This document shows positions 1-64,000 of a stretch of DNA of 64,000 bases, piece after piece. The DNA is taken from positions 62,001 through 126,000 of the forward strand of contig JAAYAJ010000064.1 in the NCBI GenBank assembly GCA_012719455.1, in the 5' to 3' direction. The notes under the pieces were generated by a model. The model saw nothing but the letters and a program-made list of their open reading frames with translations. It was not told where the DNA came from and ran no database searches. Numbering within the stretch: position 1 is the stretch's first letter; every line of letters begins with the position of its first letter. Made by a program: the position numbers and the translations under genes. Origin of the DNA: Acidobacteriota bacterium (GTDB lineage: Bacteria > Acidobacteriota > UBA6911).

Positions 1-108
1 ACATTTTCCCCCTTTTCTCCGTTTTTATCGAAAATACCACAAATGCCCGGGGCCGGGTGACAAAAGGGGCGGGATGGATTAAGCTGTACTTATACAAGGA
101 GGGGCCTC

Positions 109-855
109 GTGAAAAAAGTCGTACTGCTGCGGCATGGGGAGAGTGTGTGGAACCGTGAAAACCTTTTCACCGGCTGGACGGACGTGGACCTGAGCGAAAA
201 AGGGACCGCGGAAGCGGAGCAAGCCGGCCGCCTGCTCCGCTCCGAAGGCTACCTGTTCGACCAGGCGTTCACCTCGGTATTGAAACGGGCGATCAGGACG
301 CTCTGGCTGGCCCTGGAGCAGATGGACCTGTGCTGGATCCCCGTCTACAACAGCTGGCGGTTGAATGAACGGCATTACGGCGCGCTGCAGGGGCTCAACA
401 AGGCGGCCACGGCCGAAAAGTTCGGAGCGGAACAGGTCCTGCAATGGCGTCGCTCCTACGACATCCGCCCCCCGGAGCTCGAACCGGACGACGAGCGCTC
501 CCCGGCGCATGATCCGCGCTACGCGGGGCTCGCCCCGGAGGAGGTCCCCATGGCCGAGAGTCTCAAGGATACGGTCGCCCGGGTTCTCCCCTTCTGGCAC
601 GAAACGATCGTTCCAGCCGTCCGCTCGGGACAACGCGTGCTGGTGTCGGCGCATGGCAACAGCCTGCGCGCGCTGGTCAAATACCTCGACGACATGCCGG
701 AGGCGGAGATCGTGGGGCTGAACATCCCCACCGGGATCCCGATGGTTTACGAATTCAACAACGACATGTCCCCAATCCGCCGCTACTACCTGGGGGACCA
801 GGAAGCCGCCCAACGGGCGGCCGAGGCGGTGGCGAACCAGGCAAAGCGGAATTGA
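109..855 (+). CDS. gpmA: 2,3-bisphosphoglycerate-dependent phosphoglycerate mutase
   Basis: Interconverts 3- and 2-phosphoglycerate in glycolysis and gluconeogenesis, in the cytosol. The 248-residue product has the family's usual length. The phospho-acceptor motif RHGES is at residues 8-12 (His9), the acid/base region RLNERHYG follows at about residue 85, and the second catalytic His is in SAHGNS (His182). The start is GTG at 109, supported by AAGGAGG a few bases upstream. It stands alone, with a ferredoxin gene about 120 bases downstream. The assignment to the cofactor-dependent class rests on these motifs and is secure. Confidence 0.96.
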
Positions 856-975
856 CGATTTACCCGCGGCGAAAATCGTGTACTATCATTTCGCGGATAT
901 GGGCGCTCGCGGAACGGATTCCGTACGCGGCCTCAGGGTTCCAACCGGCGGCACACTTTTAAGGAGAGATCGTCT

Positions 976-1230
976 ATGAGTCGTGTAATCATCGAGACCT
1001 GCGACAAGCACCTGGCTTGCGTGGAGGTCTGCCCCGTGGACTGCATTCACCCCACCAAAGACGAGGGGGGGTTCGAGGAGTACACCCAGCTGTACATCGA
1101 TCCCGACGAATGCATCGATTGCGGCGCCTGTGAAGCCGTTTGCCCGGTCAACGCCATCTTCCCGGAAGAGGAAGTGCCGGAACAATCGCAGGCCTCCATC
1201 GACGCCAATCGCGACTTCTTCAAGAAATAG
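976..1230 (+). CDS. Ferredoxin, 7Fe/8Fe type
   Basis: Small cytosolic electron carrier of 84 residues. Two cluster motifs are visible. The N-terminal one has Cys9, Cys15, Cys19-Pro and Cys23, and lacks the extra Cys of a full 4Fe-4S motif because His12 sits where it would be. The C-terminal one is a complete C-I-D-C-G-A-C-x3-CP motif. This pattern fits ferredoxins carrying one [3Fe-4S] and one [4Fe-4S] cluster. AAGGAGAG lies just before the ATG. It could serve the hydrogenases or radical-SAM enzymes implied elsewhere in the window, but nothing here links it to one partner. Confidence 0.93.
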   Translation: MSRVIIETCDKHLACVEVCPVDCIHPTKDEGGFEEYTQLYIDPDECIDCGACEAVCPVNAIFPEEEVPEQSQASIDANRDFFKK

Positions 1231-1250
1231 GCGGGCCGGCGCCGGCCCGC
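1231..1250. terminator. Perfect 20-bp palindrome after the ferredoxin stop
   Basis: The bases directly after the ferredoxin stop codon form a perfect 10+10 palindrome (half-site GCGGGCCGGC). The RNA would be a very stable hairpin, but no T-run follows. It is probably a transcript-end or 3'-stabilising structure; a protein-binding site is also possible. Confidence 0.5.
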
Positions 1251-1303
1251 CCGGCCCTCGAGGATCTTCCCTGTTGCTTTGAAAACGGGAATATCCTTTC
1301 TCT

Positions 1304-2503
1304 TTGACCCCTGAAATGTTCTCCACCATCGCCCTCGAGATTCGCGGAGAATCCAACGCCCTCTACAGGACCAGGGACGAGGTGCAGGCCTCGGGACCGC
1401 CCGTCGTGGACCTGGTGTCGGGCAACATCAACGAATGCGGCTACATCTTCCCCCGGAACCTCCTGGAGGAGATCCTCGTGGAAGCCGCGCACGGCTTGGC
1501 CGTCTACCGGCCCGACTCCTTCGGGCAGGCGGCGGCCCGGGAGGCCGTAGCGGACTTCTATCTCAAGAGCGGTTGCGCCCTCCCGCCCGATTCCATCCTC
1601 ATCACCCCGGGGACCAGTCTCGCCTACTGGTATTGCTTCAGGCTCCTGGCGGACCCGGGGGATGAAATCCTCTGCCCCCGCCCCTCCTATCCGCTCTTCG
1701 ACTACATCGCCCTGCTGGCGGGGGTGAACCTGGTCCCTTACCGCATGCGGGAAGAGGAGAACTGGAACATCGACCTGGCCCACCTGGAAGCCAGCATCTC
1801 CACCCGGACCCGGGCGGTGGCGTTGATCTCCCCTCACAATCCCACCGGGCACGTGGCTTCGGCGGAGGAGATCACGGCACTGGCCGAAATCGCCCGCAGG
1901 CACGACCTGGCCATCATCAGCGACGAGGTGTTCAGCGAAGCCCTCCTGCCGGCCAGGCGGTCGCTCAACCCGGAGCCGCTCCCCCGCCCCGCCGCGAGCG
2001 ACGCACCGCTGGTGCTCACCCTCAACGGCTTCTCCAAGATGTTCGCCCTGCCGGGGATGAAATTCGGCTGGATGGCCGTATCGGGAGACCGGGACAAGGT
2101 GAGCCAGGCGCTGCGGTCGCTGGAAATCATCTCCGACACCTTCCTCCCCGTCAGTGAAATCGCCCAGGCGGCGGCCCCCGGGATCTTCCAGCTGGGCAAC
2201 GCGGTGAAATTCGAACTCGGGAATCGGATCCGGAACAGCTGGCGCCGGACGGAGGCCCTGCTGGCCCCCTGGTCCGGCCGCTGCAGCTATGTCCGGCCGC
2301 AGGGAGGCTTTTACGTCGCCCTGAAGCTGCACGACCTGGACGAGGAACGGACCGCGGAGGACCTCCTGCGCACGCAGCGGCTGCTGGTCCACCCGGGCTG
2401 GTTTTACGACATGGACCCGCACCACCTGGTCTTCTGTTTCGTACAGAAACCGGAGGTCCTCGAGGAGTGCATCCCCAGGCTGTTCGCCCCGGCGGCCGGC
2501 TGA
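1304..2503 (+). CDS. Class I/II (PLP-dependent) aminotransferase
   Basis: Fold-type I aminotransferase of about 399 residues. Visible features are the PHNPTGH motif, the ISDEVF aspartate motif that contacts the pyridine ring, and NGFSKMF, which holds the Schiff-base lysine. The substrate cannot be told from sequence; aspartate/alanine-type amino acids are usual for this family. The start is uncertain: TTG at 1304 opens the frame and an ATG follows at 1316, neither with a strong ribosome site. No pathway partner is adjacent. Confidence 0.9.
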   Translation: MTPEMFSTIALEIRGESNALYRTRDEVQASGPPVVDLVSGNINECGYIFPRNLLEEILVEAAHGLAVYRPDSFGQAAAREAVADFYLKSGCALPPDSILITPGTSLAYWYCFRLLADPGDEILCPRPSYPLFDYIALLAGVNLVPYRMREEENWNIDLAHLEASISTRTRAVALISPHNPTGHVASAEEITALAEIARRHDLAIISDEVFSEALLPARRSLNPEPLPRPAASDAPLVLTLNGFSKMFALPGMKFGWMAVSGDRDKVSQALRSLEIISDTFLPVSEIAQAAAPGIFQLGNAVKFELGNRIRNSWRRTEALLAPWSGRCSYVRPQGGFYVALKLHDLDEERTAEDLLRTQRLLVHPGWFYDMDPHHLVFCFVQKPEVLEECIPRLFAPAAG

Positions 2504-2609
2504 AACGTCGGGCTCGACCAGGTCGAGATCCTGTGCCCCTCCGAACCGACCGGGGTCCCTGCCATAGAGCTAAACTACCGCGGCCACCTCGACCCGGGAT
2601 CGGCCCCGG

Positions 2610-3998
2610 TTAATTTCCCGCGGTGAGGGCGGCGCCCAGCTTACGCACGATGCGGTCCTCGATCCAGTGGCCGTCGCACCACTCGATCGAATCCACCGGG
2701 AGCCCCTGCAGGAGCACGCTGAAGTGCAGGTGGTCGCCCCCGGCGAGCCCGGTTTCCCCCGTCCTGCCGATGACATCCCCGCGCGCCACCTTCTGCCCCT
2801 CCTTCACCTCCATGGAGGAGAGGTGCGCGTAGATGCTTTGAAGGCCGTACCCGTGGTCCAGGACGATGGCGTTGCCGTAGATCCCCATAAACCCGGCGAA
2901 GAGCACCACCCCCGAGTTGGCGGCGGGGACCGGCGCCCGTTTGACCGACGCCAGGTCATACCCCAGGTGCGTCTGGACATCCACTTCCCTCCCCTGGTAG
3001 AGATAGGATCTCCGTTCGGCAAAGGATGCGGTCTTCTTGCTGTTGGGCATCATGACGAAGGCGCCGCGCCAGAGGAAGCCGGGGGTCGATTTCCGCGCCA
3101 GCTCCAGGATCGTCTTCTGGTTCGCATCGCGCATCTCCCGGTTGATGGCCAGGTAGCTGTCGAGCAGCGTCCCCCGTTCCCTGAATTCCGGTGTCCGGGA
3201 AAGGATCGCCGGCACCACCTTGGCGAGAAAAGGGTCGGAGACCTGGATGGTGTCGGTCTGCGCCGGCTTCGGGAAAAACCGGTCAATGAAGCCCGTCTCC
3301 GCCGCGTTCCCCGCCGCGTCCTCCGCCACCAGCCGGACCTCCGGCCGGTCCATGTCATAGGGAACCGCAAAGAAGGCGAACCGGTCGCGTTCCCCCCCGC
3401 CCGGAAGCGGGAATCCCGGGAACCACCAGGAACCGGCGCGCACGCCGTCCCGCACGGCCGATTCTCCCACCCTGTAGACCACGGCCTCGCATCCCCCCTG
3501 GTTGACGTAGGTGTGCGATGACCGGACCTCGAGTGATGGGGGGGTAAGCCGAACCGGCAGGGTCAGTTCCACTACATGAGGATCCGGGCGCCGGAGCCAG
3601 GTGCCGGCCCGTGCGCTCGTCACGCGGATGGTCGCCTCCCCCCCGGTCAGGGCGGGAAAATTCCGGCGGCCGGCCTCGACCAGGATGGTGTCCCTGCCGG
3701 TCCCGGATCCCAGGAAGGGAACCTGCGCGGCGGGGGTGTAGGTCTTTTCGAACAGCAGCGCGGAACGGTCCTCCTGCACGAGCTCGACCCTTACCTGGGA
3801 CAAGCCCCGGCGCGGCTCGGCGATCTCGATCGTCACTGGCGTCCGCTGCCCGATGACGGGCATCGCCGGCTGGATCCGGACCTCGGGGTTCCCCCCGACC
3901 CGGAAAACTCCCTGGGCGAGAAAAACCAGGAGAATTGCACCTACTATCCACGCCGCCGGCTTGAGCGAACGCCCTTTCTGCACCACCGCATCCGTCAT
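2610..3998 (-). CDS. M23 (LytM-type) metallopeptidase, membrane-anchored
   Basis: Probable cell-wall endopeptidase, or a LytM regulator of amidases, of 462 residues. A transmembrane anchor lies at about residues 13-32, followed by a long periplasmic region with beta-rich segments. The C-terminal LytM domain carries the zinc motifs THLGYDLA and GDHLHFSV, so both the H-x3-D and the H-x-H elements are intact. The start is ATG at 3998 with GAAGGAGAG upstream; the open frame extends further, but without support. The long N-terminal extension may position the peptidase domain. The exact substrate bond is not inferable. Confidence 0.9.
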   Translation of the reverse strand: MTDAVVQKGRSLKPAAWIVGAILLVFLAQGVFRVGGNPEVRIQPAMPVIGQRTPVTIEIAEPRRGLSQVRVELVQEDRSALLFEKTYTPAAQVPFLGSGTGRDTILVEAGRRNFPALTGGEATIRVTSARAGTWLRRPDPHVVELTLPVRLTPPSLEVRSSHTYVNQGGCEAVVYRVGESAVRDGVRAGSWWFPGFPLPGGGERDRFAFFAVPYDMDRPEVRLVAEDAAGNAAETGFIDRFFPKPAQTDTIQVSDPFLAKVVPAILSRTPEFRERGTLLDSYLAINREMRDANQKTILELARKSTPGFLWRGAFVMMPNSKKTASFAERRSYLYQGREVDVQTHLGYDLASVKRAPVPAANSGVVLFAGFMGIYGNAIVLDHGYGLQSIYAHLSSMEVKEGQKVARGDVIGRTGETGLAGGDHLHFSVLLQGLPVDSIEWCDGHWIEDRIVRKLGAALTAGN

Positions 3999-4110
3999 GA
4001 TCGTCACCCTCTCCTTCGTTGTGTACCGGCCCAGTGTACCATTCCCTGCACCCGGGGTGCAGGGGTGCGCGGGCGGATGCGGGCGCCGCAGCCCACCCCC
4101 GTTAAGTTGA

Positions 4111-4140
4111 TTGCCCCAAGCTCTGCAATCAGTGTATGAT
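4111..4140 (+). promoter_or_regulatory. Candidate sigma-70 promoter for the 4197 lipoprotein gene
   Basis: TTGCCC (4111-4116) and TATGAT (4135-4140) are separated by 18 bases. The -10 box is near-consensus and lies about 57 bases before the start codon. Confidence 0.5.
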
Positions 4141-4196
4141 AGCCTACAATGGACAAGCGTGCTCTCGGACCAGGTTCTATGCAAGGAGGCAGTGCG

Positions 4197-4550
4197 ATGA
4201 AAAAGCTTTCGACGGCGATTTTTCTCGGATTGTGGATATTGATTTCCCTGGGCTGTTCCTCGACCCCTGCGGGGACGGTGGCGGTCAAGGACCTTCAGGA
4301 AGGGATCGCCGACCGGGTCGGGGAGGAGGTCGTGGTGGTGGGCATGGCGGACACCCGTACTCCCCTGGCTTCGTTCAAGCTGTTCAAGCTCTCGGCAGGC
4401 AACAACTATATCTGGGCTTCGATTCCGGAGGCCACCGAGGAACCCCCCCAGGGGCACAAGGTGCGGGTCGCCGGGACCGTCACTCAGAAGGAATTCCCCG
4501 CCATGGGGAACGTCTACTTCGTCGAATCGACCACCTTGACGATGGAGTAG
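4197..4550 (+). CDS. Small lipoprotein with OB-like domain
   Basis: Product of 117 residues with a lipoprotein signal: a basic start, a hydrophobic core, and lipobox S-L-G-C, giving a mature Cys at about residue 18. The rest is a compact beta-rich domain (GEEVVVVGMAD, then KVRVAGTVT) that looks like an OB-fold, but I do not recognise a named family. The start at 4197 is chosen because AAGGAGG precedes it at ideal spacing and the signal peptide begins there. It is monocistronic; a palindrome follows the stop. Function unknown, probably at the outer or inner membrane facing the periplasm. Confidence 0.8.
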   Translation: MKKLSTAIFLGLWILISLGCSSTPAGTVAVKDLQEGIADRVGEEVVVVGMADTRTPLASFKLFKLSAGNNYIWASIPEATEEPPQGHKVRVAGTVTQKEFPAMGNVYFVESTTLTME

Positions 4551-4570
4551 CCGCGGCGATCGCATGCGCG

Positions 4571-4592
4571 GGGACAGTCCCGGGACTGTCCC
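4571..4592. repeat. Perfect 22-bp palindrome (REP-like)
   Basis: Two 11-base half-sites, GGGACAGTCCC and GGGACTGTCCC, form an uninterrupted palindrome between the convergent lipoprotein and phosphorylase genes. It has the look of intergenic REP-type repeats. Only this copy is present in the window, so repetitiveness is unproven; it may also act as a bidirectional terminator. Confidence 0.6.
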
Positions 4593-4606
4593 TGTCTCCT
4601 CGACCC

Positions 4607-5341
4607 CTAGAGATACCGCTCGAGGAATTTTTCAAGGCTTGCCCCGGCCGCCGCCGCGTTCTCCCTCCACTGCCGCCAGGTGTGGGCCATTCCCGTCTGC
4701 AACAGCGTCCGAACCCGTGTGCCCGCCCCCGAGGCGGGATCGAAGGCGAAGGGCTGCAGAAACGTGTCGCGGGCTTCGTCGCTGACCGCCCGAATGCAGG
4801 CCAGGCGCACCCCCGCCCCGGCCGCCACCCGTGCCAGGGCCGCCGTCTCCATATCCACGATGGAGGCGTGCAGCGACCGGAAAAGGCTCTCCTTGTGCGC
4901 CGGGTTCCCCAGGACGTGGGGGGATGTGAGGGCGATCCCGGCGGTCGCCCCGATTCCCGCGGCTTCCGCCGCGCGGACCAGCGCGTGCGCGTCATCCAGC
5001 TCGAACGTTTCTTCCACCCGCACCCGGTCCCAGTCCGGGTCCTCCGGATCGAGGCTGAACCCGATCGCGCGCGTGACGGCCACCAGGCTCCCCAGCTCCA
5101 GGCCCGGGTCGAGCGCCCCGGCGTACCCCACCACCAGGATCCGATCGGGGCGGATCCTGTCGAGCGCTTCGGCGAGATTCCGGGCGGCCTTTTCAGGGCC
5201 CACCCCCGCGCGCAAAAAACCCACCGGTCTCCCGTCCCGGGTTCCACGACGCAGCCGTCCACCCGACACGCGCACCAGCCCGCGGCAGTGCTTCATGCCG
5301 GTTTTCAGTTCCTCCTCCAGTGCGGCGACCACCAGGATCAT
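4607..5341 (-). CDS. Nucleoside phosphorylase / MTA-SAH nucleosidase family protein
   Basis: PNP/UDP-phosphorylase superfamily enzyme of 244 residues that would cleave a purine nucleoside or nucleoside thioether. It begins with the typical ILVVAALEEEL strand, has the glycine-rich VVGYAGALDP ribose/phosphate-binding segment, the VDMETAAL substrate-binding motif, and VSDEARD with the general-acid Asp near the C-terminus. The family includes MTA/SAH nucleosidase, futalosine hydrolase and the hopanoid-associated phosphorylase; the sequence alone does not decide between them. No hopanoid or menaquinone gene is next to it. Confidence 0.82.
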   Translation of the reverse strand: MILVVAALEEELKTGMKHCRGLVRVSGGRLRRGTRDGRPVGFLRAGVGPEKAARNLAEALDRIRPDRILVVGYAGALDPGLELGSLVAVTRAIGFSLDPEDPDWDRVRVEETFELDDAHALVRAAEAAGIGATAGIALTSPHVLGNPAHKESLFRSLHASIVDMETAALARVAAGAGVRLACIRAVSDEARDTFLQPFAFDPASGAGTRVRTLLQTGMAHTWRQWRENAAAAGASLEKFLERYL

Positions 5342-5446
5342 AGGTCATCAGGATAGGACGGGCGGCCGCCGCAGACAAGCGGCATTCCGTCGCGCTTCGA
5401 TCCGCTCCGGCCCGGGGTCACCCAAGGAAAGGGGAGGAAGATATAT

Positions 5447-5476
5447 TTGAACCGGCCGCAAACATTGGGGTATAGG
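5447..5476 (+). promoter_or_regulatory. Candidate promoter for the TPR/TolC/M28 run
   Basis: TTGAAC (5447-5452) and TATAGG (5471-5476) are 18 bases apart, about 65 bases upstream of the 5542 start. Moderate match only. Confidence 0.35.
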
Positions 5477-5541
5477 TATGAGAACGGGGATGAAGGCAAA
5501 AAACTCCCGTCCTGCGGTCCGGTGAGACCGGGAAGGAGACC

Positions 5542-6504
5542 ATGAGGTCTGTCATCGTTTTGCTGCTGATGGCCCTGACAGCGGGAACGGCCGCCGCGGG
5601 CGAAGGATTGGAAAAGGCGCAAGCCCACTACGGCAGGGGGGAATACCGGCAGGCCGCGAACCTGCTCCGGGACCTGGCCCGATCCAGCCCGAAGGACGCG
5701 GAGGTCAGATTCCGGCTCTCCCGGGCCCATACCCGGCTGCGCGAATGGAAACAGGCCAGCCGGGAGCTCGAGGAAGCGGTGAAGATCGAGCCCCGCAACG
5801 CTCGTTACCATCTCTGGCTCGGGCGCGCCTACGGCGACCAGGCCTCCCGCGCTTTTTTCACCTCGGCCTTCTCGCTGGCCCGAAAGGTCGTCAGGGAATT
5901 TGAGACCGCCAGGGACCTGGCGCCCCGGGACATCGACGTCCGGTTCGACCTGCTCGAATACTACCTCCAGGCTCCGGGCGTGGTGGGCGGGGGGAAGGAC
6001 AAGGCGGAGGCGGAGGTGAAAGCGATCGCCGAGATCGATCCGTCCAAGAAAGCGATCGCGGAAGCGACCCTGTACATCAGGAACAAGGAGTGGGAGAAGG
6101 CCGAAACCGCCCTGCTGCGGGCCACCGTCGAACACCCGCGGCACGCCAGCTCCCACCGGGACCTGGCCGAATACCGGTTCGACCGCAAAGACTACCGGGG
6201 AGCGCTCGACTCCGGCCTCAAGGCCCTGGGCCTGGACCCGAAATCCCGGAGCACGGCGCTGCTGGTGGCTTCGGCGCGGGTGAGCCTCGGCGTCGACCTG
6301 GACGAAGCGGATCGGAGCCTTGCGGCTCTCGCCGGCGGACCGCTTCATGACGGAGACCCCTCGTACGAAGAGGTGCACTACTGGATCGGCGCAAGCGCCC
6401 TCGCCCGGGGCGATCGTGCCAGAGCCCGCGAGGCGTTCCAGACCGCGCTCCGGTTCAACCCCGAACACACCCGGGCCAAGGACGCGCTGGCGCAGATACC
6501 ATAG
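5542..6504 (+). CDS. Exported TPR-repeat protein
   Basis: A 320-residue protein with a signal peptide (about residues 1-20, ending A-A-A-G) followed by repeated helix pairs typical of tetratricopeptide repeats (for example AHYGRGEYRQAANLL and YHLWLGRAYGDQA). Such proteins act as periplasmic scaffolds. GGGAAGGAGA precedes the ATG. It heads a same-strand run with a TolC-like channel gene 60 bases downstream, suggesting a shared envelope role, but no specific complex can be named. Confidence 0.85.
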   Translation: MRSVIVLLLMALTAGTAAAGEGLEKAQAHYGRGEYRQAANLLRDLARSSPKDAEVRFRLSRAHTRLREWKQASRELEEAVKIEPRNARYHLWLGRAYGDQASRAFFTSAFSLARKVVREFETARDLAPRDIDVRFDLLEYYLQAPGVVGGGKDKAEAEVKAIAEIDPSKKAIAEATLYIRNKEWEKAETALLRATVEHPRHASSHRDLAEYRFDRKDYRGALDSGLKALGLDPKSRSTALLVASARVSLGVDLDEADRSLAALAGGPLHDGDPSYEEVHYWIGASALARGDRARAREAFQTALRFNPEHTRAKDALAQIP

Positions 6505-6564
6505 GCTTCCGTACCGCTCCCGGGACGAGCCCGTTTCCAAACCACACATCCGAGGGGTCGAGTT

Positions 6565-7872
6565 ATGAACAGATGGTCGCCAACCCTTGTTGTTTTGACC
6601 TTGTGCCTGGCAGGGGCCCACGCTTCCGAGGCGCCGGCCGGGGCGCGGGCGCTGACAATCGCGGAGGCGGTCCATTCGGCACTGGAACGCTCCCCGGAGG
6701 TGCTGCTCGCCCGCACCCAGGCGACCCGCGCCGGCGAGTCGGTGCGGGAAAGCCGCGCGCTCAACCGGCCGCAGGTGAGCGCGGGAACCGGCCTGGCCTA
6801 TAACAACGGCTTTCCGCTCAGCATCGAGGGGAGCGCCCCCTCCATATTCAAGATCATCGGGAGCCAGTCCATCCTCAGCGCGAAGAACTCCAACCTCATC
6901 AGGGAATCGAAGGAGTCGGCCCGCGCCGGCTCTTTCGCCTCCGAACGGGTGCGCAACGAGGTGGCCCTCCGGACCGCCCTCTGTTACAGCCGGCTGCACC
7001 AGGCACGCAAGATCCTGGCGCTGGCCGAACGGCAGCTGGAGCCGGCCCTGAAACAGCAGGAGACGACCGAAGCGCTGCTCGAGGAGGGGAAGGCGCGCCC
7101 GGTCGATGCCGCCGTCGCCCGGGCCGCCGCCGCCGCCGCCCGGCAGGAATTGCTGGTCGCCCGGGAAGAGGCGCGCGTGCTCCAGGCTGAACTGCTGGTC
7201 CTGACGGGGATCGACGGCGTCGATTCCATCGAGACCCGCGATCCCCGGATCGCGCCCGGGCCGGAAGGGGAAACGGCCGAAGTCCTCTACCAGCGGGCGG
7301 TCGCCTCCACGCCCGAGATCCTCGAAGCCGAAGCCGTCGTCAAGGCCAGGGAATTCCACCTCGCCGCGGAACGGGGGGAGCGCCACCCGCGCGTGAACTT
7401 CGTCACTGAATATGCATTGTTCAGCCGTTCCAACAACTACGAGGATTACTACCGTCGCTTCGAGCGGCACAACTACCTCCTGGGGCTTTCCATCGAGGTC
7501 CCCCTCCTCACCGGGTCCCGGACCGGAGCCCGCATCGCCCAGAGCAGGCTGGAGGCGGCCGAGGAGCGTTACCGGCTCGAGGGACTGAAGGCGGACCTGA
7601 GGGTGAACATCGAGCGCGCGCTCGGCGCGCTCGAGATCGCCCGCGGAGCCGAGGAAGTGGCACGCCAGGACCTGGCGGCGGCCAGGGAGCTGGACGCACT
7701 GGGCGAGGTGCTCTTTGAGGAGGGCCGGATCAGCGACAAGGAGCGGGCGGCAAGCCGCCTCGAACTCGGCCAGAAGGAGCTCGCCGTTGTCGAGGCGGAA
7801 CAGACGCTGATCGAGCGCCGGCTCGAGCTGCTGCGCGTGACCGGAACCGCCTCCACGGCCCTCCTGCAGTAA
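6565..7872 (+). CDS. TolC-family outer-membrane efflux channel
   Basis: Outer-membrane/periplasmic alpha-barrel protein of 435 residues. It has a signal peptide (about residues 1-23), then the OEP repeat architecture: ALTIAEAVHSALERSPEV at the start of the first repeat, long coiled-coil helices rich in Ala/Glu/Arg, a transmembrane-strand region near NYEDYYRRFERHNY, and a second helical hairpin. This is the exit duct for RND, ABC or type I export systems. No inner-membrane pump or adaptor gene is adjacent, so the partner is unknown. Confidence 0.88.
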   Translation: MNRWSPTLVVLTLCLAGAHASEAPAGARALTIAEAVHSALERSPEVLLARTQATRAGESVRESRALNRPQVSAGTGLAYNNGFPLSIEGSAPSIFKIIGSQSILSAKNSNLIRESKESARAGSFASERVRNEVALRTALCYSRLHQARKILALAERQLEPALKQQETTEALLEEGKARPVDAAVARAAAAAARQELLVAREEARVLQAELLVLTGIDGVDSIETRDPRIAPGPEGETAEVLYQRAVASTPEILEAEAVVKAREFHLAAERGERHPRVNFVTEYALFSRSNNYEDYYRRFERHNYLLGLSIEVPLLTGSRTGARIAQSRLEAAEERYRLEGLKADLRVNIERALGALEIARGAEEVARQDLAAARELDALGEVLFEEGRISDKERAASRLELGQKELAVVEAEQTLIERRLELLRVTGTASTALLQ

Positions 7873-7944
7873 CGATCCGAAATTCGCCCGCGCGCGCCCC
7901 GCTTTGCGATAAGATGGGTCCGATTTGCCCATGAAGGAGGGCCC

Positions 7945-9687
7945 ATGGAAACGAGATCAAGGGAGACTGTCCGCATTGTCCTGGCGGTTGCCGTCATCGC
8001 CGCCGCGCTGATTTCATGGCTCCTCTCCGCGCGCGCGCCCGATATGCCCGTCAGCCGCGCCCCGCTTTCCTTCGACGCCGTACACGCGCTGGGGGCCGCG
8101 CGCGCATTCGTGACGGAGAACCCGAACCGGCTCTTCGGCAGCCTGGAGTCCCGGCAATCGAGCGGAACCCTGATCGACTCCCTCTCCGCGCTCGGTTACG
8201 AGGTGGAATTCATCCACTTCGACGCGAGGATCAAGAACCGCAACCGGGTGGGACGCAACGTGCTGGCGCTCAAGAAGGGAGCGTCCGAGGAGATCGTCGC
8301 CCTCGTCGCCCATTACGACACCGCCGCCACCACCGTCGAGGGGGGGATGAAAAACGGCGCCGCCGTCGGGGTGCTCCTGGAACTCGCCCGCGTGTTTTCC
8401 CAGGTCCCGACGCGCCGGAGCCTCCTCTTCGCCTTTACCGACGGGGGGGAGTGGGGGAACGTCGGCGCCGCGGATCTGGCGGCCGGGTATCCGCTGAAAG
8501 GGCACATCGTCGCACTCCTCTCGCTCGACCACGTGGCGGCGGGAGAGCTGGCTGCTTTCCGCCTGGGAGCGGCCGGGCGGAGGACGGGGTACGCGCCCCC
8601 CTGGCTGCGCCGCCTGGCGGCGGAGGCCGCTTCCGCCCAGGGCCTCGGCGTGCGGCAAGCTTCGGGACTCGTGGAAACAGTCGAACGGGCGCTCGCAGTC
8701 CCCCGCTCGGACCAGGGACCGTTCCTCGAGGCAGGCATCCCCGCCATCAACCTTGGAAGCGTATCGGCTGACCCCGTCCGCGTTCGGGAGCTGTTCCACT
8801 CGCCCGGCGACAGCATCGCCAACATCAAGCCGGAGAGCGTGCGCGCCTTCGGCTTGGCCGCAGAACGTCTCGCTCGCTCCCTGGACGAAGCTCCGACGAT
8901 CCCCCGCGAAGCGCCCGATGCCATCCTCCGAAAAAGCGGGAAATTCCTGGCGCTTCCCTGGGCCAGGGTCGTTCAGCTGTTGTGGTTTCTGCCGCTCGGT
9001 CTCTTTCTCTGGCGGTGCATCGCGGACGCGCGCGCCCATTTCGACGCCGCCCAGCTCACCAGGGAACTTTGGGCCGTGGCGGCCACATTCCTCCCCTTCC
9101 TGGTCCTTTTCCTCGGCATCCGGCTGGCAGGGGCGCTGCGCCTCCTGCCGACGTACCCCCTCTACCCGGCGACGGCGCGCGACCCAGCCCTCGCCAACCC
9201 GGACTGGAAGGTCCTCGGGGCCGTTTTCGGGGCCGCCATCCTCATCGCCTTCACCTCCTGGGCGGTGTGCAGGTACGCGCTCCAGGAATGGCCCCGGCCA
9301 CGGTATGCCGCCGCGAAAGCGGCGCTGCTTGCGCTCCTGGTCATCACCGTCGCCCTTGCTTTTGTGCGCAACTCCCACTGGGCGTGGCTCTTTTTGCTGC
9401 TCCCCGCGTGGTTGTGGACCCTGATCGGGCGCGCGCCCTCGTTGAAAGGGAGGGTGCTGGCGATTGCCGGAATCCTGGCCGGCGCGCTTCCCGCCCTCGC
9501 GGTGCTCCTCCGCCACGCCCATGAAATGTACCTGGGAAGCAACTACGTCTGGTACTACGCACTCGCCCTGCGGAACGGCCTGTTCACCCCGGCCGGATAT
9601 TTCCTGGGCGCACTTGCCGTCACCCTGGGCATCCGTTTCATCGCCATTCAGGGGCATTCACCGGCGCTCACGGATGGGCACCGGTGA
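7945..9687 (+). CDS. M28-like membrane protein with degenerate metal site
   Basis: 580 residues: an N-terminal signal anchor (about residues 10-27), an extracytoplasmic M28 aminopeptidase-like domain (about 45-310), then a polytopic C-terminal half with around six or more membrane helices. By-eye comparison with the M28 pattern finds the first His ligand (AHYD, His123), the SLDH Asp, and the final His (LFHSPGD). The bridging Asp of the usual G-A-D-D segment is absent (GGMKNGAA), and the usual DGEEWG reads DGGEWG, losing the general-base Glu. It is therefore probably inactive or altered. GAAGGAGGG precedes the ATG. Confidence 0.8.
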   Translation: METRSRETVRIVLAVAVIAAALISWLLSARAPDMPVSRAPLSFDAVHALGAARAFVTENPNRLFGSLESRQSSGTLIDSLSALGYEVEFIHFDARIKNRNRVGRNVLALKKGASEEIVALVAHYDTAATTVEGGMKNGAAVGVLLELARVFSQVPTRRSLLFAFTDGGEWGNVGAADLAAGYPLKGHIVALLSLDHVAAGELAAFRLGAAGRRTGYAPPWLRRLAAEAASAQGLGVRQASGLVETVERALAVPRSDQGPFLEAGIPAINLGSVSADPVRVRELFHSPGDSIANIKPESVRAFGLAAERLARSLDEAPTIPREAPDAILRKSGKFLALPWARVVQLLWFLPLGLFLWRCIADARAHFDAAQLTRELWAVAATFLPFLVLFLGIRLAGALRLLPTYPLYPATARDPALANPDWKVLGAVFGAAILIAFTSWAVCRYALQEWPRPRYAAAKAALLALLVITVALAFVRNSHWAWLFLLLPAWLWTLIGRAPSLKGRVLAIAGILAGALPALAVLLRHAHEMYLGSNYVWYYALALRNGLFTPAGYFLGALAVTLGIRFIAIQGHSPALTDGHR

Positions 9688-9693
9688 ATACCC

Positions 9694-10479
9694 CTATCCC
9701 AGCGCCACGTCGAGCGTCATCATGACCGCAAAGCCCAACATGGCGCCCATGGTCGCGATATCGGTGTTCTTTTCGGCCTGGGATTCGGGGATCAGTTCCT
9801 CGATGACGACGAACATCATGGCCCCGGCGGCGAACGAAAGCGCATAGGGGAGGATCGGGCGCATCCATAGCACGGCGGCGGCCCCCACCACCCCCGCGAT
9901 CGGCTCCACGATCCCCGACAGCTGCCCGTACAGGAAGCTCTTGCCCCGGGAGAGCCCCTCGCGCCGGAGGGGGACGGCTACGGCGATCCCCTCGGGGAAA
10001 TTCTGGATGCCGATGCCGAGCGCCAGCACCACCGCGGCGGAAACCGTGGCGGAGGAAAGACCGAAAGCCGCGGTTCCGAAGGCCACCCCCACGGCCAGCC
10101 CCTCGGGAATGTTGTGCAGGGTGATAGCCAGCACCAGCAGGACGCTCCGGCGCCACGAAGTGGGAATCCCCTCCGCCTCGTCGAGTTCCATGCCCGGGTG
10201 GAGGTGCGGCAGCACCCAATCGATCAGGCGCAGGAAAAGGCCGCCGAGCAGGAACCCTGTCACCGCAGGGACCCAGGACAGCGACCGGTTGGTTTCCTCC
10301 GCCATTTCGATGGCCGGAGCGAGCAGCGACCAGAAACTGGCCGCGATCATCACCCCGGCGGCAAACCCCAGCATGGCATCCAGCACCTTGCGATTGATGG
10401 TCTTGAAAAAGAAGACCACGGAGGCGCCGAGCGCGGTGGCGCTCCAGGTGAACAGGGTGGCCACCAGGGCCTGCATCAC
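9694..10479 (-). CDS. ZIP-family divalent metal transporter
   Basis: Inner-membrane metal (zinc/iron-type) importer of at least 261 residues with about eight membrane helices. Both signature metal-site helices are present: [10 protein letters not shown] in the fourth and QNFPEGIAV in the fifth. The annotated start is GTG at 10479, but no ribosome site precedes it. Ten codons further upstream, AGGAGG stands five bases before an in-frame ATC (10509-10507), and the peptide encoded there ([11 protein letters not shown]) matches the usual N-terminus of this family, so translation may begin at ATC. Convergent with the M28-like gene, six bases apart. Confidence 0.9.
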
Positions 10480-10813
10480 GGGATTCAGCGAGATGAACCA
10501 GTCTACGATGGGAACCTCCTAACGGGCCTGGAGTTTTTCGGCGACCGCATCGATTCGATGCACCTGTTCTCCGGCCGCATTTCTGACCTCCGCCGACGCA
10601 CGCCAAAGGAAGTCCAGCTTCCCGTCGGTCCATTGTTCGCCGTCGGCGCTTCCTTTTCACCCAGGCGGCCGGACCCCGCCGCCCGTCGCAGTGTTGATAT
10701 CATTATCCCCCAGGAAACGCCGAAAGCAAATGCGCCCCTTGCCTTCCCGGGCCCCATCGGGCAACCTACAGGGGAGTCCCGGGAGGCTGTCCGGGAACCA
10801 ACCGGGGGAGAAC
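10480..10813. other. Intergenic region without a recognised gene
   Basis: 334 bases between the divergent ZIP transporter and seleno-thioredoxin genes. It includes the probable N-terminal extension and ribosome site of the ZIP gene (to 10520). The rest should hold both promoters; I see no convincing -35/-10 pair and no conserved-looking reading frame. Confidence 0.5.
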
Positions 10814-11350
10814 ATGCCCATGGAAGCGAAAAACCGGTGCCCAAAATGCGGACACGGTTCGGATGAGGCGTTTGCCGAATGCCCCGGCCGCGGTGCGGAA
10901 CAGAATCCGGGGCCGGGTTATGCGAAAAACAAAATCACCCTCATCATGCTGCTCTTCCTCGCCGCCTGGGGGATATGGGCGTGGATCGGGCACGATTCCG
11001 GCGCCGGGAAGCGGGGCGCGCGCTCCGGGCTCCGGATCAGCGCGGGGGAGCGGGTCGACCTCGCCGCCCACCTGGCCGAGGGAGCGTACACGCTGTTTCT
11101 CTTCTACGCCGACTGGTGACCCTCCTGCCGCAAGATACTGCCTCAGTTGGAGGCGGCCGATGCACAATCCGATTTTTTCGAACTGCGGGAGATCGACATC
11201 ACCTCCTGGGAATCATCCGTGGCCGACCAGTACAACATCCGCAGCATCCCTCACTGCATGATCTACGGCCGTGAAGGCGAGTTGAAGGAATCGGGTCCGG
11301 ACGTCTGCTGGGCCGTCGTGGAGAACCCGTCGACCCTGCTGCGGCACTGA
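10814..11350 (+). CDS. Thioredoxin-like selenoprotein (in-frame TGA = Sec102)
   Basis: Read through TGA at 11117-11119, this frame encodes 178 residues. In order: a partial zinc-ribbon (CPKC at 9-12, CP at 23-24, last Cys lost), one membrane helix (about 41-58), and a thioredoxin fold (about 75-175). The fold has the strand TLFLFYADW before the site, W-U-P-S-C as the active site (Sec102, Cys105), and the cis-Pro loop SIPHC after it. TGA sits exactly at the nucleophilic Cys position of WCxxC, and homology continues in frame on both sides. A SECIS-type hairpin follows (11138-11156). The start is ATG at 10814 after GGGGGAG; ATG 10820 is an alternative. It should face the periplasm as a membrane-tethered disulfide or peroxide reductant. 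Automatic callers would report two fragments. Confidence 0.85.
11138..11156 (+). promoter_or_regulatory. Candidate bacterial SECIS element for Sec102
   Basis: CTGCCTC pairs with GAGGCGG (seven pairs, one G-U) around the loop AGTTG. The loop starts 25 bases after the TGA and has G among its first two bases. Both points match the known rules for bacterial SECIS hairpins that bind SelB. Confidence 0.75.
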
Positions 11351-11440
11351 CCCGCGGACTCCCGTTTTAGAGAGTACCCATCCTGCATGAAAACCGGTAT
11401 CATTGTTCCGGATGTCATAATTTGGCCTGGAGGAGACAAA

Positions 11441-11767
11441 GTGTTACAGATTACCGAAAAAGCAAGCGAGATGATCAAGCTTTACCTGAAGGACAGGGAA
11501 GAAGCCCCGTCCATCCGGCTCATGCTGAACGAAGGCGGTTGCTCGGGACCCTCCGTGGGCATGGTTCTGGATGAGTCAACGGATAAAGACGTGTCGTTTC
11601 AAGAGCATGGAATTACCGTGGTCGTGGACAAGGAATTCCTGGAACAGATCAAGCCCGTTACGATCGATTTCGTGTCAACCCCCATGGGAGAGGGGTTTCA
11701 AATCTCCTCCAACCTGCCGAAACCCGCGAACGCCTGCGGCTCCTGCGCCGGGTGCTGCAGCTCCTAA
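11441..11767 (+). CDS. HesB/IscA-like protein
   Basis: 108-residue HesB/IscA-like protein. The motif NEGGCSGPSVGM holds Cys34; in known HesB-like selenoproteins the same position is Sec, so this is the Cys form. The C-terminus is Cys-rich (CGSCAGCC, Cys99, 102, 105, 106). These Cys may bind iron or an Fe-S cluster. The start is GTG at 11441 because GGAGGA lies directly upstream; an ATG at 11387 in the same frame lacks support. It lies 90 bases after the seleno-thioredoxin and ends in a clear terminator, suggesting co-transcription and a shared redox role. Confidence 0.85.
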   Translation: MLQITEKASEMIKLYLKDREEAPSIRLMLNEGGCSGPSVGMVLDESTDKDVSFQEHGITVVVDKEFLEQIKPVTIDFVSTPMGEGFQISSNLPKPANACGSCAGCCSS

Positions 11768-11789
11768 TGCGATCGTAAACACTGCCGCC

Positions 11790-11827
11790 AAGGCCGGCGC
11801 CCGATGACCGGGCCCCGGCCTTTTTTT
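11790..11827 (+). terminator. Rho-independent terminator
   Basis: Stem AAGGCCGG/CCGGCCTT continues, across one mismatch, into GCCCG/CGGGC with loop ATGAC, and is followed by seven T. It ends the seleno-thioredoxin/HesB unit. Confidence 0.93.
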
Positions 11828-11890
11828 ACGTCCCCCGCCGCCGAGCACAAGAACCCTGGTTAAATCCCGGCCTGGCGGGAATCGTGGCCG

Positions 11891-12982
11891 TCAATCCCCT
11901 GAAATGGCGCGGTCCGGGGGAGTCTGACCGGGCCAGGCGGATCCGGGCAGGGAGGGAAGCTGGTGCGTCATGAGGCCCCGGATGGCCCGGTTGAATCCAT
12001 CCGGCTCCAAGGCCTCCAGGCGTTGCACCTCTCTCCCCACCTCCTCCATGACCCGGTCGTCCTCGGCCACCTCCAGGGGGATCAGCCCCGGGCAGGAGCG
12101 CTGGATCAGCGCGAACGCCTTCTGCCGCCCCGGGTCGAGGGCGAGAAACCGGTCGATTTCCGCAAGCATGGCCCCCTTGTCCCTGTCCAGGCGGCCGTCC
12201 ACCTGCATGAGCAGGTTGAGGCTGAAGTCGCCGCAGCGGAAATGGGTCGGCATTTCGTCGAGACTCTCCAGCAGCAGCCGGATCTCGGCCACGATCTCCA
12301 CATCCGTCATCGGCTCGAAGGCGCCCTCCCGCGTCATCCGCTCGAGCGGCGACAAGGGGTGGATGGCCAAGGTGCGCACGCGGATGTAATCGGGACGGAT
12401 CCGGTTGAGGATTGCGGCGGTCTCCAGGGCATGCTCCCGGCTCAGGCGGCGCCCCCCCACTCCCGGCATGATGTATTCGGAAAGCGAGATCCCGGAGGAG
12501 ACCACGTGCAACCCCCCGGCGAGGATATCGTCGGGGGTGTTCCCCTTCCGGATCAACTCGAGCACCTCGGCCGAGCCGCTTTCCATCCCCGAATGGATCC
12601 GGGCGAGCCCCGCCTCCCTCAGCCGCCCGAGGTCCTCCACGCTCTTCCCCTTCATGGTCTTGGCCCGCGCGTAGGTGGTCACGCGCCGGACCGAAGGAAA
12701 GCGCAGGCGGATATGGCCGATGATGTCGAGCAACTCGTCGGTGGGGACGACGAGGCTGTCGGCATCCTGCAGGAAGGCCGATACGGGGGCGCGACCGCGG
12801 GAGCCATAGAGCACGGCCATCTGATCGATATCCGCCTTGACCTCGGCCACGGAGCGCTTGGAGAATTTGAGCCCCTTGAAGGGGGGACAGATGTGGCAGC
12901 GGTTCCAGGGGCAGTTGCGGGTAACGCGCACCAGCAGACTGCCGGCCTCGTTGGGGGGACGGATGGCGCCTTGTTCGAACAT
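11891..12982 (-). CDS. Radical SAM protein
   Basis: Cytosolic radical S-adenosylmethionine enzyme of 363 residues. The cluster motif is RNCPWNRCHIC at about residues 23-33, a C-x4-C-x2-C spacing used by a subset of this superfamily, followed by a TIM-barrel-like body with glycine-rich SAM-binding stretches (SGMESGS, MPGVGG). AAGGAGT precedes the ATG. No biosynthetic neighbours point to a substrate. The two flanking operons encode unrelated functions, so its reaction remains unknown. Confidence 0.88.
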   Translation of the reverse strand: MFEQGAIRPPNEAGSLLVRVTRNCPWNRCHICPPFKGLKFSKRSVAEVKADIDQMAVLYGSRGRAPVSAFLQDADSLVVPTDELLDIIGHIRLRFPSVRRVTTYARAKTMKGKSVEDLGRLREAGLARIHSGMESGSAEVLELIRKGNTPDDILAGGLHVVSSGISLSEYIMPGVGGRRLSREHALETAAILNRIRPDYIRVRTLAIHPLSPLERMTREGAFEPMTDVEIVAEIRLLLESLDEMPTHFRCGDFSLNLLMQVDGRLDRDKGAMLAEIDRFLALDPGRQKAFALIQRSCPGLIPLEVAEDDRVMEEVGREVQRLEALEPDGFNRAIRGLMTHQLPSLPGSAWPGQTPPDRAISGD

Positions 12983-13116
12983 GGTTTCGGACTCCTTACA
13001 AAACGCTCCTGATCCGCCGGCTTCCGGAAGGGTCAGTCCGCCGCGCTTTCAGGATATGAACGAAGCCTCGAAGCGCTCAGGCCGCCCCCCGGTCCAGAAG
13101 GAGCGGAATGCGCCGT

Positions 13117-13986
13117 TCAGCGGGCAAACGTGAGCGGGGAGCGCAGCCGGAATTCCAGGATGGTCTCCGCCGGGATCTTGAGAGTTTCCCCCTTGGTGAT
13201 GACCTGGACCCCGGTGCCGACCGCGGCGCCAGAGGCGGCGCCGATAGCCGCCCCCCGGCCACCCCCCGCGATAGCGCCGATCACGGCGCCGAGCGCGGCG
13301 GTTCCGCCGACGGTCGCCGCGGTACGGTTGCCACGGCTGGCGCCGACTTCAGTGTAGTCGGAGGTGTCCAGGATGTGGGACCGGCCGTCAATGACCAGGT
13401 CGGTCAGTTCCAGGACCAGTTCCGATCGCCCGGTGAGCTTGCCCGATTCCCGGGCGAAGGCGATGCGCCCCTTCACCAGCGAGCCGCGGGGAGCCACGGT
13501 CCGGTCTCCGGAAACCAGCGGATCCTCGAGGACGGCCTCGAAGACATCCCCGACCCGGTTACGGTCGGTGTCAATGGCAGAGGTGGTCCGAACAATCACG
13601 GGGGTCCCCTCGGGGAAGACGATCTCCTCCGCGGCGGTCACAGCGGGGACGCGTGCCCGTTTCGCCATACGCCCAGTCTTGGCCGGAGGGAGCACTTCGG
13701 CTTCAGCCGCCTGCCCGTCGATCCGCCCGGCCGCCGCCCCCGCTTCAGGCACCTGCGCCTGGGTGGAGACCGTTTCCGGCTCCTCGAACGTAATCCGCTC
13801 GACGTCCGTGACTTGAAAGAGTTCCACCCTACCCAGGACGCGGAATTCGATGGTACGGGCGTCCCCGCGAATGAATTTCCCGGAGTACGCCGTTCCGTCC
13901 CTGAGCACGATCTGGTCGGCCCGGGCGATCCCCCCCAGGAGCATCGTCGCCGCAAACCCCGCCGCTATTATGGATTTCAGCCGCAT
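13117..13986 (-). CDS. Exported protein with glycine-zipper segment
   Basis: 289 residues starting at ATG 13986 (AAGGGGG upstream), with a signal peptide of about 22 residues. The N-terminal segment ([15 protein letters not shown]) resembles small beta-barrel (LSM-like) domains. A middle linker rich in Ala/Glu follows, then a beta-rich domain ([12 protein letters not shown] onward). Near the C-terminus is an Ala/Gly-rich stretch ([25 protein letters not shown], split by short polar residues) typical of glycine-zipper membrane-associating segments. I know no function for this arrangement; it may sit in the outer membrane or periplasm. Confidence 0.75.
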
Positions 13987-14093
13987 ATGGAATCCCCCTT
14001 CCCTTTGGACAACCTGCGGGCACCGTGCCCTTAAAGTATGATGACCCCCGTGAATGGGGAATGCAACCTCTGCGCCCGACAAAATTCCGATCG

Positions 14094-14585
14094 CTAGATA
14101 ATTTGCTTATTTTGTTGATTTCGCTGGACTTCTCCCTGAAACCCGTAGCGCAGCACCTTGACCTTGACCATCCTGCGACCGAACTCGAGGCATTGCTCGT
14201 AGCTGGGATTGTAGATGTCGATGATCTTCCCCTTGACCAGCGCCCCGGTATCGAGGACCTGGTAAATGCCGCCCATGATGGGAGAATCGATGTATATCAT
14301 TGAACCCAAAGGGATAACCCTGGGATCCGCGGCCACGTGCCCGGGAGCCACCTGGATCCCGCTCTTGGTGATCCCGGTGACGCAATAAGCGGTGGCCTGA
14401 AACTTCTCCAGGTCCCGGGAAGCGGGAGAAGAATACGTAAGGCCGCCATTATTGGCTTGAGCATCAACAACCGGAGAGCATTCCCGGTGGGTGACGTGCA
14501 GCAGGCAGGCGAATCCCGCGATGACGACGAAAATACGGACGCGGCTCATTCGCCGCCAGTTCATGGATCGTTTTTCCTTTAGCAT
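14094..14585 (-). CDS. 3D-domain protein (MltA/RpfB-like barrel)
   Basis: 163-residue exported protein: a hydrophobic signal or anchor at about residues 14-30, then a 3D domain named after its conserved aspartates. Visible hallmarks are FQATAYC, VAADPRVIPLGS and VLDTGALVKGKIIDIY. This double-psi barrel occurs in lytic transglycosylases and resuscitation factors and is thought to act on peptidoglycan. No separate catalytic domain is attached. AAGAGGA precedes the ATG. A tandem TTGCGCAA palindrome lies about 95-110 bases upstream. Confidence 0.85.
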   Translation of the reverse strand: MLKEKRSMNWRRMSRVRIFVVIAGFACLLHVTHRECSPVVDAQANNGGLTYSSPASRDLEKFQATAYCVTGITKSGIQVAPGHVAADPRVIPLGSMIYIDSPIMGGIYQVLDTGALVKGKIIDIYNPSYEQCLEFGRRMVKVKVLRYGFQGEVQRNQQNKQII

Positions 14586-14678
14586 AAAGTCCTCTTATGC
14601 AAAAGGGGGAGTTCCCCCCTTCCGGCAATGATGTTATGAATCAGCAGCAGGAATCAGTGGGAAGGGAAAGAGGGGCGT

Positions 14679-14695
14679 TTGCGCAAATTGCGCAA
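14679..14695. promoter_or_regulatory. Tandem TTGCGCAA palindromes, possible operator
   Basis: Two copies of the self-complementary octamer TTGCGCAA are separated by a single A, giving a near-perfect 17-base dyad in the region upstream of the 3D-domain gene. The regulator is unknown. Confidence 0.35.
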
Positions 14696-14803
14696 CGAAA
14701 AATGAAAGGTTTTACAAAACTGTAACCAAACATGCGGAAAAGGCTACCAGAGGGGGTGCCGCATGGCAAATGTTATTTTTCAGGGGGGAGGGGGAGGGAT
14801 CCG

Positions 14804-14835
14804 GGCGGCAGGCGGGTCCGAACCCGCCTGCCGCC
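14804..14835 (-). terminator. 14-bp perfect hairpin downstream of the UGSC operon
   Basis: A 14-base stem (GGCGGCAGGCGGGT with its complement) closed by a four-base loop lies 16 bases after the last gene of the minus-strand operon. There is no T-tract, so it is probably a 3'-end hairpin or a terminator that needs another factor. Confidence 0.6.
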
Positions 14836-14850
14836 AACCATGAAGCGTTG

Positions 14851-15420
14851 TCAGTAGAGCCTGAAGAACAGCGTCCTGCCGCGGCCGGTGGCGCCCCCCG
14901 TATCCGGATCGAACACCATGACCGGCTTCGGGTCCTTCGCCTCCACAGCAAAGGCCACCCAGCCTTCGGTCGACCCGCCCGACTTAACGACCCCGGCCAG
15001 GGGCGGAGCCGGAACCTTGACCTGCACCGGCTCATACTCGGACAGCTCCTCCGAGAGCGCGACCCATTCGAGCGGCGACTTGCCGACGCTGAAGGTGAGG
15101 TTGTCGTTGACAACCCTCCCCTTCATTTCGAACTTGACCCGCGCCAGGAGGTATTCCATCCCCGCCCGGGGCGCCGGGTTGCCTGGATCGGCCGCCTTGA
15201 GACGCTCGAGCGCCTCCGGACCGCGCACGGTTTCGACCACGGTGATGGCGATGTCGTAGATGTTCGCATAGACCGATCCGAGTTCGATCATCGACCGCAC
15301 CCGGGAACCGATGGCAGCCGGTTTCGTCGAGGAATTCTCCTGTGCTGCCGCCGGCTCGATCCCGCCCACGGTCACCAACACCAGGATTCCCGCCACAAAC
15401 ATTGCGAATCTGCTTTTCAT
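14851..15420 (-). CDS. Exported DUF4352/telokin-like protein
   Basis: 189 residues with a clear signal peptide (MKSRFAMFVAGILVLV core, cleavage near A-A-A-Q). The mature part is beta-rich. Elements such as YLLARVKFEMKG, STEGWVAFAVEAKD and VMVFDPD recall the immunoglobulin-like DUF4352 family of secreted proteins, at low certainty. It starts 13 bases after the stop of the UGSC selenoprotein gene, with GGAAAGGGGG as ribosome site, so the two are surely co-transcribed and may work together outside the cytoplasm. Function unknown. Confidence 0.75.
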   Translation of the reverse strand: MKSRFAMFVAGILVLVTVGGIEPAAAQENSSTKPAAIGSRVRSMIELGSVYANIYDIAITVVETVRGPEALERLKAADPGNPAPRAGMEYLLARVKFEMKGRVVNDNLTFSVGKSPLEWVALSEELSEYEPVQVKVPAPPLAGVVKSGGSTEGWVAFAVEAKDPKPVMVFDPDTGGATGRGRTLFFRLY

Positions 15421-15433
15421 AGGTCCCCCTTTC

Positions 15434-17209
15434 CTATCTCCAGTCATCCACGCTGGCGCTCCCCACATAGCCGAAATCCCCGCCGGACCAGAAGGTGTTC
15501 GTACCCCCTCCCGTGACGACGATTTCAATGGAGGTCTCGTTGCCTTCCGCGCGCGCCATAAACGCCGGGTTGCGCCCGGCGGGGGCTCTCCGCACGTAAC
15601 GGGAAACGGGGACCACCGCCCCCTGACCCTGGCGCAGCCAGCCGGCGTAGGGTTCCTCACCCTTTTTCGCCTGCTCCAGCGCCTTCTCGTTTTGAGACCA
15701 GTAGAGCCAACCCGGCGTTCCGGTGTTTTCGGCGAGGTATTTCGCGAACGATTCCTTGGTGGGGTGACCGCTGGCCGCCACGTCAGCCGCGACGATCGGG
15801 TCGAGGACGAGCGTGGCCTGGTTGGTGCCGAAAGAGAAGAAATGCTCGAGCCACCCCCGGATCACCTCGAAAATCGGCAGCGGCGAGTACCACGCGATGT
15901 CGCTCATGCTCCAACCGCTGAAAACGCTGATGACGCTGTCCGATTTCTTGAATCCCTTTTGCACGTGAAGCGGCTTCCAGCCGGCCGGCAACCCCGGCTC
16001 GTTCTCCGGGAAACAAAGGTTGTTGTAGTTCAGGGGATTTCCCTGGCTCCCAAGGTAGGTTTCCCCCGGCTTCCCCGAATTACCGAGATTCCTGGATATC
16101 AGGGTCCAGCACCGTCCGATGGCGCTGTTGGCCCGGTTGACCGGCCCCATCGCCCCGATCCCCGTATTCATCCCGATCTCGTCCACCACCGGCCCGTTGA
16201 CCACCGCCATCCGGGCGAAGGAGGAGGTGGAACTGAACATCGAGGTGACCCCTTTCGCCGCCAGGGCCAGGATCGTGGGAAAGTATTCCGGCTTGGCGCC
16301 CGCCATCACGGCGTTCACGGCCACCATCTCAACGGTGTAATACCAGGCTTCGTGCGGGGGAGAGGGACGCATCTGCCCCACCCACTCGTCCGGCTGGCGG
16401 CTGGTGGCCTTGAGCATTTCGGCGACCTTCTCCTCGGTCGGAAGGATGACGGGATTACCATCGGTGAATCCCTGCTCGTGGAAATACTCCATGAGCTTCT
16501 CGGGGGTATCGGGCGGCAGCAGCCGCGTCCGCTCTCCCCGCGGGAGGAAACCACCCTTGCCGTCCTCGGCCGAAAGGGGGCGGCTCAGTCCGTCGTAGAT
16601 CTGCCCGAGCATCGGCTGGCCCGAGTTGGGATCGTTCCCGGCGATATACTGCCGGCACAGCTCCGCGGGACGGTCAGTGATAGGGTGGGGGGTATAGGTG
16701 ATCCGCATGTTGGGGATCCCCTTCTTGTAGGCGCTCGTGGTCACGAGTTCCTTGAAACGCGCCGTAATGATGGGAACAGCGGGAACGCCCATTCTCTCGA
16801 GGGTCACTGCATGGCCGACGACCGCCGGCGCGCAGCTGCTTCAATGTCCCACGAGGACGATGGCCCCTGCGGCCTTTGCCTTGACCTCTTTCCACAGTTC
16901 CGGGTCGTCATCCATGTACCCGCCGAACTTGTCTTTCAACACCCAGGTCGTCGCAGGATATTTCGCCTTGAGGGCTGCGTAGAGCTCCTCGACGAAGGGC
17001 TTGGTATTCGGGTATTTGGTATCGACGATGTAGACCGTCTTGCCGTCGAGCGAGGCGGAACGCACCGCCATGGGAATCTTGCGAATTTCGGGCTTGACCC
17101 CCTGGGGATTCATCACCACTATCCGGGCCGGGTCCGCCGTCCATCCGATCGACGAAGCCGCCGCCACCATGAGGGCGAGGCCCAGTATCTTGACCGCCGT
17201 GCTTTTCAT
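15434..17209 (-). CDS. Exported UGSC-type selenoprotein (in-frame TGA = Sec123)
   Basis: Read through TGA at 16843-16841, this frame encodes 591 residues. A signal peptide (about 1-24) is followed by an alpha/beta domain ending in IVLVGH-U-SSC (Sec123, Cys126). Directly after it comes VVGHAVTLERMGVPAVPIIT, the usual helix-strand continuation of the UGSC selenoprotein family, where U-G-S-C is typical. The remaining ~430 residues form a second region (for example YFPTILALAAKG, VNGPVVDEIG) that I cannot name. A SECIS-type hairpin follows the TGA. GGGAGG precedes ATG 17209. The U-x-x-C motif predicts redox or thiol chemistry outside the cytoplasm. Automatic annotation would give two pieces split at the TGA. 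Confidence 0.87.
16814..16829 (-). promoter_or_regulatory. Candidate bacterial SECIS element for Sec123
   Basis: GCCGGC pairs with GTCGGC (six pairs, one G-U) around loop GGTC, which starts 17 bases after the TGA. The loop resembles the AGGUCU loop of the E. coli fdhF SECIS. A lower TGC/GCA stem can extend the hairpin to 16808-16834. Confidence 0.75.
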
Positions 17210-17460
17210 GCCGCAACCTCCCGCTGAATGAGTTGGAGCCGCCGCTTCGAATCTGATCCCACCGCGTGGCCCTGGGGGACTATTAAAACACAAACCGGCG
17301 CCGATTGCCCTTGAAATCAGACCGCCCGGACCCGAAAGAACCGCCGCGGGAAAAAGAGACCGTCCATTAGACCATCGGGCCCCGCGTATGGTATCCTTCC
17401 TTGTTTGGTAAAAAATAAATTCAAGACGCAATCCCTGCACCCCGGTGCCGGTTTTTCTCC

Positions 17461-17823
17461 ATGCACGAGTTAGGCATCGCACAGAACATCCTGGACATCG
17501 TCCGGCAAGCGGTTCCCGAAAACCTGGCCCCGGATATCCGAAAGATCAGGATCAGGGTCGGGCAGTTCGCGGGGGTGATCCCCGAATCGCTCGATTTCTG
17601 CTTCGGCGTGATGGCGGAGGAATCGGGAATGAAGCAGGCTGCGCTCCTCATCGAGGAGGTGCCCACCGCCTGCCGCTGCCGGGATTGCGGGCGCGAATTC
17701 ACGTTGAAGGAATGGGTGTTCCTCTGCCCACACTGCGGCGGCGCCAATCTGGAGGTTACTTCGGGCAAGGAACTGGAGGTCGTGGACATCGAACTGGTGG
17801 ATCACGGCGGTGAGGCATCATGA
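17461..17823 (+). CDS. hypA: Hydrogenase nickel insertion protein HypA
   Basis: Nickel-delivery metallochaperone for [NiFe] hydrogenase maturation, 120 residues. It begins MHELGIA, whose His2 binds nickel, and has the structural zinc site as two CxxC pairs (Cys73/76 and Cys89/92). It works with HypB. It is the first gene of a six-gene hyp operon; its stop overlaps the hypB start (ATGA). The 250 bases upstream hold the divergent promoters of this operon and of the UGSC gene, but no clear boxes are visible. Confidence 0.96.
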   Translation: MHELGIAQNILDIVRQAVPENLAPDIRKIRIRVGQFAGVIPESLDFCFGVMAEESGMKQAALLIEEVPTACRCRDCGREFTLKEWVFLCPHCGGANLEVTSGKELEVVDIELVDHGGEAS

Positions 17824-18476
17824 GCATCATAACCGTTGAGAGGAAAGTACTCGAAAAGAACGACCAGATCGCCGAGCGGAACCGTCGTTTCTTCCGGGAC
17901 CGGGGGATTTTCGTCCTGAACCTCGTCAGCAGTCCGGGGGCCGGGAAGACCAGCATCCTGGAACGGACATTCGAGCGGATGCGGGACAGCTGCAGGATGG
18001 CCGTCATCGAGGGGGACGTCCAGACCGACCTGGACGCGCAGCGGGTGGCCGAATACCAGGTCCCCGTCGTCCAGATCGTGACCATGGGGGGGTGCCATCT
18101 CGAGGCCGGCCTGGTGGCCGACGCCATGGGCAAAATGGACCTGGACGGCACCGACCTGCTGTTCATCGAAAACGTCGGCAACCTGGTCTGCCCCTCCGGT
18201 TACGACCTGGGGGAGGATCTGAAGGTGGTGGTCCTGAGCACGACCGAGGGGGACGACAAGCCGCTGAAATACCCGGCGATGTTCCGCAACGCGTCGGTCC
18301 TTATCATCAACAAGACCGACCTGATCCCTTACGTGAACTGCCGGCTCGACGTGCTGCGGGACAACGCCCTGAAAATCAATCCTGATCTCCGGATTTTCGA
18401 AGTATCCTGCCAGACGGGCGCCGGGATCGACGCCTGGTGCGAATGGCTCGGGGGGAAGGGCGCTCGAGGGCAGTGA
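17820..18476 (+). CDS. hypB: Hydrogenase nickel incorporation GTPase HypB
   Basis: SIMIBI-class GTPase of 218 residues that drives nickel insertion with HypA. The P-loop is SSPGAGKTS (about 38-46). Other visible elements are EGDVQTD, the ENVGNLVCP motif with the metal-binding Cys, and NKTDL for guanine recognition. It lacks the N-terminal His-rich nickel-storage stretch found in some HypB. Its start overlaps hypA by four bases, and its stop overlaps the likely GTG start of hypF. Confidence 0.96.
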   Translation: MSIITVERKVLEKNDQIAERNRRFFRDRGIFVLNLVSSPGAGKTSILERTFERMRDSCRMAVIEGDVQTDLDAQRVAEYQVPVVQIVTMGGCHLEAGLVADAMGKMDLDGTDLLFIENVGNLVCPSGYDLGEDLKVVVLSTTEGDDKPLKYPAMFRNASVLIINKTDLIPYVNCRLDVLRDNALKINPDLRIFEVSCQTGAGIDAWCEWLGGKGARGQ

Positions 18477-20821
18477 TCCAGAGGATGCAGATCGCCATCC
18501 AGGGAGCGGTGCAGGGGGTCGGGTTCCGCCCCTTCATCTACCGGCTCGCTTCCGGGATGGGTCTCGCAGGATGGGTTCGAAACTCCTCCCGGGGCGTCTT
18601 CATCGAGGTCGAAGGGGAACCGCCGCAGCTCGACGCCTTCCTCCTCCGGATCGACAGGGAAAAACCGCCCCTCTCTTTCATCCAGAGCCTCGAATTCTCC
18701 CTCCTGGACCCGGCCCATTTCGAGGGGTTTGCCATCCGGCCCAGCCTCGCGGCCGGAGAGAAGGACGCCCTGATCCTGCCGGATATCGCCACCTGCGACG
18801 CCTGCGTCCGGGAGATCCTGGACCCCGCCAACCGCCGCTACCGCTACCCGTTCACCAACTGCACCCACTGCGGCCCGCGCTTCACGATCATCGAGTCCCT
18901 CCCGTACGACCGGCCCCACACCTCCATGAAGGCGTTCGAAATGTGTCCCCGGTGCCGGGCCGAGTACGAGGATCCGGCCGACCGCCGTTTCCACGCCCAG
19001 CCGAACGCCTGCCCCGCGTGCGGTCCGCGCCTCGAGCTGTGGGACGGCGCCGGACGGACCGTCGCCGAAGAGGGGACGGCGCTCGCGGCGGCGGCAGAGG
19101 CGGTGCTCGGGGGGAAGATCGTCGCCGTCAAAGGCATGGGAGGCTTTCACCTCATCGCCGACGCCTCCAGCGCGCGAGCGGTCGCAACCCTCCGGCAGAG
19201 GAAGCACCGGGAAGAAAAACCGTTCGCCCTCATGTTCCCGTCGCTCGACGCGGTACGGGCCGAGTGCCTCGTCTCCCCGCTCGAGGAGCGGGTGCTCACG
19301 TCCCCCCAGTCCCCCATCGTCCTCCTCTGGAGAAGAACCGGTCTCCGGTCCCCCCTATGCGGGAACGTGGCGCCGGGCAACCCCTGCCTGGGGGTGATGC
19401 TCCCCTACACCCCGCTGCACCACCTCCTGATGTGCGAGATCGGCCGCCCCGTCATCGCCACCAGCGGGAACCTGGCGGACGAACCGATCTGCATCGACGG
19501 GGAGGAGGCCCTCGGGCGCCTGGCGGGAATCGCCGATCTCTTTCTCGTCCACGACCGGCCCATCGTGCGCCACGTGGACGATTCCATCGTCCGGATCGTC
19601 CTGGGGCGCGAGCTCGTCCTGCGCAGGGCCCGCGGCTACGCCCCCCTCCCCTTGCGCCCGCACGGCGCCGTTTCGGACATCCTCGCCGTCGGCGCCCACC
19701 TGAAAAACACCGTAGCCGTCTCGGTCGGGGGCAACGTCTTTCTCAGCCAGCACATCGGGGACCTGGAAACGGAACAGTCAACCGGGGCCTTTCGCGCCGC
19801 GATCGAGGACTTCCTGCGCCTCTATGCGCCGCAACCAAAGTGGGTCGCCGCCGACATGCATCCCGATTACGCGTCGAGCCGCTATGCCCGGGCCTCGGGC
19901 ATCCCCCTGATCGAAATCCAGCACCACCACGCCCACGTCGCCGCCTGCATGGCGGAAAACGAACTGGAGGGGGAGGTCCTCGGGGTGTGCTGGGACGGCA
20001 CCGGGTACGGGGAGGACGGCACCGTGTGGGGAGGAGAATTCCTGCGCACCGAAGGGGCCGGCGTCACCCGGGCGGCCACGTTCCGCCGGTTCCGGCTGCC
20101 GGGGAGTGAACGGGCGGTCAGGGAGCCGCGGCGCGCCGCCCTCGGAGCGCTGTACGAGATCATGGGCGAAGCCGTCTTCGGGGAGACCGATCTCGCCCCG
20201 GTCCGGGCCTTCGACGCGGCGGAAATCCCGGTCTTCGGGAGGATGCTCGCGCGGGGGATCCGGTCCCCCTGGACGACGAGCGCGGGGCGCCTCTTCGACG
20301 CGGCGGCTTCCCTTGCCGGGTTGCGCCAAAAGATCCGGTTCGAAGGGCAGGCGGCCATGGAACTTGAATCCGCCGCCGGCGGGGGGGAGACCGGGGACGC
20401 CTACCCCTTCGAGCTCCGGGATCCGGAGCGCGCCCAGGCGGACCCTCTCATCGTGGACTGGGAACCGCTGCTTTGGGCCATCATCGCCGATGTCCGCGCC
20501 GCCGTCCCCCCGGCGACAATCGCCGCAAGGTTTCACAACGCGCTGGCGGACATCATCGTGGCGGTGGCGCGCAAAATGGAAGTACCCCGCGTAGTCTTGA
20601 CCGGCGGCTGCTTTCAAAACAGAATCCTGTTGGAGGGGGCCGTGGGGAGGCTCAACGCGGAGGGGTTCCGCCCCTATTGGCACCAGCGGGTCCCCCCCAA
20701 CGACGGCGGCATCGCACTGGGGCAGATCGCGGCGGCATCGCTCGTGGTCGGCGCGGGGGGCGGAAACGATTTCACTATGAGGGGAGGGGGCCATGTGCCT
20801 GGCGGTTCCGGGAAAGATTGA
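18473..20821 (+). CDS. hypF: Carbamoyltransferase HypF
   Basis: Makes the carbamoyl group for the CN ligands of the [NiFe] site: carbamoyl phosphate is adenylated and passed to HypE. About 782 residues. In order: acylphosphatase domain (VQGVGFRPF), two zinc-finger motifs (CDACVREI...CTHCGPR and CPRC...CPACGPR), a YrdC-like nucleotide-binding domain (around VAVKGMGGFHLIADA), and the Kae1-like domain with HHHAHV and the VLTGGCFQN segment. The start is taken as GTG 18473 (overlaps the hypB stop); ATG 18485 is possible. Its 3' end overlaps hypC by 29 bases. Confidence 0.95.
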   Translation: MIQRMQIAIQGAVQGVGFRPFIYRLASGMGLAGWVRNSSRGVFIEVEGEPPQLDAFLLRIDREKPPLSFIQSLEFSLLDPAHFEGFAIRPSLAAGEKDALILPDIATCDACVREILDPANRRYRYPFTNCTHCGPRFTIIESLPYDRPHTSMKAFEMCPRCRAEYEDPADRRFHAQPNACPACGPRLELWDGAGRTVAEEGTALAAAAEAVLGGKIVAVKGMGGFHLIADASSARAVATLRQRKHREEKPFALMFPSLDAVRAECLVSPLEERVLTSPQSPIVLLWRRTGLRSPLCGNVAPGNPCLGVMLPYTPLHHLLMCEIGRPVIATSGNLADEPICIDGEEALGRLAGIADLFLVHDRPIVRHVDDSIVRIVLGRELVLRRARGYAPLPLRPHGAVSDILAVGAHLKNTVAVSVGGNVFLSQHIGDLETEQSTGAFRAAIEDFLRLYAPQPKWVAADMHPDYASSRYARASGIPLIEIQHHHAHVAACMAENELEGEVLGVCWDGTGYGEDGTVWGGEFLRTEGAGVTRAATFRRFRLPGSERAVREPRRAALGALYEIMGEAVFGETDLAPVRAFDAAEIPVFGRMLARGIRSPWTTSAGRLFDAAASLAGLRQKIRFEGQAAMELESAAGGGETGDAYPFELRDPERAQADPLIVDWEPLLWAIIADVRAAVPPATIAARFHNALADIIVAVARKMEVPRVVLTGGCFQNRILLEGAVGRLNAEGFRPYWHQRVPPNDGGIALGQIAAASLVVGAGGGNDFTMRGGGHVPGGSGKD

Positions 20822-21041
20822 GAGCATTGACGACGCCGATCCGGTGTTTCGCAGCGGAAAGGTCAATTTCGGCGGGATCCTAAAGGAGGTCAACCTCGCC
20901 TACGTGCCGGAGGCGAACATCGGCGACTACGTCCTCGTGCATGTCGGGTTTGCCATCAGCACCATCGACGAGGCGCAGGCGCAGGAAACGCTCTCCTACC
21001 TCGAGGAGATGGACCGGCTGGCCGGAATGGAAAACCGATGA
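20793..21041 (+). CDS. hypC: Hydrogenase maturation chaperone HypC
   Basis: 82-residue HypC/HybG chaperone. It begins MCLAVPGKI, whose Cys2 binds the Fe(CN)2CO unit and the hydrogenase large-subunit precursor, in complex with HypD. The start lies inside the hypF end, with GAGGGGAGGGGG as ribosome site, and its stop overlaps the hypD ATG, so translation is probably coupled. Confidence 0.95.
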
Positions 21042-22129
21042 AGCATATCGACGAATACCGCGACGGAAACGCCGCCCGGGCCTACGCGGAGGCGATCGGC
21101 AGGATCACCACCCGGCCCTGGACGATCATGGAGGTCTGCGGCGGGCAGACCCATTCGATCGTCAAGTTCGGCATCGACGAACTGCTCCCCCGGTCCGTCA
21201 CCCTGGTCCACGGCCCCGGCTGCCCCGTCTGCGTCACTCCGCTCGAACTGATCGAGAAGGCGATCTCGATCGCCTCCATCCCCGGGGTCCTGTTCTGTTC
21301 CTTCGGGGATATGCTGCGGGTCCCGGGGGTTTCGCGCGACCTCCTCTCGGTGAAGGCGGCGGGGGGGGACGTGCGCATCGTCTACTCGCCACTGGACGCG
21401 CTCAGGCTGGCCGTGGAGCAACCCGGGCGAGAGGTGGTGTTCTTTGCCGTGGGATTCGAAACCACTGCGCCCGCCGTCGCCATGGCCGCGCACCAGGCGG
21501 TCCGGCAGGACGTACGCAATTTTTCCCTGCTGGTGTCCCACGTCCTGGTCCCCCCGGCGATGGAGACCGTCCTCTCCTCGCCGGGCAACCGCGTGCAGGG
21601 CTTTCTGGCGGCGGGGCATGTGTGCGCCGTGATGGGCACGGCAGAATACGAACCGATCGCCTCCCGTTACCACGTTCCCATTGTCGTCACGGGATTCGAA
21701 CCGGTCGATATCCTGCAGGGCATCCACATGTGCCTCCGCCAATTGGAACAGGGGCGGGCGGAGGTGGAAAACCAGTATGCGCGTTCGGTTCGCCCCGAAG
21801 GGAATCCCGCCGCCCAGAAGCTGATCCGGGAGGTATTCCAGGTGGTCCCGCGCAAATGGCGCGGCATCGGGGAGATCGCCCGGAGCGGCTTGGGGCTCCG
21901 CGAAGCCTATGCCTCGCTCGACGCCGAAACCCGTTTCGGCGTCGCCGGGCACACGACCGAGGAGCCGCCCGAATGCCGCAGCGGCCTGGTCCTGCAGGGG
22001 CTCCTGAAGCCCCACGAATGCCCCGAGTTCGGCGCCCGCTGCACCCCCGAACACCCCCTGGGGGCGACCATGGTGTCCTCCGAGGGGGCTTGCGCCGCCT
22101 ACTACCACTACCGGAGAAGAAGAGGATGA
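21038..22129 (+). CDS. hypD: Hydrogenase formation protein HypD
   Basis: 363-residue Fe-S scaffold on which iron receives its CN and CO ligands. Signature motifs are [25 protein letters not shown] (redox/iron-binding Cys), GFETTAP, and the C-terminal Cys set near [16 protein letters not shown] and EGACAAYY that holds the 4Fe-4S cluster. ATGA overlap with hypC; hypE follows after 27 bases. Confidence 0.96.
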
Positions 22130-22156
22130 CATCCGGCCGTCCAGAGGGAGCTCCCA

Positions 22157-23206
22157 GTGAAGACCGAAAACTCGTTCGTCTGTCCCATACCCATTCAACA
22201 ATATCCCCAGGTGCTGCTGGCCCATGGCGGCGGGGGGACCCTGACGCACCAGCTGATCGAAAAGATGTTCCTCCCCGCCTTCGGCAACCCCCTTCTGGGC
22301 GCCCGGCATGACGGGGCGGTCTTCGACGCGCCGGGGCACAGAATGGCTTTCACCACCGACTCCTACGTGGTCCGTCCCCTCTTTTTTCCGGGCGGCGACA
22401 TCGGCGCCCTCGCGGTCAACGGCACGGTGAACGACCTGGCCATGTGCGGCGCCCGCCCTCTCTACCTGAGCGCGGGCTTCATCATCGAGGAGGGGCTCCC
22501 GATGGACACCCTCTGGAGGGTGGTCCAGTCCATGAAGCGGGCGGCCGACGATGCCGGCGTCCAGCTCGTGACCGGGGATACCAAGGTCGTCGACCGGGGG
22601 AAGGGGGACGGGATCTTCATCAACACGTCGGGAATCGGAGCCGTCCGTCCCGGCCCGGCCATCGTACCCTCGTCGGTGCGGGCGGGAGACCGGATCCTGC
22701 TGAGCGGGGATATCGGGCGGCACGGGATCGCCATCATGGCCGTGCGCGAGGGACTGGAGTTCGAGACCACCATCACCAGCGATTGCGCCCCGCTCGCCGG
22801 GATCGTGGCGGCGCTGCTCGATGCCGGGATCGACATCCATTGCATGCGCGACCTCACCCGGGGCGGGCTGGCCAGCACCCTGGTGGAGATCGCCGAAGCC
22901 ACCGCCCTGCAGTGCGAGATCGAGGAGGTGTCCGTCCCGGTCCGGGAAGAGGTCCGGGCGGCGTGCGAGATCCTGGGCTTCGACCCCCTCTACGTGGCCA
23001 ACGAGGGGCGATTCGCGGCCTTCATCCCCCCGGACCAGGCCGAGCGGGCCCTGGACCTGATGCGGCAGCACCCTCTGGGGGCCGGGGCCGAAATCATCGG
23101 GACGGTGAAGACGGGGAGCCCGGGGCTGGCCACCCTGCGCAGCCGCATCGGGGCCACCCGTGTCATCGACATGCTCAGCGGCGAGCAGCTCCCCCGCATC
23201 TGCTGA
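22157..23206 (+). CDS. hypE: Hydrogenase maturation protein HypE
   Basis: Dehydrates the carbamoyl group, bound as thiocarbamate, to thiocyanate for CN ligand supply. The 349 residues end in PRIC, with the required C-terminal Cys349 as acceptor. [17 protein letters not shown] and [16 protein letters not shown] are typical PurM/AIR-synthase fold segments. The start is GTG after GGGAG. HypE is related to SelD, but the C-terminal PRIC and the hyp context exclude selenophosphate synthase. The 3' end overlaps the convergent ThiE-like gene by 32 bases. Confidence 0.96.
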
Positions 23207-23843
23207 GCTTCGGACCGGGACGCCCCTTCGTCAACCGTCTCAGCCGCTCGAATTCCTCCCGGTCCTGGAACAGGCGGATGCCCGCGATCCCCCGGGCCCC
23301 GGCGGCGAGGACGGGGCCGAGCGATTCCGGCTTCATCCCCCCGAGCCCGAAAACCGGCAGCGGGGTCGCGGCGCACGCCCGCGCGAGAAAAGAGAGTCCC
23401 AGATCGGGGCCCAGCCCCTCCTTGGAAGGGGTGGGAAAAATGTGCCCCGCGAGGGCATAGTCGGCGCCCGCGGCCGCCGCCCTGCGGATTTCCGCCAGCG
23501 AGTGGATCGACACGCCGACCAGGAATCCTTTCGGGAGCCAACGCTTCACGTCCGCGACCCCGAGCCCCGAAGCGGGGAGATGCACGCCGTCGGCGCCCGC
23601 AGCCAGGGCGATGTCGGCCCTGCCGTTGACCAGAACCCGGCACCCGGTGCCGCGGGCCAGGGCTACGATCCTCCGGGCGAGCGCGTACAGCGCCCGGTCC
23701 GAAAGGTCCTTTTCGCGGATCTGGATGAAATCCACCCCCCAGGCGAGCGTCCGGCGGACGCAGGCGGTGAAGGAACGCCCGTCGAGCCGGCTGCGGTCGG
23801 TGATGTAGTAGTAGAGCGGGCGCTCAGGGGGAAAACAGTCCAT
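23175..23843 (-). CDS. Thiamine phosphate synthase-like protein (ThiE/TenI family)
   Basis: 222-residue TIM-barrel protein. Family motifs are YYITDR at the start, [15 protein letters not shown] (substrate loop), [26 protein letters not shown] and FGLGGM. ThiE joins the thiazole and pyrimidine parts of thiamine; TenI-type relatives are aromatases. No other thi gene is nearby, so the choice is open. Its last 32 bases overlap hypE and its start overlaps the small membrane-protein gene by 20 bases. Confidence 0.85.
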
Positions 23844-24081
23844 GGGACGTGCTCCGGAAGTTAACGACTTCGTGGATGCCGATCAGCACATTGTCGACCC
23901 CCAACCCCATCACCGCCCCCTTGAAAAAGGGGCTGGTGACGATGGGCTTTATCTGCGGGCAGAGGTAGAGCACGAGGTTGTTGTCCCAGAGGCCGAGCCA
24001 CGGAAGCAGCAACAGGGCCACGCCGACTTCGAAGGAATAGATGATGTAGATGACGTTCAGGATCCTGGCGATCATGTGCAC
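23824..24081 (-). CDS. Small hydrophobic membrane protein
   Basis: About 85 residues, two probable membrane helices (about 8-28 and 55-70). The sequence includes PWLGLWDNN and GVDNVLIGIHEV. I do not recognise the family. Start GTG 24081 or ATG 24075. Overlap with the following ThiE-like gene suggests translational coupling, not shared function. Confidence 0.6.
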   Translation of the reverse strand: MHMIARILNVIYIIYSFEVGVALLLLPWLGLWDNNLVLYLCPQIKPIVTSPFFKGAVMGLGVDNVLIGIHEVVNFRSTSHGLFSP

Positions 24082-24133
24082 ACGCGGCCTATCCCCACCC
24101 AGCTGGCGCGACCCGGACCCGGAGCGCGCCCCG

Positions 24134-26662
24134 CTACCCGCCCTTGGGACCGCCCCTCAACTCGTCGATTCGTTGCGCGACATCCCGGTACCCGGGATCC
24201 TGGTTGAAGATCCCGTCAAAGCATTCGATCGCCCGGTCGGTGCTCCCGGCCAGGGAATGGGCGACCCCCATGTCGTAACGAAAGGCAAGGGCTTCGTGGG
24301 AAGAAGGCTCCGTGAGGTCCAGACCGGTCTGGCACCAACGGATGACCGAACGGGGCATGTTCTTTTTCAGAAAACAGGTGCTCAACATCCCGCAGCACTG
24401 GATCGCCAGGGGATCCCCTTTGCGCATCTCGATCCCCTTGAGTGCGGCCTCGAACTCCTTGATCGCGTCATCTATCAGGTCCATGTCCCGGTAGGCGATG
24501 CCCAGGCTGAAGCGCTCTTCAAAGGCGGCACGGGCGGCCGCCTGGCTTTCGGGCGAGTGCACTTCGTCCATCAAGTCGGCGAACATCTCGTTGTAGGCAC
24601 CGGCCGACCCGGTCCCATCGCCCGGACCGTCCCCGGCGGCGTCGATGTCGACGATCTCGAAAGACTCCTGCGGCTCGCCGTCCGGCGCCTCTTCGGGCCG
24701 CTCGAAAAGCATACCCTCGGAAAGCTGGGCGGAGTCTCCCTCGCCCCCCGGCTGCGAACCACTCAGCTTTTCGTAGCGGGAGGCCAGTTCCGGGTGATCG
24801 GGGTGGGCGAGCGCGATTTCGCTGAGCTTCGAATGCGCCTCCTCCTCGAACCCGAGCCGGATGTAGAAATCGACCTCCTGGAACTGCTCTTCCAGCGATT
24901 TGACGGCCGGGGGGGCGAAGGTTCCGGGTTCCGCATCGACCATGACGGCGCCCTCACCGCCGGGAGGAAGGGATCCCTCCGCCATGAACGCTTCGAGCAG
25001 GTCGCCGGACAGGTCCACTTCACCGGGGGGCGTCGTGGGCCGCTCCGCCCGCGCGGCCACCGCCTCCAGGTCGATTCCCCGGCTGCGGGCATAGGCGTCC
25101 AGGTCGACGTCGCCGCCGGCCGCAACGGGGTCCAGCTGCCCGGCTTCCGCCAGGTAATTGCTGCAGAAAGCCTCGTTCCCCTCCGCCCGATAAAGGGCGG
25201 CCAGCAGCAGGCACTGTTCAGCCGCCTGCGCCGGACGGTCCTCCGACTTGTAAAAAGAAAGCAACCGGACCCGAACCTCCTTGTCGCATGGATTGCGCCG
25301 CTCGAGATTCTCGAGCAGGCTCAGCGCCTTGTCCTTCAACCCGTAATTGAGAAGGAGATCGACCTCCACGACGTTCTCCGAGGGACGATCCCCGGACAGG
25401 TCGCCGCATTCCCCGGCCAAAAGAGTGGAGGATTCGGCGCTCGCCCCCCCGGGCTCCTCCGGGGGAGGCTCGTAGGGAACATCGGGATAGGCGGCCGTGA
25501 AGGCCTCGTAGTGCAGCTTTCGGTGCTTCTCGCTGCCGGGGTCGGAGCGAAGGATCTTTTCGATGAACTCCAGGGCTTCCATGGGGCTGCCCTGGTCCAT
25601 GTAATGCCCCGCCAGCCGGTCGTAGACCTCCTGGCAGCACACGGAGTCGCCGGTCGCGGAGTGGATGGAGGCAAGGCAAACCATGGAAGGAGCGTGCCCG
25701 GGATCCTTTTCGAGAATCTGTTCGCACAGATCCACCGCGCGCCCGGTCTCCCGCCTCGCGATGAGGGTAGGAACGATGCGGTCCAGGCACTCGATCGCCC
25801 GGTCGTACGATTCCTTTTCAATCAGGGTGGCGGCGGCCGCGAAGAGACTCTGGTAGCACCCCTCGTCCAGGGAAAATGCCACTTGGTAGGCGTTGACGGC
25901 CGCCTCCATATCCCCCGTTTCCATGCACGCGCGCCCCAGCATTTCGCGCAGGTCAGGGTTGTCCGGGGCCGCGGCCACCGATTGTTCCAGCAGTTCCCGG
26001 GCGGCGGAGACCTCTCCCGTCCTGAGGGCGCAGTCGAAGTATCCCTTGAGGGCTTCCAGGTTGAGGGCATCCAGTTCAATGGCGTCCCGGTAAGATACGA
26101 GTGCGGCGGCCGCATCCCCCGCTTTGGCCTGGGCCTGGGCGGCGCCGACCCAGTGCTGGAGGGCCTTGTCCCGGTTCCCCTCCCCGAGGTGGAGCTGGGC
26201 CAGCTTGCGCCGGACCTCGACGTTCAAGGGATCGATCTCCACGATCTTTTCGTAGATCTCCAGCGACTCCCGCACCTTCCCTTCCCGTTCCAACAGCTCG
26301 ATCACCCGCTGGTACTGCCGGCATGCATCCATGCCCAACCCATGCTTGGCATACAGCGACGCCATCGTGGAGTTGACCTCGATGCAGTCAGGGTCGGAAC
26401 TGAGGATCTTCTTGTAGACCGCGATCGCCTTGAGGAAGAAGTTGTTGTTGACGTAGGCTTCCGCCACCCGGGAGAAAAACCGGTTGGCCTCGGCCACGTT
26501 TTTCTGCCGCAGGTACAGGTCGCCTATGGTATTGAGGATGAGAACATCGTCCGGGTCGAGCTCGACGATCTTCTGATACTCGGCGAGCGCCAGGTGGACC
26601 TTTCCCTGGAGCACATACCTCTCGGCGTCTTCCAGTAATTTGGCTTTGCTATCAGCGGTCAC
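24134..26662 (-). CDS. Large TPR-repeat protein
   Basis: 842 residues made mostly of tetratricopeptide repeats (for example VHLALAEYQKIVELDPDD and KVRESLEIYEKIVEIDP). An acidic, less regular middle (about 420-700) separates the N-terminal repeats from a C-terminal repeat group. No signal peptide or membrane segment, so it is cytoplasmic and probably a scaffold. The start is GTG 26662, with GGAGGAG at seven bases; the longer frame to 26704 lacks a ribosome site. It follows rplS on the same strand and may be read through from that operon. Confidence 0.85.
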   Translation of the reverse strand: MTADSKAKLLEDAERYVLQGKVHLALAEYQKIVELDPDDVLILNTIGDLYLRQKNVAEANRFFSRVAEAYVNNNFFLKAIAVYKKILSSDPDCIEVNSTMASLYAKHGLGMDACRQYQRVIELLEREGKVRESLEIYEKIVEIDPLNVEVRRKLAQLHLGEGNRDKALQHWVGAAQAQAKAGDAAAALVSYRDAIELDALNLEALKGYFDCALRTGEVSAARELLEQSVAAAPDNPDLREMLGRACMETGDMEAAVNAYQVAFSLDEGCYQSLFAAAATLIEKESYDRAIECLDRIVPTLIARRETGRAVDLCEQILEKDPGHAPSMVCLASIHSATGDSVCCQEVYDRLAGHYMDQGSPMEALEFIEKILRSDPGSEKHRKLHYEAFTAAYPDVPYEPPPEEPGGASAESSTLLAGECGDLSGDRPSENVVEVDLLLNYGLKDKALSLLENLERRNPCDKEVRVRLLSFYKSEDRPAQAAEQCLLLAALYRAEGNEAFCSNYLAEAGQLDPVAAGGDVDLDAYARSRGIDLEAVAARAERPTTPPGEVDLSGDLLEAFMAEGSLPPGGEGAVMVDAEPGTFAPPAVKSLEEQFQEVDFYIRLGFEEEAHSKLSEIALAHPDHPELASRYEKLSGSQPGGEGDSAQLSEGMLFERPEEAPDGEPQESFEIVDIDAAGDGPGDGTGSAGAYNEMFADLMDEVHSPESQAAARAAFEERFSLGIAYRDMDLIDDAIKEFEAALKGIEMRKGDPLAIQCCGMLSTCFLKKNMPRSVIRWCQTGLDLTEPSSHEALAFRYDMGVAHSLAGSTDRAIECFDGIFNQDPGYRDVAQRIDELRGGPKGG

Positions 26663-26751
26663 CGTACTACTCCTCCAGCAAACGCATTCCCGGGACTCGT
26701 GCAAGTCGCCAGTGACGGCAAGCTCAACACCGGCTCCGTGGACGCTTCCGG

Positions 26752-27129
26752 CTAGGACGCCGGAGACGCCTGGGGAGCGCGGACGGGTCTCGCGACCTCC
26801 TTCAGCCGGGCGGCCTTGCCGCGCCGACCCCGGAGATAATACAGGCGCGCACGGCGCACTTTTCCGCTCTTGACCACCTCCATCTTTTCGATGATGGGCG
26901 AATGAACCGGGAAGATGCGCTCGATGCCGTATCCGGAGGAAACCTTGCGAACCGTGAAAGTCGAGGAAATGCCGTTGTTTTTGTGGGCGATGACGACGCC
27001 CTCGAACACCTGGATACGGTGCTTGTCCCCTTCCTGGATCTTCACGTGGACCTTTACAGTATCTCCCGGACGGAAGCGGGGAAGATCGGTTCGCATTTGG
27101 GAGCTTTCCACTGCCCGAAGTACATCCAT
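26752..27129 (-). CDS. rplS: 50S ribosomal protein L19
   Basis: 125 residues with the L19 core: [40 protein letters not shown] and the basic [18 protein letters not shown] end. It sits at the 30S-50S interface. AAGGAG precedes the ATG. Last ribosomal gene of the ffh-rpsP-khpA-rimM-trmD-rplS operon, an order conserved in many bacteria. Confidence 0.98.
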
Positions 27130-27154
27130 GACTTTCTACTCCTTAATCTTGGGC

Positions 27155-27841
27155 TCACCGCTCGGTGATCAGCTCCGGGCGGGCCCGTTTCGTTTTCTCC
27201 AGAGCTTGTTCCTTACGCCACTCGGCAATCCTCGCATGGTCCCCCGAAAGGAGCACTTCCGGAACCGCGTGTCCCCTGTATTCGGCCGGCCGCGTGTACT
27301 GCGGATAATCGAGCAGCCCGCTCGAAAAACTCTCATTCAGTGCCGAATCCCGGCATCCGAGGGCGCCGGGGATCAGCCGCACGATCGAGTCAAGGAGCAC
27401 CATGGCCGGGATTTCCCCTCCGGTCAGGACGAAATCCCCGATGGAGATCTCCTGATCCACGAGATGATCTATCACCCGCTGGTCCACTCCTTCGTATCGG
27501 CCGCAGACCAGGATCAGATGCGGAATTGTGCTGTATTCCGCGGCCAGGTCCTGGGACCAGGTCTTTCCCTGGGGGGACAGGAGCACCACCCGGCCCTTCC
27601 CCTCATCCCCCGATTCCAGGCACGACTCTATCGCCTCGAAAAGCGGGCCCGGCATGAACACCATGCCCTCGCCCCCGCCGTAGGGGCGGTCGTCCACCGA
27701 GCGATGCCGGTCGCGCGTGAAATCCCTCAGGTTGACCAGCCTCACGTCCGCCAGCCCCGACCGCCGGGCCCGGCGGATTATGCCACACTCGAGCACACCG
27801 GCGAACAGCTCGGGGAAAACGGTTATGATATCAAACCTCAT
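27155..27841 (-). CDS. trmD: tRNA (guanine37-N1)-methyltransferase
   Basis: SPOUT methyltransferase of 228 residues that methylates G37 of tRNAs, preventing frameshifting. It begins MRFDIITVFPELF and carries the trefoil-knot SAM site (LVCGRYEGVDQRV) and IGDFVLTGGE. The RPYGGGEGMV loop is also present. Its ATG overlaps the rimM stop (ATGA). Intact and of typical length. Confidence 0.98.
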   Translation of the reverse strand: MRFDIITVFPELFAGVLECGIIRRARRSGLADVRLVNLRDFTRDRHRSVDDRPYGGGEGMVFMPGPLFEAIESCLESGDEGKGRVVLLSPQGKTWSQDLAAEYSTIPHLILVCGRYEGVDQRVIDHLVDQEISIGDFVLTGGEIPAMVLLDSIVRLIPGALGCRDSALNESFSSGLLDYPQYTRPAEYRGHAVPEVLLSGDHARIAEWRKEQALEKTKRARPELITER

Positions 27842-28368
27842 GCATCCAGGTCCATCAAACCTTCCGGGGGATCCACCCATATCCGCTTCTCGTCAACGGA
27901 AACCTTCACACAGATGGAGGCCACGGCGGGGATCAGCAATTCCCTCTCCCCCAGCCCGACCACCAGCTGGGTGTTGCCGTCGATGTGCAGGAGAGCGCGC
28001 ACGCTGCCGAGCGGGTTCCCTGCGAGATCCTCGACCCGGCATCCGACCAGGTCGTGGTTGTAATAGGTCCCTTCGGGGAGTTCCCGCGCCTGGTCACCCG
28101 GGATCATGACCCAGTTGTTGACCAGCTCCGCCGCGGCGCCGATGCTGTCCACGCCGGCGAATTTCAACACCATGCGCCCCCGGTATTCCCACGTGTCTTC
28201 GAGGATCATCGGCTTGCGCCCGCCGTCGGCGGACTCCAGCCACACCTCTTCCAGGCCGTCAAAACGATCGGGAAAATCGGTATGCAGGTCTGCCAGGACC
28301 TCTCCCCGGTTCCCCCTGGTCCTGGTGATTCTGGCGATGGCAATGAAGGGAGGCGTGCCTTGTCCCAC
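27838..28368 (-). CDS. rimM: Ribosome maturation factor RimM
   Basis: 176-residue factor for 30S head assembly. The N-terminal beta-barrel (IAIARITRTRGNRGEVLADLHT, given here as the conserved start region) and the C-terminal PRC-barrel (HDLVGCRVEDLAGNPLG) are both visible. The start is taken as GTG 28368, whose G is the last base of the khpA stop; this gives the usual RimM length, whereas the open frame continues upstream into khpA. Confidence 0.95.
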   Translation of the reverse strand: MGQGTPPFIAIARITRTRGNRGEVLADLHTDFPDRFDGLEEVWLESADGGRKPMILEDTWEYRGRMVLKFAGVDSIGAAAELVNNWVMIPGDQARELPEGTYYNHDLVGCRVEDLAGNPLGSVRALLHIDGNTQLVVGLGERELLIPAVASICVKVSVDEKRIWVDPPEGLMDLDA

Positions 28369-28619
28369 TATTCCAGGATTTCCAGGACAAACCGTTTCTT
28401 GAGTTTCATGCCTGCCGCCCCCAGAAGGGTGCGGATGCATCGAGCGGTCCGGCCCTGCTTGCCAATGACCTTGCCCAAGTCGCTGGGTGCCACGCGAAGC
28501 TCCAGCACCGTCGTCTGTTCCCCCTCGACCTCGGCCACCGCAACCTGTTCGGGATTGTCAACCAGTGCTTTCGCGATCAGTTCTACCAGCTCTTTCATAC
28601 GCGCCTCCTCCGAGATCAC
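28368..28619 (-). CDS. khpA: KH-domain RNA-binding protein KhpA
   Basis: 83-residue single KH domain. It has [16 protein letters not shown], which contains the GxxG loop (GKQG) that contacts RNA. In other bacteria it pairs with KhpB and tunes division and small-RNA control. Ribosome site GGAGGAGG. Position between rpsP and rimM is the classic location. Confidence 0.95.
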
Positions 28620-28683
28620 TCGAAATCACCCAGCAGAAATCTCACCCGGACATCGCTGCGAAAAAAAATGGCAGCCCGCGGCA

Positions 28684-28941
28684 TCAGCTGGCGGCTTTGG
28701 AAGCGGGCGGGGTGGCCTTTTTCAACAGTGAGTTCACCGTATCCGAAGGTTGCGCGCCGCATGCCAGCCAATGGCGCACTCTATCCATGTCGAGATTGAC
28801 AATCGGCGGGTTCGCCTTTGGATCGTAATGCCCTAGGATCTCCACGAAACTCCCGTCCCGGGCCTGTCTTCGCTCCATCACCACCACTCGATAAAAGGGC
28901 TTCTTCTTCGCCCCCATGCGCGTCAAACGTATTCTAAGCAA
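28684..28941 (-). CDS. rpsP: 30S ribosomal protein S16
   Basis: 85 residues with the S16 signature (LRIRLTRMGAKKKPFYRVVV) and GHYDPKANPP. The start is TTG at 28941: AGGAGG stands four bases away and the peptide then begins exactly like other S16 proteins; no ATG is available before the Met at residue 9. A TTG start on a highly expressed gene is mildly unusual. Confidence 0.97.
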   Translation of the reverse strand: MLRIRLTRMGAKKKPFYRVVVMERRQARDGSFVEILGHYDPKANPPIVNLDMDRVRHWLACGAQPSDTVNSLLKKATPPASKAAS

Positions 28942-29152
28942 AACGCCTCCTCGTATCCTTGGGACTCGACCCGCATCATGCACGCAGTCTAAACCACGAT
29001 GATTCTGGCATATAAAAGGACCGGATTCAACTGCGCAAAGACCCGGTCCAACGACCGGGGCGCGATCCGCCGGCCGAAACGACACAGCCCAAATTCCTTC
29101 AGGAGCTTACACCATCCTACAGCCCCACCTCCTCCGGGCCGACCGCGCCGTT

Positions 29153-30487
29153 CTAGCGTGGAAACTTCATCCCCTTCATCAGGCGGGGCATGATTCCACG
29201 GCTCAGGCTGCGCATCATCTTCCGGGTTTCGACATACTGCTTCAGCAACTGGTTGATCTCCGAAACAGGGCGCCCGCTCCCCCGGGCGATGCGTTTCTTC
29301 CTGGCGCCGTTGAGGATCTGGTGGTTGCGGCGTTCGGTCCTGGTCATCGAATCGATGATGGCCTCGATATGGATCAGTTCCTTCTCGTCCACTTTCATCT
29401 GGCCGAGGCCGCGCAGGGGACCCATGTTCGGCAGCATCCCCAGGATCTGCTCCAGGGGGCCCATCTTCCGAATCTGTCTCAGCTGGTCGCGAAAGTCCTC
29501 CAGCGTGAACTCGTCCTTGCGGATCTTCTCCGCCATCGCCTCGGCCTGTTCCCGGTCTACGGCATCCTCGGCCTTTTCGATCAGCGACAGGACGTCGCCC
29601 ATCCCCAGGATGCGGCCCGCCAGCCGGTCCGGGAAGAAGGGCTCGAGCGCATCGACATTCTCCCCCGTCCCCACGAACTTGATCGACTGGCCGGTCACGC
29701 TCTTGATCGACAGCGCCGCCCCACCACGGGCGTCCCCGTCCATCTTGGTCAGGATGACGCCGGTCAATCCCATTTTTTCGTGAAATTCCCGGGCGCTGCG
29801 GACCGCGTCCTGCCCGGTCATGGCATCCGCGACCAGCAGGACCTCCACCGGAGAGGTCGCCTTGCGGATCCGGTCCAGTTCCAGCATCATCTCATCGTCG
29901 ATGTGAAGCCGTCCCGCCGTGTCGATGATGAGAACGTCGTACCCCCCGTTGCGCGCGTGGCGCAGCCCCTTTTCCGCCCGGGAAACCGGGTCCTGGTCGC
30001 CGGGGTCGTCGAACCAGCCCAGGCGGTGGGCGGCACACAGCACCCGCAGCTGCTCGACGGCGGCCGGGCGGTAGACATCGACCGACACCAACAGCGGGGT
30101 ATGGTTGTTTTTCGAGAGCCACCGGGCGAGCTTGGCGCTGCTGGTGGTTTTTCCCGATCCCTGCAACCCCACCATCAGGAATACGCTCGGCGGCTGGCGG
30201 GAAAACGAAAGGCCTGCCTGCTCCCCGCCGAGCAGCTCCACGAGCTCGTCGCGCACGACGCGGATGACCTGCTGGCCCGGCGTCAGGGACTGGATCACCT
30301 CCTGCCCCAGCGCCCGCTGCTTGACCCGCTCCACGAACTCCTTGGCAAGCTTGAAATGGACGTCCGCGTCGAGCAGGGCGTTGCGGATCTCGCGCGCCGT
30401 CTCTTCCACGTGGCGCTCGGACACCCGCCCCTGGCCGCTCAGGTTCCTGAGGATCTTCTGCAGCTTGTTGGCTAGACCGTCCAGCAT
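29153..30487 (-). CDS. ffh: Signal recognition particle protein Ffh
   Basis: SRP54 GTPase of 444 residues that targets membrane proteins co-translationally. N domain helices, P-loop GLQGSGKTTSSAKLA (about 110), DTAGRL, TKMDGDARGG, then the Met-rich M domain (LRQIRKMGPLEQILGMLPNMG) that holds signal sequences and 4.5S RNA (GSGRPVSEINQLLKQ). It heads the operon; 211 bases separate it from rpsP, and in that gap I see no gene. Confidence 0.98.
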   Translation of the reverse strand: MLDGLANKLQKILRNLSGQGRVSERHVEETAREIRNALLDADVHFKLAKEFVERVKQRALGQEVIQSLTPGQQVIRVVRDELVELLGGEQAGLSFSRQPPSVFLMVGLQGSGKTTSSAKLARWLSKNNHTPLLVSVDVYRPAAVEQLRVLCAAHRLGWFDDPGDQDPVSRAEKGLRHARNGGYDVLIIDTAGRLHIDDEMMLELDRIRKATSPVEVLLVADAMTGQDAVRSAREFHEKMGLTGVILTKMDGDARGGAALSIKSVTGQSIKFVGTGENVDALEPFFPDRLAGRILGMGDVLSLIEKAEDAVDREQAEAMAEKIRKDEFTLEDFRDQLRQIRKMGPLEQILGMLPNMGPLRGLGQMKVDEKELIHIEAIIDSMTRTERRNHQILNGARKKRIARGSGRPVSEINQLLKQYVETRKMMRSLSRGIMPRLMKGMKFPR

Positions 30488-30525
30488 ACCCTTCCTCGTT
30501 GGGGAAAACGGTAATGATACCTGAT

Positions 30526-30547
30526 TTTTCGGGAAATGGCCCGAAAA
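30526..30547. promoter_or_regulatory. Inverted repeat between ffh and selB
   Basis: TTTTCGGG and CCCGAAAA flank a six-base loop in the divergent ffh/selB promoter region. It could be an operator or hairpin in the ffh leader; the TATCAT-like sequence just beside it may be the ffh -10 box. Confidence 0.3.
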
Positions 30548-30639
30548 GTATGCGTCCGCGGGCCGGTGGCGGGGAATCTTCCGGTGGCGCCGGGAGGGTT
30601 TGTGGGCTAAGATAGGGCTTTTCGCGACGTTGGAGACCT

Positions 30640-32538
30640 ATGAAGCACCTAATCGCTGGGACGGCGGGGCACATCGACCATGGCAAGAGCGCGCTGGTCC
30701 GGGCGTTGACGGGGGTAGACCCGGACCGCTTGAAGGAAGAGCAGCAGCGGGGGATCACGATCGACCTGGGGTTCGCCCACCTCGACCTGGGAGACGTCCA
30801 GATCGGGTTCGTCGACGTCCCGGGGCACGAGAAGTTCGTCAAGAACATGCTCGCCGGGGTGGGGGGGATCGACTTCGTGCTCCTGGTCATCGCCGCCGAT
30901 GAATCGATGATGCCGCAGACACGGGAGCATTTCGACATCTGCCGCCTCCTCGGGGTCTCCGCCGGAATCGTGGTCATCAGCAAGATCGATCTCGTGGACC
31001 CGGAGATGCTGGAGCTGGTGATCGACGAAGTCACCGAGTCGATGGCGGGCTCCTTCCTGGAAAAGGCGGAGATCATCCCCGTCAGTTCCAGGACCGGCGC
31101 GGGGATCGACCGGCTCAAGCAGTCGCTCCACGCCCTGGCGCTGGGCACCCCGCCGCGGCCCGCCAACCGGCTGCTCCGGCTCCCCATAGATCGCGCCTTC
31201 AGCATCCACGGCTTCGGCACCGTGGTGACCGGCACGCTGACCTCCGGCGAGATCCAAAAAGACCAGGAAATCGAGCTCGTGCCGGGTGGGCTGACCGCCA
31301 GGGTGCGCGGGCTGCAGGTCCACAACCTGATGACCCCGCGGGCCGTGGCCGGCCAGCGCACGGCGGTCAATCTCCAGGGGATCGACCTCGGGCAGATGGA
31401 ACGCGGGATGGTCGTGACGGTCCCCCGTCTCTTCCGCTCCACCAGGATTCTGGACGTCCGCCTGTCACTTCTGCCCGACGCCAAGCCGCTGAAAAACCTG
31501 GTCAAGGTCAGGTTCCACCAGGGGACGCTGGAGGTGCTCGCGCGCGTCGCCCTGCTCGGGCAGGACACCCTCGCCCCGGGCGAGACCGCTTACGCCCAGC
31601 TGAGGCTGGACAAGCCCGCCTTCTGTCTCCACAACGACCCTTTCATCATCCGGCGCTTCTCCCCCACCATCACCATCGGCGGCGGCCGCATCCTCCACCC
31701 GAACCCGTCCAAGCACAAGAGCACCGACCGGCGCACCCTCGCCGCACTCAAGGAACTGGACCGGGGGGACCTCGCGGCCAGGATCCCGGTGCTCATCGGC
31801 ACCGACGCCAAGAGGGCGATGTCGGTGGGAGAGCTGAATTCGCTCCTCGGGCTGCCGGGACCCGAAATCACGCGCATCTGCTCCGACCTGGCGCAAGCGG
31901 GGAGCATCGTCATGATCCCGGCGCCCTCCCCAATCCTGACGCTCCCCTCGACGGTGGCCGACCTGCAGAAGGAGACCCTGGCGCGCGTCACCGCGTTCCA
32001 CAAGAAGAACGAGCTGCAGAAGGGGATTTCGAAGGAAGAACTGCGCAAGCGGATCTACGACGACGTCCCCCCCGAAATCTTCCGCCACTGCCTTGAAAAG
32101 ATGGTGGAGCGGCGGCAGATCGTCTTTCTCGGGGAATCGGTCTCCCTGTACGGCAGGGAAATCCAGCTGACGGCGGAGGACGAGAAAGTGCGGGACATGA
32201 TCGAAACCGAGGTCCGGCAGGCGGGCTACCAGCCCCCTGCCATGGCGGAACTGCAGGGGGCCATCCCGGCCGACGCCGCGGCCGTCCGCCGCATCTTCTT
32301 CTGGATGCTCAAGGAGAAGATCCTGGTGAAGCTGTCCGACGACCTCATCTACCACCGCGACACGCTCGAGGAGATGAAGGGTCGGATCCGGGGGAAGTTC
32401 GCCCCGGGAACCCGGTTCGGGGTCGCCGAATTCAAGGACCTCTTCGGGATCACCCGCAAGCACGCCATCCCCCTGCTCGAGCACCTGGACCGGGAAAAAT
32501 TCACACGCCGCCTGGGCAACGACCGGGTGCTGGTCTAG
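30640..32538 (+). CDS. selB: Selenocysteine-specific elongation factor SelB
   Basis: Carries Sec-tRNA to the ribosome at UGA codons marked by SECIS hairpins. 632 residues. EF-Tu-like GTPase: G1 GHIDHGKS (10-17), RGITIDLGF (G2), VDVPGHE (G3), ISKIDL (G4). After G2, the domain goes directly into SelB-type features rather than EF-Tu ones. Domains II-III follow to about 345. The C-terminal part (about 370-632) is a string of winged helices that bind SECIS RNA. It stands alone: selA, selC and selD are not in the window. Its presence supports Sec insertion in the two TGA-containing genes here. Confidence 0.96.
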   Translation: MKHLIAGTAGHIDHGKSALVRALTGVDPDRLKEEQQRGITIDLGFAHLDLGDVQIGFVDVPGHEKFVKNMLAGVGGIDFVLLVIAADESMMPQTREHFDICRLLGVSAGIVVISKIDLVDPEMLELVIDEVTESMAGSFLEKAEIIPVSSRTGAGIDRLKQSLHALALGTPPRPANRLLRLPIDRAFSIHGFGTVVTGTLTSGEIQKDQEIELVPGGLTARVRGLQVHNLMTPRAVAGQRTAVNLQGIDLGQMERGMVVTVPRLFRSTRILDVRLSLLPDAKPLKNLVKVRFHQGTLEVLARVALLGQDTLAPGETAYAQLRLDKPAFCLHNDPFIIRRFSPTITIGGGRILHPNPSKHKSTDRRTLAALKELDRGDLAARIPVLIGTDAKRAMSVGELNSLLGLPGPEITRICSDLAQAGSIVMIPAPSPILTLPSTVADLQKETLARVTAFHKKNELQKGISKEELRKRIYDDVPPEIFRHCLEKMVERRQIVFLGESVSLYGREIQLTAEDEKVRDMIETEVRQAGYQPPAMAELQGAIPADAAAVRRIFFWMLKEKILVKLSDDLIYHRDTLEEMKGRIRGKFAPGTRFGVAEFKDLFGITRKHAIPLLEHLDREKFTRRLGNDRVLV

Positions 32539-32623
32539 CCGGCGCCGCCGGGACCGGGGGATCAATTGACATTAATCCCTGTTTCGCGTACGCTTTAGGC
32601 AGTTCGAAACTGGAGGCAACGGT

Positions 32624-32803
32624 ATGTTTGGACTGGGAACGACGGAACTTATCATAGTTCTGGTCATTGTTATCTTGGTTTTCGGCGTCAACAAGATCCC
32701 CCAGCTGGGAAAAGGGCTTGGAGAGGGGATCAAAAACTTCAAGTCGGCCATCAAGAGCGTCCAGGAAGACCCGGAAGAAAAACCGAAGCAGGAAAAGCAG
32801 TAG
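32624..32803 (+). CDS. tatA: Twin-arginine translocase subunit TatA
   Basis: 59 residues: periplasmic start FGLGTTE, one membrane helix (about 8-22), the hinge [20 protein letters not shown] that is diagnostic of TatA/E, and a short acidic/basic tail. It forms the pore for folded Tat substrates such as cofactor-bearing hydrogenases. TGGAGG precedes the ATG. No tatC is adjacent. Below 60 codons, it is easy to miss. Confidence 0.94.
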
Positions 32804-32840
32804 GGCGCCGCGGGGCGGAACCGCATCCGGCGGGCGGACC

Positions 32841-33923
32841 TCAGGATGTCCGCTCCAGGAAACGCCTGGAATCCCCCCATTCCCCATAGGCGATGGTGCC
32901 CCCGAACTCCCGGATCCGGGCTTCGAAGAGTTCGACGATCTCCTCCGGCGCCTCGTCCAGGCAAGGCTTGTTCTCGTACAACAGGTAGTCGTGCCGGTAG
33001 CGCGCCGGGGTGAGGTTCGGCATGACGACGTTGGCCCCCGCCCTGATCGCCCGCTCCCTCCCCTCGGGATCGATGGCCTGCATGGCTGTCGTGGCGGCGA
33101 TATTGATGTCCCCCATCATCACGCGCAAGAGCGCGACCATCCTCAGGGTGAGCTCGAGCCGTTCCCGGGGGGGCAAGAGCGCCCGCGCGCGGGCGTAGAG
33201 CGGTGTATCGGGGTGTTCGAGGTAGGGCCCCATGCCGATCATGTCCACGTCCAGGTCACGGAAGAAGAGAAGATCGTCGGCCAAGTCGGCCGCCGTCTGA
33301 AACGGCAGCCCGATCATCACCCCGGTCCCCACCTGGTACCCCGCCGCGCGCAAGGCCCCCAGGGCCGCGAGGCGCAAAGCATGGCGATGCCGGGCATCAT
33401 CCGGGTGGAGCTTCCGGAAAAGGTCCGGGTTCGAGGCCTCGATGCGGAGCAGGTAGCGGTGCGCGCCGGCCTCGAACCAGCGGCGATAGGTGTCGGGCGT
33501 CTGTTCCCCCAGGGACAGGGTGACGTGCAATCCGTCCCCCGCAAGGGCGCGGATCCCCCGCAGGGTGCGCTCAATCTTTGAAACAAACAAGGCGTCGTCA
33601 CGCTCCCCCGCCTGGATCACGATCGAGCCGTAGCGGCGCTCGAGCGCGTGGCGGGCCACCTCGATGGTCTCCTCCGGCGTCATCTCGTACCTGGCCGCGG
33701 CGGCATTGCCCGATCGGATACCGCAGTAGAGGCAGTTCTTGGAGCAGAGATTCGAATATTCGATCAGGCCCCGCAGGTAGACACGGTTCCCCACCCGGGC
33801 GGCCTTGACCTCCGCGGCGCGCCGGAACAACGGCCCGCAATCGGCGCCGTCCGCTTCCAACACCCGGATGAGGTCTTCCCGTTCCAGGACATCCTTCTCC
33901 AGGATGGCTTCGATCGATTCCAC
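32841..33923 (-). CDS. hydE: [FeFe]-hydrogenase maturase HydE
   Basis: Radical-SAM enzyme of 360 residues that acts with HydF and HydG in building the dithiomethylamine bridge of the H-cluster. The cluster motif CSKNCLYC is at residues 60-67, followed by GIRSGN, and the barrel strands SIVIQAGERDD, VTLSLGEQT and GTGVMIGLPFQT are typical of HydE. PylB is a close relative but shows other context. hydF, hydG and a hydrogenase gene are absent nearby. Convergent with tatA; cutA is upstream on the same strand. Confidence 0.88.
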   Translation of the reverse strand: MESIEAILEKDVLEREDLIRVLEADGADCGPLFRRAAEVKAARVGNRVYLRGLIEYSNLCSKNCLYCGIRSGNAAAARYEMTPEETIEVARHALERRYGSIVIQAGERDDALFVSKIERTLRGIRALAGDGLHVTLSLGEQTPDTYRRWFEAGAHRYLLRIEASNPDLFRKLHPDDARHRHALRLAALGALRAAGYQVGTGVMIGLPFQTAADLADDLLFFRDLDVDMIGMGPYLEHPDTPLYARARALLPPRERLELTLRMVALLRVMMGDINIAATTAMQAIDPEGRERAIRAGANVVMPNLTPARYRHDYLLYENKPCLDEAPEEIVELFEARIREFGGTIAYGEWGDSRRFLERTS

Positions 33924-33949
33924 CCAACCTCCTTCTCGGCGCGGCGGGT

Positions 33950-34270
33950 TCAGGAGCGGGACACCGCCGCGCGCAGCCAGGCGAGGTAGTCCCCGTCGCC
34001 GGCCGCTACGGGCAGGGCGATAATCTCGGGAACCTCGTAGGAGTGCAGTTCGCGGATCCTCCGGCGCACCGGTTCAAAATTTTCCGCCCGGGTCTTGATC
34101 AGCAACAGGCACTCCGGTTCGCGGCATACCTCCCCTTTCCAACGGTAAACGCTGGTCACACCGGGGACGAGATTGACGCAGGCGGCCAGGCGCGATTCGA
34201 CAAGCGCGCGGGCGAGGGTGTCGGCCTGTTCCACGCCGCCGGTAGCGCACAAAACGACGATTTCGTCCAT
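33950..34270 (-). CDS. cutA: Divalent-cation tolerance protein CutA
   Basis: 106-residue trimeric ferredoxin-like fold protein (CutA1). Motifs: LARALVESRLAACVNLVPGVTS, VYRWKGEV, LIKTRAENF and HSYEVPEIIALPV. The precise role is unclear in all organisms; copper and other metal tolerance was reported in E. coli. Start ATG 34270 after AAGGAGGG. Probably co-transcribed with hydE, 26 bases downstream. Confidence 0.93.
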   Translation of the reverse strand: MDEIVVLCATGGVEQADTLARALVESRLAACVNLVPGVTSVYRWKGEVCREPECLLLIKTRAENFEPVRRRIRELHSYEVPEIIALPVAAGDGDYLAWLRAAVSRS

Positions 34271-34375
34271 GTTTTCCCTCCTTGGGTATTGCATCGGGCC
34301 TCACATCCCTAGTATTATGCCAGTGTTTAAGGAAATCTCATAAATCCTGGTCCGACCCAGGCACCTTGGCGCCCG

Positions 34376-34678
34376 ATGGCCTACGCTAAGCACCGAAATA
34401 CCCACAAAAAGGAACTCTACTACATCCTCTGTATCGTTGTGGTGACCCTGGTCCTGTCCTTCAGCATCTTCGGTCCGGGAGGGTATCGCCAGCTGCGCCA
34501 GGCCGAGCTCGAACTCGAGCTGCAGCGGGCGCGGGTGGAAGAACTGGAGCGCAGCAACCACGAACGGATGCAATCGATCGAGGAACTGCGGTCGAACAAG
34601 GAGGCGCTCGAGAAATACGCGCGCCAGAAGGGCTACGGAAAAGAGGGGGAGATCATCCACCACGTGCCCGGCCAGTAG
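34376..34678 (+). CDS. FtsB/DivIC-family septum protein
   Basis: 100 residues with the bitopic layout of the septum formation initiator family: a short cytoplasmic basic start, one membrane helix (about 14-31), a periplasmic coiled coil (LELELQRARVEELERS) and a C-terminal ALEKYARQKGYGKEGE segment, the usual family end. FtsB/DivIC bridges FtsL and FtsQ in the divisome. No strong ribosome site is visible. Convergent with pyrC. Confidence 0.85.
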   Translation: MAYAKHRNTHKKELYYILCIVVVTLVLSFSIFGPGGYRQLRQAELELELQRARVEELERSNHERMQSIEELRSNKEALEKYARQKGYGKEGEIIHHVPGQ

Positions 34679-34685
34679 CGCCCGC

Positions 34686-35963
34686 TCACACGCTCCACAC
34701 CACCTTGCCCCTGACCACCGTCATCGCCGGCCCGCCGCGGAGGGTCCACCCTTCGAACGGGGTGTTGCGGCCGCGGGAAGCAAAATCGGCGGCGCGCACC
34801 TCTACCTGCCGCTCCAGGTCCAGGACCGTGATGTCGGCCCAGGCCCCCGGGGCCAGCGTCCCCTTCTCCAGGTTGAGGATGCGGGCCGGGTTGAGGGCGA
34901 ACAGCTCGGCCAGGCGCCCCAGGCCGATGACGCCCGGGCGCACGAACCGGTCGCAGACGAGGCTGACGGCTGTCTCCAACCCGACGATGCCGAAAGGGGC
35001 CCGGTCGAATTCGAGCATCTTGTCCCCGATGGTGTGCGGCGCGTGATCGGTGGCGATGACGTCGACGGCGCCCGAGGAGATCCCCTCGACCAGCGCGTCC
35101 ACGTCGTCCCTGCCGCGCAACGGGGGGTTCATCTTGGCGTTGGTGTCGTAGGAAGCCACCCGTTCGTCCGTCAGCAGCAGGTGGTGCGGGGTGACCTCGC
35201 AGGTGAGGTTCGTCACCCCCTCCGCCTTGGCCCTCACCACCGTCTCCAGCGCCTTGCGCGTGGAAAGGTGCGCGATGTGGACACGGGCCCCGGTCTGCCG
35301 CGCCAGGATGGCGTCGCGGGCCACCTGGACCTCCTCGGCGGCGGGATTGATCCCCCTGAGGCCGAGCATCGTGGACCAGTACCCCTCGTGCATGACACCG
35401 CCGGCCGCGAGCGCCAGGTCCTCGCAGTGATCGATGACGGGCAGGTTGAAGAGGCGGGAATACTCCAGGGCGCGGCGCATGACCTGCCCATCCGACACCG
35501 GGTGGCCGTCGTCGCTGAGGGCCACGATCCCCGCCCGGGCCATTTCGCCGATCTCCGCCAGGGTCTCCCCCCGGCTCCCCCGGGTGATGGCGCCGATGGG
35601 GTAGACCGCGATTTTCGAGACCTCGCGCGCCCGCTGCAGGATGAAGGAGGTGACGGCCCCGGAATCGTTGACCGGCTGGGTGTTCGGCATGCAGGCGACG
35701 GCGGTGAATCCGCCGCGGGCCGCGGCCGCGGTCCCGGTGGCGATCGTCTCGGCGTCCTCGCGCCCCGGCTCGCGCAGGTGCACGTGCATGTCGAGAAAAC
35801 CCGGGAGCACCGCCAGGTTGCGGGCATCGATCTCCCGGCGCCCCTTGCCCGGGATCCGGGGGGCGATCTCGGCGATGCGTCCCTCATCAATGCCGACATC
35901 GGCGACCTGGTCGAACTTCCGGGACGGGTCTACGACTCTTCCTTGACGCAGTATCAGTTGCAT
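34686..35963 (-). CDS. pyrC: Dihydroorotase
   Basis: Closes carbamoyl aspartate to dihydroorotate (step 3 of pyrimidine synthesis). About 425 residues, class I type. Zinc ligands in DMHVHLREPG, the carboxylated-lysine/His regions, and DHCED, and VIATDHAPH with the catalytic Asp. Start ATG 35963; a GTG at 35969 immediately after the pyrB stop is an alternative. Last gene of pyrR-pyrB-pyrC. Confidence 0.96.
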   Translation of the reverse strand: MQLILRQGRVVDPSRKFDQVADVGIDEGRIAEIAPRIPGKGRREIDARNLAVLPGFLDMHVHLREPGREDAETIATGTAAAARGGFTAVACMPNTQPVNDSGAVTSFILQRAREVSKIAVYPIGAITRGSRGETLAEIGEMARAGIVALSDDGHPVSDGQVMRRALEYSRLFNLPVIDHCEDLALAAGGVMHEGYWSTMLGLRGINPAAEEVQVARDAILARQTGARVHIAHLSTRKALETVVRAKAEGVTNLTCEVTPHHLLLTDERVASYDTNAKMNPPLRGRDDVDALVEGISSGAVDVIATDHAPHTIGDKMLEFDRAPFGIVGLETAVSLVCDRFVRPGVIGLGRLAELFALNPARILNLEKGTLAPGAWADITVLDLERQVEVRAADFASRGRNTPFEGWTLRGGPAMTVVRGKVVWSV

Positions 35964-35969
35964 AGGCAC

Positions 35970-36920
35970 TCAGCGCGGTTTTCTCGCGGGCTTCAGCCCG
36001 GATTTTCCGGAAAGGAGATACAGAACAGCCATGCGGGTGGCGACCCCGTTGGCGACCTGGTCCAGGATGACCGAATAGTCCGCGTCCGCAACCTCCGACT
36101 CGATCTCCACCCCGCGGTTCATCGGCCCCGGGTGCATGACGATGGCGTTTTTGCGGGCCCCCCGCATCCGCTCGCGCGAAAGCCCGTACAAGGTGAAATA
36201 CTCCCGCGCGGAGGGGATGAAGGCCTCCTTCTGCCGCTCGTTCTGCAGCCGCAGCATCATGACCACGTCCGCCCCCTCGATCGCCTCCTCCATGAGGCTC
36301 GTGACCCGGGCGCCGAGAAGATGAAAGTCCGCGGGGACCAGGGTCGGGGGGCCGCATACCCAGACTTCCGCCCCCATCTTGTGGAACAGGAGGGTGTCGG
36401 AGCGGGCGACGCGGCTGTGGGAGATATCGCCGATGATGGCGATCTTCAACCCTTCCAGCCGCCCCTTGAGGGAGCGCACCGTCAGGGCGTCCAGCAGCGC
36501 CTGCGTCGGGTGCTCGTGCATCCCGTCGCCGGCGTTGACCACCGACGAGCGGCATTCCCTCCCGAGCAGGTGCGGTGCGCCCGCACTGGAGTGGCGGATC
36601 ACTATGATATCGGGGGACATCGCCTCCAGGTTCCGGGCGGTGTCGAGCAGCGTCTCCCCCTTGGTCACGCTGCTCGCGGAGGCGGAAAAGTTCAGGATGT
36701 CGGCGCTGAGCCGCTTTTCGGCCAGTTCGAAGGAGGAACGGGTCCGGGTGGAGGGCTCGAAAAACAGGTTGATGACGGTCTTGCCCCGCAGGGCCGGCAC
36801 CTTCTTGACCGCCCTCGAGGAAATCTCCTTCAGGGCCTCGGCCGTGTCCAGGACGAGCCGGATGTCGTCCACGGATAGCTGTTCGATGCTGAGAAGGTCT
36901 TTCTGGCTGAGAGATGCCAT
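35970..36920 (-). CDS. pyrB: Aspartate carbamoyltransferase catalytic subunit
   Basis: 316 residues. Carbamoyl-phosphate motif [12 protein letters not shown], the [12 protein letters not shown] loop, and [14 protein letters not shown] followed by [14 protein letters not shown] are present. C-terminal [10 protein letters not shown] closes the active site. No pyrI regulatory gene is adjacent, so control is probably through PyrR upstream. Confidence 0.97.
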
Positions 36921-36978
36921 CGCGCTCGCCTTCGCGGCCTGGCCGCAGCCGTCCGCCTGCGGGGCCGGTTAATAATTG

Positions 36979-37527
36979 TTACGCGCCCCGGCGGAGGAGC
37001 ACGACGCGCTCCTCCCCGTCCTCCTCCTCGAGCCTAACTTCGACCGTGTCGCCCTCTTCCGTCTGAACCGTCTTCCCCACGTAATCGGCCTGGATCGGAA
37101 GCTCGCGGTGGCCACGGTCAATGAGGACCGCGAGTTGCACCCGCCGGGGGCGGCCGAGATCCACGAGGCCGTCCAGGGCGGAGCGGACCGTCCGGCCCGT
37201 GTACAGCACGTCGTCGACCAGGACGAGGCTCCGGCCGTCGATATCGAAATCGATCAGGGTTTCGCGCAGCATCGGGCGGTTGCCGATCGCGGTCAGGTCG
37301 TCGCGGTAGAGAGTGATATCCAGGATGCCGAGCGGTACCGGCCGCTTAACTGCGGCTTCGATCCGGCGGCACAGCCGCCGGGCCAGGGGCACCCCCCGGC
37401 GGCGGATGCCGACGACCGCGAACTCCTCCACCGGCCCCAGCTTCTCCACGATTTCGGCCGCCATCCTCGCCAGGGCAAGGTCGATTTCGGCCGCCGTCAT
37501 CAGGGATTTGCCTTTGATCTTTCTCAT
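36979..37527 (-). CDS. pyrR: Pyrimidine operon regulator / uracil phosphoribosyltransferase PyrR
   Basis: 182-residue PRTase-fold protein. The PRPP motif VLVDDVLYTGRTVRSALD is complete and GIRRRGVPLARRL precedes it. In Gram-positives PyrR binds pyr mRNA and causes attenuation; here the leader from the predicted start site to the ATG is only about 37 bases, too short for the classic attenuator. Start ATG 37527; the open frame to 37587 crosses the promoter. First gene of pyrR-pyrB-pyrC. Confidence 0.94.
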   Translation of the reverse strand: MRKIKGKSLMTAAEIDLALARMAAEIVEKLGPVEEFAVVGIRRRGVPLARRLCRRIEAAVKRPVPLGILDITLYRDDLTAIGNRPMLRETLIDFDIDGRSLVLVDDVLYTGRTVRSALDGLVDLGRPRRVQLAVLIDRGHRELPIQADYVGKTVQTEEGDTVEVRLEEEDGEERVVLLRRGA

Positions 37528-37570
37528 TTGAGATTCGCGCAGTACAGTATATCTTAGTATTGACGCGGCG

Positions 37571-37599
37571 ATCATAGCACATGGCAAAAGCGCTGTAAA
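37571..37599 (-). promoter_or_regulatory. Promoter of pyrR-pyrB-pyrC
   Basis: On the minus strand, TTTACA (37599-37594), a 17-base spacer and TATGAT (37576-37571) give a near-consensus sigma-70 promoter about 45 bases before the pyrR ATG. Confidence 0.75.
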
Positions 37600-37619
37600 C
37601 GCCCGCAGGTTGATTTGAA

Positions 37620-38456
37620 ATGCTCGACAGGAAAGTAAAAATCAAGGAAATCCGGGACCTCGGCGCGGGCAACCACCTGCTCGTGATCACCTCGCCGGAA
37701 CAGGCGCGCCTGGTGCGCCCCGGCCAGTTCGTCATGTTGAAATGCGTGGAAGACACGGGGGGAAACCCCCTCCTGCGCCGCCCCTTCACCATCTTCAACA
37801 TCCACCGCAACGCCCGCAGCGGCAAACCGGCGGGGCTCGAACTGCTGGTGAAGGAGGCGGGGGCGGGGACCCGCAGGCTGGTCATGGCGCGCCCGGGCCA
37901 GGTGCTCGACTGCCTGGGGCCGCAGGGGCAGGGGTTCCATCTCCCCCCCGACCTGTCGAGCCGCGTGGCCACGGCCTGCCTGGTGGCCGGCGGAGTCGGG
38001 ATCGCCCCCCTGCTGCTGCTGGCTGAAAGCCTCCTGGCGCTGCGGATCAGGCCCATCCTGTTCTACGGGGGCGCGACGGCGGCCGACCTGGTGCTCCGGG
38101 AGAGTTTCGAACGGCTGGGGATCGACATCATCTACTGCACCGAGGACGCCTCCCACGGAGAGCGGGGACTCGTCACCGGGCCGCTCGAACAGTTTCTCCG
38201 GATCCACCCCCGGAAGGACACCCGGCTCTACGCCTGCGGCCCCTGGGGGATGATGAGGGGGGTGCATGAACTCGCGGTCGGCTACGAACTCCAGTGTGAA
38301 GTAAGCCTGGAGGCGCGCATGGGCTGCGGCCTGGGCGCCTGCCTCGGCTGCGTGGTCGCGAGCGAAGCCTCCGAGGGGCGGTCCTACCCGCTGGTGTGCC
38401 AGGACGGCCCCGTCATGAACAGCCGCCTCGTCCGGTGGGATATCGCACCGATATAG
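37620..38456 (+). CDS. pyrK: Dihydroorotate dehydrogenase electron-transfer subunit
   Basis: 278 residues: FAD domain ([10 protein letters not shown]), NAD-binding domain ([24 protein letters not shown]) and a C-terminal 2Fe-2S site (Cys-rich [13 protein letters not shown]). Passes electrons from PyrD's flavin to NAD+. Divergent from pyrR, and directly followed by pyrD, so the class 1B heterotetramer is encoded here. Confidence 0.95.
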
Positions 38457-38481
38457 GCCAAGGGAGCGACACGACGCGCGT

Positions 38482-39438
38482 ATGAAACCGACTTCGACCG
38501 ACAAAGCGCCGCTGAGAGGCCCCCGCCTGGGGGTGGAAATCGCCGGCGTTCGTTTCAAGAACCCCGTCCTGACCGCCAGCGGCACCTTCGGCTACGGGCT
38601 GGAATTCGCCCCCTACCTGGACCTCAACGCCATCGGCGGCATCGTGGTCAAGGGCCTGTCGATGAAGCCGATTGCGGGCAATCCCCCCCCGCGGGTGTAC
38701 GAGACCGCTTCCGGGATGCTCAACGCCATCGGCTGGCAGAACATCGGCGCCGCCGCGTTCGTCGCGGAGAAGCTCCCCGGGCTGGCGAACTACGACACCA
38801 GGGTCATCGTCAACATCGTCGGCTTCGAACTCGACGAGTACCTGGAGGTGGCCCGCTTTCTCAACGATTGCCCCGGCGTCCACGCCCTGGAGCTCAACAT
38901 CTCCTGCCCCAACGTCGGCAAGGGGGGGTTCCATTTCAACAAGGACCCGAGGGACACCCACAAGATCACGGCCGAAGTCCGCAGGGCGTCCCCCCGGCTC
39001 CCGCTCTGGGTGAAGCTCTCCCCCAACGTCACCGATATCCGCGAATTCGCACGGGCGGCGGAAGAGGCGGGGGCGGACGCCCTCTCGGTCATCAACACCC
39101 TCGTGGGCATGGCCATCGACGTGCATTCGCGCCGGCCCCGGCTGCGCTTCCGCACCGGCGGCCTCTCCGGGCCCGCCATCAAGCCGGTGGCGCTGCGCAT
39201 GGTCTGGGAGGCGTGCCAGGCGGTCCGCATCCCGGTGATCGGCATAGGCGGCATCGCCACGGCCGAGGACGCCCTGGAATTCCTGATCGCGGGTGCACGC
39301 GCGGTGCAGGTGGGCACGGCTAATTTCTACGAGCCCGCCGTCTCCGAACGCATCGCCCTGGGGCTGGGCGAATACTGCCGGGCCCACCGCATCGACGACA
39401 TCCATGAAATCATCGGGAGCCTGAGAGACTATGAATGA
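38482..39438 (+). CDS. pyrD: Dihydroorotate dehydrogenase, class 1B catalytic subunit
   Basis: 318-residue FMN barrel oxidising dihydroorotate to orotate. Motifs [19 protein letters not shown] (class 1 site with catalytic Cys characteristic of 1A/1B), VINTLVG and [18 protein letters not shown] are present. Pairs with PyrK, so NAD+ is the likely acceptor, fitting anaerobic growth. Overlaps pyrF by eight bases. Confidence 0.96.
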
Positions 39439-40147
39439 TCCCCGGTCACGCCTGATCGTGGCGCTGGACGTCCCCGACCGGGCGGCCGCATTGGCCGCCG
39501 TCGATCGGCTGGCGGGTCATGTCGGGTATTTCAAGATCGGCCTGGAACTCTTCACGGCCGAGGGCCCCCGCCTGGTGGAAGAGGTCCGCGGGCGCGGCCA
39601 GCGCCTGTTCCTGGACCTTAAGCTCCACGACATCCCCAACACCGTCCGGGGGGCCGTCCGGTCGGCGTGCCGGCTTGGGGTGGACATGCTGACACTGCAC
39701 GCGAGCGGCGGCGCTCCCATGCTGGCGGCCGCCTGCGAGGAAGCCCGGAACCATGACTCCCCCCCGCTGCTCCTGGCCGTCACCGCCCTGACCAGCCTTT
39801 CCGCCGCCGACGTGGCGAGCGTCGGGGTCGGCGGCCCGGTCGAGGGCTGGGTGGAGACGCTCGCCGCCCTGGCGCACGGCGCGGGCATCCGGGGCCTCGT
39901 AGCCTCGAGCCGGGAACTGCCGATGCTGCGGGCGAGGTTCGGCCCGGAAATGCGCCTGGTGATCCCGGGGATCCGCCCCGCGGGCGCCGCGGCGGGGGAC
40001 CAGGCGCGGACCGCGACTCCCGGGGAAGCGATCCGTGCGGGCGCGAGCTTTATCGTGGTCGGCCGGCCCATCCTCAAGTCCGCGGACCCCGCCCAGGCGG
40101 CCGACGACATCGTTGCCGAGATGGCCGCGGGGATGGCGCCCGAATGA
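39431..40147 (+). CDS. pyrF: Orotidine 5'-phosphate decarboxylase
   Basis: 238 residues, final step to UMP. Motifs [20 protein letters not shown] (catalytic Lys-Asp-His set), LTLHASGG and [15 protein letters not shown] are intact. Translationally coupled to pyrD by overlap. The pyrE gene is not present in the window. Confidence 0.96.
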
Positions 40148-40365
40148 CGGGCGTCCGGGCGCCGATGGTGCAACCGATGGACAACGACCGCGACCCGGCC
40201 ATCGGACACCCGGCCCCGCTGATCGGGCGGAAGCAGATCTCCCCTGTAGGACTCACCCGTTTCCTGCGCGCCGCCCGGGACTACGAGGCCGCCGCCCCGG
40301 GGTATGAACAGTTCCCCCCGGCCCCTGCCGCGGCAGGGGCGCGGCGCCCTGAAGGTGTTTCGTGA
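40144..40365 (+). CDS. Short ORF between pyrF and nadE (doubtful)
   Basis: 73 codons, start ATG overlapping the pyrF stop and stop overlapping the nadE GTG start, an arrangement typical of true operon genes. However, the peptide is Pro/Ala/Arg-rich, has no recognisable domain, and its end is encoded by a perfect palindrome. It may be an operon spacer rather than a gene. Confidence 0.3.
   Translation: MTGVRAPMVQPMDNDRDPAIGHPAPLIGRKQISPVGLTRFLRAARDYEAAAPGYEQFPPAPAAAGARRPEGVS
40321..40340. repeat. Perfect 20-bp palindrome before nadE
   Basis: Half-site GCCCCTGCCG is followed directly by its reverse complement, 21 bases upstream of the nadE GTG. It could form a hairpin that lowers transcription or translation into nadE. 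A related imperfect sequence occurs inside the propeller gene near 53480. Confidence 0.5.
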
Positions 40366-41996
40366 AAATCGCACTGGCGCAGATCAATACCACCGTCGGT
40401 GACATCGGCGGAAACCGGGACCGGGTGCTCGGCGCCCTGGAAGAGAGCGAATCCCTCGGCGCCGACCTCGCCGTCTTCCCCGAACTCTGCCTCACGGGAT
40501 ACCCTCCGAAGGACCTGTTGACGCTCCACGGGTTCGTGGATTCCAACCTCGAAGCGCTCGGGGAGATCGCCGCGCGCACCGGGCGCACGGCCGCGGTGAT
40601 CGGATTCGTGGACCGCAACCCCGGGCGCGAGGGGCGCGGGTTCCACAACGCCGCGGCCCTGCTGGCCGAAGGGCGGGTGCAGGCCGTCGTCCACAAGACG
40701 CTCCTGCCGACCTGCGACCCGTTCGACGAGGACCGCTATTTCGAGCCGGCCCGCGAGGTCCCCGTAATCCCCTTCCGCGGCAGGACGCTTGGCCTCTCCA
40801 TCTGCAAAGACGCATGGAGCGCCCGGGACCTGGAGCCGAAGCCCACGTACGTGGCCGACCTGATCCACAACCTGGTGGCGCGGGGGGCGGACCTGATCGT
40901 CAGCATCTCCGCCTCCCCCTTCGAAACTGGAAAGCCCCGCATCCGGCACGACATGCTGCGGGAACAGGCGTGGAAACACGGGGTTCCTCTCCTCTACACC
41001 AACCTGGTCGGGGGGAACGACGACCTCGTCTTCGACGGCCATAGCCTGGCCCTGGGGAAAAGGGGCAACCTCATCGCCGCTGCGCGGGGGTTCGAGGAGG
41101 AGATCCTCGTCGTGGACCCCGAATCGGATCGGGACCAGGCGCCCGTGGAAGTCGAGGATATCGAACTGCTCCTGCGCGCACTCATCCTGGGGACCCGCGA
41201 TTACGCCCACAAGTGCGGCTTCCGCTCGGCCGTCCTGGGGCTCAGCGGCGGGATCGACTCGGCCGTGGTCGCCTACATCGCGGCCGAGGCGCTCGGTCCC
41301 GGCAACGTCCTGGGGGTCGCCATGCCGTCGGTCTATTCCGCCCCGGAGAGCGAGTGGGACTCGGCGGCGCTGGCCCGCAACCTGGGATTGCGGTACGAGG
41401 TTCTTCCGATCGGTTCCGTCTACGACTCCTTCCGCGGCGCCCTGGAACACACCTTCGCAGGACTCGAGCCCGACGTCACCGAGGAAAACCTGCAGGCCCG
41501 GATCCGGGGCACGATCCTGATGGCACTTTCCAACAAGTTCGGCCACCTGGTCCTGAGCACGGGGAACAAGTCCGAACTGGGAACCGGCTACTGCACGCTG
41601 TACGGCGACATGGCGGGGGGGCTGGCGGTGATCTCCGACGTGCCGAAAACGATGGTATACACCCTGGCCGGCCACATCAACCGGCGGGACGAGATCATCC
41701 CCCTCAACACCATCGTGAGGCCGCCGACGGCGGAACTGCGCCCGAACCAGACCGACCAGGACACCCTTCCCGAATACGACATCCTGGACGGCATACTGGA
41801 TGCGCGGATCGAGGAGCGGATGAGCCTCGAAGAGATCGTGGCACGGGGGTACGACCGGGAGACGGTGCGCACGATCCTGCGCATGATCTACACCAACGAA
41901 TACAAGCGCCGGCAGGCGGCGCCCGGGCTGAAGGTGACGGGCCGCGCCTTCGGACCGGGCCGGCGCTTTCCGATCGCGATGAAGCTCGACCTGTAG
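40362..41996 (+). CDS. nadE: Glutamine-dependent NAD+ synthase
   Basis: Amidates nicotinate adenine dinucleotide to NAD+. 544 residues: N-terminal nitrilase-type glutaminase with the Glu-Lys-Cys triad in FPELCLTGYPP, KTLLPT and GLSICKDAWS, then the synthetase domain with PP-loop LGLSGGIDSAVV and the STGNKSELGTGY motif. The start is GTG 40362, coupled to the preceding short frame. Part of a run with pncB. Confidence 0.96.
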   Translation: MKIALAQINTTVGDIGGNRDRVLGALEESESLGADLAVFPELCLTGYPPKDLLTLHGFVDSNLEALGEIAARTGRTAAVIGFVDRNPGREGRGFHNAAALLAEGRVQAVVHKTLLPTCDPFDEDRYFEPAREVPVIPFRGRTLGLSICKDAWSARDLEPKPTYVADLIHNLVARGADLIVSISASPFETGKPRIRHDMLREQAWKHGVPLLYTNLVGGNDDLVFDGHSLALGKRGNLIAAARGFEEEILVVDPESDRDQAPVEVEDIELLLRALILGTRDYAHKCGFRSAVLGLSGGIDSAVVAYIAAEALGPGNVLGVAMPSVYSAPESEWDSAALARNLGLRYEVLPIGSVYDSFRGALEHTFAGLEPDVTEENLQARIRGTILMALSNKFGHLVLSTGNKSELGTGYCTLYGDMAGGLAVISDVPKTMVYTLAGHINRRDEIIPLNTIVRPPTAELRPNQTDQDTLPEYDILDGILDARIEERMSLEEIVARGYDRETVRTILRMIYTNEYKRRQAAPGLKVTGRAFGPGRRFPIAMKLDL

Positions 41997-42029
41997 CCGG
42001 ACGGCCCCGGCGGCCTGAAAGGAGGTAGC

Positions 42030-43490
<1,461 letters not shown>

Positions 43491-43503
43491 CGCGCCTGCA
43501 CCC

Positions 43504-44286
43504 TCATTTTTCTCCCGCCCCCCGGCCCGTCATGGGCACGAACCGGACCGGGATCAGGGTGCGGCGCGAAATCCCTTCGGGCCCCTTTTCGAATACCACC
43601 AGGTCCTGGAACCGGTCACCGACCGGGATGACCAGCCGCCCCCCCGTCTTGAGCTGGTCCAGGAGGGGTTCCGGCACCTCGCGCGGGGCGGCAGTCACGA
43701 TGATGCCGTCAAAGGGCGCCTCCTCGGGCCACCCCTGGTACCCGTCCCCCAGCCGGGTGCGGATGTTGCGGTAGCCCAGGCGCTCGAGCACGCCGCGCGC
43801 CCGCTCCCCCAGTTCGGGAAGGATCTCGATGGTGTATACCTCGCGGACGATTTCGGCCAGGACCGCGGCCTGGTATCCCGACCCGGTGCCGATCTCCAGG
43901 ACCTTCTCGTCCCCCTTGAGCCCAAGCACCTGGGTCATGAAGGCGACGATGTAGGGCTGGGAAATGGTCTGTCCCAGCGCAAGCGGGAGGGGGGTGTCGC
44001 CGTAGCACGAGCGGGGGGGCGTTCCGGGGATGAACTCGTGGCGGGGGACGCGGAGCATGGCCCGGATCACGAGCGGGTCCCGGATGTCCCGCCCCTCGAG
44101 CTGCACGCGCACCATTTCCGCGCGCAACCGGGTGATTTCCTCCGGGTCGGCGGGATCGTGCAGCCCCTTCCCTTCCAACATAGAACGGTTCGTAGCACAA
44201 CCTCCGTAAAGGATCGGCAGGCCGAGGCCCGCCAGAACGACAGTCCCGAACCCCGCAAAGACGGCACAGAGCAAGAGAACCTTCAA
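43504..44286 (-). CDS. Pcm-like protein-L-isoaspartate O-methyltransferase, exported form
   Basis: Methyltransferase that would repair isoaspartyl residues. Core motifs: EFIPG near the start, DTPLPLALGQTISQPYIVAFM, SAM site VLEIGTGSGYQAAVLAE, and IVTAAPREVPEPLLDQLK. Upstream of the core, the frame encodes a hydrophobic segment and Cys (LYGGC) that looks like a signal or lipoprotein anchor, with TTG 44286 preceded by AAGGGGG. If real, the enzyme is periplasmic; otherwise translation starts at an internal Met. Start is uncertain. Confidence 0.82.
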   Translation of the reverse strand: MKVLLLCAVFAGFGTVVLAGLGLPILYGGCATNRSMLEGKGLHDPADPEEITRLRAEMVRVQLEGRDIRDPLVIRAMLRVPRHEFIPGTPPRSCYGDTPLPLALGQTISQPYIVAFMTQVLGLKGDEKVLEIGTGSGYQAAVLAEIVREVYTIEILPELGERARGVLERLGYRNIRTRLGDGYQGWPEEAPFDGIIVTAAPREVPEPLLDQLKTGGRLVIPVGDRFQDLVVFEKGPEGISRRTLIPVRFVPMTGRGAGEK

Positions 44287-44522
44287 CAGCTTCCCCCTTA
44301 CGTCACAGAATCCGCTTCCCTGGGAAAGCCCGCCGAGCCGCGCCGGCCTCCCGGGAACCTTTCCCGCGCACGCAGGCAAGCGGCATCCCGCGGATGTCCG
44401 CGCTGTCCATGTCGGGCCCGTATCCCGAAACTCCCAATGGTTATAATATAATGTACCTTCTCCACCGGGCGAATACAACGTGTCCGGCGGGCGCCGATGC
44501 TACACTGGGGAGAGGTAAAAAA

Positions 44523-44840
44523 ATGATCCTTGCACTCGACATCTGGTTGCTGCCGGCGATCGCGGCGGCCGCCGCCTCCTACCTGGTCGGCATCCTCTGG
44601 GAGCGCCTGAAGCCGCAGACGGCACCCAACCGTCCCTTGTCCGCCGGCCTGGCCGCGCTGAGCTTTCTGCTGGGAGCGATCATGGCCGGCTACCGGCACG
44701 CCGTGTACGCCGCGGGCCCCGAAAACAACATCATCACCATGTTCATCGCCGGCGCCAGCGCCACCTTTTTCTGGCTGCTGCTGAGCCGGCATTTCCCGGG
44801 AGGAAACAACAGGGGGCGCCGGATTCGGGACAGGGGATGA
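44523..44840 (+). CDS. Small membrane protein, unknown
   Basis: 105 residues starting at ATG 44523 after GGGGAGAGG. Two or three hydrophobic helices (about 6-24, 40-60, 72-88) and an Arg-rich C-terminus. I do not recognise the family. It lies alone between the divergent pcm-like gene and the nadA promoter region. Confidence 0.6.
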   Translation: MILALDIWLLPAIAAAAASYLVGILWERLKPQTAPNRPLSAGLAALSFLLGAIMAGYRHAVYAAGPENNIITMFIAGASATFFWLLLSRHFPGGNNRGRRIRDRG

Positions 44841-45077
44841 CCAAGGGGGAGGGGGGGGAAAGTGGCGCGCGGGGAGCAGGAGGCGAGGCGGTCCCCTCAC
44901 CCGAGTACTAGACCGAGCGCTTCTCCGCCCCGCCCGTGCTCCCCACGCATAATGTCGGCGCATGCCGCCCGTGGCGGATGCCCAACCTGGTTACAGCAGG
45001 CTTATCGGCGAAAGACCGGGCTCCCTTCACACAAATCTTCGGACCTCGCCGCCGGCGGCACCGATTTCGCCCGGCAA

Positions 45078-45106
45078 TTGACAAGAGTGGGACCCCCGCA
45101 TACTAT
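45078..45106 (+). promoter_or_regulatory. Promoter of nadA-nadC
   Basis: TTGACA (45078-45083), a spacer of exactly 17 bases, and TACTAT (45101-45106). This is the best sigma-70 match seen in the window. Confidence 0.85.
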
Positions 45107-45149
45107 TAGGGCCACTGGCTCGGTTACGGGCCTGTTTTTTATTGCCCCG

Positions 45150-45170
45150 TTATGCTCAAAATGAGCATAA
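45150..45170. promoter_or_regulatory. Perfect palindromic operator in the nadA leader
   Basis: Half-site TTATGCTCA, spacer AAA, and the exact inverted half-site. It lies about 40-57 bases after the predicted start of transcription and 15 bases before the nadA ATG, where a bound repressor would block elongation or initiation. A NAD-responsive repressor is likely, but which one (NadQ, NrtR, NiaR or other) cannot be read from here. Confidence 0.7.
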
Positions 45171-45184
45171 GAGAGGAGAGGACG

Positions 45185-46222
45185 ATGACGATTCCGGTCC
45201 GCGGGGATGCCATTGCCGATCCCGCCCCGGCGCCCGCGGCGATGGAGGAACTGGAAACGGTATACGAGCGGTTGCGCCCCCTCATCCCCCGGGCCGAGTG
45301 GGAAGCCCATGCCCCCGTAATCGCGGCCATTCGTGCGCAAAAGCGCCAACGCCGCGCCGTCATCCTGGCGCACAACTACCAGGCCCCCGAAATCTTCCAC
45401 GCGGTGGCGGACCTGACGGGGGATTCGCTGGCGCTCGCGCGGGAAGCTGCGGCGGTCGACGCCGATGTCATCGTGATGTGCGGCGTGCACTTCATGGCGG
45501 AAACGGCGAAACTCCTCAACCCCTCCCGGCTCGTGCTGATCCCTGACCCCGAGGCGGGGTGTTCACTGGCTTCCGCCATCACCCCCGGGGAGATCGAGCG
45601 GTTGCGCCGGCAGTACCCCGGGGCCCCGGTGGTCACCTACGTCAACACCTCCGCCGCCGTCAAGGCCGCCTCCGACATTTGCTGCACCTCCGCCAACGCC
45701 GTCGAGGTGGTGGAGTCGCTCGACGCCGACCGGGTCATTTTCCTCCCCGACGAGTACCTTGGGAGGCATGTCGCCTCCCGCACGGACAAGGAACTGATCC
45801 TCTGGCAGGGGCATTGCGAGGTACATGAACAATTCAGCGCCGCGGACCTCGTCCGCTGCCGGCGGGAGCACCCGGGCGTTTTCATCCTCGCCCACCCCGA
45901 ATGCCCGCCCGACGTCCTGGCGGAAGCGGACTTCACCGGGTCCACCGCCGACATGATCCGGGAAGTGGACCGCCGCAGGCCGGAGCGGGTGTTTTTGGCC
46001 ACCGAAATCTCCATGAGCCGCAACCTGGCGGCCGAATTCCCCGGGATCAGGTTCATCCACCCCTGTCACGCCTGCCCGCACATGCAGCGGATCACCCTGC
46101 CCGGCATCCTCGAATGCCTGCGCTCCCTGCGGCACCCGGTGGAGGTCGACCCCCTCGTCGCCGCGCGCGCGCGGCTGGCCGTCGAGCGCATGCTGGATAT
46201 CCGAGTGCGGGAGAAACGCTGA
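45185..46222 (+). CDS. nadA: Quinolinate synthase A
   Basis: 4Fe-4S enzyme of 345 residues that condenses iminoaspartate with dihydroxyacetone phosphate. Cluster Cys are in VMCGVHFMAE, near CCTSANAVE and in HPCHACPHMQRITL; AHNYQAPEIFH and HPECPPDV are also typical. Start ATG 45185 after AGAGGAGAG; an upstream in-frame ATG at 45152 lies inside the operator and lacks a ribosome site. nadB is not in the window, so the iminoaspartate source is elsewhere. Confidence 0.96.
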   Translation: MTIPVRGDAIADPAPAPAAMEELETVYERLRPLIPRAEWEAHAPVIAAIRAQKRQRRAVILAHNYQAPEIFHAVADLTGDSLALAREAAAVDADVIVMCGVHFMAETAKLLNPSRLVLIPDPEAGCSLASAITPGEIERLRRQYPGAPVVTYVNTSAAVKAASDICCTSANAVEVVESLDADRVIFLPDEYLGRHVASRTDKELILWQGHCEVHEQFSAADLVRCRREHPGVFILAHPECPPDVLAEADFTGSTADMIREVDRRRPERVFLATEISMSRNLAAEFPGIRFIHPCHACPHMQRITLPGILECLRSLRHPVEVDPLVAARARLAVERMLDIRVREKR

Positions 46223-46223
46223 C

Positions 46224-47105
46224 ATGAACCGACCGACCGAAGCACCGACCGGATTTGCGCCGCTGTACCCGATCGTTTACCAGGACGCCGTCCGGGGCGC
46301 CCTGCTCGAGGACATCGGAAGGGGGGGCGACCTGACCACCCAGGCGATCGTCGGCGCCGGCGACACCGCCTCGGCCGCTATTGTCGCGCGACAGGCGGGG
46401 CGGATCGCGGGCGGCGCCGTGGCCGCCGCCGCGTTTCGCTGCCTCGACCCCGACCTCGACATCGAGATCCGGATCCCCGACGGCGGTGACGCGGCCGCCG
46501 GGGAGACCGTGGCCGTCATCAGGGGGTCCGCCCGGCCCATTCTCACCGCCGAGCGCACCGCCCTCAATTTTCTCGCGCGGATGTCGGGCATCGCCACCGT
46601 CACCCGCGACGTCGCAACCGCCGTGGCGCCCTGGCCCGCCCGGGTGGTGTGCACCAGGAAAACGACCCCCGGTCTCCGGGTCCTGGAAAAATACGCGGTC
46701 AGGGCGGGAGGCGGATCCAATCACCGTTTCGGGCTCGACGACGCGGTACTCATCAAGGATAACCACATCGTGGTCGCCGGCGGCGTGACGGAGGCTGTCC
46801 GGAGAGTGCGCCGCAGCGCAGGGCACATGGTCAAGATCGAGGTCGAGGTCGACACGCTCGAACAGCTGGAAATTCTTCTCGGAGAGCGGGTGGACGCGGT
46901 CCTGCTCGACAACATGCCGGTCGATATGCTGGCCGAAGCCGTCCGCCGGGTCGGCAAGCGCATGCTCACCGAGGCAAGCGGTGGGGTCACCCCGGAGACG
47001 GCCCGGGCCATCGCGGCCACGGGGGTGGACCTGATCTCCATCGGCTGGCTGACGCACAGCTCCCCGGCGCTCAACCTGTCGCTGGAGGTCGCACTCAAAC
47101 TCTAG
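46224..47105 (+). CDS. nadC: Quinolinate phosphoribosyltransferase
   Basis: 293 residues; converts quinolinate and PRPP to nicotinate mononucleotide. EDIGRGGDLTTQAI start, the TRKTTPGLRVLEKYAV motif, HRFGLDDAVLIKDNH, IEVEVDTLEQL and SGGVTPETARAIAATGVD are all present. One base after the nadA stop, hence co-regulated. Confidence 0.97.
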   Translation: MNRPTEAPTGFAPLYPIVYQDAVRGALLEDIGRGGDLTTQAIVGAGDTASAAIVARQAGRIAGGAVAAAAFRCLDPDLDIEIRIPDGGDAAAGETVAVIRGSARPILTAERTALNFLARMSGIATVTRDVATAVAPWPARVVCTRKTTPGLRVLEKYAVRAGGGSNHRFGLDDAVLIKDNHIVVAGGVTEAVRRVRRSAGHMVKIEVEVDTLEQLEILLGERVDAVLLDNMPVDMLAEAVRRVGKRMLTEASGGVTPETARAIAATGVDLISIGWLTHSSPALNLSLEVALKL

Positions 47106-47123
47106 CCGAAGCGTTCCGAGGCG

Positions 47124-47579
47124 TCAGCGCCGGGCGGCGAAGAATGACCGGAGAAGGTCGCCGCATTCGCGCTCAAGCACCCCCGGGATGACGTGGATCC
47201 TATGGTTCAACAAATCGGACTCGGCAAGCCGGAAACAGGAGCGCACCGCCCCACCCTTGGGGTCCGCGGCACCGTAGACCAGGATGTCCACCCTGGCCTG
47301 GATCATGGCGCCGAGGCACATGACGCAGGGCTCGATGGTCACCACCAGCACCGAACCGGGGATACGGTAATTCGAAGCGCTCCTGGCCGCGTGGCGCAGG
47401 GCCACGATTTCGGCGTGGGCCGTGGGATCCTTCGCCCCGATGGGACCGTTGTGCCCCCGGCCGATGATCTTGCCGTGGGACAGGACCACGGCGCCGACGG
47501 GGATCTCTCCCTCCGCCTCCGCCCGCCGCGCCTCTTCCAGCGCCTCCTGCATCCAGTATTCAGCCGTTTTCGGATCCAT
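47124..47579 (-). CDS. tadA: tRNA-specific adenosine deaminase
   Basis: Converts A34 to inosine in tRNA-Arg(ACG). 151 residues of the cytidine-deaminase fold: zinc site HAE (His55, Glu57) and PCVMC (Cys85, Cys88), and the expected N-terminal helix WMQEALEEARRA. Convergent with nadC, 18 bases apart. Complete, no oddities. Confidence 0.95.
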   Translation of the reverse strand: MDPKTAEYWMQEALEEARRAEAEGEIPVGAVVLSHGKIIGRGHNGPIGAKDPTAHAEIVALRHAARSASNYRIPGSVLVVTIEPCVMCLGAMIQARVDILVYGAADPKGGAVRSCFRLAESDLLNHRIHVIPGVLERECGDLLRSFFAARR

Positions 47580-47653
47580 GAACCCCCCGTCCGTTACCGC
47601 CCCGCAGGCCTTCGGTCCACCTCCGGGTGCGCGAAAGCGGAATCGGGGACACT

Positions 47654-48622
47654 ATGCTGATGCCGAAGCCGCTCGTCCACACCCTTAAGCTGCTTTGTAC
47701 CATACTTCTGCTCTGGCTGGTTTTCAAATCGGTCGATGTCGCCCGAGTCTCCCGTGACCTGGGGGAGTTCCCTGCGGGGACCCTGGCCCTCCTGCTCGCG
47801 GCCCTTTGGGGGGGCCAGCTGCTCTGTTCCCAGCGCTGGCGCATCCTCGCGGGCGCCCTCGGCATGCGCGACGGCTATTTCGCGTTCGTCCAGGCCTATT
47901 TCGCGGGCATGTTTTTCAACCTCGGTCTCCCTTCGCTTGTCGGCGGCGACGCCGTCAAGGCCTACATCATCAGCCGCAAGGCGGGCAGGCCCCTGCCGGC
48001 GGGCCTGGCCTCGGTATTGCAGGACAGGGTGGCGGGCCTTGTCACTCTCCTTCTCTACGGGTCGGTCGCCGTCGCTTGGCGCCCCTTCAACTGGAAGGGG
48101 ATCCCGCTCTGGACCTTATATCTCTGCGCCTGGGCGGGGGTCGCGGCCGTCCTCGGCGTGATCTGGAAGGGGAAAACAGTCTGCCGGAAACTGGGGGAGC
48201 GGGTGCGCGCCCCCCGGGTCCGCAAGGCGCTCGGCTACCTCGGCGATTTTCACCGGGCGCTCGCCCTCCAGGATATCGGAAAGGGCGACCTCGGGCGCGT
48301 CGCCCTCTACTCCTTCGTAAACTCGGCGCTGGTCCTCGAGATATTCCGGCAGGTCGTTCTGGCCTCGGGACGGCCTGTCGACATGGTATCCTTTGTAGCG
48401 CTGTTTCCTCTCGTCACCCTGGCTACCATGCTCCCCGTGACGCTCAACGGGATGGGAGTACGCGAGTGGGTGTATGTCGAAGCCCTGCACCTTGTGGGGA
48501 TCCCCCGGGATTCCGGCCTGGTGATCTCCCTGGCCACCTCGGCGCTGATCCTCGTGTGCAATCTCGGGGGGGCGGCCTTTCTCTGGGCGGTCCCGAAGGC
48601 CCTGGCACACCCGAAAACTTGA
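47654..48622 (+). CDS. Flippase-like membrane protein (LPG synthase TM region family)
   Basis: Integral membrane protein of about 322 residues with around eight helices, of the UPF0104/lysylphosphatidylglycerol-synthase transmembrane-region type. Typical are GQLLCSQRWRILAGALG, the FFNLGLPSLVGGDAVKAYIISR segment (conserved GGD), and LNGMGVREWVYV near the C-terminus. The aminoacyl-transferase domain of MprF is absent. Such proteins often accompany glycosyltransferases, but none is adjacent. Start ATG 47654 after GGGGA; ATG 47660 is possible. Confidence 0.85.
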   Translation: MLMPKPLVHTLKLLCTILLLWLVFKSVDVARVSRDLGEFPAGTLALLLAALWGGQLLCSQRWRILAGALGMRDGYFAFVQAYFAGMFFNLGLPSLVGGDAVKAYIISRKAGRPLPAGLASVLQDRVAGLVTLLLYGSVAVAWRPFNWKGIPLWTLYLCAWAGVAAVLGVIWKGKTVCRKLGERVRAPRVRKALGYLGDFHRALALQDIGKGDLGRVALYSFVNSALVLEIFRQVVLASGRPVDMVSFVALFPLVTLATMLPVTLNGMGVREWVYVEALHLVGIPRDSGLVISLATSALILVCNLGGAAFLWAVPKALAHPKT

Positions 48623-48716
48623 GGCGCAACCCGCCGGCGGGCACGCGGCCGGACGGACGGAAACTAACCATCGAATTTTGCCGCAAAATAATGTAGCATT
48701 AAAAGATAGGCAAATT

Positions 48717-50474
48717 ATGAATACTGCAAACGAAGAACGACTGAAGATAGCTGTATTTATCGATTTCGACAATATCGCCATCGGCGTGAAACAATCGCTG
48801 GGCCGCAATTTCGACGTCGGCACGGTACTCGAAGCCATCAAGGAAAAGGGCGAAGTCATTACGAAAATCGCCTACGGCGACTGGAAGCGAGCGGAGGATT
48901 TCAGCCGCGCCATGACCCAGCACGCCGTCCAGATGGTGCAGCGCAACCTGACGCCGGGCGGGGACAAGAACGGGGCCGACATCGCCCTGGCGCTCGACGC
49001 CCTGGAAACGGCCTTCACCCGGGCGCACATCAACGCCTTCGTCATCGTCGGCGGCGACAGCGATTTCATCGCCCTGGTGGAAAAGCTCAAGCAGTACGAC
49101 AAGATGGTGTTCGTGGTCGGGGGACGCGCCTTCACCAGCGTCATCCTTCAGAAGAACTGCCACGAGTTCATCGCCTACGAAAACCTGATCGGCGTACAGT
49201 CCGGGTCGAGAAGGTCCTCGGGCCGGGCGCAGGTCTCGAGCTCCGCGTCGCTGCAGAGCGCACTCCCGCTGATCCGGCGGGCCATGAAGATCCTCTCCGA
49301 CCGGGAGGTCTCCCCACAGTTGGGGCTGCTGAAGAGCACCCTGCTGCAGCTCGACTCCACCTTCTCCGAAAGGGACTACGGAGTCAGCAGCTTCCGCGAT
49401 TTCATGCAGAAGCTGGCCGACACCGGGGCCATCCACCTCAAGCAGGTGGACCGAAGCCTGCTCGTGGAGCTGAAGGAAACACGGGAACAGGCACGGCGTG
49501 GGACAGCCGCCAAGGCGGCGGCGACCGAGGAGGCGGCCGCGACGGAGGCAGAGGCTGCAGGACAGGAACAACTTCCGCCAGCACAGGCGGAAGAAACCGG
49601 GTCGCATTCCGCGACCGAAGGGTCAGTGATGCATCACGAGGACGCCCCGGCCAAGCCGTCCGCCCAGGCCTCGGAAGCGATCCGGGCGCTGGAGGAAGCG
49701 CTGCGGAATTCCCGCCCACGGCCGCACTGGCCGATGTATCTCCGCACCTTCAAGCAGATGATCCGGTCGCTGCAGCCCCCGTTCGACGAACACCAGTACG
49801 GGATATCGAGCATCTACGACCTGGTGCGGCAGGCACACCGCGACGGGTTGCTCCATGTCGAACGCAACCGGCAGGGGATTCTACGCATATTCGCCGGGGA
49901 GCGCTTCCCGAAGGGGGACTCCGAACCGGTGCCCGGAATGACCGTGCCCCCGCAGCCTGAGGGGGAAACGATCGCGGCGGAGAAAACGGAACTTCCGGTC
50001 CGGAGCGAAGTCGAATCTGCTCAAGAGGAGGCTGCCCAACCCGCCGCCGCCACGCCTGACCCGTCCGGAGAGGACAAGCCGGCTGGAAAGGGCGAACCAG
50101 CGGAAGAAAGCAAACCAGCCGGAAAACGCAAACCTGCCGCAGAGGACGAACCAGCGGAAGAAGATAAACCAGCCGGAAAGGGTAAATCTGCCGTAAAGGA
50201 CAAACCGGCGGAAGATGATAAACCGACCGGAAAGGGCGAACCTGCCGCAGAGGACAAACCGGCGGAAGAAGGCAAACCGGAATCCGAGGCCCCGACAAGC
50301 GAGCCTGACAAAAAAGCGGCTGCCGGCAAAACCGAGGATCCCAAGCCGAAACCGCGCGCCCGCAAGAAGACGACCACGACGGCAGCGGCCAAGAGCGCGA
50401 AGAAAACCACCACTCCCCGCAAGCGCAAGAGCGCTAAGGATACGACCAAGGAAAAGGAAGAAGAGGAAAAGTAA
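48717..50474 (+). CDS. NYN-domain protein with two OST-HTH/LOTUS domains and a repetitive tail
   Basis: 585 residues. The N-terminal NYN/PIN-like nuclease fold (about 9-155) keeps its acidic motif residues: FIDFDN (14-19), KNGADIALALDAL and GGDSDF. Two OST-HTH/LOTUS modules follow, about 170-250 (LIRRAMKILSDREVSPQLG) and 310-385 (YLRTFKQMIRSLQPPFDE), predicted to bind RNA. The last 200 residues are disordered: a Glu/Ala linker, a KPA/GKG/EDKPAEE repeat, then a Lys/Thr/Arg-rich H1-like end that would bind nucleic acid. Probably an RNA-processing or RNA-silencing-type nuclease; no partner is adjacent. ATG 48717 is the first well-placed start. Confidence 0.88.
   Translation: MNTANEERLKIAVFIDFDNIAIGVKQSLGRNFDVGTVLEAIKEKGEVITKIAYGDWKRAEDFSRAMTQHAVQMVQRNLTPGGDKNGADIALALDALETAFTRAHINAFVIVGGDSDFIALVEKLKQYDKMVFVVGGRAFTSVILQKNCHEFIAYENLIGVQSGSRRSSGRAQVSSSASLQSALPLIRRAMKILSDREVSPQLGLLKSTLLQLDSTFSERDYGVSSFRDFMQKLADTGAIHLKQVDRSLLVELKETREQARRGTAAKAAATEEAAATEAEAAGQEQLPPAQAEETGSHSATEGSVMHHEDAPAKPSAQASEAIRALEEALRNSRPRPHWPMYLRTFKQMIRSLQPPFDEHQYGISSIYDLVRQAHRDGLLHVERNRQGILRIFAGERFPKGDSEPVPGMTVPPQPEGETIAAEKTELPVRSEVESAQEEAAQPAAATPDPSGEDKPAGKGEPAEESKPAGKRKPAAEDEPAEEDKPAGKGKSAVKDKPAEDDKPTGKGEPAAEDKPAEEGKPESEAPTSEPDKKAAAGKTEDPKPKPRARKKTTTTAAAKSAKKTTTPRKRKSAKDTTKEKEEEEK
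50073..50270 (+). repeat. 54-bp in-frame tandem repeat
   Basis: An 18-codon unit (consensus DKPAGKGKPAAEDKPAEE) occurs three times in full, plus one 12-codon copy, within the NYN-protein gene. Copies differ at several bases, so the array is not recent. Length may vary between strains. Confidence 0.8.
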
Positions 50475-50484
50475 CAGGCAGGTT

Positions 50485-50522
50485 CCGCGGGCGGCCGGGG
50501 CAGGAGCCCCGCCCGCCCGCGG
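50485..50522. terminator. Bidirectional hairpin between convergent genes
   Basis: A stem of 17 base pairs with one C-C mismatch and an AGGA loop lies between the NYN gene and the convergent TPR gene. No T-run on either side, but the size and position support a shared transcript end. Confidence 0.65.
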
Positions 50523-50528
50523 GCAAAG

Positions 50529-52037
50529 CTATTTGCTCCGCTTCGAAACTACGATCAGAAGCCCCTTGGCGTCATCGAGCTTGTCCGGGTCGGTCCCGAT
50601 CTCCACAAACCTGTTCAGCAACTCCAGGGTACGTGCGTCCTTTTCCTTCCCCTCGGCGAAATAGAGCCGGCCGAGGTCGTAGTGGGCGTCGGCATTGTCC
50701 GGGTTGAGCTTGATCACCCGCTCCAGGGCGGCCTCGGCCAGGCGCGGCTCCTGGTTTTTCACCCGGGCCGCCAGCTCCATCAGGACCTGCTCGGGGCTGC
50801 GGTCGCCCGCACTCCGGGGGTCGGCCATGACGTCGACCGCCTGTTCGAACTTCTTGATGTCCAGGTAGAACTGGGCGAAGGACATCTGGTATTCACCCAC
50901 GTTGGCCGCCGGGGCCAGTTCGATCGATTTCCGGAACGCGGCTTCCGCTTCCTCCTGGCGGCCGAGCTTCCCCTGGGCGCGCCCGATCTGTCTCCAGATC
51001 ACCGGCTGCTTTTCGGACGCGAGGCGGTTGGCTTCCTCGAACTTCGCAAGGGCGCCCGCCGCGTCCCCCGACTGCAGCATCTTGCTCCCCTCGTCAAGCA
51101 CGACCTGGGCCTTCTTGATCGCCTCGTTTTCCTTCATGCCGGTGATCGTCTTCTGCAGGCTCGCCAGGGAAGCATCCCCCGGCTTGAGCTCGAGCGCCCT
51201 GCCGACGGCTGCAAGGGCCTCATCGTATTTCCCCGCCTGGGCCAGGGCGCGGCCCATGTTGCCGTACAGGTCGGGGTCGCCCTGGACCGTCTTGGCGGCC
51301 TCGGCGTACAGCGCGGCCGCCTCCGCGTATTTCTTTTGCTTGAACGCGGCCTCCGCCTTGAAAACCGGCATCTGCGGCAGCAGTTTCTGCACATTCTGCG
51401 CGATCGCCTCGTAACTGTTCGGCTGCCCGGCGGGAACGGGGAGCGCTTTCAAGACCTCGGCGAGGGACTCGGCCTGTTTCCAGGTCGCCGCGGCGTCATC
51501 GAACCGCGACTGCTGCAACTGCACCACGCCGAGGTAATAGAGCCCCTCGGCCAGGGACGGGTTGATCTCGAGCGCCTGGCGCAGGAGCTTCTCCGCCTCC
51601 GGGAAGTTGCTCTGCTGGGATGCCTGCATCCCCTGTTGCAGCAGGGCGGCCGCATTCTTCTCGATCAGCGGGTCCTCGAAATAGAACTTCCGGTCCGCGC
51701 CGGCCTCGAGCTTGAGGGCGGCCGACCCGGAGGATCCCTTGACCTCAACAAACTCGTAAAGCGCCGGGGCAAACCCTTCCTTGCGCCCCACCACCCGGTA
51801 GATTCCGTCATCAAGCTTGTTGAAGGCGGCGATCCCCTGGCTGTTGGACTTCGCATCCTTGGCTTTTTGGGTAAGAAGGTTGAAGACGACAACCTTGACG
51901 TCCTTCACGGCGTTGCCCGAGGCATCCAGGCATTTCACCTGGATTCCCCCCTGCTGGGCCCAGGCCGGCAGCGCCAGCACAAGAAGCGATACAACCGCGA
52001 GAGCGGTAACGATCCGTCTACTGCATTCTTTTTTCAT
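50529..52037 (-). CDS. Exported TPR protein with N-terminal beta-sandwich domain
   Basis: 502 residues from ATG 52037 (TGAGGT upstream). Signal peptide to about residue 27 (A-W-A-Q), then a carboxypeptidase regulatory-like beta domain (IQVKCLDASGNAVKDVKVVVFN, about 30-110), then around eight TPRs (for example PEAEKLLRQALEINPSLAEGLYY). Probably a periplasmic or outer-membrane-associated interaction platform. The next two genes on this strand upstream are also exported, which suggests a common envelope locus. Confidence 0.85.
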   Translation of the reverse strand: MKKECSRRIVTALAVVSLLVLALPAWAQQGGIQVKCLDASGNAVKDVKVVVFNLLTQKAKDAKSNSQGIAAFNKLDDGIYRVVGRKEGFAPALYEFVEVKGSSGSAALKLEAGADRKFYFEDPLIEKNAAALLQQGMQASQQSNFPEAEKLLRQALEINPSLAEGLYYLGVVQLQQSRFDDAAATWKQAESLAEVLKALPVPAGQPNSYEAIAQNVQKLLPQMPVFKAEAAFKQKKYAEAAALYAEAAKTVQGDPDLYGNMGRALAQAGKYDEALAAVGRALELKPGDASLASLQKTITGMKENEAIKKAQVVLDEGSKMLQSGDAAGALAKFEEANRLASEKQPVIWRQIGRAQGKLGRQEEAEAAFRKSIELAPAANVGEYQMSFAQFYLDIKKFEQAVDVMADPRSAGDRSPEQVLMELAARVKNQEPRLAEAALERVIKLNPDNADAHYDLGRLYFAEGKEKDARTLELLNRFVEIGTDPDKLDDAKGLLIVVSKRSK

Positions 52038-52139
52038 TGGCGACCTCATCCGCATCATGATTGACGGGGATTCCCCCCATCCGGAGACCTATGACATTAC
52101 ACGCTCGGCCGGTTTTGTGCAACTCGAACCTTGGTCCCC

Positions 52140-54344
52140 TCAAGGGACGGCCACTACGAAGCCGGCGGTCCCCGTGGTGCCGTTGCGATCGCCCGCCCGG
52201 ATGCCGATCCGGTGCTCACCGGCCGCAAGCTCCGGAGTCGTCACGAGGTACTCCTCCCGGGGTGAATCGGCGATGCCGTCAACGGGGGAAAGGAGACGCC
52301 AGGGGCCCCCGTCGACCGCGACCTCCGCGCTGTGGAGAACCCCGGTGGAAACGCTCGCCCGGAACCGGACCTCCACCCTGCGTCCGCTAACCGACCAGTC
52401 GAGGATCTCGATCTGCGGCGGGGCGGCCGCCACCACGAAGGGGGCGCTCACCCGCTCCCCGACGAGTGACCGGTCGAAGGGATTGGAGAGCTCGTCGTCC
52501 GCCACCACCTTCAGGCGGTAGGTCCCGTCCGGGAGCGCCGTCGTACCGAGGGTGTAGAAGGTGTCGCAGAGGCCCGATTCCAGTAATTTCCACTCCGATT
52601 CCGCCTCCCCCTTGAGGTAGAGGGAATAGCGCAGGGTATCCCCGTTGCCGTCCTCCGCCTTCCAGGTGAACGAACGGGCGCCGGCTTCGAGCACCTGGCG
52701 GGGAGGGAGCGGCTGGGCTTCCCGCCCGCGCACGCGCGGCGCGTGCAGGCCCTGCCCGTCGGCGGGGGCCGTGGCGGTGTAGAAGCCGCTCGCGGCCATG
52801 GACGGCTGCTTCTCGAGCGCCAGGCCATGCGGCAGGATTGTGAGTTCGGTGACGCGCGGCCGCACGTTCAGCTGCAGATAGGAGATCCGCACCCCTTTCA
52901 GGGAGCCCTCGCCGGCCTCCCCGTCAAACCTGGCCCGCCACTGCAGGTAGCGCGCGCGCGGACTCGTGATCGCCGCTCCGGGCTCCAGGCAGGGGGGACT
53001 CCAGTCGCTCCATGACCCGTCGGGCCGGGGGGTGTTCCCGCTCCGGGTGGCCAGGGCGACGCCCCGGACCGGCCCGGCCGTGTCCCAGTCGATCCTCCCC
53101 CAGGTGGAGACGGTCCCGGCATCGAGCGTGTCCGACTCGAAAGTCCCGGAAGGCGCCTTCCCCTTCCGGAGCCGGTAGACCTTTCCCCGGTTACTGGTCC
53201 CGACATAGACATCGTCCCCCGCGACGATCAACCGGGACGCGTCCTCCTCGGGCAGGTCGGTGACCACCGCCACCCGGCCGCCGGAGCGGAGGGTCATCAG
53301 CCTCCCCTTGGGGCCCGTGGCCACCTGCAGCTCCCCGTCGGCGCCGGGGACGATATCGAACGCCGTTTCCCCGTCGGCACTGTAGAGGAGCTCGACGGCG
53401 CCGTCGGCGCCGATGGCATAGACCGCCGCGGCGCCCGACCGCTTCCTCCCCTCGCCCCCTTCCGTCGCGGTCCCCGCCCCCTGCCCCGCCGCGGCAGGGG
53501 CGGAGCCCGCCCCGCCGGCGCCCGCCACGACCGTCACCGTGGTCGAAACCGTCACGACCCCCTCCCCGGCGGAAGCGGGAGCGCTTCCCGGCGCCTTCGA
53601 GGAGGCGGCGGCGGCATACAGGGTGCCGAAACGGTCCATGGCGAGCGCGTGCACCTCCTCGTAAGGGGTGTCGACCAGGGCAAACCCCCTCCCCCGCGGG
53701 TCGACGCGGAGCACGCGCCCGTTCGGAGCGGTCCCCGCCAGGAGATCCTTCCCCTCGAACCTGAGGCACCGGACATGGCTGTCACCGGAGACGTGAAACA
53801 CGGTCCCCTGTCCCTCCCGGTTCACCCGGTAAATGACGCCGCCGGCGCCGGTCCCGACGTAGAGATTGTCCTCGGCGTCAAACACCATCGCCCATATGTA
53901 GGTCCCCTCCGGGTCGAAGAATTCCTCCGGGTCGTTCGCCCCGCGCAGGCGGTAGATCCTCCCCTCGGGAGAGGTGCCGGCGTACAAGGTGCCGGAAGAA
54001 TCGAGCGCCAGGGCGAAGACGTGGAGCTCGCGGGACTCGAAATAGAGACTCCCCTTCCCTTCGGGGTCGATCCGGTACACTTTCCCCTCGGCCCCCGTCC
54101 CGACGTAAAGGTTCCCCGCCCGGTCGCGGACCATGGAGAAGATGTATTCCTGGCCGGTGTCGAACCACAGGTCGAGGGGGGGAGCCAGCGAGAGAGCCCC
54201 GTCGGAGGCGAGTGACACGCCGCTGAATACTCCCGCGAGCATTTCCTCCCGGGTGAAATTTTCCCAGAACCGCGGCAGGGCGGCCCAGGAAACGGCCGAA
54301 AGGGCCAGAAAGACGAGCGGCAAGGTGGATGTCCTTATACGCAT
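52140..54344 (-). CDS. Exported beta-propeller protein
   Basis: 734 residues. Signal peptide of about 21 residues; then repeated blades with the pattern G-N-L-Y-V-G-T-x-x-x-G-x-V-Y-R (for example NLYVGTGAEGKVYRID, TLYAGTSPEGRIYRL), as in two-component-regulator-type propellers. A Gly/Ala-rich low-complexity insert interrupts the middle. The C-terminal third has immunoglobulin-like beta domains (ARSFTWKAEDGNGDTL). Ligand unknown. AAGAGGT precedes the ATG. It follows the S55 peptidase gene by 14 bases and is probably co-transcribed with it. Confidence 0.82.
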   Translation of the reverse strand: MRIRTSTLPLVFLALSAVSWAALPRFWENFTREEMLAGVFSGVSLASDGALSLAPPLDLWFDTGQEYIFSMVRDRAGNLYVGTGAEGKVYRIDPEGKGSLYFESRELHVFALALDSSGTLYAGTSPEGRIYRLRGANDPEEFFDPEGTYIWAMVFDAEDNLYVGTGAGGVIYRVNREGQGTVFHVSGDSHVRCLRFEGKDLLAGTAPNGRVLRVDPRGRGFALVDTPYEEVHALAMDRFGTLYAAAASSKAPGSAPASAGEGVVTVSTTVTVVAGAGGAGSAPAAAGQGAGTATEGGEGRKRSGAAAVYAIGADGAVELLYSADGETAFDIVPGADGELQVATGPKGRLMTLRSGGRVAVVTDLPEEDASRLIVAGDDVYVGTSNRGKVYRLRKGKAPSGTFESDTLDAGTVSTWGRIDWDTAGPVRGVALATRSGNTPRPDGSWSDWSPPCLEPGAAITSPRARYLQWRARFDGEAGEGSLKGVRISYLQLNVRPRVTELTILPHGLALEKQPSMAASGFYTATAPADGQGLHAPRVRGREAQPLPPRQVLEAGARSFTWKAEDGNGDTLRYSLYLKGEAESEWKLLESGLCDTFYTLGTTALPDGTYRLKVVADDELSNPFDRSLVGERVSAPFVVAAAPPQIEILDWSVSGRRVEVRFRASVSTGVLHSAEVAVDGGPWRLLSPVDGIADSPREEYLVTTPELAAGEHRIGIRAGDRNGTTGTAGFVVAVP

Positions 54345-54358
54345 GCACAGACCTCTTG

Positions 54359-56164
54359 TCAGGGCTTGATCTCGATCGTCATCGACCGGGAGCCGGCGAT
54401 GACGTCGTCCAATGCGGGGAGTTCGTATTCCGCGAGCGGGGCGGAGCGGATTTCGGCCAGCCCTCCCGATTTCCGGTCCGATTGGAGGGCCGAGAGGATC
54501 GACGGGGGGAGGCCCGGCATCCCTTCCCCGCGCATCACCGCCCCGGGCGCGCGCCGGGAAAACCGGAGATAGAGCCGGTCGTTGCGGCGCATCCGGTTGA
54601 GGAATCCGATCAGCCGCCCCGAAGAACGCGGGGTGGACACCCCCCCGTCCTGCTTCTGGTCCAGCGTCGTCAGGGTCGCTCCGTCGGCCAGGGTCAGGGT
54701 GAGCGACCCGGGGGAGGCGGTGGCGGGGATCTTAATGGTGCGGACGTCGCGGATAACCGCGCCGTTGACCCGCTGCGCCGTCATCGTCAGTTCGACCGTC
54801 TCCCCCGCTTTCACTTCCCGGCGGTCCAGCCCGATCGATTCGAGCCGGGCACCCCGGTCTTCTTCCAGGACCGAAATCTCCAAATCGACGGACTCCAGGT
54901 CCAGGCCCGGGGCTTCGGTCGTCATCAGGTAGTTGACCGGCACGGCAACCGAAAGGGCGGCGTTCTGCACCGCTTCGCTGCGGGAGGAGTAGCGCCCGGC
55001 GATCCGGACCGTGTCCTCGTTCCGGATGCCGATCTTCCCCTCGACCCCGATCGTGGCCTCCCCCTGGGCGCGCTCGGACGCGGTGATGGTGTTGTAGACC
55101 ACCATGTTGAGTAACACCGGGGTCAGCATGGAATCGCGCGCCAGATCGAACCGGTACTCCTTCCTCGCGCCCCGGCTCGAGAGGAGGCCGATCCGCACCG
55201 GCACGGTGCGCGCCCTCTCCCCCACGATGCCGTAGATACCCATGCCCCGGTCCTGGCGGATCGCCCCCACGGCCCTCCCGGCCGCGAGGATCTTGAAGGA
55301 GCTCTGGAGGCTGGGGAAGATGGTCACCACGCTGGCCCGGTGCATGGGAAGTTCCGTGGCGCCCAGCTCGAGGAGATTGTGCCCGAAAGCGTAGAGGCGG
55401 TTCCCGTCCACCCAGGTCACGGTCCCCCCGGCGGAGATGTCCAGGTCCCCCCGCACGAGGGCAACCACGATATTGGAGCCGGGTTCGAACGGGGGGGAGT
55501 CCCCCGGGGCGTCTTCGGCTGGCGCGCCGGAACCTTGCAGCAGGGTCATCCCCGCATCCCGAAACCGGGGGGCGAAGGCCGCCAGGGTGCCGGGATGAAA
55601 GCCCCCCAGGGAAAGGGGAGTGGCGATCGGGAGCAGGGTGTGCGCGTCCCGCGCGCCCGGGGGCGTGTTTCCGCCCCGCACGATCGTGAACTCGAGTCCT
55701 CCGCCGCCGGCGGCGGCAAGCGGCAGCGCCGTGTCCCAGAGCCGGCTCTTCTGCGGGCGCGCGGAACCGCCCTTTTCCTCGAAGGCGTCCACCATGTGGG
55801 CAATGGGGGTGATTCCCGCGATCGGTTCCCGGGCGAAGGAGTAGGTATAGGCGACGGCGCCGAGAAGCTTTCCGTCGATGTAAACGGGGCTGCCGCTCAT
55901 CCCCTCGAAGATACCGTACCTGTCGATCACGCCGCCGCTGAAGCGGGCCAGCACCGAGTCAGCCCCCGGAGTCACCCCGCGCATCACCCCGAGGATTTCC
56001 ACCTGGAACTCCTCCGGCCGGGTGCCCTGGAAGCAGGTCAGGCCGACCCCCCTGAGCCCGGGGCGAATGTCCTCGATCCGGAAGAAATCGGGGTGAGCCC
56101 CGGAACCCGAAAAGGGCGCCAGGGCCAGAAGAACCACGGCAAGCCAGAGCGATCGTCTTGTCAT
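54359..56164 (-). CDS. SpoIVB peptidase S55-domain protein, exported
   Basis: 601 residues. A signal peptide (about 1-23) is followed by an S55 serine-peptidase region: EDIRPGLRGVGLTCF, FEGMSGSPVYIDGKLLGAVAY (catalytic Ser in SGSP) and the downstream ITPI segment. The C-terminal half is beta-rich. In spore formers this domain cleaves SpoIVFA; in diderms the role is unknown, and since no sporulation gene is nearby, a periplasmic signalling or processing protease is likely. It heads the exported-protein run with the propeller gene. Confidence 0.84.
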   Translation of the reverse strand: MTRRSLWLAVVLLALAPFSGSGAHPDFFRIEDIRPGLRGVGLTCFQGTRPEEFQVEILGVMRGVTPGADSVLARFSGGVIDRYGIFEGMSGSPVYIDGKLLGAVAYTYSFAREPIAGITPIAHMVDAFEEKGGSARPQKSRLWDTALPLAAAGGGGLEFTIVRGGNTPPGARDAHTLLPIATPLSLGGFHPGTLAAFAPRFRDAGMTLLQGSGAPAEDAPGDSPPFEPGSNIVVALVRGDLDISAGGTVTWVDGNRLYAFGHNLLELGATELPMHRASVVTIFPSLQSSFKILAAGRAVGAIRQDRGMGIYGIVGERARTVPVRIGLLSSRGARKEYRFDLARDSMLTPVLLNMVVYNTITASERAQGEATIGVEGKIGIRNEDTVRIAGRYSSRSEAVQNAALSVAVPVNYLMTTEAPGLDLESVDLEISVLEEDRGARLESIGLDRREVKAGETVELTMTAQRVNGAVIRDVRTIKIPATASPGSLTLTLADGATLTTLDQKQDGGVSTPRSSGRLIGFLNRMRRNDRLYLRFSRRAPGAVMRGEGMPGLPPSILSALQSDRKSGGLAEIRSAPLAEYELPALDDVIAGSRSMTIEIKP

Positions 56165-56185
56165 CCGTCCCGACCTTTCCCGGCA

Positions 56186-56194
56186 AGTATAACA
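56186..56194 (-). promoter_or_regulatory. Extended -10 promoter candidate for the S55 peptidase gene
   Basis: On the minus strand, TGTTATACT forms an extended -10 element about 22 bases before the ATG. No good -35 box is seen. Confidence 0.4.
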
Positions 56195-56257
56195 GAATGT
56201 TCCGGGATGACGGCCAGGGACACATTGCGGTTGACGAAACCGGAGCGGGGGCCGATC

Positions 56258-56905
56258 ATGGAGTCCATGGTGAGCGAGGACTTGTGCGCCGTCATCCTGG
56301 CCGGCGGACGAAGCCGCCGGATGGGGAGCAACAAGGCGCTGATGACGATCGGCGGGCGCCCCCTGATCCAGATCGTGATCGAACGGGCTCTCCCCCTGAC
56401 GCAGCGAATCCTGATCTCATCGGACGAGGGGGAGGAGTACCGGCTCCTCGGCTTCCCCGTCGTTCCGGACCGCTACCGGGACCATGGCCCGCTGGCCGGA
56501 CTTCACGCCGCCATGCACCACGAGCACGCCTCCCTCTACCTCGCCTTGGCGTGCGACCTCCCGGGCGTCCCCACCCCCCTGCTCGAGTACCTCGTCGCCT
56601 GCGCCGAAGGGTACGACGCCGCCATCCCGCGCTCGCGCGACGGGCTGGCCCACCCTTTGTGCGCCGTCTACCGCAGAAGCTGCCTGTCCCGGATCGAAGA
56701 CGCCCTCGAGCACGGCGCCCGGAAGGTGATCGCCACCTTCCTCGACGGCCCCCTGCGCATCCGCTGGGTACCCCACGGAGATGGCCCGTTCGATGACTCC
56801 GACCTGGCCAATATCAACACTCCCGGAGACTTGCAGAGGCTCCGCCGGAGGATGGAGGGGGAAACCTCCATAAACTCTACATATGGTAGCCAGTTACGCA
56901 AATAA
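56258..56905 (+). CDS. mobA: Molybdenum cofactor guanylyltransferase
   Basis: 215 residues; adds GMP to molybdopterin to form the bis-MGD or MGD cofactor. The nucleotide-binding start AVILAGGRSRRMGSNKALM, PLAGLHAAM and LALACDLPGVP are typical of MobA. Later, NINTPGDL marks the C-terminal end of the fold. The start among ATG 56258, ATG 56267 and GTG 56270 is not settled. No molybdoenzyme gene is present, but Mo/W enzymes are implied for this organism. Confidence 0.9.
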   Translation: MESMVSEDLCAVILAGGRSRRMGSNKALMTIGGRPLIQIVIERALPLTQRILISSDEGEEYRLLGFPVVPDRYRDHGPLAGLHAAMHHEHASLYLALACDLPGVPTPLLEYLVACAEGYDAAIPRSRDGLAHPLCAVYRRSCLSRIEDALEHGARKVIATFLDGPLRIRWVPHGDGPFDDSDLANINTPGDLQRLRRRMEGETSINSTYGSQLRK

Positions 56906-56927
56906 CCCCATTATGTTGTGATTTTTC

Positions 56928-56958
56928 TTGACCTGGCTCCAAACCGTTGTGCTATATT
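56928..56958 (+). promoter_or_regulatory. Candidate promoter for the 57044 gene
   Basis: TTGACC (56928-56933) and TATATT (56953-56958) lie in a locally AT-rich patch; the 19-base spacer is long, and overlapping CTATAT would give 18. Confidence 0.45.
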
Positions 56959-57043
56959 GACCCCCTATATCGGAAACACGACAGCTTGACCCGCAGCGGC
57001 AGACCACGGCCCGAATGCGGGCCGATTCCCGGAGCCTCTTTCC

Positions 57044-57955
57044 ATGAAACGGCGGGTATTAATGGATGAAACCAGGTTGGGTTGGTTCCTGCGCGCGCTC
57101 CTGCCCGCCGCCCTGATCCTGTTCGCGGTCATCGCCCTGGTTCTCGGCTTCCCGATGTACAGGATCTCCTACCCCGGCTCCGTGACCGAGTCGGTCGACC
57201 CGTCGCACTACCTTCTCTCCTGGCTCGAACTCCAGATCCCCTCGAGCCGCGGGGAATCGATCCCGGGGTGGTGGATCCCGGGCCTCAAGCACGCCCCGGG
57301 GATCATCCTGGCCCCCGGCTATGGCATGAGCCGGTCGGACGCCCTGAGCCTTGCGGTCGCCCTGCATCAGCACGGGTTCAACCTGGTGGTGGTCAACCAG
57401 CGGGGGAGCGGCGGCGCACCCCGGGGGGCCAGTACGCTCGGCCTCCGGGAAGCCGACGACATGGCCGACACCGTGCGCTTCATGATCGGGCGCCCCGAAA
57501 ACAACCCCGAGTGGCTGGGGATTTGGGGAGTGGACACAAGCGCTTTCGCCGCCCTCAAAACCGCTGCCGCCTTCCCCGAAGTCCGGGCGGTCGCGGCCGA
57601 CAGTGCCTACGCGACGATCGATCATTTTCTGGGCTACCGGCTCGCCGAGGATTTCGGCGTGGACAACAGCATCCTGCACTTCGCGTGCTGGCAGCTCTTC
57701 CGGCTGATCCATATCGCGGACTTCCGGGCCCTGGACCGGCCCCTGCCGGTCGAAGGGCTGGCGGGAAAATCGATCCTGTTCATCAAAGGGGAGGGGCGCG
57801 GGACCCTGGCGGCCTCGACCGAGGCATTGCACGCCGTCGTGCCGCAGGGGGAACTCATGACCCACCCGACGGCGCGGGTGCACGCTCTGAGCGGCGAAGG
57901 GCTCAAGAGTTACGACCGGCAGGTAGCCGGCTTCTTTCACCTGAATTTGCAATAA
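57044..57955 (+). CDS. Alpha/beta-hydrolase-like membrane-anchored protein with altered nucleophile
   Basis: 303 residues. One membrane helix (about 18-38), then an alpha/beta-hydrolase domain: oxyanion region ILAPGYGMSRSD, FNLVVVNQRGSGG, and the nucleophile elbow GIWGVDTSAF. The normal G-x-S-x-G is G-V-D-T-S here, so Asp164 occupies the Ser position, as in haloalkane dehalogenase-type enzymes; the late acid motif (usually HGxxD) reads IKGEGRG. A His-containing end (RVHALSGEG) remains. Either inactive or an Asp-nucleophile variant. 58 bases upstream of smc. Confidence 0.75.
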   Translation: MKRRVLMDETRLGWFLRALLPAALILFAVIALVLGFPMYRISYPGSVTESVDPSHYLLSWLELQIPSSRGESIPGWWIPGLKHAPGIILAPGYGMSRSDALSLAVALHQHGFNLVVVNQRGSGGAPRGASTLGLREADDMADTVRFMIGRPENNPEWLGIWGVDTSAFAALKTAAAFPEVRAVAADSAYATIDHFLGYRLAEDFGVDNSILHFACWQLFRLIHIADFRALDRPLPVEGLAGKSILFIKGEGRGTLAASTEALHAVVPQGELMTHPTARVHALSGEGLKSYDRQVAGFFHLNLQ

Positions 57956-58013
57956 GAGGCGCGGGAATCCAACCGAGGGCAAACGAGAGAGCGGAAAGGG
58001 TGACACGAACGCT

Positions 58014-61000
58014 ATGAACCGAATCAAGAAACTGGAGCTCGTGGGATTCAAATCCTTCTGCGACCGCACGCACATCCCCTTTAACGAGGGGGTCACGGTC
58101 ATCGTCGGCCCCAACGGCTGCGGGAAGAGCAACATCTCCGACGCCATCAGCTGGGTGGTCGGGGAGCAGAGCGCCAAATCGCTGCGCACGGACAAGATGG
58201 AAGGGGTGATCTTCAACGGGACCCAGAAGCGCAAACCAACCGGCTTCGCCGAGGTCATCCTGACCCTCTCCCTGGACCACGAGATCGAGATCCCGGGGGC
58301 GCCCGAGTTCAACCCGGCCAATTTCAGCATCGGCCGGCGGCTCTACCGCTCGGGGGAAAGCGAGTACTACCTCGACGGCCAACGCTGCCGACTGAAGGAT
58401 ATCCAGGCCCTGCTCGAGGGGACCGGCCTGGGCCCCAACTCCTACGCCATCCTGGAGCAGGGGCGGATCGGCCAGATCCTCAGCTCCAAGCCCGCCGAGC
58501 GCCGCAGCCTGATCGAGGAAGCCGCGCGCATCACCCTCTTCAAGAGTCGGCGCTATTCGGCGGAGAACAAGCTGGAACAGGCCCAACAGAACCTGACACG
58601 GGCCGAAGACATCATCCGCGAGGTGGTGCGGCAGCTGAACTCCCTGCGCCGGCAGGCGGCCAAGGCGCGGCGCTACAACAGGATAAGGGAGGAACTCCGC
58701 TCCGTCCAGCGCCTCAAGATCGGGATGGAGGACCGCGAACTGCGCCGGAAGCTGTCCGAGTGCGCCGCGCGTTTCACCGTGGCGCAGGAGCGGGAGGAGG
58801 CGATGCTGGCCGAGCTGGCCGGGGCGGAAGGCGCGCGGGACGAAGCGCGCCGTGACAGCGCCCGGCAGGAGGAGGAGGTCAACCAGGTCCGGGAGCGCCT
58901 GACGGGGCTCAAGGTCGATGCAGGCGACGCCCGCAACACGCTCGAAAAACAGGAGACCCAGCGGCTCGGGCTCATCTCCCGCACCGGGGAGCTCGAACGG
59001 GAACAGGCGGCCATCGCCGACCGGGAGCAGATCATCGGGCGCGAGACGGAACGGCTCCGGGAAACCGGCGACGCGCTCGCCCGGGAAATCGCCCAGGAGC
59101 AGGAGGTCGTCGAGGCGGAACAGGCCAAGAGCGAGCGGCTACAGGAGGGGATCCGGGAAACCGAAACGCAGATCGACGAGCTCCGCTCCTTCCTCCTGAC
59201 CGGCGCGGGGAAACTGTCGGACCTGAAAAATCTGCAGGCTCGCTGCCAGGAAAGCCTGGCCCGGATCGCGGCCCGGGCCGCCCGCCTCGAACATGAGCGG
59301 CAGGCCAGGGCCGAGGAAAGGGCCGGACGGACGGCCGAACTGGAGAGGGTGCGCGGCGACTACGCCCGCAAGGCGGAGCGACAAAAGGAGGTGGCCGCGG
59401 CCGGTGAGGAACTCGAGGGACAGGCCGGACGGCTGGCCGCCGCGATCGAGCGGCTGACGGAGGAACTCACGGCGCACTCCAACGAACACAGCCTGATGCA
59501 GCACCGCTACTCCTCGCTCGAGGAGATCGAGCAGCGGCGCAGCAACTACTCCGAAGGGGTGCAGAAATACCTCTCCACCAGGATCCCGGGGGAGGAGGAG
59601 TGCCGCGCGAAGACGCTGGCGGACCATATCGAAACCGACCCGGCCTACGAGGCCGCGCTCGAGGACTACTTGAACGCGCCGCTGCAGTACATCCTGGTCG
59701 AGAACCGGGACGACGCCATGAGCGGGGTGGAGCGGCTCAAACGGATCGGCGCCGGGAAATGCACCTTCATGACCCTGCAGAACGGCCATAGCCACGGCCA
59801 CGGCACCGGCGCCGGCCGGCCCGAAATCGAGGGGGACGGGGTGATCGGCTACCTGGACGGGCTGCTGCGCATGACGCCCGACGTCAGGCACGCGTTCGAA
59901 CGCGCGCTCCCCGAATTCGCCTCGACCGTCATGGTTTCCGACCTCGACACGGCGTTTCGGCTGGCCGAGCGGTCCCCCGCCGCCAACTTCCTGACCCTTT
60001 CGGGGGAAGCGTATTCCCCGCGCGGCACCCTGTCGGCCGTCGGAGAGCGCAAATCGATGGCGGGCTTTCTTGCCCTGAAACGCGAAAAGCGGGAACTCGA
60101 CAGGAAGCTGGCCGCGCTGGCCCAGAAGATCGAATCGGCGCGCGCGGAACTCTCCGGCCTCAAAGAAGAGCAGTCGGTCGCAGCGGAATCGATCAAGGCC
60201 CTTATGGCCGAGGCTCGGAAGCTCGAGGTGGAAACGGCCCTGACGGGGCACGAGATCTCCAGGATCGAGGGGGACCTGGGCCGGATCGAACAATCGGAGC
60301 AGGTGGCCGACACGGAAATCGCGCAGCTCGAAACGGAGCGGCGGGAACTCGCGTCCCGCCTGGAAGGGGCGGCCGGGGAGATCGCCGAGATCGAGGCCAG
60401 AAGCGGGACCGGGTCGGAGGAGCTGGCCGAACTCAACGCGCAGCTGCAGGCGCTGCGCACGGAAAGCGCCTCCCTTTCCAAGGAAATGGGGAGCCTCGTC
60501 TCCGCCCACGCCGTCAAGAAGGAGCGGCGCCTCGGCATCGACGCCTCCCTGCGGCGGCTCGCGCAGGAATCGGAGGAGGTGCGCCGGCGCGCCGAGGCGA
60601 ACCGGACCGAAGCGGCCCAGGTGCGCGAGCGAATCGCGGAGCTGCGCGTCGCCCAGGAGCAGGCCCGGGAGCGGATCGCCGAATGCACGCAGACGATCGA
60701 GAGGACGACGGAAACGCTCGGGGAAATGCAGGCCGCCCTTTCGTCCGGGCGTGCAGCACTCGAACAGGTGGAGGAGCAGCTGCGGGTCCTGCTCTCCGGA
60801 CGTGAAGAGGCCCTGAACGCCCGGAGCCGGATCGAGATCGAGAAGACCCGGCTCGAAAACGACCTGGAGCACCTCGAACGCCATTGCCAGGAGGAGTTCC
60901 ATGTCCCTGCGGCCGAACTCATCGTCGACATCGAGGACTCGGGCTGGCAGCGCGACTACCGGGAAGTGGCCGAGGAATACGACCGGATGCGCAAGACGAT

Positions 61001-61622
61001 CGAAAACTTCGGGGCCATCAACATGCGCGCCCTGGAGGAGTACAAGGAGCTGGAGCAGCGCTACCAGTTCCTGAACGGCCAGCGCCTGGACATCGAACAA
61101 TCGATCGCCGACATCCAGAAGGCGATCGCCGACATCAACCGGCGCTCCATCGAGCAGTTCGAGGAGGCGTTCCAGGCGATCCGGCGCAATTTCCAGGAAG
61201 TGTTCCAGATCCTCTTCGGCGGCGGGCAATGCGACCTGAGGCTGCTCGACGAGGACGACGTGCTCGACAGCGGGATCGACATCATCGCCCAGCCCCCGGG
61301 CAAGCGGCTGCAGAACGTGCTGCTGCTGTCGGGGGGGGAGAAGGCGCTGACGGCCCTGGCGCTCCTGATCGCCATCTTCCGCTACCGGCCGAGCCCCGTA
61401 TGTGTCCTGGACGAGGTGGACGCGCCGCTCGACGACGCCAACGTGAACCGCTTCACGCGCCTGGTCACCGAGCTGAGCCAGAACACCCAGTTCATCATCA
61501 TCACCCACAACAAGAACACCATGGAAACGGCCCAGACAATGTACGGCGTCACCATGGAAGAGCCGGGGGTTTCCAAAATCATCGGCGTGGATTTCCGCCA
61601 GCAGCAGGCGCTGGCCAGCTGA
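58014..61622 (+). CDS. smc: Chromosome segregation protein SMC
   Basis: 1202-residue ATPase that loops and compacts DNA. Walker A VGPNGCGKSNISDA (about 33), long coiled coil, hinge domain about 515-660 (ETDPAYEAALEDYLNAPLQYILVE, with an odd His/Gly insert around HSHGHGTG), return coiled coil, then the signature LLSGGEKALTALAL and Walker B PVCVLDEVDAPLDD. Full length, typical. scpA/scpB are not adjacent. purC follows after 13 bases. Confidence 0.97.
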   Translation: MNRIKKLELVGFKSFCDRTHIPFNEGVTVIVGPNGCGKSNISDAISWVVGEQSAKSLRTDKMEGVIFNGTQKRKPTGFAEVILTLSLDHEIEIPGAPEFNPANFSIGRRLYRSGESEYYLDGQRCRLKDIQALLEGTGLGPNSYAILEQGRIGQILSSKPAERRSLIEEAARITLFKSRRYSAENKLEQAQQNLTRAEDIIREVVRQLNSLRRQAAKARRYNRIREELRSVQRLKIGMEDRELRRKLSECAARFTVAQEREEAMLAELAGAEGARDEARRDSARQEEEVNQVRERLTGLKVDAGDARNTLEKQETQRLGLISRTGELEREQAAIADREQIIGRETERLRETGDALAREIAQEQEVVEAEQAKSERLQEGIRETETQIDELRSFLLTGAGKLSDLKNLQARCQESLARIAARAARLEHERQARAEERAGRTAELERVRGDYARKAERQKEVAAAGEELEGQAGRLAAAIERLTEELTAHSNEHSLMQHRYSSLEEIEQRRSNYSEGVQKYLSTRIPGEEECRAKTLADHIETDPAYEAALEDYLNAPLQYILVENRDDAMSGVERLKRIGAGKCTFMTLQNGHSHGHGTGAGRPEIEGDGVIGYLDGLLRMTPDVRHAFERALPEFASTVMVSDLDTAFRLAERSPAANFLTLSGEAYSPRGTLSAVGERKSMAGFLALKREKRELDRKLAALAQKIESARAELSGLKEEQSVAAESIKALMAEARKLEVETALTGHEISRIEGDLGRIEQSEQVADTEIAQLETERRELASRLEGAAGEIAEIEARSGTGSEELAELNAQLQALRTESASLSKEMGSLVSAHAVKKERRLGIDASLRRLAQESEEVRRRAEANRTEAAQVRERIAELRVAQEQARERIAECTQTIERTTETLGEMQAALSSGRAALEQVEEQLRVLLSGREEALNARSRIEIEKTRLENDLEHLERHCQEEFHVPAAELIVDIEDSGWQRDYREVAEEYDRMRKTIENFGAINMRALEEYKELEQRYQFLNGQRLDIEQSIADIQKAIADINRRSIEQFEEAFQAIRRNFQEVFQILFGGGQCDLRLLDEDDVLDSGIDIIAQPPGKRLQNVLLLSGGEKALTALALLIAIFRYRPSPVCVLDEVDAPLDDANVNRFTRLVTELSQNTQFIIITHNKNTMETAQTMYGVTMEEPGVSKIIGVDFRQQQALAS

Positions 61623-61635
61623 TCCGGGGAGACAT

Positions 61636-62535
61636 ATGGTAAAGAAGCCAAACCTTTGCATCCAGACCGATCTGGAGGGGCTGAAACTGCTCCGCCGGGG
61701 AAAAGTGCGGGATCTTTACGCCTGCGGGGACAAACTCCTGCTCGTCGCGACCGACCGCATCTCCGCCTTCGACGTCGTCCTGCCGACCCCCATCCCCTGG
61801 AAAGGGGCCGTCCTGACGCAGCTGTCGCGCTTCTGGTTCGCCATGATGCGCGACCTGGTCCCCAACCACCTCATCAGCACCGACGCCGCGGAATTCCCCG
61901 CGGAACTCCAACGCCACCGCGAGGTCCTAGACCTGCGAAGCATGCTCGCGGTCAGCGCCGACATGTTCCCGATCGAGTGCGTGGCGCGCGGCTACCTGGC
62001 CGGCTCCGGCTGGAAGGAATACCAGGACCACGGCACGGTGTGCGGGATCGCGCTCCCGCCAGGCTTGCGGGAGTGCGACCGGCTCCCCGAACCCATCTTC
62101 ACCCCGGCTACCAAGGCGGAATCGGGGCACGATATGAACATCTCCTACGAAGAAGCCGCCCGCAGGATCGGGGAGGGGCAGGCTTCCAGGCTCCGGGACC
62201 TCACGCTGGCGATCTACGCGCGGGCTGCGGAGTACGCCCTCGAGCGCGGCATCATCATCGCAGACGTCAAATTCGAGTTCGGAGTCTACAACGGCGAGAT
62301 CATCCTGTGCGACGAGGTCCTGACCCCCGATTCGTCCCGCTTCTGGCCCCGCGACCGGTACGAACCGGGCAGGAACCAGCCGTCGTTCGACAAGCAGTAC
62401 GTCCGGGATTACCTGGAGGAGATCCACTTCAACAAGCAGCCGCCGGCCCCCGAACTCCCACCCCGGGTGGTGGAGGGGACCACAGCCAAGTATCTCGAAG
62501 CCTACCGGATTCTGACCGGTTCCCCCCTGTTTTAA
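61636..62535 (+). CDS. purC: SAICAR synthetase
   Basis: 299 residues; joins CAIR and aspartate in purine synthesis. LLRRGKVRDLYACGDKLLLVATDRISAFD start, FPIECVARGYLAGSGWKEY, PEPIFTPATKAESGHD and IIADVKFEFG are conserved motifs. It belongs to the longer SAICAR synthetase type. Its stop codon lies within a G/C hairpin that may end the transcript. Confidence 0.97.
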   Translation: MVKKPNLCIQTDLEGLKLLRRGKVRDLYACGDKLLLVATDRISAFDVVLPTPIPWKGAVLTQLSRFWFAMMRDLVPNHLISTDAAEFPAELQRHREVLDLRSMLAVSADMFPIECVARGYLAGSGWKEYQDHGTVCGIALPPGLRECDRLPEPIFTPATKAESGHDMNISYEEAARRIGEGQASRLRDLTLAIYARAAEYALERGIIIADVKFEFGVYNGEIILCDEVLTPDSSRFWPRDRYEPGRNQPSFDKQYVRDYLEEIHFNKQPPAPELPPRVVEGTTAKYLEAYRILTGSPLF

Positions 62536-62542
62536 GGGGGGG
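62522..62542 (+). terminator. Hairpin around the purC stop
   Basis: CCCCCC and GGGGGG flank TGTTTTAA, which contains the stop codon. A likely attenuating or terminating hairpin, although no T-run follows directly. Confidence 0.4.
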
Positions 62543-62552
62543 AGATTCAGAA

Positions 62553-62596
62553 ACACGGGTTTCACAAATCGGTTTTTTTATTTGTGAAACCCGTGT
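62553..62596. repeat. 17-bp perfect inverted repeat with T-rich loop
   Basis: Arms ACACGGGTTTCACAAAT (62553-62569) and its exact complement (62580-62596) surround the ten-base loop CGGTTTTTTT. It is AT-richer than its surroundings and fills the purC-cvpA gap. Confidence 0.85.
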
Positions 62597-62608
62597 AACC
62601 TATAGCGC

Positions 62609-63157
62609 ATGCATCCGGGCCAGTGGACTACCTTCGACCTCCTGTTCGCCGGGATCGTGGCGCTATCGACGCTGCTGGCCCTCTGGAAGGGGATCGTGCG
62701 CGAGATTGTCAGCCTCGTCGCCCTGATCGCCGGCTTCCTGCTCGCCGTCTTTTTCTACCCGGTCCCGGCCGCGCGCCTGATCGATTTCTGCCGCACCGAA
62801 CAGATCGCCAACCTGGCCGGATTCCTCGTCATTTTCCTGGGCACCCTGCTGGCCGGCACGCTCGTCTCCATCGCATTGAACCGGTTCCTGAAGGCGGTGA
62901 CGCTCAAATGGGCCGACCGGTTCCTGGGCTCCATTTTCGGCTTCCTGCGCGGCTGGGCCGTCTGCTCCATCCTCGTCCTCGCCCTCATCGCCTTTCCGGT
63001 GAAAAAGGATCTCCTGTCCCGCTCCGTCCTGGCCCCTTTCCTGCTCGGGGGGGCGAGCGCCGCCGTACGGTTGACGCCCCAGAGTCTCAAGGACAAGTTT
63101 TACACCCACTACCGGAAAGTACTCCATTCCTGGAACCTGCAGCAGGAGGAGCCGTGA
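62609..63157 (+). CDS. CvpA-family membrane protein
   Basis: 182 residues with four membrane helices and the CvpA pattern: FDLLFAGIVALSTLLALWKGIVREIVSLVAL, then LGSIFGFLRGW between helices three and four. CvpA was named for colicin V export and is now linked to envelope stress; the function is not settled. It overlaps the next gene by four bases (GTGA). Confidence 0.88.
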   Translation: MHPGQWTTFDLLFAGIVALSTLLALWKGIVREIVSLVALIAGFLLAVFFYPVPAARLIDFCRTEQIANLAGFLVIFLGTLLAGTLVSIALNRFLKAVTLKWADRFLGSIFGFLRGWAVCSILVLALIAFPVKKDLLSRSVLAPFLLGGASAAVRLTPQSLKDKFYTHYRKVLHSWNLQQEEP

Positions 63158-63396
63158 GCGAAAACCACCGCCCCCCGCGGTTCAAGGAACGCCTGGAAGC
63201 CCTCTGCGCGGAAATGGTCGAAAAGGGGATCCTCTTCCCGGAAGCCATGGAGCAGTTCGAGCGCTGCTTCATCGCCGAGGTGATGCGGCGCAACCAAGGG
63301 CACCTGCTCAAAACGTCGGCCGCCCTGGGCATTCACCGCAACACCCTGGCTAAGAAGGTCAGCCTCTGGAAGATCCCGAGAAAACCGGAGCGTTAG
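63154..63396 (+). CDS. Fis-type helix-turn-helix protein
   Basis: 80 residues. The C-terminal 40 form a Fis/NtrC-type DNA-binding helix-turn-helix (HTH_8): EVMRRNQGHLLKTSAALGIHRNTLAKKV. The N-terminal part is a short helical dimerisation-like region. Start GTG, coupled to cvpA by four-base overlap. Either a nucleoid-associated Fis-like factor or a small regulator. Its stop overlaps that of the convergent porin gene. Confidence 0.85.
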   Translation: MSENHRPPRFKERLEALCAEMVEKGILFPEAMEQFERCFIAEVMRRNQGHLLKTSAALGIHRNTLAKKVSLWKIPRKPER

Positions 63397-64000
63397 AACT
63401 TGAACATCAGGTCGAGCTGCAGCCGATGGTAATCGTCGGCCCCCGCGGCCGTCCCCAGCTTGTTGAAGAAGTAGCTGGCGCCCGCGCTGAAGTTTTTGGC
63501 CAACTGGACGTCCATTCCTAATTCGCTCCCCTTCCCGTTGGTCCCGCCGCCGATGAAATCGCTGTCGGTAAAGATGCCGAGCACCGCGTCCTTCTCGATG
63601 TTGCGATAGTTGTAGCGGAACTCCACGGAACCGGGATCCTTGAGCTTGCCCGCCTTGGCGCCGAGGAGCCACCCCTGGTTGTCGACGACTCCCCCCCCGG
63701 CAACGTTTTTCACGTAATCGACAAAGACCGCAATGGGGAAGCTGCCGGCGTTGATCTTCATCTCGCCGAACAGCTCCAGCAGGTTGTAATCGTACAGGTA
63801 GCGCCCGGTTCCATCTACGCTGTTCCCGAAGGACTTGGTGGTGTCGAAGATCGGGCGCTGGCCCTGGATGTTTGTATAATCGTAATAGGTGACACCGGCG
63901 GTAAAAGACCCCTTTTTATCCGGGAAGGAGAATTCGACCCCCCCCTGGGCGCCGAACAGCCCGGTGTCGACATCGCTGCCCCGCTCCTCCACCCAGAAGC
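63393..64000 (-). CDS. Putative outer-membrane porin (partial)
   Basis: About 202 C-terminal residues; the frame is open to the window edge, so the N-terminus lies outside. Alternating hydrophobic/polar strands (FSFPDKKGSFTAGVTYYDYT, PIAVFVDYVKN, GSVEFRYNYRN, FSAGASYFFNK) and the terminal Phe (DLMFKF) recognised by the BAM complex mark a beta-barrel. It resembles putative porins annotated in diderm genomes. Substrate unknown. Confidence 0.82.
   Translation of the reverse strand, partial: FWVEERGSDVDTGLFGAQGGVEFSFPDKKGSFTAGVTYYDYTNIQGQRPIFDTTKSFGNSVDGTGRYLYDYNLLELFGEMKINAGSFPIAVFVDYVKNVAGGGVVDNQGWLLGAKAGKLKDPGSVEFRYNYRNIEKDAVLGIFTDSDFIGGGTNGKGSELGMDVQLAKNFSAGASYFFNKLGTAAGADDYHRLQLDLMFKF

Follow-up and report, generated by a model that had tools for sequence, protein, structure and literature searches.

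The question raised by this locus is whether a TGA codon within an otherwise continuous thioredoxin-like reading frame marks the end of a protein or is read as selenocysteine (Sec, U). The host is an uncultured Acidobacteriota bacterium, and the window, by which we mean the whole stretch of 64,000 nucleotides that was analysed, lies inside its 2.79-Mb draft genome (G000). A sequence-only reading had described a read-through frame of 178 residues at 10814-11350 with its TGA at the nucleophilic Cys of a thioredoxin site, a cis-Pro loop (SIPHC) and a membrane tether preceded by a degenerate zinc ribbon. The sequence and its translation largely bear this description out, as the TGA at 11117-11119 is the sole interruption of the frame, which reads MPMEAKNRCPKCG...FLFYADW-U-PSCRKILPQLE...NIRSIPHCMIYG...LLRH and comprises the following parts:

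10804-10810, plus strand: likely ribosome-binding site GGGGGAG, 9 nt 5' of the ATG at 10820
10820-11350, plus strand: candidate Sec-thioredoxin gene with orthologues, its start at the conserved ATG 10820 and its real stop a TGA at 11348-11350
10838-10891, plus strand: N-terminal zinc ribbon CPKC...CPGR, degenerate here
10934-10990, plus strand: single transmembrane (TM) helix, residues 41-59 counted from 10814 by hydropathy and 40-59 in the structural model
11030-11293, plus strand: thioredoxin domain (Pfam PF00085, 43 bits against a cut-off of 23.5)
11117-11119, plus strand: in-frame TGA, predicted Sec (U102), at the nucleophilic-Cys position of WCxxC
11126-11128, plus strand: resolving Cys105 of U-P-S-C, invariant across 28 homologues
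11249-11251, plus strand: cis-Pro146 of the thioredoxin fold (SIPHC), invariant across 28 homologues

Two points of that description need amendment. The frame stands but its start is moved to the conserved ATG 10820, giving 176 residues; the in-frame ATG at 10814, a little further upstream, has no ATG counterpart in the related species G004, and a G-rich stretch resembling GGGGGAG occupies the same place in G004 and G006. Likewise the zinc ribbon is degenerate in the window protein (CPGR) but not as a general trait, the ribbon being intact (CPEC...CPAC) in both of these species. The single TM helix ahead of the PF00085 domain is seen by hydropathy as well as in an AlphaFold model (mean pLDDT 83, with the thioredoxin domain mostly above 90), which also places U102 just before the helix 103-118, and a Foldseek search of this model against the PDB matched thioredoxins. 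The active site W-U-P-S-C is furthermore the U-x-x-C pattern of the Sec-thioredoxins (PF00085, UxxC). None of the curated NCBIfam models covers the window thioredoxin above cut-off: the protein reaches 38.2 bits with the canonical thioredoxin equivalog TIGR01068, under the cut-off of 96.8, and among SaoT and the other named NCBIfam Sec thioredoxin-like families nothing matched with an E of 1 or below, save TsoB at a far sub-threshold score. Two further cysteines, C148 (11255-11257) and C165 (11306-11308), are invariant in the window protein and its two sister proteins and missing from the aligned homologues (SIPHF and others), and a second redox or metal site at these positions is possible.

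Orthologues are found in G004 and G006, two of the nine other species of the genus, with 78% protein identity, the TGA at the same codon and a conserved gene order around the gene. From the TGA through the hairpin discussed below, the sequences of the three species differ at just two adjacent bases. After the TGA the changes number 12, 6 and 26 at codon positions 1, 2 and 3 (sum of the three pairs), dN/dS is 0.17-0.35 as against 0.37-0.57 ahead of the TGA, and 75% of codons are identical in all three species as against 46% ahead of it. We can conclude that purifying selection acts on the part following the TGA, which is better conserved than the part preceding it. These observations bear on the notion of a pseudogene or sequencing error, in which a Cys thioredoxin would have been broken by a nonsense TGA. 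Such a notion agrees with the standard code, which truncates the frame at the TGA (ORF 10691-11119), but it is made very improbable by the facts that the same TGA is present in the assemblies of three separate species, that selection continues past it, and that the frame holds no other stop or frameshift. Even less probable is an arrangement of two genes, with a short membrane protein ending at the TGA and a separate small protein downstream. A TTG-started ORF of 67 amino acids does exist at 11147-11350, but the codons from the TGA up to 11147 (PSCRKILPQ) have hardly changed in the sisters and supply the rest of the thioredoxin active site, and the homologues are continuous single proteins.

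A search for homologues carrying Cys or an aligned TGA had been proposed as a check on the selenoprotein reading, and homologues do span the position with one or the other, none being found that end there. The subfamily profile matches 39 of 396 genomes of the phylum, and in an alignment of 28 rows the U position is Cys in 24, the TGA members being the window protein, G004, G006 and G348, while W132 is invariant along with the resolving Cys and cis-Pro146. The zinc ribbon-TM-thioredoxin layout recurs in the Cys homologues L044, L047, L053, L055, L057, L060 and L061, and other homologues have short TM or lipoprotein-type N-termini, some ending LFSCAS. The former share with the window protein its architecture and the motif DW-x-SP(V/I/L)A-x-Q(Y/F)...SIPH, but have Cys instead of Sec in a C-P-P-C active site and a 7-residue insert (NRKGxxG) missing from the Sec clade. 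The suggestion that the architecture itself may be new is therefore not upheld, since Cys versions with a zinc ribbon, one TM helix and a CPPC thioredoxin occur in three other Acidobacteriota families (f23, f35 and f54); the architecture is unusual, not unique.

The Sec form is narrowly distributed, occurring in 3 of the 10 species of the genus and 3 of the 38 genomes of the class, in addition to one distant genome (G348), and none beyond those four was found in the genus, the class or the family of G348. A profile search with the three Sec orthologues returned the G004 record as the sole close relative. The thioredoxin of G348 (L072:4352-4873), from a different Acidobacteriota family and without a counterpart of its type in 13 other genomes of that family, resembles the window protein in being TM-anchored with an in-frame TGA (W-U-G-G-C) and a hairpin, but is only about 33% identical and has no zinc ribbon. 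In the tree the four TGA members form one group with support 92/96; G348 is a long branch, and its placement is therefore uncertain. A match in G215 was considered as a further TGA member and rejected, as its TGA lies outside the active site, which reads W-C-A-P-C.

The presence of a hairpin after the TGA with the loop AGTTG at +25 and G among its first two positions, as had been claimed, is confirmed:

11138-11156, plus strand: candidate bacterial SECIS hairpin CUGCCUC-AGUUG-GAGGCGG, identical in three species, with a similar one in G348

Bacterial SECIS elements have an apical loop of 3-14 nt that lies 16-37 nt past the UGA and has G as one of its first two bases, and the hairpin at 11138-11156 agrees with these rules, its 5-nt loop (11145-11149) starting 25 nt past the TGA with G as second base. 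The G348 hairpin AUGCCUC-GGGUC-GAGGCAU lies at the same offset (loop at about +25) and differs from that of the window by one pair changed on both sides (C-G to A-U) and one changed on one side (U-G to U-A). In this GC-rich window an equally or more stable hairpin under the same rules is nevertheless found at 5.1% of 6000 random positions, and a fold of 49 nt is not significant (z = -0.4), so that the hairpin taken alone is weak evidence. Neither the window nor the stretch 10400-11450 matched any Rfam family. What raises recoding above chance is the TGA in the sisters, the Cys in distant homologues and the selection past the TGA.

The next gene downstream provides further evidence on the hairpin:

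11441-11767, plus strand: HesB/IscA-like gene of the Se-type family (NF038090, 111 bits against a cut-off of 85)

This gene has a Cys codon (TGC, 11540-11542) in the window and TGA in both sisters (L077:6105-6428 and L078:6298-6621), the motif being GGC-SGPS in the former and GG-TGA-SGPS in G004 and G006. The sister genes carry a hairpin, UGACUC-UGGAU-GAGUCA, with the loop likewise 25 nt past the TGA, and no such hairpin exists in the window, where the best one has -1.4 kcal/mol as against -7.1 in the sisters. The window copy, having neither TGA nor hairpin, is a natural control, and its contrast with the intact thioredoxin hairpin of the same genome argues well for the thioredoxin hairpin being maintained. 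With two sisters against one, the change was probably from Sec to Cys here, and conversion of this kind has been described before in HesB-like proteins (PMC1794560). A HesB-like neighbour was not found within 1.5 kb flanks of the distant Cys homologues.

Decoding of the TGA furthermore depends on selenocysteine machinery, and indeed the genome has selA (contig C40), selD (C54) and a tRNA-Sec with anticodon UCA (C87), the genes whose absence would have spoken against the selenoprotein reading, as well as selB within the window:

30640-32538, plus strand: selB, Sec-specific elongation factor (TIGR00475, 371 bits against a cut-off of 242)

A tRNA-Sec was also found in G006 and was not found in the draft assembly of G004. 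The selD gene itself carries an in-frame TGA (AAG-U-AAK) in G000, G004 and G006 (L169, L167 and L168), and SelD is for this reason likely a selenoprotein in its own right. A second Sec set in G000 (L074, C5:5000-17000), consisting of tRNA-Sec(UCA), a selD without TGA, selA and selB, lies near 2-hydroxyacyl-CoA dehydratase-like genes; a related locus in G001 of the same genus (90% over the tRNA and 70% over 1.2 kb) makes simple contamination look less likely. That TGA is read through at this locus would also agree with an organism-wide reassignment of the codon to an ordinary amino acid, but the probability of this is close to nil: at least seven nearby genes end at TGA, including hypA, hypB, trmD and the Sec-thioredoxin gene itself, no in-frame TGA occurs in the housekeeping genes looked at, the residue aligned with the TGA in homologues is Cys, and Sec machinery is present.

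The selenoprotein reading thus survives every computational test proposed for it, homologues spanning the TGA and the sel genes being present. We consider it very likely that the gene encodes a selenoprotein, namely a single-pass membrane-anchored thioredoxin and proposed periplasmic disulfide reductase, in which UGA 11117 would be decoded as Sec by SelA, SelB, SelD and tRNA-Sec with the hairpin at 11138-11156 as the directing signal. Computation strongly supports the recoding of the TGA, the fold, the place of U in it and the one TM helix; the side of the membrane, the electron donor, the substrate and any link to the HesB-like protein are what we infer. In the proposed mechanism the zinc ribbon would be cytoplasmic, and the thioredoxin domain would face the periplasm. 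U102 would there be the nucleophile that attacks the disulfide of a substrate, or a substrate with some other oxidised sulfur or metal, and the mixed selenenylsulfide so formed would be resolved by Cys105. A membrane reductase of the DsbD type would then reduce the oxidised Se-S bridge. A DsbD-like protein, named by analogy with L016, is encoded in G000 (C68:7478, 600-aa frame), and the Sec-thioredoxin may be an exported disulfide reductase.

The charges of the window protein are themselves ambiguous as to topology, Lys and Arg being found on both sides of the TM helix with four on the C-terminal side. The latter would fit a selenoprotein whose thioredoxin domain is cytoplasmic and reduced by thioredoxin reductase instead of a DsbD-type protein. 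This is unlikely, if by some way the least improbable of the alternatives considered here, since export is indicated by homologues that have either lipoprotein-type signals or a clear bias of positive charge to the N-side (L044, L045, L047 and L053). It is on account of these lipoprotein-type relatives, and of zinc-ribbon relatives with clear N-side positive charge, that we favour a domain outside the cytoplasm.

To our knowledge few selenoproteins have been described for Acidobacteriota. Acidobacteria are known carriers of selenoproteins (PMC12013277, PMC1794560), Sec-thioredoxin (PF00085, UxxC) figures among the listed families of selenoproteins (PMC13188914, PMC9312934), and a 2026 inventory of prokaryotic selenoproteins includes both Sec-thioredoxins and HesB-like selenoproteins (PMC13188914). 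The gene is a real one and belongs to this already known kind, having in common with the family a thioredoxin domain with U where the nucleophilic Cys would be, a resolving Cys and a SECIS-like hairpin after the UGA. It differs in its N-terminal zinc ribbon, perhaps also in its TM anchor, and in falling well short of the TIGR01068 cut-off (38 as against 96.8 bits). The HesB-like/IscA selenoproteins (NF038090, TIGR01911) are a different protein, represented here by the adjoining gene, with Sec in both sisters and Cys in the window. Plausible rather than probable, and put forward tentatively, is the further notion that the Sec form of this exported zinc-ribbon/TM thioredoxin constitutes an undescribed selenoprotein subfamily forming a unit with its HesB-like partner, the Sec/Cys exchange of the latter having been caught between sisters.

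Standard annotation cuts such genes at the UGA, and their active site is consequently missing from databases. In the adjoining gene pair of the three sister species, one gene has kept its Sec codon together with the hairpin while its neighbour here has Cys and no hairpin, which makes the pair a compact case for the study of Sec gain or loss. For Acidobacteriota, the locus would provide an exported thioredoxin subfamily with a Sec form.
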